Source: Chromera velia | Taxonomy: Eukaryota > Sar > Chromeraceae | DNA length: 33,503 nt | Assembly: GCA_018398765.1 (NCBI GenBank) | Contig: JAHBMJ010001242.1 | Location: forward strand, 1-33,503 | Direction of reading: 5' to 3' | In this document: in pieces, positions 1 to 33,503 of the stretch | Layout: every line of letters starts with the position of its first letter | How positions within the stretch are numbered: the first letter of the stretch is position 1 | Notes under the pieces: model-generated | Told to the model about the DNA's origin: nothing | The model's input: the letters and a program-made list of their open reading frames with translations, nothing else | Databases searched by the model: none | Translations under genes and position numbers: made by a program

Positions 1-229
1 CGGGGTCAGTTGGCACGGGGGGGGTGGTCCCCCCCCCATTTTTTAGGGTGACGCCCGGGGTGATGCGCGCTGCATTCATGTTCGGCCCAATTAAGTTGCA
101 TGCATGCCTGCATGGTGGCCGGGCCATGGCCGGGCCCGGCCCACCCGCGATGAGCCGCGTTACGCGCGGATCCGGGAGAGCGTTTTGGGGTGCGTTTCGC
201 GTGTATCTCACAATTGCGCGCGGTACCTC

Positions 230-590
230 ACTATATGGCGAAGCGCACCCGCGCGAATCGTAAGAGCCACCTGCAGGTGGCGCTTATACAACTGCGGTCA
301 CAGTTTTTTTTGCGCAGAGTGTGAGCGCATTCCATAACAGCCACCTCACTTTTTCTAAGAGCCACCTCTCATCACAGTTTTCCCACTGACTGCCTCATGG
401 TCACAGTTTTGCATCCGTCATGCATTGCCGCTCACCCGTCGCGCAGACTCATGCATTCAGTGCGCGTCGGTTTCTGATAAACTTGTCTTGCTTCAACTTA
501 GGAAGATGGAGTCTCATTGCCTGGGCTTTTCTTCGGACTGCATTAATATGTACTTCGAAGTATTCTGCATGCGCACAGTTTTCGGATGTG
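230..590. promoter_or_regulatory. Cluster of GCCACCT and TCACAGTTTT elements
   Basis: Two short motifs alternate here. GCCACCT occurs near 267, 340 and 362. TCACAGTTTT or CACAGTTTT occurs near 298, 372, 401 and 576. The first GCCACCT is part of a 26-base near-perfect palindrome. The same GCCACCT core, with TAAG beside it and the flanking string GGCGAAGCGCACCC, returns at about 8.0-8.1 kb upstream of the JmjC gene. The arrangement looks like a cis-regulatory module or a dispersed repeat. The role is inferred; only the repetition is seen. Confidence 0.4.
261..286. repeat. 26-base near-perfect palindrome centred on CTGCAG
   Basis: The two arms are TAAGAGCCACCTG and CAGGTGGCGCTTA. Only one base pair departs from perfect symmetry. 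The centre contains overlapping E-box-like CACCTG/CAGGTG sites. It could bind a dimeric factor or form a cruciform, but no function can be read from the sequence alone. Confidence 0.7.
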
Positions 591-698
591 TAGACGGAGC
601 GACAGCTGAAGCATTCGGGAGGCGCTTACAAGCTTTCCGGGTGTTCAAGGATTGGGAGGGAGAACAGGCACAGCAACAGAGGCAAACAAGACGGCAAA

Positions 699-836
699 AT
701 GGAACTCGACTCGGCAAACAGCATGCATCCCCTCATAGACGGCGAGGGAGAACCTGCCGATGAGGAAGAGGAAGTCGATCCCATTGAGGATGGAACTAAG
801 GTGCAAGGGATGGCTGCCAGTCAGGCGGAGCAGTGA
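699..836 (+). CDS. Small acidic ORF, or first exon of an unidentified gene
   Basis: An ATG at 699 opens a 45-codon frame ending in TGA. It encodes an acidic peptide with a run DEEEEVDPIEDG around residues 21-32, a composition typical of protein N-termini rather than chance DNA. It may be the first exon of a gene that continues to 1837, because AAG|GTGCAAG inside it (about 794) could act as a donor. I do not recognise the product and could not build a phase-consistent splice model. Chance remains possible. Confidence 0.3.
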   Translation: MELDSANSMHPLIDGEGEPADEEEEVDPIEDGTKVQGMAASQAEQ

Positions 837-851
837 GGGGTTCTGCAAGCT

Positions 852-1228
852 GTGGGCGGTCGGCTTCGCTTCGCGGGCATTGGTGCGGCAAAGATCGCAA
901 GGGGTCTTGAGCCGGCAGGCGAGAAGAAGAAGCATGGTGAGGCATGGACCAAAGGGATGTACACACGCGCGCTTGCCAAATTCGCGAGGAAAATTCCAGC
1001 CGAGAGGGCCTTCAAGAGAGAGGGGGCAAGACAGCACGCCTCGCCAAAAACGGGTAGTGAGCAATGGAATGCTTGGCAGTCGATTCAACGGTGCCCCAGA
1101 TACAAAGCAGTCGGCAGAATCAAAGACAGCACTCCCTGTCATTGCGAGCCTCAGCAGTACTGCCTCCTTATACCGTGCGATGGACCCGTCTCGAAAGAGA
1201 AGTGCAAAGTAAAATGCCAGAAGATTGA
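852..1228 (+). CDS. Possible internal exon of an unidentified gene
   Basis: This frame is open for about 126 codons. It encodes a basic, Lys/Arg/Ala-rich stretch ending in a Cys-containing segment. It ends at a good donor match, GA|GTGAGT at 1228/1229, and is followed by a pyrimidine-rich tract (1243-1334) that finishes in CCCCAG, as an intron would. However, joining it to the next open frame gives an early stop, so either the acceptor or the frame is wrong. No family is recognised. Confidence 0.2.
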
Positions 1229-1342
1229 GTGAGTTTGGAACCTCTAGCTCTCCTGTTTCCCCCCCTTTCCTTCAGCTCCTTCCTTTTTGTTTTCCCTGGC
1301 TTTCCCTAGTCGTTTCCTAGTACCCCTTCCCCAGAAGGACGA

Positions 1343-1837
1343 GTGTTTCAGCCTGAGGGTGCGAGGACAGAAGTGAGCGCTAGTAGCGGGGGAGATTGGG
1401 TTGCCAGAATCCAAGCTCTCCCTCTTCGTTCATCAGACCCCCTTGATGCTCCAGGCAGAAGACGTCAAAGTTCCCACCCATGGCGTGGGCCGATTTCTTC
1501 TCCGGCTGCCCCTTCTGCAACCCCACAGCCCGAGTGCAGAGTACTTTTTGACGGTACAGGAGTTGGGCATTCGATCGCCATTGAAGAAACGAGAAGAAAA
1601 TGGGAAGAGGCACCGATTGTGCAAAGGGGGCAATGTAGATGCCAGTGGTGTGGGAAAAGGAAATCACATGCAACGCACCCAAAGCTACCACCTCACAATG
1701 TGCAGTGGTGTGCCAAATATGATCTTGATGTGTTCATGAACAGCACTATATACAAGGATGCAGTTGCAAAAAAACTTCATCGGGCGTCACTTGGCAAACC
1801 AGCAGCACAGCCTCAGCTGGATGTCAAGAATGAATGA
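1343..1837 (+). CDS. Terminal exon encoding a Cys/His cluster, unidentified
   Basis: The frame runs to TGA at 1835-1837 and is followed within five bases by AATAAA. A pyrimidine-rich tract ending CCCCAG at 1334, and TTTCAG at 1353, offer acceptors, so this is probably a last exon rather than a free ORF (its first codon is GTG). The C-terminal third holds CRCQWC, then HATH, then HNVQWC, which could bind zinc. The spacing faintly recalls the cysteine-rich tail of piggyBac-type transposases, but no DDE core is visible and I would not assign it. The rest is Pro/Ser-rich and low in information. Confidence 0.35.
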   Translation: MFQPEGARTEVSASSGGDWVARIQALPLRSSDPLDAPGRRRQSSHPWRGPISSPAAPSATPQPECRVLFDGTGVGHSIAIEETRRKWEEAPIVQRGQCRCQWCGKRKSHATHPKLPPHNVQWCAKYDLDVFMNSTIYKDAVAKKLHRASLGKPAAQPQLDVKNE

Positions 1838-1841
1838 CTGA

Positions 1842-1847
1842 AATAAA
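1842..1847 (+). terminator. Candidate polyadenylation signal
   Basis: AATAAA lies five bases after the TGA at 1837, and the base composition changes sharply to AT-rich right after it. This supports a transcript ending here. Confidence 0.45.
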
Positions 1848-2354
1848 ATTTAAAGTGTTTTTGTTGGTTTTCACTTATTTTATATAAGCTAATATACATT
1901 CTTATTGTATACAGATCTTAAAATAATTTTAAGATTTATTTACTTATCTTGATTTATCTAGTAAGATTGTACGTGCATTTTAAACTTTTGGTTTAATTAA
2001 GTTATGTATGTACTTATAGTAAATAGAATGTGTATAATAATTTACATTTAAAATTCAATTGTACTAGTTATTATACATTAAATACTACATTCGTTTAAAA
2101 TTATGTAAATTCACTGCTTAAATTAACATATTATTTATGTAAATTAACTTAGATTAATCCATAAATTCACCTAGTATTGCAGGGAAATTATTAATTTATT
2201 TGTACGTTATTAAAATGAAATGTACGTACATAATTAAATAACGCAATTATCTAATATAAAATTAGTAAAAAAAATAGGATCATAAGATAACTTCAAATAA
2301 TAGATTTACATTTACAATAGCTGCCGCTGTATAGATAACGCAGAAGCTGTAATT
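1848..2354. other. AT-rich intergenic spacer
   Basis: About 500 bases of AT-rich sequence lie between two convergent genes, the plus-strand candidate ending at 1837 and the minus-strand RecQ gene ending at 2355. It has repeated TTTAAA/TAAATT strings. No ORF or structured RNA was recognised. Confidence 0.6.
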
Positions 2355-2660
2355 TCAAAACTCTACCTCGTCTTCGTACTCATTTTCATCATTTTCAATG
2401 ACAAAATCCAAATCCTCATACTCATTTTCATCTTTAGAGATGACATTTTCCTCTTTGGACTCAGGGTCTATCTTCTATCGCTTTGGGGGAGAAGACGCTC
2501 CTGGGGGAGAAGGCGGCACTACCGGGCCGCTGTCTCTGCTTGTTTCCTGACCCCCCCGCGGAGACGGCGGCACGGCCGAGGGCACGGCACGTTCTTCGGG
2601 GGGGGGGACGGGGACCTCAAGGCCCAGTGCAGTCCAGCCTTTCTCGGTCAACGAACTGTA

Positions 2661-2682
2661 CATATATACATACATACATACA

Positions 2683-2723
<41 letters not shown>

Positions 2724-2748
2724 ATACACACAGTGATACATATACAAA

Positions 2749-2780
<32 letters not shown>
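2661..2780. repeat. (CA)n microsatellite inside RecQ intron 7
   Basis: This is nearly uninterrupted CA/CATA repeat. On the coding (minus) strand it is (TG)n and fills most of the intron at 2656-2871, between donor GA|GTGAGT and acceptor TACAG|TTCG. Confidence 0.85.
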
Positions 2781-2783
<3 letters not shown>

Positions 2784-3917
2784 GGGGGAGGGGGAGAGAG
2801 AGGGAGAGAAGAGAAGTAAAGGGCAGAAAAAAACACAGAAACAGAGACCTTTTATTCTTTCATCCACTCACTCAAGGATAGGATAGCGGTTGCCGCGACC
2901 AGTATCTGCCCCCCTCTCCGCAAAATACCCGTCCTCGACCATTGCGTCCATCAGTCTTTTGAGCGACTGCACACCATGCTTCCTGTTCTGCCTCCAACAA
3001 CGTCCTAGCACCCCATTGCTCGGAATGTTGGCTTCCTCAAGCAGCCTGCATGAACGAATTTTGTATGAATTCACGAAGCAAACCAACATAGTTAGCACCG
3101 AAAAGATCTTTAAAGATCTACGAAAAGACGAATGTGCAATCAGAAAAAGGTAATCTATTCAACAATCTGGACAACAATAAAAAAAGTTTAACAATGTTTA
3201 ACAGAGACTCGCTTGACACACTAACTAATAATTAAGAACATATTCAAATGTATAAAAACAGACAAACAAACGACGGACTCTTTTCTTTTTGAAGAAAGGG
3301 CCTTGCAGCAGCCTCCGATGCCCAATGCAAGGTACGCAACCATGTCTGTCGTCAAATCTCCTCGCACCTTGTAGACAAGGGAAAGATTGTCGGCGTCTTC
3401 CCCGCTCTGTTTCAAAAGATGCTTTTGATACTCGAAAAGGAGACGGCAGAGGGCTTTCACCTTCTCCATTTCTTCTTCAATGCGCAGAGAAGGGGGAAAT
3501 AGGGAGTACGAGGGATGTGCACACATGTCGCACGCAAAGCGGCAGACAAGAGGGGGAATCGGCGTCTCGCCTTCAAAGTGAGCTCGAATAAGCCCCCACT
3601 GACAAGACTTTTCGTTATTCAAACAAAACCGATCCACTTCTCTCATCGCCTTCTGCTGTTCCCCCACATCTATACTCTTTCTTGCCTGCCGCCCCCCCCC
3701 TCTTATCTTCTTTGGGCCACAGGTAAGCTTCTTCGCCCTAAGCACATCATTCCCGGAATACCACAAAAGAGCACGAGATGGTTAACCTCTCCGGCCATAA
3801 TGTCCAACCTCTTGGTACAGTCTGGCAAAGGCATACGCATAGACAAAACCGTGGACACAGAGAGATACATACGTACATACACATACACATACATATACAC
3901 ACACATGCACGCACACA

Positions 3918-3984
3918 CAGAGAAAGAAAGAAAGAAAGAGAGCGAGCGAGAGCGAGGCTAGAGAGCGAGAAGACAAAGAGAGAC

Positions 3985-4033
<49 letters not shown>

Positions 4034-4152
4034 GAGACAGAGACAGAGACAGAGACAGAGAGAGGAAAGAGAAGGGACTAGAGAGGGGAAAGAGAGAGAG
4101 ACAGACAGAGACAGAGACAGAGGAAAGAGAGAGCCTAAGAAAGAGCAAAGAG

Positions 4153-4197
<45 letters not shown>

Positions 4198-4222
4198 AAG
4201 AAAGAGGAAGAGGAGAGAGATG
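3918..4222. repeat. Purine microsatellite (GA/GACA/GAAA)n inside RecQ intron 5
   Basis: About 300 bases of GA-rich repeat. On the coding strand it is an extremely long pyrimidine tract within the intron at 3822-4271. The long ORFs it creates in all frames (Ser/Leu-rich or Arg/Glu-rich) are artefacts. Confidence 0.85.
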
Positions 4223-5976
4223 CACACATACAGTAACGAGAGTCACCAATGAAAACAGAGAACTGACTTACCGGTCCAGAGTGGAGGGTAAGGCGTAGTG
4301 GAAGACAAATGAACATGCAGGGTTGTCGATGCCCAAACCGAAAGCCACTGTGGCAACTACTACCCGAATAGCGCCCGACAGCCACTCCTCCTGAACTTGC
4401 ACAACAGAAAAGGCCCGAATAAGTCGTAATTTTTGAGCTGCATAACCGCCATCTATGCGAGGAATTCTAGAAAAAAAAATTAATTTCAATTTTAAATTAG
4501 AAGGACTTAAGCAGCATTGGCACAGACGTCTGAGCCGGGAAACAGAAAAAAAAAGACTTATGGCGGTCAAGATCATGCAGAGAACTTAGCTTTTCAGATT
4601 TGGATTTATAGAAAAACGAGAAAAAACGTGTGTCGTCGACCGACGATATTGACTGACCCTCTGACGATCTACTTTTTTCATATCCCCATGATAAAATATG
4701 GCTTTAACCCCCCGGCTGTTCATTTCCTTCGCGACTTCCTCACACTCCTTCCTTGTAAGACAATAGACAATGCCTAGCTTGGACTCAAGAGTCCGACCGT
4801 TCATCAATCCTACCATCTCTTCTGCAAGCCGGGCTCTCTGCCCAGCGCCAGAGGGCTAAGCCTTCTGTCTCACTTCCAGGAAGATGTTGGGGCGAAAAGT
4901 TCCCATAGAGAAGTGGACAGGCTGATCCAGACAAAGGGTTTCAAGGATTTCTTTCTTGATCTGCAGATTGCAGGAGAGATCGCCAGAGCAACTTTTCGAC
5001 AGGCACCTATAAAAAAAAGGACTCTCACGGTAGATGGAAAGGAAACAAAAGAAAAAAGAGCTCAGGGAAGAAAGACATGCAAAAACGGCTGCTTATCAGG
5101 GCACCGATGTAGTACCAGACTTCTAAAAGCAGAGGTGATACAAAGTGGAACAGAGGATATGAAACCAAAAAACAACATGAGTGAAGAGTTGGCGAAAAAT
5201 ATGAAGGGATTCGAGAAAGAAAGGGCTTGGGGTCCCCGGATCTGATGCCAAGCAAACACCCATCAAACCCACTCAACCTCCACCCCTAGCTCCCTCCCCC
5301 AAATTTACGCAAGACACAGTGAGTGATGAGAAGGCGTCTCCCAGGAAGCGAGAAAGTTTAAAGTAGGAGAAAGACAAATTCAAATAAAAGAAAAGTCTCA
5401 CCTCAGGTGTTGCGGACGCTGTCACAGCAGCTATAGGCACCCCTGGGTACCATTCCCTCAGCATTTTCAGCTCTGCAAAGCAGAATGAAGTTGCTTTGAC
5501 ACAGAAAGCAGCGAAAAGATGAACAGAGGAGAAACAGCATACAAGACAGGCATATATACACCGACACCCAGACCGATACCCCCCCCCCACACATACATAT
5601 ACACACACATACACACACAGAGAGAGAGAGAGAGAGAAAGAGGGAGAGCAGAGAAAAGCAAAGAAAACTTAGTAGAAACGTACATTACTAAACAGACCTT
5701 TGTAGTCTGGCCGGAAATCGTTCTCCCAAATGGGAATCAAATATGCTTTATCGAGCCCAATAACGACCAACTTGGATCGGTGGAGGAGACTCTGCAATAC
5801 TGTCGTGATGTAGAGAATCTGAGTAGCTGGAGAATCCAGCTTCAAGTCGTCCAAGAGCCTCTTCACCTACATGCATTGGAAAGGCATCACATGCATATTG
5901 CAGAGGGGTAATTTCCCGGGTAAAGAAAGTATAGGGGTGCAAGAAAGATGAATTTGTGAATGATTGTGAATGGATG

Positions 5977-6280
5977 AAGGAAGGAAGGAAGGAAGGAAAG
6001 AAGGAAGGAAGGAAGGAAGGAAGGTAGGAAGGAAGGAAGGAAGGAAGGGAGGGAGGAAGGAAAGAAGGAAGGAAGGAAGAAAGGAAGGAAGGAAGCAATG
6101 AATGAATGAATGAATGAATGAAGGAAGGAAGGAAGGAATGGATGCATGACTGACTGACTGACTGACTGGCTGGCTAGCTGGCTGGCTGGCTGAGTGAGTG
6201 ACTGGCTGGCTGGCTGGCTGGCTGACTGACTAACTGACTTGACTGACTTGACTGACAGATAGACAGACAGACTGACTGCT
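5977..6280. repeat. (GGAA)n and (GACT/GGCT)n tetranucleotide tracts in RecQ intron 1
   Basis: Read in the gene's direction, intron 1 (6291-5867) begins at the donor GAG|GTCAGT and runs into GTCA/GTCT/GCCA tetranucleotide repeats. It then passes into (TTCC)n pyrimidine repeat before the acceptor GCATGTAG. Almost the whole intron is simple repeat. Confidence 0.85.
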
Positions 6281-6779
6281 GGAAAACTGACCTCTTCTTC
6301 ACGTATGCTTCCCTCAAGAGTTACAGCTAGAATTCCTTTTGCAAGCAGTGTACGTTTCTGATCCTTCATGAGAGAGACAAGAGGAGAGATCACAAGAGCG
6401 ACGCCTTTTCTAAACACTACAGGAAATTAGAAAATTAAAGACTTGCCGCCCCCTGTCGAAAAATTGGCGATCACATCTTTTCCAGATAACAAGGCATTGA
6501 TGGGGCCCAGCTGGAGCCCTTTGAAGGAATGGAAGCCAAAGCGCCCCTTCAGCATCTCCTGAAGCTGTGGGCTCCAGGGGAAATCGCCAAACCACGGTCT
6601 CCCTTCTTCACCAAGATGAAAGGATGTCTGGTCCGGATACGTCCCCGTCTTCAACTTGTTTGTTAGCAGGTGAAAAGACTCTTCCATCGGGTCCGCTTCC
6701 GTCCGACCCGTGGAAGGGAAAGCGCCGCTTGAGCTTGATGCAAACTCCTCCATCTGATTGCCTTAGAAGGGTTAGGGTA

Positions 6780-7760
6780 TAACAGTAAAAAATTAAAAAA
6801 ATAAAAATTAATTATAACCTCCCCTTCCTAGGGTTTTAAACAAAAACCTACACTCTAAAAGTACGTTTTTTGTGGTTCTGAGCCAAAAAGAACCACATTG
6901 CAACATAAATAAAGTCACTAGCTTGTAAATCTTTTCAGTTCTGGCAAGAAAACTGCTAGGTGCCAGGTAAAGTTCCAAAATATCTAGAAGGGTGGTTCAG
7001 GAACTCAAAACAGAACTCATCTGAACTGGCTGGAACTGACAAGAACCAACTTTCTATGCACTTTCTATGTATTTAGCTGTCGTCAGACTGTTTTTCTAAC
7101 TCTTGAAAGGCTGTCTCAAGACGTGCAAGCTCTTCAATCTCAACTCTCAGACCATCTTCAACCACAACGGTCTCATGAACCCAAAAAAAAATGCCACTGA
7201 TCGGAATGTTGTCTAATTAAGGCATACATAAACGGCACATTGTTAAAGGAGAAAAAATAACAGCATTGGAATTTTTACTTGCTGAAACGGCAGTCGATTC
7301 ATATGAAATTGATTTATTCTGCTTTATTTAACCATCTGAGACTGACTGAGATCATTTATGTCATTTGTCTGGTTATGCATGACTCTGATTGACCGTTATA
7401 CATGAGTCTGATCGATCATGGAGAGCTAAATCATCAGTTGAGAGCTTGGTTTGGATGGTTCAAGCCCGGTTCTCACGGTTTTGATTGGGTTCCTTCTGGT
7501 TCAGAAAAGTTCCAATAGTTCTTGTCTCTGTTCATTCGGTTCATGAACCAATGACCAGAACCGGAAGTGACACCGACTTCAGAACTAACTATAATCACTT
7601 AGAACTTACTTGAACTTTAGACCTATACTCTAATTAGTGGTTTTTTAGGGTTCTTTTGTTTTTTAAAGTTTGTAAATTGGGTTAAAGTTTTATTTTTTCA
7701 TCAAAAAAGTTGTAGGAACCACACATGTAGTTAGGGATCGTCCATAGAGTGTCATACCCT
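6780..7760. other. Non-coding stretch rich in GGTTC/GAACC and GAACT
   Basis: Nothing in this kilobase looks coding. The pentamers GGTTC, GAACC, GTTCC and GAACT recur many times in both orientations, densest at 6870-7060 and 7450-7620. Similar strings (ACCTACACTCTAA and ACCTATACTCTAA) lie near the two ends, at about 6848 and 7620. It resembles a degenerate non-autonomous element with subterminal repeats or a decayed satellite. This is tentative. Confidence 0.35.
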
Positions 7761-7992
7761 AGTGGAAGGGTGACGACAGAAAATCGAGATCAAGCAACGG
7801 TTTGAAGAAAAAGAGATGCCAACTGATTGTACTCGATGCACGCTAAAAAAAAAAAGAGTCACTTCAATTAGACGGCCGTCGGTTTCGCCATACAAGGGTA
7901 TACTAGAGTGGAGCGCTCTGTGCCGATCTGGTACGATTTATTTGTCTTTTATGCAGTGTGCTGCCAGAGGTGTGTTCGAGCGTACTACTCAG

Positions 7993-8110
7993 CGTAGACG
8001 GTGCACGGATGCATCTGGGTGGCGCTTAAGAGCCACCTCCCGTAGACGGTGCACGGATGCATCTGGGTGGCGCTTAAGAGCCACCTCCCTAAGAGCCACC
8101 TGGCGAAGCG
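7993..8110. promoter_or_regulatory. 48-bp direct repeats carrying the GCCACCT palindrome
   Basis: Two copies of a 48-bp unit start at 7993 and 8041 (CGTAGACGGTGCACGGATGC...). A third partial TAAGAGCCACCT follows at about 8090. Each full unit contains GGTGGCGCTTAAGAGCCACC (8018-8037 and 8066-8085), a near-perfect palindrome related to the one at 261-286. The cluster lies about 500-600 bp upstream of the JmjC start codon, so it may be its upstream regulatory region. That role is inferred. Confidence 0.45.
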
Positions 8111-8410
8111 CACCCCTATTTTTGTGTATCCAGGTGGCCCTTACACGTTATCTCTCATAGCACAATTTACGGGTCAAAACTGTAGTAGCCCGTGCATTGT
8201 CAGAAAGCGCGGCGTCCCGTCATCGTCCCGTCAGTACAGACGCAGTTGACAGTTCCGCAGTTTGGACAGAAAGGGATCGAAATGGGATCGAATGACAGTC
8301 GTGTTTGTCTATGTTTGACACTGCATGCTGTGTGTGCTGAGCGTCCTACAAGTAAGGAGCACAATATCGAACCTGCATGGACCATACTGCAGCCCCCTCC
8401 GATTTGAAGG

Positions 8411-8418
8411 TGCATGCA
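8411..8418. promoter_or_regulatory. TGCATGCA octamer upstream of the JmjC gene
   Basis: This is an exact palindromic octamer about 190 bp before the ATG at 8609. In apicomplexans TGCATGCA-type sequences are bound by ApiAP2 factors. Relevance here depends on the organism being a related alveolate. Confidence 0.3.
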
Positions 8419-8608
8419 TGTTCTTCAGTGCACAATGTACCGTCTCCCTGATCGAAAAATATCGAAAACATCTTGTGCACACTGTCGCTGAATGGCCATT
8501 CAGCTGCGCGTTCTCTTGTGAATGAGTATTCTGCCCGGCAATTAAGTCACTCTTTAGATACGTGGAAAATCAGAGCATTGTTGCTCACTGCTGAACAGAC
8601 CGATAGGT

Positions 8609-10765
8609 ATGTTTTTGCCGGGTTTCGTTGAACGCTGTGCCGCGAGAGGAGACGGCTGGGTTGACGCTGCTGTTTTCAAGCCTCCCTTCGAGAAATTGAA
8701 GAAAGCTGTGGACAGAAGCGTGGACGTGGAGCTTGCACATTCTGTTCCCCACTCTGACGATGGAGAAGGCCCTGTGTCTGTCTTCTACGGCGATGACGAG
8801 CACAGGACAGTTGCAAGCATGGACTTTCCCGATTTGTGTGGACGCCTTCTTGCAAAGCCTCAGACACCTGAGAGAGGCCCCAGTTCTCTCAGATACTACC
8901 TCGCACAGAGCGAGGTCTACTCGCTCAGTACAGAGGAGGAAGAAGGGATAAAAGTCCCTCCCCTTAGTAGCTTGCAGAAATTTGTTCGCCTCCCCCTTCT
9001 CCTCGGCTCTTTGAGAGATCGAATGCATTCTGTGAATTTGTGGATCTCCGGGGGGGGGCAGTGCATGTGCGGTGTGCACTTTGACGAGCACGACAACCTT
9101 TTGGTCGTTCTACACGGAACCAAAACCGTGCGGCTGTGTCACCCAGAGACCCTACCGTTACTTCGGGGGACCGGTGAGCACAGCGTGCGGCCGAGCAGTC
9201 TGTTTGACACATCTCGTAACCATGCGTCGGGCTCTCTATTTTACCAGCAGTGTTCCCCAACAGACGTTTTTCCTAAAAGCCCCACAGTACCGGTAAAGAG
9301 AGTGGAGGACGCCGAAAGATCGGCGTGTGGGGGGTCTGCAGGGGAGGAAAAACTTCCGCCCCGCACTCTTGGCAAAAAAAGGAAGATGGAGATAGATGTA
9401 GGAGGAGGCGGTATGAGTCATGGAAAGACAAAACGCGTCTGCTCTGAGGGAGGACGGAAGCTCGAGAAGAGGGCTCCCCCAGATGGTCTGGGGCGTGCGT
9501 CAGATTCGTCTCTTGAGTCTTCCCCTGACTCTCTGTCCTCTGTGTTTGAGGTCACGCTGCGTGAAGGGGACGCACTCTCCATTCCGAGGGGTGTGTGGCA
9601 TCAAGTTCTGTCTGATGGCCCCGAGGGGTGCTGTGTTGCGGTGAACTTTTGGTGGACCCCCCCTGCTGAGTGCGGTCTCGGAGTGTCTTCATTGAAGAGA
9701 GAGGGGGAAGGCGAGTTGGCACACACGCCTTTTCTGGCCAGTCTTGAAGGTTTTGCCGTGAGGGCAACGCCTCTGTGTCAGTCAAAGGCTCGATTACGAG
9801 CCTGTGATTGGATGGACAGGAGAGAGCGGGTGCGGTCAGGCGCGTTGAGCGCTTGTGAGACGGAAAGGAAAGCAGCCGTGGAGTCAGCCTGGAGAAGCTC
9901 TTGGGGTCGTTTGTTGATTTTTTTTCTGAGGGCAGCCCCGCTCCGTCGTCTTGCAGTACGTCTGCTCAGTCAGGACCCTCTAGGGGATGTCGCCTTTCTC
10001 CTGTCGACAGATGAGAGGTTAGTGCCTCGGGGGAGGCTCTTCTCGGCTCTCCGCCTGGCTGCCGTTCTAGAGAGGCGAAAGAAAGGGGCAGCCCAAAAAG
10101 AGAAGAGAGGAGAGGAGGAGAGACAAGGAAGCAGTCGCGAGAAGCCTCTGACCGGTGGCGAAAAACACAGGCGAGCAACGTCTTGTATGAACAGAAGGAG
10201 CCTCAAGAGGATTCCTCACAACCCTTCGTCCTCTCCCCTCCCAACAGTATCCGCCCGTCTGTCCACCCTTCCTCCTCTCTTGGCCTACTCCATGGAGAGA
10301 GCCTTGGAGACGGCCTGGGAGGCAGAGGTTGAGTGGGAGGCTGCGGAAGAAGCAGACGTGGGGGGAAGTGAGGAGCAAGAGAAAGAAGGCCACGGTTGGA
10401 GGAGGAACAAAAAGACATGCCGTGGCCAGTTGCTCCGAATGCTCCTGCCGATGCGGCTGTCCGATCTAATCCCTCTTCTCTTTTCTCCCGAAGATCAGGC
10501 CGCAGTTGGCGCTGCAGAATCCGAGAGGCATGATGATGATGAGGAAACGGCTGCCTTTTCTCAAATGCTCTCTGAGGGCGTTGCAGCCTTTCGGGGGAAT
10601 TCGGTGGATGAAGGGTCAGCAGAGAAGAGTTCCACTTCTTTAGGGAGGCCTCCGGCGATGCATCTGCTCTTGGAGAGTAGTCGTTTGTTGAAAGAGAGGA
10701 TGGTGAAGCGGTTTGAGAGACAGACATGTCGGTCTGTGGACGTGAAAGGTTCGTCAAGAACTTGA
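8609..10765 (+). CDS. JmjC-domain (cupin-type) oxygenase, 718 aa, single exon
   Basis: JmjC proteins are Fe(II)/2-oxoglutarate dioxygenases that hydroxylate or demethylate proteins. The catalytic fold is split. Residues 142-175 hold VNLWISGGG, then HFDEHDNLLV with the iron ligands H157 and D159, and a likely 2OG-binding lysine near 172 in HGTKTVRL. After an insert of roughly 130 residues the fold resumes at 312-349 with SIPRGVWHQV (third ligand H331) and VAVNFWW. The IPRGxWHxV and AVNFWW signature is closest to the FIH/JMJD5/JMJD7 class rather than histone-demethylase JmjC proteins. The insert is Ser/Lys-rich with KKRK (256-259) and KTKR, so nuclear import is plausible. The C-terminal ~370 residues (basic and acidic low-complexity blocks, a few amphipathic helices) match nothing I know. 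The start is the first ATG after an in-frame TAG at 8555-8557. It ends in TGA. All catalytic residues are present. Confidence 0.85.
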   Translation: MFLPGFVERCAARGDGWVDAAVFKPPFEKLKKAVDRSVDVELAHSVPHSDDGEGPVSVFYGDDEHRTVASMDFPDLCGRLLAKPQTPERGPSSLRYYLAQSEVYSLSTEEEEGIKVPPLSSLQKFVRLPLLLGSLRDRMHSVNLWISGGGQCMCGVHFDEHDNLLVVLHGTKTVRLCHPETLPLLRGTGEHSVRPSSLFDTSRNHASGSLFYQQCSPTDVFPKSPTVPVKRVEDAERSACGGSAGEEKLPPRTLGKKRKMEIDVGGGGMSHGKTKRVCSEGGRKLEKRAPPDGLGRASDSSLESSPDSLSSVFEVTLREGDALSIPRGVWHQVLSDGPEGCCVAVNFWWTPPAECGLGVSSLKREGEGELAHTPFLASLEGFAVRATPLCQSKARLRACDWMDRRERVRSGALSACETERKAAVESAWRSSWGRLLIFFLRAAPLRRLAVRLLSQDPLGDVAFLLSTDERLVPRGRLFSALRLAAVLERRKKGAAQKEKRGEEERQGSSREKPLTGGEKHRRATSCMNRRSLKRIPHNPSSSPLPTVSARLSTLPPLLAYSMERALETAWEAEVEWEAAEEADVGGSEEQEKEGHGWRRNKKTCRGQLLRMLLPMRLSDLIPLLFSPEDQAAVGAAESERHDDDEETAAFSQMLSEGVAAFRGNSVDEGSAEKSSTSLGRPPAMHLLLESSRLLKERMVKRFERQTCRSVDVKGSSRT

Positions 10766-11695
10766 GTCTCGCAGGAGGTGTACGTCAACAACTTCTGTTT
10801 TGAGTAACAAACGTGTTTTGATCATGACGTTCAGTTTGATGAATTTTTCAGGGTTGGTTTGTCTGCTTGTCTTCCCACCCAACCTTTCTCTCCACCCGTC
10901 TCTTTCTGTCTCCCTCTTGGTTTCTCCCCCTCTCGGTTCAAGTTTGCACAAATTAGTATGGCTAGCTTTTGTCCTCCCTCGTCATGTACAACTTTGAAAA
11001 TTGTCTGCACTTTTTTTCTACAATATAGTAGTCCAATTAAAAATCAAAAAAGGTTTTCATTGCATGAATATAGAAATATAAAAAAGGAATCCATATTTAG
11101 CCCTACATTTTAAATTTTAGCTATTAGTGATTATGTAAAGCTAATTAGTGATCAGATTTGAAATCTTTGAGTTTGAGAATATTTATGCATAAATTTACTT
11201 CTTGATTGAGGGTTTTATCATGCACAAATTTACAGCTTTTTACACTAAGTTTTTGATACAGAAAAAAACGTTTCCAAGTTGTTCTCAATTAGGAATCTAG
11301 TTCGGAATTTAAGATTCAAAATTCCTAGCAAAATTCCCAATTAGAGATTCCAATTCTGCCAATTACCTAGCCAATTACTCCCAAATGCAACACCGATAGG
11401 GTAGCTAGCTCTCAAATCTATTTAATAATTTTATAGCCGGGCCTACGCTGCCTAACTTTAGCCTAACTTTAGGCCTAACTATTAAAGCTGCCTAAAAAAT
11501 TGTACTTAGTAGTCTATATTTAATTTAAATGTACTTTATTTGAACTTTTACTTCAAATGTGGTTCGATACAAGGTTTGATAGAATTTTTAATTATACTTT
11601 TTAAGCTAATAATGCTGTGAAACTTGAAGCTCGATACATTTGTACCTAGATCTGCACCAAGCTATATCAGAGATAACATTCACTGAATTCATCAA
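10766..11695. other. AT-rich intergenic region
   Basis: Past about 11000 the sequence becomes strongly AT-rich, with short local duplications such as CCTAACTTTAGCCTAACTTTAGGCCTAACT (about 11451-11480, given here only as three CCTAACT units). No coding exon, RNA gene or terminal repeat was recognised. Confidence 0.5.
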
Positions 11696-12643
11696 TCAAT
11701 CCTCCACCAAAAGGGCCTTCATGCAGCTCTCAAAAGTAGCAAAGAATTCTGTTCTCATCAAAGTGAAGTCTTCGCGCCGATAAAAGTTTTTGAAAGGATG
11801 CGCTCTTGATTGGAGCTCCTTCCCCACCTTCTGACAGACATCGTCAGTCACCTTGAAATCCTCTTTATCTTCCTCCTCCTCCCCCTTTTGACTTCCACTC
11901 TCGCTGTTGAGAGCGCTCTCAGGAACCCCTGTGGGGAGGCAATTCTTTGCATACAAGTTTCTGGTATTGCACAGCCATTAAAGACGGAGAAGCTGGACCC
12001 TGGCCACATCTTGATACAACTCTGAAAACTCGAATTGTTTTAAAAGCTATCCGAACGTTTAAATCTTGTTGGCATGATCAATGGCATCCTTCTTTTCTCC
12101 CACTCCCTTCCCCTTCCTCAACACTCTGTGCAATGTGTTCGAAGCCTGCTGGAGAAGCGTCACATCGTTGGCTTCTTTAAGTTGTGAAAGGACCCTGAAA
12201 AATAACAACACGTATGAAAGGGAGTTTGGCTTCAAAACATTTTATCTTAATCGTAGCGTTAAAGTCGTGGTCTTGGCAAACTTGATGGACTCGACAGACA
12301 AAAGGCTGTTTTTCTTGACTACTACGAAAAAACTACGGCATGTGAGCCTTGGAGTTGAAACATATACAAATCGACACAAATGCTTTAATGTTTTTCTGCA
12401 AACCTCTTGCATGCATGCATACATGCAGGACAAGACGCCAAAAAAGTTGAAAAAACAAATAAAATGAGGATCGATCTGATTTACGGCAATGTACACCTGA
12501 GTACAGCTGAATGATACATCAAAATTCTAAGTCTGAGCTCGAGAACGTATTCCATACAGACAGAAGGCCGCAAGGGACAAAAAAAAAGCGAAAGACCGCT
12601 GTTGGCTCACCTTTCTAGCTGCTCTCCCGAAAACGCCAGCCAT
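11696..12643 (-). pseudogene. Unidentified spliced gene with UAR-interrupted frame
   Basis: A short first exon is likely at 12643-12611: ATG, then MAGVFGRAARK, then the good donor AAG|GTGAGC. Downstream, one frame from 12496 to TGA at 11696-11698 has no UGA but contains UAA at 12242-12244, UAA at 12059-12061, UAG at 12047-12049 and UAA at 11978-11980. Between these the text looks coding: LKEANDVTLLQQASNTLHRV around 12175-12115, a segment with LLKQFEFSELYQDVARVQLL around 12046-11985, and an acidic C-terminal part ending FESCMKALLVED. TTATTTTTCAG at about 12195 could be an acceptor, so some of the stops may lie in introns, but I found no phase-consistent model. No family is recognised. It could be a decayed gene, a gene with unusual introns, or one using UAR as sense. 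Confidence 0.4.
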
Positions 12644-12676
12644 CACCGACGGTGTTCCTCCTTTGATTCAAATGGC

Positions 12677-12736
12677 TGCATGCACGCGTCTCAATTGTGC
12701 AGCCGTGGCCACAGGAGGCCGCGGCCTATGCATGCA
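12677..12736. promoter_or_regulatory. Two TGCATGCA octamers upstream of the minus-strand gene start
   Basis: Exact TGCATGCA occurs at 12677-12684 and 12729-12736. These lie 34 and 86 bases upstream of the ATG at 12643 in the direction of transcription. Two more overlapping copies lie at 12409-12420. The spacing suits promoter elements. The ApiAP2 connection is by analogy only. Confidence 0.35.
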
Positions 12737-12739
12737 TGC

Positions 12740-13672
12740 GTACATGTATGGAGTCCGCGTGCGCCGCCTTCGAAATTGCGGAAAAAAGCCCCCCCATCGT
12801 CCACGGGGGACATAAAAAAATTCTGCATGCCTCCGGACCGGTCGATCATCCGCTCGTTTGCTGACTCACTCCCCTCTCAAGTAGAAGGTATTCGATACCC
12901 CAGCGCGTCCTGGCACGGCCGGCCTGTATGACGCCTATATATACGAGATGCACCCAACCAGTTGGGTGAGTGCCTCGGAGGGCCCTTTAGGGGGTCCGCA
13001 AATTTAATTGATTGATGCACACCATCGGGGGCTTGGGTGCATGTCTTGTGCAGGTGCATACATGCATACATAGGTGATGATATTGAACTCACCGCCCGGT
13101 CTTAGGGGCAACGGTATAGGTTCAATCTCTAGAAGCGTAAACCTGAGATAAACCTTGCGTTCAATACCTAGGTCAACGAACCGCGGCCACAACCCCCAGT
13201 GAAGACCGACGGCTGGAGGACATAAACGACGACCGGAGTAGACAAAAAAGAGGCTTAAGACTTGCAAAATGGCCTGCTAGTGGCGAAACATTCCGAGCTC
13301 AAATCAAAATACCAAGAAAGATCGACTTCAAACCTTGAAGCACAAAGACAAAAAACATAACCCGAACTAAACTGGCTGCATGGAGTACAAAAAAAAAAGG
13401 AAGAAATGTGGGTAAAAGTTTCAGAACATCAGTACAAGCAAGAAGAAAATAATGTAACGATCAAACCAGCAAACAGATGCATAGTAGTACACCTTCCCGC
13501 AGCACTGTAAGAGCTCTTCCCTAAATAGAATCAATCAGGGAAACAAAGACGTGATGCCGAGTACAACTGTTACACATGCATATAGAGTGTCTCATATCTA
13601 CACAACTGTTGACAATTGCTCACAGAAGAAAGAAGAAATGAAGACTAAACACGCAAACATCCATGCACATCC
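12740..13672. other. Intergenic region without recognised gene
   Basis: It contains a short hairpin (ACCCAACCAGTTGGGT, 12951-12966) and GC-rich patches up to about 13200, then ordinary mixed sequence. I looked for tRNA A/B boxes and a hammerhead core and found neither. Open frames here are short and do not look coding. Confidence 0.45.
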
Positions 13673-13719
13673 AACTGACTGTACTAACAATTGAAACCTT
13701 TGTACTGGAAAGTGACTTT
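13673..13719 (+). repeat. Left inverted repeat (47 bp)
   Basis: It starts AACTGACTGTACTAACAATT and pairs with 17374-17420 in inverse orientation at 43 of 47 positions. Confidence 0.7.
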
Positions 13720-14032
13720 AAAAAATTTAGTTTTTAAAACATTAAAATAGATAGTTTAACTTTTAAACTAATTGATTTTCATAATTTATTTAAGACTATT
13801 TAAGCTTAGTAAGATGTTTAAAAAATAAAATAAAAAAATGTATATATAGAGTATATATTTTTCCAAAACCATAAATTATCTGGTACCTATCATCGTAAAT
13901 TAACGCTAAGAAATGCATCTGAATGGCTCTGAATCGATCTGATTGAAGCATTTCTTCTCATGATCATAACTGTTTTGTTTTCAATTCATACGAGGCACTG
14001 CTCAACGGCGGGCGTGTCAGGGGTAGGGGGGG

Positions 14033-14037
14033 NNNNN
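14033..14037. other. Assembly gap (five N)
   Basis: A run of N sits between a G-rich stretch and the start of the 35-bp minisatellite. The true length is unknown. Confidence 0.95.
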
Positions 14038-14790
14038 ATAAAAGCAGGAAGACCGAAATTGGGAAAGCAATCGGACGGGCAGGAAGGCCGAAATCGGGAA
14101 GGCAATCAGGCGGTCAGGAAGGCCGAAATTGGAAGGCAGTCAGGCTGCCAAGAAGACCGAAATTGGAAGGCAGGCATGTAGGCAGAAAGAACGAACTCTG
14201 GGAGGCAGTCAGACATACAAGAAGGCCGAACTTGGGAAGACAGTCGGGCCAGCAGGAAGAATAAAATTGGGAAGGCCATCGGGTAAGCAGGATGACCGAA
14301 ATTAGGAAGCGTTAGGAGGAAATTTGGGTAGGAAGGAAGGCGAAAATAGGGAAGGCAATCAAGCAGGCAGGAAAGCCGAAATTGGGAAGGCAACCGGACA
14401 AGCAGGAAGGCCGAAATTGCAAAGTCAGTCAGGCAGACAGAAAGGCCAAAATTTGGAAAGCATTGAAGCAGACAGAAAGACTGAAATTTGGAGGGCAGTC
14501 AGATAGGCAAGAAGGCTAAAATCAGAAAGCAGTCAGCATGGCAGGAATGCAAAACTCTGAAAGGCAGTCAGGCAGGCAAGAAAGCCGAAATTGGGAAGAC
14601 AATCGGGCAGGCAGGAAAACCGAAATTGGGAGCGCGGCGAAGACCGAAATTAGGAAGGCAATAGAGCGGGCAGAAAGGCCAAAATTGGAAAGGCATTTAG
14701 CCAGACAGAAAGGCCGAAAACTAGAGGGCAGTCAAACAAGCAAGAAGGGCGAAATTTCGGAGGCAGTCAGGCAGGTAGAAAAAAACATAG
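14038..14790. repeat. Degenerate ~35-bp minisatellite
   Basis: About twenty imperfect copies of a unit resembling GGCAGGAAGGCCGAAATTGG followed by GAAGGCAATC. The unit varies in length, so the open frames across it (Gly/Arg/Lys/Glu-rich) are not evidence of coding. The array begins at the N gap and may be longer in reality. Confidence 0.8.
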
Positions 14791-15138
14791 GCTCGGCACG
14801 TAGGGGCGCTACTCCCTTTCGCAGTCTGAAGACTGCGGCCTTAACAAAAATGCAAAGACCTACCTCTGGAAGAGTTGAGGAAGGACTAGGACATAAAACA
14901 AGCATCTCTTGGAGGAGACCCGCGACCTGCAAAGAGCAGAGGAGGGGGGCAGGGGTGAATAACACACGCAGAGACGGCAGTTTTGTGCCTTGCCGAGGGC
15001 AGACCAGTCAGTCATTCAGAAACCACAATGGCCAGGTTGCAGCCATACAAGAACACTCACAGACATCGTACAAAGCCTTCTGCATACACCAAGAAGGCTT
15101 ATCTCTGCAAATAAGATTTTTTCAATTCCCTCATTGGG

Positions 15139-15771
15139 AGGGGGGGGTGGACCCTCTCGCAGGGGTACGAAGCTGGCCAATTTGGTACCCCTGGTGGAGG
15201 GAGGGGGTCCGACCTGCTCTGCAGGTTTGCGTCCAAAATGTGTTTAGGAAACATACGAAGCTGGCCAATTTGGTACCCCTGGTGGAGGGAGGGGGTCCGA
15301 CCTGCTCTGCAGGTTTGCGTCCAAAATGTGTTTAGGAAACATACGAAGCTGGCCAATTTGGTACCCCTGGTGGAGGGAGGGGGTCCGACCTGCTCTGCAG
15401 GTTTGCGTCCAAAATGTGTTTAGGAAACATACGAAGCTGGCCAATTTGGTACCCCTGGTGGAGGGAGGGGGTCCGACCTGCTCTGCAGGTTTGCGTCCAA
15501 AATGTGTTTAGGAAACATACGAAGCTGGCCAATTTGGTACCCCTGGTGGANAAATTGGCCAGCTTCGTATGTTTCCTAAACACATTTTGGACGCAAACCT
15601 GCAGAGCAGGTCGGACCCCCTCCCTCCACCAGGGGTACCAAATTGGCCAGCTTCGTATGTTTCCTAAACACATTTTGGACGCAAACCTGCAGAGCAGGTC
15701 GGACCCCCTCCCTCCACCAGGGGTACCAAATTGGCCAGCTTCGTACCCCTGCGAGAGGGTCCACCCCCCCC
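15139..15771. repeat. Inverted (head-to-head) array of 88-bp tandem repeats around a single N
   Basis: On the left, units starting ACGAAGCTGGCC lie at 15167, 15255, 15343, 15431 and 15519, exactly 88 bp apart. The fifth is cut at the N at 15551. After the N the same sequence runs in reverse complement for two more units. About 28 bp of unique flank (GGTGGACCCTCTCGCAGGGG on the left) is mirrored on the right up to 15771. The copies are almost identical. The N marks an assembly join, so copy number and even the inversion need confirming. Protein frames here are shadows of the repeat. Confidence 0.85.
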
Positions 15772-15839
15772 TGTTACTGGTGGAACGACATAAAACGAAC
15801 TGACCTGATTGAGCGATCCAAACCAGTCCGCCAACCCTT

Positions 15840-16060
15840 CTAGTTGTTGTACAACTCCTTTACACCGAGGCAACCACTCCCACGAGCAACCAGAGGTGTC
15901 CAGCCAACACAGATACTGGAGGGGGAAAAAACTCTAGAATCTGTAACCCCTCCAAAAATGAGGTTCTGGAACAACAAGCTGAACACGATTTCGTCGTTGT
16001 CAAGCTTTCCAATATAATCCAATGGAACGCTTGACAACGAGATTTTGTGGATAGAGGCCC
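15840..16060 (-). pseudogene. Ankyrin-repeat protein fragment
   Basis: The frame contains LDYIGKLDNDEIVFSLLFQN and then GWTPLVARGSGCLGVKEL. The latter matches the ankyrin consensus GWTPLxxAxxxGxLxVVKEL with one residue missing between the two helices. The frame stops at TAG (15840-15842) just where the next repeat should begin. The preceding segment looks like the conserved linker seen before ankyrin repeats in large protist families (my recollection, not checked). It abuts the inverted array and has no visible start codon or further repeats, so it is a truncated remnant. Confidence 0.4.
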
Positions 16061-16569
16061 ATTCTGTTGACCTGACTTTCTGACTGGAGGAGAACTTTCT
16101 GAAGACCTGACTGAGAATTTTTTAGATCGGCATTTTGAATCAAATTTTTGATGGGTCAGCGCGCAGCCGGGAAGTGCTTTTTGGCCTTGGTGGCCGGCCG
16201 GGCCCTGGCCCGCAACGCGTAGCTTGCCTTCCGGGGCCGTCACATGGTTGGCCGATCTAAAATCGGCTCCCAAAATCGGCTTTCCGTCGAATGTTTCAAG
16301 TCGATCAGAGCACGACCTAGTGCCGCCTCTCTCCCATCACACAGACTTGCTCTCCAGCGATGAAAGTAGGCTTTATCGAAAGCCCAGAGGATTAGCTTCT
16401 TTGCTTTTTCTTAGGTTTATGACATTCACTCTACTGGTTGCCCTGAGAGGGCAATTTCGATCTTCCATCACGAAGGGTACGGCCCGTCTCCACGCAAAGG
16501 GGCCTACGAAGTTGCCCCAGTAAAGCTTCTATTGAATCCCTTCCGTGCGTACGCTTTAACAAGCTCTAG

Positions 16570-16764
16570 ATGAGGAGCTGGAAAGGCTTTCTGGATGAGG
16601 GGGCCAGCTCTGGGTGGCCAGAAGGTGAGCCACTTTATGAATTTTTGCATATCTGTGCTGCAGGTCAGACTGAGCCTTTCTCGGAGGACCGTTTGTCGGT
16701 GCTTGCATTTCGTGAGGAAGCATTACGGCTAGTAATCTCGGGTGATCTGAAGTTGTGGGAGTGA
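16570..16764 (+). CDS. Short ORF, possible exon, unidentified
   Basis: It is 64 codons from ATG to TGA. The composition looks protein-like (FLDEGASSGWPEGEPLYEFL, then EEALRLVISGDLKLWE), but no motif, signal peptide or neighbour helps identify it. An in-frame TAG immediately precedes the ATG. It may be an exon of a degenerate gene inside the inverted-repeat element, or chance. Confidence 0.2.
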   Translation: MRSWKGFLDEGASSGWPEGEPLYEFLHICAAGQTEPFSEDRLSVLAFREEALRLVISGDLKLWE

Positions 16765-17373
16765 GGCGCAGCCCTTGTTTGCATGAGAATTTGGAGGTAG
16801 GGCTCCTGGGTGGACTAAGACCCAGTGGCCAGTGCCGGACCTCACCCAGAAAAAACAAGAACGCTATGATGGCTGGTCGTGGGTAAGGCCCTCTAGCTAG
16901 AGGCCATCGATCGATCAGGCTTTCAGAAGCTAAGCATTTACCTCTTGCACGGTCATAGTACTCAACATTTGTTTGGTTGAACTGCTTTCTGTGGGTATCA
17001 AATCGGCAGATCTGTTTGCGGATATTTATTCTTACCTTTCATGGGGGTTGCCCACTGTGTACTCCCTCCTTATATCAGTGTGCGAATTCGGCGTATTCTA
17101 TTAGAAGTAAAAGTTAGCTTGTTTATATATTATACTGCGCATTGTCACATGCCTGCAGAGTCTGCAATCACTCCCCAACATATCAACATACTATAACTCT
17201 TTCACCTCACTCATGTCCAACAATTTCCAACATACACACCACAAACCCATTAAACCTTATCTTTAAAAGTTGTTCATACTTTCATGCAGGTAAGAAACAA
17301 TAAATAGAATCATTCTAAGTGCTTTAAAGACTTAGTTTTTTATATAAAATTTAGTGTGATTCATAGAAAATTA

Positions 17374-17420
17374 AAAGTCACTTTCTAGTATAAAAGTTTC
17401 AATTGTCAGTACAGTCAGTT
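17374..17420 (-). repeat. Right inverted repeat (47 bp)
   Basis: The reverse complement starts AACTGACTGTACTGACAATT and matches 13673-13719 at 43 of 47 positions. ATCC follows immediately outside. Confidence 0.7.
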
Positions 17421-17454
17421 ATCCATACATCAAAAAACAAATCTAAACAAATCA

Positions 17455-18474
17455 CACAGCAATCTCAGGATCCTCCTAAACAAAAGGGTCCTTCTTGTGC
17501 GCTAGCTGTATCGAGAACTCATGTTCCAAAAGGGAGGCTAGCTGGAAAGGACCCCGCTGACCCCTACCGTGAAAGGCAGAAGTCAGCACGTTGATAGCCA
17601 TGTACCACTGCAGTGTACAACCGAAGACCTTCTAATACCAGTCTGTGAGACGCGCTTGGACCGCCCTCATTTCCCCCTCCATGGAAAAACCCGCTCTTGA
17701 ACCCGCAATCCCGACCAGCTCCTTTACAAAAGAGACCGTCTCTCTATCTGATCGTCCAAAGGTCTCGAAGACCAGCGGAACGAATCGCAGGCCCACAGAA
17801 CGAGCCGCGACGGCATATTTCCTCTGCTTCTCCTCACTTTTCATCTTGGCGGCTGCCCCTGCTGTTTTTGATCGGCTACGCAGGCGGGCGGCGTCAGACG
17901 AGATGGGAAAAGTGATGGAAACATCCGCTAGGATGGTGTCACCGTTTGAAAGGGAGGCAAAGATGTCTGCCCGTTTGTTCCTCTGATCAGCGAAATGGGA
18001 ATCGGTAGCGACCCCCAAGTGACCCAGGGTCGTTTCTTCCAGTACGTGAGTGTGACGGAGCCTATGCAGAATCTGTGTAAACGTCCCCTTTACCTGCTTA
18101 TAACGCTAGTGCACGCCCCCTCCATTCGGGCACTTCTGTGCGTGGTGCCCTCTAGGGTTAAGAGGAGACCCGCGCACACACACCCCTGCCCTGCGCATCT
18201 CCGGGATGCCCAGGCCAAGATGAATGTGGATCGTTACCCGATAAACTGCGGGAGGGAAGCGCAGCTAACCGGATGAGGGAATGATACTCCGCCAGGCTGA
18301 AGCCCCATTACCGGAGTAGGAATGCAGGCGGACGTGCTTAGAGAGCTGTACCTTCGAAAAAAGATATAGTCTGTATAACTCTGCACAATCGATGAATGAC
18401 GTCGCTAATTTTCTGCTGTTTTTGGCCGGATGACGCTCTCCACCAAATGCCAAACATATAACTCCACCTGTGTC
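17455..18474 (-). pseudogene. Non-LTR retrotransposon ORF remnant (C-terminal part)
   Basis: One minus-strand frame between TGA at 18475-18477 and TGA at 17452-17454 spans 340 codons. Recognisable in order are SGNGASAWRSIIPSS, then IHIHLGLGIPEMR, then GHHAQKCPNGGGVH, and after further sequence RADIF, ADVSITFP and LRFVPLVFETFGR. This order (an SGxGAxAWL-like segment, an RLGLPxPE-like segment, a His/Cys GGG knuckle, then a nuclease-like region with (A)D...DV and FVPLVFETFG) is what I know from the C-terminus of reverse-transcriptase ORFs with a restriction-like endonuclease. The RT catalytic part is absent. The frame is interrupted by UAG at 18265-18267, 18106-18108, 17632-17634 and 17476-17478, and by nothing else. 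It lies directly outside the right inverted repeat. Confidence 0.6.
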
Positions 18475-18477
18475 TCA

Positions 18478-19541
18478 ACGTATGGTTTACCTTGAGCTTC
18501 ACCGATTCTGTTGTTGCCTCTGCCCTCTCAAATTCGCGCTTGGATGCCTGTAGCCAGGGAAGAGCTAAAAAGGCTTCCCTTTCTGGTGCTTGGCCCTAAC
18601 CGAGGAAAGCCTGGTACATGGGGTGGGGGCCACGGTAACGCGCACGAAGTATGCTTTTCAGGACTGCGCGAGCATATACTTGCAACTCTGTGTGAGTTAC
18701 TTGAGGGGCATGCATGTGCGAAGTAATTAAGGTGTGTGCGATCGCGGCTCCGTGCGAGTTGTTTGAAGGGCATATTTTAGAATTCGTGCGACACCCTGTG
18801 ACAATATAGAAGCGACCCCTCCCCCCAAAATGAAAAAATGCGTTATGCGAGTGCGTGCGATCTCAGGGCCTCTCGGCTGATCTCAGCAGGGCTGAGCTGC
18901 CCCCCGAGTACCATTGCATAGCCCGGCCGGTATGGTTTACGAAGCTAGGAGAAGGCCGGGTCCGACCACGACATCCGACCATGCACCTCAACAACGCATC
19001 ATCGATGCGTGATGATCCAGAGACCGAACAGGTGACCAAATAAAACTGCAGCAGAAAGAATTCGAGTCAACTTGGACGGCATGTTACACGCAATTGTATG
19101 TTGAATGTTCCAAAGTGTTCCTTTCAGACGCTACTCAGTTTAGATGCTCTGACTTGCGGAGCTTCGCATGAGCGTTTCCGTCTCCTCATGCACTGATTCT
19201 CATTAATTTTCCTCGGCCGGTAGCTGACACCAGAGTGTGATTTTTTTTTCTTAGACCGGATAGAGAGTCCTTCTCTGTCAAGTGTCCTTCATGAACATAG
19301 CGGCCTTGTCCCATGCAGGTCTGATTCTTCTTCCATGCCTTCCTCCATCCGTCGATGACTGTTGTCCCGTTGTATCAGCCTGTGACTTCGCGTAGAGACT
19401 TAGAAGATAGGCGTGCTTCTCCCGAAGAAGTCTTTTGTGGGCTTTTGGAGCGTATCAATTTGTGCTGACCTCAGAAGTCACCTTGTTTGACTCTGGTCAA
19501 CCTGTTGCAGAAAAACAAACAAGGTGGAGCGGAAAGAGAAA
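18478..19541. other. Intergenic region upstream of the zinc-repeat gene
   Basis: No coding exon was recognised. Two related strings, GTGAGTTACTTGAGGGGCAT (about 18691) and GTGCGAGTTGTTTGAAGGGCAT-like sequence (about 18752), form a loose repeat. GCATGCAT occurs near 18709. The last few hundred bases are probably promoter and 5' leader of the gene at 19542. Confidence 0.4.
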
Positions 19542-20705
19542 ATGGACCTTTTGTGGGGTGTTCAGGGGTCTGCGGGTGAGGGTTCTGGGCAGACAGTTGC
19601 GTCCGGACAGGACGCGGACTCCGTGCAGCACCCTGCGGTGTGGAGTCCCTCCGACGATCTGGATCTGCCTGAGCCTCCGAGGAGCGTCATCCTTCCCGGA
19701 GGGGTGCCTAAGGGGAGTGTGTCGGGGAGGGGGGACGAAGCTCTGTCGGCTGGGAGGGGGAGCAGGCGGGACGCTTTTGCTTCTGAATTCGTTAGTGGAT
19801 GCGGTCGGGGTGTAGCGTCGGGGTCGCGGGAGAATGTGGCCGCTGGATCTGTTGGGGGAGAGGGGGCATCAGGAGGTAGGCAGAGCGTGAAGAGGCATAG
19901 GGAGGTGAAAGGATCTCCTTTGGGAGAGTATAGAGAAAGCCAAGACTTTCCTGTAGGGCTGTCGGGGCGGGTAGGGGCAGGGGTTGATGGTTTGGTGTGT
20001 CGCTCGGAACGGGTGAAGCGGTTCCGGGGGGTGGGGTTGGAGCTGCCGTCTCCTTCACTCTCTCAGGGGGAGTTGAGGGGGGGCAGGGAGGTGTTGCGGA
20101 AGAGTCACTGCTCTCATGGAAGGCTGCAGGCGAATTGTAAGGATTGTGGGGGGAAGAATATTTGCGTGCACGGGCGCCTGAAGTACCAGTGCAAGCCGTG
20201 CGGGGGGAAGAACATTTGTCCCCACAACAGGCAGAAGAGCCAATGCAAGGATTGTGGGGGAAAGAGTATTTGTGAGCACAAGCGGCAGCGAGCTAACTGC
20301 AAAGAGTGCGGGGGGAAGAACATTTGCGAGCACTCACGCCAGCGCAGTCATTGCAAGGAGTGTGGTGGCAAGAGCATTTGTCAGCACAATCGTCAGCGTG
20401 CCAACTGCAAGGATTGTCGAGGAAAGAATATCTGTGAGCACTCCCGCCAGCGTAGTCAGTGCAGGGATTGCAGGGGAGGGAGCATGTGCAGCCATGACCG
20501 TCAGCGCTTCCACTGCAAAGACTGCAAGAGATCCTCCTCATCTGCGCATGAGCGCCCGCCCAGCCAGAGCAATGAGGGTCCCGCCAACGCAACCGAAGCA
20601 GAGGACGAAGAAGAAGAAGAAGAAGAGATCATATTTGAGGGAGACGAGGAGGAGGAGATCGCCTTTGAAGGAGATGAAGAGGAAGAGATCGTGTTTCAAG
20701 GTTGA
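19542..20705 (+). CDS. CHCC zinc-repeat protein with acidic tail, 387 aa
   Basis: Residues 1-185 are Gly/Ser/Arg-rich and disordered, with KRHR and VKRFR basic patches. Residues 190-335 are eight tandem 18-residue units of the form CxHxRxxxxxCKxCGGKxI. In each, Cys-x-His-x6-Cys-x2-Cys supplies four zinc ligands. At DNA level this is a 54-bp repeat from about 20108 to 20540. The last two units drift (RGGSM, KRSSSS). Residues 358-387 are three copies of an EGDEEEEI(A/V)F-like acidic unit. Repeats of the ICEHxRxRxxCKxCGG type are common in algae and some large viruses but have no agreed function; nucleic-acid or protein binding is a guess. I chose ATG 19542 because the upstream in-frame codon at 19524 is GTG. 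It ends in TGA. It is a single exon with no interruption. Confidence 0.8.
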   Translation: MDLLWGVQGSAGEGSGQTVASGQDADSVQHPAVWSPSDDLDLPEPPRSVILPGGVPKGSVSGRGDEALSAGRGSRRDAFASEFVSGCGRGVASGSRENVAAGSVGGEGASGGRQSVKRHREVKGSPLGEYRESQDFPVGLSGRVGAGVDGLVCRSERVKRFRGVGLELPSPSLSQGELRGGREVLRKSHCSHGRLQANCKDCGGKNICVHGRLKYQCKPCGGKNICPHNRQKSQCKDCGGKSICEHKRQRANCKECGGKNICEHSRQRSHCKECGGKSICQHNRQRANCKDCRGKNICEHSRQRSQCRDCRGGSMCSHDRQRFHCKDCKRSSSSAHERPPSQSNEGPANATEAEDEEEEEEEIIFEGDEEEEIAFEGDEEEEIVFQG

Positions 20706-22530
20706 AGGAGACTAGGAGGAATTAAAAAGAGGAAACAACGAGATGCAAACACCTATACAATTATGTGAATTAAGCCCTAGATTAAACCAAACGTTGTAAT
20801 TAAACAATTTAAAATATAAGGCCTAGAATAAAGCTTTGATAATTTAAGACTCGATTAAGAGGCTAATAATAGTAAGAGCAGATAGAAAAGACTCCACCTG
20901 GCCCCCTGGGGCCCCCTCTCCTCATGCAGATTTGAATATCGGAATCATTCGAAGTATATAACATAGCATTGCATTGATATTCCGGGTTTTACTAGGGTTT
21001 TGTCATAGAAATAAAAAAACTGTGATTTACTGTAAATCTGGTATTAAAGCATTACATCCTAGATTGCATCTGGGTAGAATGTGACCGAATCTGAACTTGG
21101 CTGTAAGTCACCCATCTATGGGCAGCAAGTACTACCATATGTATCAGAGGCATGCACGCAAAGCCAATCCGGCCTAGCCGCCTAGGGGGAAAGATAGGAA
21201 GAATTCAGCAGTGCACTCATCCTTATTGATGACTGAACTAAAAAAGATTAATCAAATTAAATCCTAGGCTCCGCACTGTAGTAAAAAGACATTTAAGAAA
21301 ATATCGGACTCAGTTTTTTTTAATAGATTTTTTTTTATAGATCCTAACAAACAACTGTTGTTCAAGTGTTATCAAAGTGTTGCAAAGGTGTTGTTAAGGT
21401 GTTGCAAAGAGTATTAAGGAGTGTTAAATAAAGAATAATACTTATTCAGGTATTGCTAAGGTGTTATTCAGATGTTGCAAAGAGTGTTGCACAGTGTTGC
21501 TTGAAAAACAGCAGTTGTTGTGTCGATATATAAAAAAATAAAAAAAATATCAGCACCTTTTTTTTTTTTTTTTTTAAGAGTGCAGAGCCTAGGTTAAATC
21601 AAGTAGAACCTATATAATCCCAAGATCGTAAGTATTACAATGTAGCCAGGTCTCTAGTGTAATCTCAAGTAGGCTAAGTATCGATCGTTATACAAAGTTA
21701 CAAACAAAATAAATTTCACATTCATCATATCTATCCATAATTAATTTTAAAAACCAAATTAAAGCAGATCTTGGCTGTGCACTGGCATATATTTTTATTT
21801 TAGATCAGTGCTTAAATTTTGTATGCAATTATATATAGGATGCAATCATGTGGTCATATTCCCTTCAGTCAATAGATAAAGATTCTGTGATTGATGAATC
21901 GGCCATATGATTAAAGATCGACTACTTGATTTTAATCATTTTATGCTCACTCTGTGCATGCCAATCCACAGGCCCACACCTAGGCCCACACCCACCCTCC
22001 AGCCCCTGCACCCCTCCATCTCCTGCCACCCCATGTAGTCTTCCAAAGACACCGCCACAAATGCCAGCACCGCACGGCAACTCACACTCGCCCTGCTGCG
22101 GCAGCTCTACGTACATGTGACTCTGCACAACAAGCCTGCACACACTCAAAAAACGGTGGACAGACAATTAAAAGCTTGAATACAGCAAGTAAGTGTGTCA
22201 TCAAAAAATAAAACATCGAACCTCGGAGAATTTACTTCAACTCTCGATTTTTTTTACGGAAAATTGATTAACAAGCAAGCTTATATGACAGCTGCATGTC
22301 TGCAGATTGGTGCACTGAAAGAAGGAGAGGATACACTAGCTTGGGCCTCCCTTCCATAGACACTGCATGGTCACGCATAATATGCAGATCGTCATGTAAG
22401 CATGCAGTTAATGTGCAAATGATCGAGAGCCAGAATGCAACCTCCATTGTATGACAAACAGACTTTCTTATGCTTTCTTGAAACGTCTGCTTCTATGAAA
22501 CACGTCCTGACGCGTCCTGACTACCCCACT
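20706..22530. other. AT-rich intergenic region with simple repeats
   Basis: No gene was recognised. At 21355-21505 a degenerate repeat of GTGTTGCAAAG/GTGTTGTTAAG recurs about ten times. A T18 run lies at 21558-21575. A C-rich patch at 21960-22090 opens a short frame without protein-like features. Confidence 0.5.
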
Positions 22531-24440
22531 AGACCCCACACATACAGACAACACTCCCTCTGATCTGACCTCTCTATCTTCCAGTGTAATTCCCATACAT
22601 TTCCCGCACATACAGACAACGCTCCTTCTGATCTGACCTCTCTATCTCTCTCTGCACATCCCGCATATATAGACAACGCTCCCTCTGATCTGACCTCTCT
22701 ATCTCCTCATGCAATCCCCGTGCACCTCCTGCACATGCAAACAATGCTCTCTCTGATCTGCATAACCTCTCTATCTCCCTCTGGACCTCTCGCATATGCA
22801 GACAACGTTCTCTCTGATCTGACCTCTCTATCTCCCTGTGCAATCCCCATGCACCTCCTGCAGATACAGACAACGCTCTCTCTGATTTGCATGACCTCTC
22901 TACCTCCCTCTGAACCTCCCGCACATACAGACAACGCTCTCTCTGATCTGACCTCTCTATCTCCCAGTGCAATCCCCGTGCATCTCCCGCACATGCAGAC
23001 AACGCTCTCTCTGATCTGACCTCTCTATCTCCCCGTGCAATCCCCGTGCACCTCCTGCATATGCAAACAATATCAGACAATGCTCTCTCTGATCTGCATG
23101 ACCTCTCTACCTCCCTCTGGACCTCCCGCACATACAGACAACGCTCTCTCTGATCTGACCTCTCTATCTCCCCGTGCAATCCCCGTGTACCTCCCGCACA
23201 TGTAGACAATGCTCTTTCTGATCTGTCCTCTCTATCTTCCTTTGTAACTCCCGCACATGCAGACAACGTTCTCTCTGATCTGACCTCTCTATCTCCTCGT
23301 GCAATCCCCGGGCATCTCCCGTATATGCAGACAACGCTCCCTCTGATCTGACCTCTCTATCTCCTCGTGCAATCCCCGTGCATCTCCCGTATATGCAGAC
23401 AACGCTCCCTATGATCTGACCTCTCTATCTCCCCGTACAATCCCCATGCACCTCCTGCATATGCAGACAACGCTCCTTCTGATCTGTCCTCTCTATCTTC
23501 CTCTCTAACTCCCGCACATGCAGACAACGCTCCCTCTGATCTGTCCTTTCTATGCCCCTCTGCACCTCTTGCAGTTGAAGACAACGCTCCTTAGTTGTAA
23601 TTCTTATCTGACCTCTCTGTCTTCCTCTACACCTCCCGCATATACAGACAACGCTCCTTCTGATCTGTCCTCTCTATCTTCTTCTGTAACTTCCGCACAT
23701 GCAGACAACGCTCCTTCTAATCTGTCCTCTCTATACCCTCCTGCACCTCCTGCAGTTGAAGACAATGCTTCTTAGTTGTAATTCTTATCTGACCTCTCTG
23801 TCTTCTTGTTTTCCTCTGTAACTCCCGCACATACAGACAACGCTCCCTCTAATCTGACCTGTCTATCTCCCCGTGCAATCCCCGTACACCTTCTGCACAT
23901 GCAGACAATGCTCTCTCTCATCTATATAACCTCTCTATCTCCCTCTGGACCTCTCGTACATACAGACAACGCTCCCTCTGATCTGACCTCTCTATCTCCC
24001 CATGCAATCTCCGTACACCTCCTGCAGATGCAGACAACGCTCTCTCTAATCTGCATGACCTCTCTATCTCCCTCTGGACCTCCCACACATACAGACAACG
24101 CTCTCTCTGATCTGACCTCTCTATCTCCCAGCGTAATCCCCGTGCATCTCCTGCATATACAGACAATGCTCTCTCTGATCTGACCAGGTCCTCTCTATCT
24201 CTCTCTGCACATCCCGTACATGTAGACAATGCTCCCTCTGATCTGACCTCTCTATCTTCCCTTGTAGCTCCCACATATGCAGACAAGTTGACAACGCTCC
24301 TTCTGATCTGACCTCTCTATCTTCCCCTGTAGCTCCCGCACATACAGACAACGCTCCCACTTATCTAAGCTCTCTATCCCCCCCTGCACCTCCTGCACAT
24401 GCAGACAACGCTCCCTCTGATCTGGCCTCTCTACGACCGC
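22530..24440. repeat. 1.9-kb minisatellite with 56-, 62- and 68-bp units
   Basis: About thirty units share CAGACAACGCTCYCTCTGAT followed by CTGACCTCTCTATCTCC and a variable part (GTGCAATCCCCGTGCACCTC or shorter). The common spacings are 56, 62 and 68 bp, which differ by six. All leave remainder 2 on division by 3, so reading frame rotates each unit. The long minus-strand frames (for example 22574-23266) therefore reflect repeat composition, not a gene. Two units near 23570 and 23750 carry a divergent TTGCAGTTGAAGACAAYGCT segment, suggesting higher-order duplication. Confidence 0.85.
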
Positions 24441-26938
24441 TTTGTCTACGACACGCTTTCTTCTCTTTGAGACTCTTGGCATGTGTGAGACATTCTTGAT
24501 CACTGGTAGATACTGGCAGAAGCTCGCAGATGAATAGGCATATGGAATGGAAGATAATGGAAGAGGATCCAGTCAGTGAATGGCAAGTTTGCGGAGTCTT
24601 GCAGAGCACTTGAAAACAAAATGGGGGAGAGCATGCACATGTTACAGACACTTGAGACAGACGAATGAACATATACGATTGCAGAGGCCTGATTCAGCTA
24701 TGATAGCATGAGATGCTTGCAATTGAGGTCATCGAATATATCGAAAAAGCAAAGACCAGATAGAAAGCAATCGACACTTGCCAATGATACATGTGATTCC
24801 ATGATATTTCTTATCCATAACGTTGTTAATGACGGCCAGCCGCATGAGATGGTTTCATATGGTATGCTCAAACTAGCACTGCATCGGATTCCGAAGTCTC
24901 TGCGACAATCTAAGCACGTCCGACAAGAAACAGTTCCATGCATGCAGTGCAAACCTGTTCTGTGGGGAGTTCTATAAATCGGCAATAGCTTTAGTTAATA
25001 TAAAGGACAGACCTGCACACAGCCAAAGTATACCCCAGAGCACGCTGCTTTTCAGTTTTTGTTAGAGGTTTGCTGCACCCATACAGACAGAGTCAGGTAA
25101 ACATGCAGGCAGATATGATAGGGAGCTAGACAGATGAAAGATGTCGGGATGGCCCGACAGGCAGTCTAACGGGCAATTTGACTGGATAGTCAGATTAAAC
25201 AGATAGGTAGACCAAACCGAATAACAGACAGGATCGACAAAGACAGTCATAGAGAGAGTAAGGGGGGGGAAGGCTGCATAGGGAGAGATGTAAGCAGAGA
25301 CAAATCGCATGCATGCACAATAGCATGCACGTATTTATTCTATCTTTTCTAATGACTCTGCTTTCACACAAAGAGCCTTAAGGGTCACGTGCATACACAT
25401 GGCTCATAGTTGATTGATACATACAGAGAAAGCTAGCCGTAGAAACGAAGTCTTCTCAGACTGCCTATGATCAGACCAACTCTTCACGCAAGACATACAA
25501 GAGAGCTAAATCAAACACGACATGCACGCCTACACATGCATGCACAATCAACTTGAAGGGCACGGTGACTGACTCTTTCTTTCCTGCTCCTGGAACGAAA
25601 GAGATTACCGTATCTGATATGGGATGGGTCTCTGGGGAGGGCTTTGGTCAGAGGATTGCCCTTGGACTGCCATTGGAGGACATGATAATTGTGTTTTTCA
25701 GCTTTATCCTACAACTTGAATCAAACAGTCCAGAAAGGCAAAGAAAATGTAAAAGATGCAAAGTTTAGGTAGATATATGTATATAGTGATAGACATAAGT
25801 TCAGATGCACATTGCACTCATAGTATAGCTACAGTCATGCAGTATGTCTGTCTCATGGCCTGGCTTGCAGCAAATCAAAAGAATCTGTAACAAATTTTCC
25901 TTGAGCTTTCTTTCTACTAACCATTCGTTTTTTATCTGAATGTAGATCAGCTCCCAGAGCTTTTCAATTGAGAGTGAAAGCTCGTTGTCAGCCATGCCCA
26001 TGAGACGGATGCCTACCAGAGACGTAAACAGGAATGTAGCCCATCTTGGCCGCCCTCTGGCAGCAGACAAATGTAAGGAGCTTGTCTGTTTTGTGATTTC
26101 TTAAGGTAGCTTCAAGTTTCTTCTTGAATTCTTGGTATTGCATGCGTCATTGAAAGCAGAGCATCCGCCTCCCCTTGTGCTTATGTGAGTGCTATGGGGG
26201 ACCTGTACAAGAGAACAGACAAATCCATTTGGCTTGAAAGCAATATTGAGAAATAAGGAAGCCCTTAGACTGTTGGACACATGCTAGACGCTTACCCATT
26301 CGCTTCTTTCTAGTTAAATAGAGTCAAGTGTTGCACGACCATGGGTGTTGCAGCAGTCATGTGTTGCTTTAAGACACATCCTGGCCTTTGGCCCAGATCC
26401 TTTAATCATGGGCGCTATACCAGTGCGCGGGCGCCCACGCTGATCGATACGCGAGATTCCGTGACTTTTCCGTCTCGAGATATGTTCCTAGCACGTCTGC
26501 CTTACTTTTGTCTTCCCATTCCTCTATGCAACACTGCAACACATCTGGCTACATAATAGCCTATATTGCAATATTCTAGGTTCTATACTTGATCAGTCTT
26601 TTGCGGTTCAGTCATAGCGGGAAGGCCCTAGGGCAGAACATATCAATCAATCAATCAATCAATCAATCAGTCGTCCATAAAGTTTACATAAAATGAAATG
26701 CATGTTTACCAAAATGGTTTAATAATATATAAGTTTAACAATAAAACGTCGCTCACACGCGTTGAAAGTAGCGTTTCAAACATATTCAAACAATTACTCT
26801 TTTGGGTTAATTAAAAAAACCATACTTCCAAATTTTAATATTTTTTCTTTAAATATAAACTTGATGTGTGTAGTATGGCTTTATCCTAAGGATAACCTTA
26901 CATGCGGTTTGATCACGCCTAGGCTTTGATCTTTTCAT
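24441..26938. other. Intergenic region without convincing gene
   Basis: TGCATGCA occurs at 24939, 25310 and 25537. A plus-strand frame at 25553-25768 contains a protein-like stretch (TDSFFPAPGTKEITVSDMGW) that might be an isolated exon, but no splice partner was found. The minus-strand frame at 25801-26070 is equally inconclusive. The last 300 bases are AT-rich. Confidence 0.4.
26641..26669. repeat. (ATCA)n microsatellite
   Basis: Seven tandem ATCA units in otherwise AT-rich spacer. Confidence 0.9.
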
Positions 26939-29900
26939 TCACATTTTTTTTGTTGTAGGCTGCCGATTTTTCCTTCTCCGGCCTGAGATCCGACGAAGCG
27001 CCGCCTCGAGGGGTGGGGATGGCCTCCAGTTGGCATGAGTGCCTTCTATAAAACCTTCTGACAGCTGTTCTGAAGAGACAGGGTATTGTGGTATGAACGA
27101 AGGGCGATCCTGGATGATCTGAGCATTGATTTCTTCGGAATCCTGATTATGGGCCGATTCGTGCTCTCGCATTTTAACGGGGGGGTTCTGGCTCTTCTCT
27201 TCCTCCTCTTGTCCCGAAAATGGTTTGAATTGGGACGCCCAAACACCCAGAGAGCGTGAAAATTCATCAAAGAAACTTCTGAATTCGCCTGGAAGATTTA
27301 TGGAAAGGGGGAAGGCGTCTGGCTTTTTTTCTACGGAGGTAGAATGGCGAATGAAACCCTCGTTTTGGTTATGGACGTGCTGCCTGTCTTCTTCTCGGAC
27401 TGGAGAGAGAGCCTCTAGAGCACTGGCCGTCTCCATCATATCCCTCACTGTCTGCTTCCTCTCTGCCGTCTCTTCCTCCCTTTCCCTCTTTTCTGCCTTC
27501 TCTGGTTCCCGTGTCTCTCCCGTCTCCTCCACTTGTCCCTCCCCTTGCACCTCTTCCATCTGCCCTCCCTGTTCCGGCTCTTTCATGTGTCCCCTGCCTT
27601 CCACCTCCCCCATCTGCTGCCCCTGTTCCGCAACCTCGTTCTCCCGTCTTTCCGCTGTCTCCTCCATCACTCTCTCTGCCATTCTTCCCTTCCGATTTCG
27701 GTGTTGCCTCCTTCCTTTCAGTTGAGAGAACAGAGGGGAATTCCGGGGCCTCACTTCAGAGTACTCTGGAAGGCCTGCCTCTTGCACTCCTTCACTCTCA
27801 GCCTCTTGAGCTCTCTTCCTCAAAGCAAGCGAGCTCGGCTCTTCCCTCGAAAAGTTCTCAAAAGAGACGGCACTGGACCATCGAGCTGCCAGACGGCGAG
27901 CCCGACCCCAGTCTGCTCGACTTTTAATTCTGTCCATAAACGTCGAGTCTTCATCTCTCTCCTCCCATTCCCACGACCATTCATCATCTCTTGAATCCCC
28001 ATTCTCTGTTACTTCATCTTCATTCAAATCTGCCCACTGCCAATCTTGTCCGTCCCCCTCATCTCCCTCAAATTTCTCTTCCTCTCCTTCTGACCATTGC
28101 TCTACTTGCAACTCTATTCCCCTCCCTGTCTCCTCATCTACTTCCCCCCAATCTCCCACTTCTTCTTCGTCCTCTTCATACTCTTCTCTTACCTGACCCA
28201 AGCCAGATTCTCGTTCCGCTTCAAACTCCTCCCCCCCCTCCCACTCAGGAACCTCACGCAGCTCTTCTCCCTCCCCCCATTCAACACCTCCATCTTCCTC
28301 TTCCTCTCCCTCTTCGTCAGTCTCGTCAAAGAGGACTTTCGACCCCGTGTCTCCCGTCCACCCCCGCAACCCTGCCCCTCTCTTTTCCTCTTCCTCATCT
28401 TCTCTCTTGTGAACGGACTCCCCCCGCCTTCCGATCTTCCTCTTGAGGGAAGCCAAAGAATCCACAGACCCCTCTCCCTCCTCTTCCTCCTCCTCTTCAT
28501 CTCCGAAAGATTCCTTCGCAAACTGACACCCATGCGCCCTCTTCAGGGACTCAGGTAGAGGGTCCAACACGATCCCTGCCCCATTCGCTAAACGCTTCGC
28601 AGCAAACTCCTCCTTCTTCCCCACGATCGAATACCCCCACCCCTGCCTCCCCATGCGCCCCGCCCTCCCAATCCTGTGGGCGAACGTCTCTGCTGCAGGG
28701 GGGAGGTCCATCTGGAGTGCGTGAGTGGTGTCCGGAAAGTCCATTCCCCGACAGGCCAAGTCGGTGGACACTAGGATCTTCACCGGAAGGGAGAGAACAA
28801 CCCCCTCAGAAGGTAAATTCTGCTTTATGGAACCGGCCTTTAGGTCCTCTGGGTAGAGGTGCAGCCGTGCATATATGGGGAGCTCTGCAAGGAAGGCAAG
28901 ACGACAAGAAGAGACGGCAGGAAGAAATCGATATTGAGTTGTTGGCGTAAGCACAGCGGTCGTACTATTCACAAAGAGAGCACCGGACAAAAGATTCCAT
29001 ACGTGCAAGCTGTCGGAGAGCCTGCAGGGATTTCTCTACGGGGAAGAAACCATGAGCAGCAAGAAACCGAAACGGCGGGGCGAAACAAGGCTTCTCGACA
29101 AGAGAGAGGGAGCAGTAAGAGAGGAAAGAATCTCTCTCAATCAACCAGAGAACTCCCTTCCTGACCTGTGCGAAACGCCGCCAAAGCCCGTGCTTTGAGT
29201 TTTGATTCCAAATCTTCATGGAGCGCGGCAGCTCGGCACAGAGACATGGGCAACGTCATCCTTCCGTCCGTCTGCCAGAGGGCACCGGAATGTTTCTCAG
29301 ACTTTCCCCTAATTGCACGTTGCCTTCTCTCCCTCTCCTCTTCCCTCAAACCCTTTCTGCATGCCTTTCGCAATCTCTTCGCCCTCCTTTTTCTCTCCCT
29401 CTCGTTCAAGGAAGGGTCTGCCTCAACCGCCTGGGCCTCCGTCTCCGCTGCCTGCTCAAAGAGTCCCCGCAACTTCGCCCTCGCCCCCTCGTTGAGGAGA
29501 CTCCAGAGTTCTTTGTTGACTGCATCGCTCAGGTAGTCACGGAGTTCCTCGACTTGGTGCGCAGGTCGTTTGCGGCCGTCCACGAACAGCATTGCGGTCT
29601 GCATTGCATGACAGGAGAGGACAAAAAACAGTTGTGCAAGGCCACCCACACAAATGTCATCTCACAGATCGTATGGGACAAAGAAGCGGGAAATCGGGGC
29701 TAGGCAAACGCGGCGGCAACACAGAAAGTAAAGAAAGAGAGACCCGACGAAAAAAAACAACCCAGCCTGTCTGTCCGGTGTTGGACGGACGTCCTGCTTC
29801 CTTCCTTCCTCCTCCTCGAACTCCTTCGGCTAACGACCACCGGCGCTCAAAAGGGACACAAAAGAAAAAGCAAAAAAGCAAAGGGTGGAATGCTGATGGA

Positions 29901-32284
29901 AGAAGGAGGGAATGCCCCGAAAGACAGCAAAAGGTCCCTTTGTCACCCGAATGACGCTCCCCAAACAATGCTAACAGACAGACAGACAGACAGACCGACC
30001 GACCCTGAGCCTCCCATGGAGAGCTTCCCTGACAATTAGTTCCGTTGCAGCCTGAGGTTTCACTTTCTCTCCATCACACACAAACACGTGGACGTCCAAT
30101 CGAGACGACAAAGCATTCGTCATCGACGTAGGCCCCCTCTTCAAACCACCAGACCTCACCAGCTCTGCTTCCACTGTGTCTCTCTGTTTCTTGCCAACAT
30201 CCCCATCTGTCTCCCTCCCCCCCCACTGAAGACTCTCTACTCTCGAACCCAAACTCTCTTGAGAAAGCGGATTGCTCTTCGCCACTCTGAAGGACCCGCC
30301 CAAAACGGGTTCCTCCCTTTCCCCCCCTTCGACAGCCCCTTCGTCTTCCAGAAGCTCCTCTCGCTCATCAAAATCCTCCTCCTCCCCGTCCCTCGTCTCG
30401 CCGCGTCGCCCCACCCCAGACCCCTCCATAAAATGTTCCAACAGGGGAGACTTGAGGGAGTGCCGCAACCTAGCAGCCCCCTCCCCTCCACCCTCCCCCT
30501 CTCCCCGCAAAAAAGCAGGAGACTCCGAAAGAACCCTCAGACTGGACCACCCCATTTCGCCCACCGCTGCCTTCTCCTCTCTGTCCCTTCTCGTTGCTCC
30601 CTCTGAGTAGACTCTGTCCCCCCGTCTCTCCGGAGAGATGTACAGAGGCTCCGTCAGGGTCCACTTCTCCGAGAAACACGATCTGCGCGCACACACAGAG
30701 AGAGACAGCACCGTGTTCGAGAGAGCCAAATGTGTGGGTGTGCAGGAGCCCCCTTTCGGCCCCCAATCGGGGGGATAAAAAAGAACCTGTGTGAAGGAGC
30801 TACTCTCTCTTCCCAGGTGACGGATAGAGTGCCATGCAGTTCTGCTTCCTCGTGGCAGAGATTTCGAGGGACATATGCTCAAAGCAAAAAAGAGGTACAC
30901 AAGAACTGTTTGGGCCAGGGCTGCGACGGCAGAAGGCAAAGAGAGGGAAGTGGAAAGGGCTGAAGAATCTGAAAGGCACTCACAACAATGGGGCAGACAG
31001 TCAGCGAGTGAGTGAGGAATACGTTCCGATAAGGTCTTCTCGATCCCCACGCAGTCAAGCAACTTGACTGACTGACTGACTGACTGACTGACTGATTGAT
31101 TGACTGACTGCCTGACTGACTGACTGGCTGGCTGACTGACTGATTGACTGACTGATTGATTGACTGACTGACTGACTGACTGACTTGAGAAAACGGTTCC
31201 TGTTCGGAATTGTGGCGGATGTGAGAATGGTCTGTCTGGGTCTCTTAGGGAGTTTGGACACGTCCTTGTCTCCCGGTGTGAGCCCTGCCCTCCCCTGGTT
31301 CTTCAGGATCTGGTCCTTCCTCTCAAAGAAGCCCTGCCAGTCGAAATTCGCATTCAGCCATTTGTTCATCAGAGTAAGTGTGGGGTATCTCAGAGGCCCC
31401 CCTGCAAGGAGAGCGTCGACCTCGTCTATCACCAGCACTCGGAGACTGGAGGCTCTGAGTTTTTTCTGCTCTAGGGCTTTGAGCAACACATGCGGTGTGG
31501 CAACAACGAGAGAGGGAGGGTGGAAGCGCATCCACGAGAGTTCTTTTCGGAAGGCCTCGAGGCCCTTTGGTTTCGCTGTGTCTCCATCCAACAACCCCAT
31601 GACTTCAAAGGGGGAAGCCGTCTCCGTCTCCGGAGGCGGAGAGACAAGTCTCCCCCCGTCTCCCCCCCCGGACTTCTGCTGCTGCTGCTGCTGCAAAAGT
31701 CCTGCTGCTGCAGGATTCAACGTCCCCCCGCTCAACTCTCTGGCCACGTGGACAACCTGCAACCCGAGCTCCCGAGAGGGAACAACAACGATCGACTGGA
31801 GCTCTCTCTTCTGTGCCCGTCTCTGTCTCTCCTCCTCTGAGTCTGTCATCTGTGAAACCTCGAAAGCCTGAAGAATGGGCAACAAGTAAGCCAGGGACTT
31901 GCCGCTCCCTGCCTCTGCCTCCATGACCACGTCTCTTCCTTTCAGGAGTGTCCGAAGACTCTGCTGTTGAATCAGAGTGGGTCTGTGGAATTCCAGGCTC
32001 TCCAAGCGCGTCAGAAGGTGGTCAGGGAGGACGTCTCCGAATTGGTCTCTGAAGGTTCGATCGGACAGAAAAATGTTTCTCTCCTCTGCCGTCTCCATCG
32101 GAAGGGAACGGTCGGACGCAACGGCATTCAGCCGACCGACCGCAGTGCTCTGCCTTCCCCTTTGGCATCTTGAGAACACGGGGTAAGCAGAGAGACCGCC
32201 GTGTTCCTGAAACCCTCCAACGATTCTCCAACAGAAGAGGACGAAGGGAAGGGACAGGTTCATTGTTGCCACGTTCACGACCAT
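26939..32284 (-). CDS. DEAD-box RNA helicase with long acidic tail, 1385 aa, four exons
   Basis: Exons (minus): 32284-31185, 30682-30004, 29598-29166, 28884-26939, totalling 4158 nt, in phase throughout with GT-AG introns and ending in TGA. DEAD-box proteins are ATP-dependent RNA remodelers. Seen: Q motif near 101-108, Walker A AEAGSGKS (123-130), Ia PSREL (169-173), Ib TPHVLL (263-268), motif II as DEVD (287-290), SAT (356-358), motif IV near 595-601, motif V STDLACRGMDFP (777-788), and motif VI HRIGRAGRMG (807-816). All catalytic residues are present. The two RecA lobes are separated by about 230 extra residues (exon 2), and a further ~100 lie in exon 3 between motif IV and the end of that exon. 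Residues 850-1385 are mostly Glu/Asp-rich and low-complexity. The N-terminus MNLSLPFVLFCWRIVGGF resembles a signal peptide followed by a basic Ser/Arg-rich stretch, consistent with import into a complex plastid or with the ER. Confidence 0.85.
29974..30003. repeat. (GTCT/GTCG)n at the donor of helicase intron 2
   Basis: On the coding strand the intron begins GTCGGTCGGTCTGTCTGTCT directly after exon base 30004. The splice donor is the first unit of the tetranucleotide run. Confidence 0.8.
31064..31184. repeat. (GTCA)n at the donor of helicase intron 1
   Basis: On the coding strand exon 1 ends at 31185 and the intron starts with about 120 bases of GTCAGTCAGTC with variants (ATCA, GCCA). Each GTCAGT could serve as a donor. 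Reading through gives the artefactual VSQSVSQ peptide. Confidence 0.85.
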
Positions 32285-33454
32285 CTCAACACTACCATTC
32301 CTTCAATCAATGTTTAGTGTATGTCACAACTCTGCCGGAGAGGGGCGCGGCAAGTTCCTATTTTGAGCAACGCGTCGCCAGAACGGAAGGAGACGGCAAA
32401 ACAAAAAAAGACTGACTGTGCACGGAAGAATTTGTTCTTTGAACTTCTCTCGACGACTAGCTTCCGCGGTTTGAAAACCCAGAGCACTTAGCATGTTTTC
32501 AGGTTAGTGCATTCCATTCGAATTCACTGTCTTCTCTTGCGATGGAAGCGTCACACGGCTCTACCCACACGGCACTTGATTCACGCTCGGCATCGCATGC
32601 AATTTGTCGAGGTCACTCCGTGCGACAACTGCTTGTGGGGCACGCGTAACAACGGGAAAATTTCGCGATAGGGAGCGGTCGAAAACTACATCAATTTTTT
32701 TTTTTTAATGCATCAAGTGGTGAGGTTAATGCATCAAGTGGTGAGGTTATGATTCTCTGAACCAGAATTAAAAAATCTTAGGAAAAGACGTGATGGTCAG
32801 ACAGAGATACACAGAGACATTTCTGAAAGAATATTCTGGAAATTCGATTTTTACTATAGAAGTGCCCAAAATTCATTAAGAGGGCAAAATCATCATTGTG
32901 AGGTGATTGCCAGGAAGTCTAGGCTTGTGGGGCACTAAACTAGAATTGGCATTGCTTAGCTTAGCGGCCTCGGCCTGCGTGAGAACGGCATATAACTGAT
33001 CGATATATGAGCATGCGCAGTGATGCAATCAGTAGATCAAACATAAGAGTGGGTCTGATTCCAAGAGTCATCGCATGAGGTTTGACTAACAGACTTACCA
33101 ACTTCTCCCTCGGAACTATGTAGACTTTGACAAGGCTTATAGTAGTCCTAGAGTACTCTCTGCCAGAAGCTATTATTACTTAAGAGCCCCGTACGCCTCT
33201 TATAATCATGGCCTACCGCGTGCAGTGCTATGTAAAAACAAATAAAAATAACTGTTTTATGCATAAATCTAAACTCTTTAAAGAGCTGCCTGACTGACGG
33301 GGAATCCTCTCAATAATTAGACCCAATTCCTTCATGAAAGTGTCATCCAATAACGTGGATGGTCAACTAAGTACCGCTACCCCCTACCTACAACCCGATT
33401 CACCCACTCACACCCCATACGCAACCACCAGCAACCACCACACTGCAGTGTGGT
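32285..33454. other. Upstream and intergenic region, no gene seen
   Basis: The first few hundred bases should hold the promoter and 5' leader of the minus-strand helicase, but no clear core element was recognised. A 21-bp exact tandem duplication (AATGCATCAAGTGGTGAGGTT, given here as its first and second copies at 32707-32727 and 32728-32748) follows a T-run. The remainder is mixed to AT-rich. Confidence 0.45.
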
Positions 33455-33463
33455 CCACACACA

Positions 33464-33503
<40 letters not shown>
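33455..33503. repeat. (CA)n microsatellite at the window edge
   Basis: CA repeat with one TA interruption runs off the end of the window. Confidence 0.9.

Follow-up and report, generated by a model that had tools for sequence, protein, structure and literature searches.

Four in-frame stop codons in a Chromera velia RecQ helicase copy point to gene decay rather than a genetic-code exception

How can a gene whose exons still join in phase carry four in-frame UAA or UAG codons and not a single UGA? The question is raised by a predicted RecQ helicase gene on a Chromera velia contig (JAHBMJ010001242.1), of which we analyzed a stretch of 33,503 nucleotides, referred to here as the window. The first-pass annotation put forward two alternatives: recent decay in which C>T changes predominate, and UAR read as glutamine in some transcripts. 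The predicted gene occupies positions 2355 to 6753 of the minus strand in eight exons, and all seven GT..AG junctions are in phase, as had been claimed; the exon model gives 714 codons, not the 695 first reported. The four stops lie at the positions originally given.

6292 to 6753, minus strand: RecQ exon 1, opening with the ATG at 6753 and carrying the Walker A motif GGGKS (6453-6439) and stop 1
5698 to 5866, minus strand: RecQ exon 2, with L-DKAY at the DEAH box (5755-5741) and a 33-nt in-frame deletion near 5804
5402 to 5472, minus strand: RecQ exon 3
4658 to 4960, minus strand: RecQ exon 4, with stop 2 inside a 6-nt insertion
4272 to 4390, minus strand: RecQ exon 5 as modeled; the upstream acceptor AG of the paralogues is altered in the window near 4397
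3279 to 3821, minus strand: RecQ exon 6, with motif VI reading GHYGRRG (3805-3785) and stop 3
2872 to 3045, minus strand: RecQ exon 7
2355 to 2655, minus strand: RecQ exon 8, with stop 4 and the final TGA at 2357-2355
6429 to 6427, minus strand: stop 1, TAA, codon 109; CAA in both paralogues
4858 to 4856, minus strand: stop 2, TAG, codon 269; within 6 inserted bases that only the window copy has, the codon missing from both paralogues
3784 to 3782, minus strand: stop 3, TAA, codon 388; CAA in both paralogues
2477 to 2475, minus strand: stop 4, TAG, codon 674; TGG in the sole paralogue sequence covering the site

The identity of the gene as a RecQ helicase is borne out by structural and family matches. 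The best match in the PDB is 7a8r_A (E = 1.9e-66, residues 56-477), titled just "ATP-dependent DNA helicase", followed by RECQ1 (9i22_A, 7.6e-64, residues 56-408) and then by RECQ5 and BLM; Pfam assigns the DEAD and Helicase_C domains to the protein, and its RQC and HRDC families were not matched there. The copy thus resembles RECQ1-, RECQ5-, and BLM-type helicases in its helicase core but differs from them in its four in-frame stops, altered motif VI, deleted TPE motif, missing RQC and HRDC matches, and a DEAH box that now reads LDKAY, whereas an active RecQ would keep both DEAH and an intact motif VI. From its sequence, we consider the feature very probably an unprocessed, intron-retaining duplicate of a RECQ1/RECQ5-like helicase gene that is now a pseudogene.

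Relatives in the same genome provide the comparison on which this reading turns. Two paralogues, L082 on contig C3741 and L080 on contig C2618, share 92% and 89% DNA identity with the window gene and have introns in common with it. Both are open across their available exons, over 622 codons in L082 (exons 1-7; exon 8 falls in a run of N) and 519 codons in L080 (exons 1-6; the contig ends inside exon 6), and both retain glutamine at stops 1 and 3 together with DEAH, TPE, and GGQPS. A third contig, C292, serves as the paralogue for the 3′ end and was read over 404 bp only, and a further RecQ match (C3685, 382 bits) sits in a 1384-residue open frame. Fungal telomere-linked RecQ helicase families are likewise multi-copy. 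The retained introns, open-frame paralogues, neutral substitution ratio (see below), and disabling lesions, which comprise stops, indels, and lost active-site residues, are those of unprocessed duplicate pseudogenes; what sets the RecQ copies apart from the usual kind is that their common ends are sharp, as would be expected had a discrete repeated unit moved.

Set against these paralogues, the proposal that all four stops arose from CAA or CAG is borne out at stops 1 and 3 and not at the other two. Stop 2 came with the insertion. At stop 4, tryptophan is the simplest ancestral state, although an uncertain one because C>T differences abound in C292 too. Nor is the frame free of indels, as had been thought: relative to both paralogues, the window copy carries the 6-nt in-frame insertion and, after YIT, the 33-nt in-frame deletion that removes TPE. 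The acceptor of intron 4 has changed as well, from CAG followed by GCTCAG in both paralogues to CAAG in the window, so the original junction may have differed from the in-phase one in the model. The absence of UGA among the stops is unremarkable: when codons were taken in their majority state, 40 C>T or G>A sites would make stops, 12 of them giving TGA, and the probability of no TGA in three such events is 0.34.

The suggestion that UAR is read as glutamine in some transcripts, through a suppressor tRNA or an altered eRF1, so that a protein is still made, draws on the CAA codons at stops 1 and 3 in both paralogues and on the lack of in-frame UGA. Genome-wide searches also found UAR in 2 of 37 DEAD matches and 6 of 48 RecQ matches, two of the six being the window gene, although such matches may cross introns or decayed copies. 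Against it stand the insertion at stop 2, the TGG opposite stop 4, the changes to DEAH and motif VI, the loss of TPE, and a neutral substitution ratio. Moreover, in eight conserved DEAD-box segments excised from the 37 genome matches (1426 codons), the count of UAR versus UGA called for at the outset came to zero of each, beside 83 CAR codons. The best eRF1 match retains NIKS and YVCNSAF with its Y-C-F residues, which we take to be the relevant motifs. Of 52 tRNA matches, 30 loci were typed, and none of these has a UUA or CUA anticodon; the scoring covered only 63 of 4117 candidates. We therefore reject UAR-as-glutamine on the paralogue codons, the code test, and eRF1, and regard it as vanishingly unlikely.

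Across 1454 masked three-way exon columns, private changes number 49 in the window copy, 23 in C3741, and 7 in C2618, of which 46 (17 C>T and 29 G>A), 21, and 4, respectively, are C>T or G>A; in the introns of C2618, the share is 4 of 11. The first of the two original alternatives, recent decay with C>T bias, is supported by the window count. In codons, the window-private C>T/G>A changes comprise 32 nonsynonymous, 14 synonymous, and 2 stop-generating changes versus 29.2, 16.8, and 2.0 expected without selection. The corresponding changes in C3741 (15 nonsynonymous, 7 synonymous) are also neutral-like, so neutrality is not peculiar to the window copy. Changes private to the window can be told from changes on the paralogue stem solely through divergent RecQ copies of the genome. 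Of 32 residue differences private to the window, two being stops, these copies support the paralogue state at 15, the window state at 4, and neither at 13. Private changes other than C>T/G>A affect 3/1454 exon columns but 10/745 in introns, where they are thus the more frequent (p = 0.002); part of the history may have been under constraint, or the intron alignments are noisier. Exon differences between the window and C3741 fall from 72 of 1454 columns to 6 of 311 below position 3416, possibly through gene conversion.

Two further ways of accounting for the stops fare poorly against the same data. Transcript editing or alternative splicing that removes them to yield a working helicase would also need to offset the altered catalytic residues and the 33-nt deletion, and the substitution ratio gives no sign of constraint; we give it very little credence. 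An assembly or sequencing error might be entertained in a draft assembly whose paralogues include an N run and a contig end, but the changes are numerous and directional and extend into introns and flank, and the indels and the insertion with its target-site duplication are clean, making error highly improbable.

That insertion lies directly before the gene, its near end 18 bp from the ATG, and its surroundings are as follows.

6772 to 7762, minus strand: non-autonomous hAT-like element of 991 bp, with ends CTAGGGTATGACACT and ACTGTTATACCCTAA
7763 to 7770: target-site duplication, distal copy CCCTTCCA
6764 to 6771: target-site duplication, proximal copy CCCTTCTA, with one mismatch
7771 to 8191, minus strand: original 5′ flank of the gene, common to C3741 (96%), C1712 (94%), and C2618 (86%)
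152 to 2354, minus strand: 3′ part of the repeated unit, matching C292 and C3741 piecewise, with ends at 151 and 153

The element resembles non-autonomous members of the hAT superfamily in its 8-bp target duplication, its short, matching terminal inverted repeats, and its 56 genome matches over 31 contigs (the window's own counted), and in two further copies the 8-bp duplications are perfect. We assign the label on the ends and the duplication length, by what we take to be the criteria of the superfamily. Private divergence per site is alike in exons (3.4%), introns (3.9%), and the element (2.9%).

The RecQ copy and the element lie within a repeated unit of about 8 kb with common ends, at about 152-8191 in the window. 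The match over the 5′ flank stops at the identical base, 8191, in C3741, C1712, and C2618. A search for a terminal inverted repeat of the unit found none; the motif at its 5′ end is present in a single copy in the window and has five genomic occurrences, each on a different contig. The window as a whole gave no Rfam match and no tRNA, and among 10 of its ORFs, Pfam matches at E values up to 0.01 were confined to a cupin/JmjC ORF and two with DEAD-box/Helicase_C domains. A further five ORFs, close to the start of the window, yielded a single weak match that did not reach its cut-off (E = 0.04), and a plasmid tblastn search returned 325 records, every one under 60% identity.

The source of the C>T bias was considered among repeat copies only, namely the RecQ and hAT copies. 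In the exons and introns of the window copy, CpA changed more than CpT and CpC together (30/296 versus 23/615, p = 2e-4), in keeping with the CpA-to-TpA bias first proposed, but its excess over CpG (12/179) is not significant (p = 0.24). A RIP-like, repeat-directed process would fit this preference, the presence of C>T and G>A on both strands of duplicated DNA as in fungal RIP, and the similar excess in C3741 and in three hAT copies (66/81); C5-DNA-methylase has four matches on three contigs. However, the context is not common to the other repeats: CpG leads in C3741 (14/224 versus 8/317 for CpA) and in the hAT copies (11/33), where CpA does not exceed CpT and CpC (25/136 versus 30/203, p = 0.45), and C2618 is low in C>T/G>A altogether. 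The composition is not RIP-like either. With thresholds drawn from general knowledge, no 2-kb bin (n = 17) passes both of two RIP indices, and a single bin, 2001-4000, passes one (0.91). The host, moreover, is a protist, and ordinary deamination accounts for the same counts. The RIP-like cause entertained earlier is not borne out by the hAT copies and the indices, and we judge it unlikely. The broader idea that the RecQ gene rides a low-copy, transposon-like mobile unit, about 8 kb long and bounded by defined ends, and that a repeat-directed C>T process acts, outside the fungi, on repeated DNA of this genome, we find decidedly improbable.

Neutral decay under a C>T bias common to the hAT copies is the best explanation of the locus. 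The gene would have been copied to several genome sites, taking along about 420 bp of 5′ flank as well as the 3′ region, and a non-autonomous hAT-like element would have inserted directly upstream of the start codon. That insertion may have silenced the gene and begun its decay. Changes would then have built up without coding constraint, chiefly C>T and G>A, perhaps through deamination of cytosine that was possibly methylated; two glutamine codons and probably one tryptophan codon would have become stops, a small insertion would have added another, and the ATPase motifs would have been lost.

A possible exception to the genetic code is thereby resolved as ordinary gene death, and an impression of stops only at glutamine can come from strong C>T bias when paralogues are not at hand. 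What retains interest is a helicase-bearing repeated unit with common ends, along with how strongly changes in the repeats of this genome lean toward C>T.

The genome searched comprises 177.8 Mb in 4040 contigs, of which contig C1240 supplies the window (bases 1-33503). On the minus strand, eight exons lying between 6753 and 2355 can be joined in phase to a reading frame of 714 codons, interrupted by four in-frame stops ahead of the final TGA. The best PDB match of the product is 7a8r_A, which is labeled just "ATP-dependent DNA helicase" (E = 1.9e-66), followed by RECQ1 (9i22_A, 7.6e-64), RECQ5, and BLM, and the Pfam matches are DEAD and Helicase_C. The RecQ gene and its four stops, as described in the first-pass annotation, are therefore real.

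Features of the region
6753-2355, minus strand: RecQ gene, eight exons
6429-6427, minus strand: stop 1, TAA
4858-4856, minus strand: stop 2, TAG
3784-3782, minus strand: stop 3, TAA
2477-2475, minus strand: stop 4, TAG
7762-6772, minus strand: hAT-like element
7763-7770 and 6764-6771: target-site duplication copies
about 152-8191: repeated unit carrying the RecQ gene

To locate close copies, the genome was searched with the RecQ family and, at the DNA level, with the window gene. Among the matches listed, contig C3741 carries exons 1-7 at 92% DNA identity to the window, exon 8 falling in a run of N, and C2618 carries exons 1-6 at 89%, up to the end of that contig. These two paralogues are open over the codons available when aligned (622 and 519, respectively). 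C292 holds a 3' part of the gene (88-92% identical), C1712 the 5' flank and first 139 bp (94%), and C1548:84794-85353 a more distant copy of exon 1 (78%), whose family match holds one TAG and two TAA. A second, divergent RecQ copy lies about 12 kb from the close paralogue on C2618 (9001-16822), with an in-frame stop in an exon 6-like match and a TAA marked by the family search in another.

Read against these copies, the four stops differ in origin. Both paralogues have CAA at stops 1 and 3. A 6-base insertion of the window, absent from both, contains stop 2, and stop 4 is TGG in C292. Trp is the simplest state there but not a certain one, since C292 is the only copy read at that position and has many C>T differences of its own from the window (A/T at 18 sites where the window has G/C, the reverse at 5). 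In the PDB alignments shown (3 + 5), stop 1 alone among the four faces Gln; at stop 2, 7a8r has a gap and RECQ5 has Leu, and at stop 3 they have Met and Lys, respectively. There is indeed no in-frame UGA besides the final TGA, but its absence is not notable: among the 40 sites of the majority-state codons where C>T/G>A makes a stop, 12 would yield TGA, and three such events would avoid it with P = 0.34.

UAR as Gln is not supported by the conserved loci sampled. Eight loci cut out of the 37 DEAD-family genome matches contain, over 1426 codons, 83 CAR and neither UAR nor UGA. Stops occur in 3 of the 37 DEAD-family matches (2 of these UAR) and in 8 of 48 RecQ matches (6 with UAR, two of them the window gene), matches that may span introns or decayed copies. 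Three window ORFs, including two of the DEAD-box/Helicase_C kind, contain 75 CAR, although as stop-to-stop frames they exclude UAR by construction. The change in eRF1 that the first-pass annotation proposed to look for was not seen in the best genome match, which retains the recognition motifs NIKS and YVCNSAF. None of the 30 tRNA loci typed, out of 52 matches, has a UUA or CUA anticodon; a tRNA on C213 has a UCA anticodon, which would read UGA. A DNA search with tRNA-Gln(UUG) returned an intact gene and seven truncated copies on one contig, C323; the seven form an array (39428-40560) near the intact gene, and ARAGORN calls none of them. Contig C4040, which looks plastid-derived, carries presumed rps2-like and cytochrome c-like frames with five and one in-frame TGA, respectively. 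UGA encodes Trp in the Chromera plastid, according to a review (PMC6722601).

The window copy has other lesions. Relative to both paralogues it lacks 33 bases after YIT, and with them the TPE segment; DEAH has become DKAY and GRCGRGG has become GHYGRRG. Where both paralogues have the acceptor AG of intron 4, the window reads CAAG, and the modeled in-phase junction lies 6 bases further on. Judged by these motifs, reading each UAR as Gln would still not make the product a normal RecQ ATPase.

We compared the window, C3741, and C2618 after removing low-complexity and gapped columns; the set stops where C2618 ends, without the end of exon 6 and exons 7-8. Private changes number 49, 23, and 7 in 1454 exon columns and 29, 5, and 11 in 745 intron columns, respectively; the window rate is alike in exons (3.4%) and introns (3.9%). 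Its C>T/G>A changes in codons, counted without the complexity mask, comprise 32 nonsynonymous and 14 synonymous ones plus 2 stops, against 29.2, 16.8, and 2.0 expected for random changes on majority codons; C3741 is near neutral too (15 nonsynonymous, 7 synonymous). The window has 32 private residue differences, including two stops; divergent RecQ copies match the paralogues at 15, the window at 4, and neither at 13. Two observations run against a simple picture, however: changes other than C>T are less frequent in exons (3/1454) than in introns (10/745, p = 0.002), and below 3416 just 6 of 311 exon columns distinguish the window from C3741, fewer than upstream, possibly through gene conversion.

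The anticipated C>T bias is borne out, C>T/G>A accounting for 46 of the 49 private changes in exons and for 19 of the 29 in introns. A repeat-directed, RIP-like process acting on this copy might be read from the context, as CpA changed more than CpT and CpC together over exons and introns (30/296 versus 23/615, p = 2e-4), and C5-DNA-methylase has four matches on three contigs. Yet CpA does not significantly exceed CpG (12/179, p = 0.24), and at the usual thresholds two RIP indices never pass jointly in any bin, bin 2001-4000 passing one (0.91). CpG leads both in C3741 (14/224) and in three hAT copies (11/33), where the bias is 66/81. We consider such a process unlikely. PMC9998398, found in a search on repeat-induced point mutation, does not mention Chromera. 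Since the bias is common to hAT copies and C3741, contexts differ, and the RIP indices are not jointly passed, the pattern is sufficiently accounted for by deamination of (methylated) cytosine within repeats.

In the paralogues the ATG directly adjoins a common 5' flank of about 420 bp, which in the window is pushed away by about 1 kb. The sequence that separates them in the window (7762-6772) is repetitive: it has 56 matches across 31 contigs, the window's own among them. It ends in CTAGGGTATGACACT and an imperfect inverse, and is flanked by CCCTTCCA/CCCTTCTA; in two other copies the 8-bp target duplications are perfect. By the usual criteria, these features fit a non-autonomous hAT-like element. 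The element ends 18 bp upstream of the ATG. Its private divergence (28/953 columns, 2.9%) comes close to the gene's, which puts the insertion and the decay at a similar age. The insertion may have caused the decay.

Copy boundaries suggest that the RecQ copies lie in a discrete repeated unit, about 7 kb long when the hAT element is left out. C3741, C2618, and C1712 share the 5' boundary, 8191, exactly, and a short C1439 match comes within a base of it; matches end on the 3' side at 151 (C3741) and 153 (C292). Mobility of the unit is only a suggestion, as its 5' end proved to have no inverted partner and inspection by eye recognized no target duplication in its window flanks. Other repeats in the window include its first ~64 bases (within 1-68), recurring in part on seven other contigs at 93-100% identity; 88-bp direct repeats with a 234-nt inverted repeat (15126-15785; 97% complementary, arms 192 nt apart); 54-nt tandem repeats in one open frame encoding CKDCGGKNIC-type cysteine repeats (20136-20513); and a long minisatellite of mixed ~57/61/68-bp spacing (22521-24453). 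Among the papers searched, none mentions both Chromera and RecQ. The window RecQ copy is well explained as an ordinary duplicate pseudogene, and comparison with its paralogues dissolves the apparent special pattern at Gln codons.
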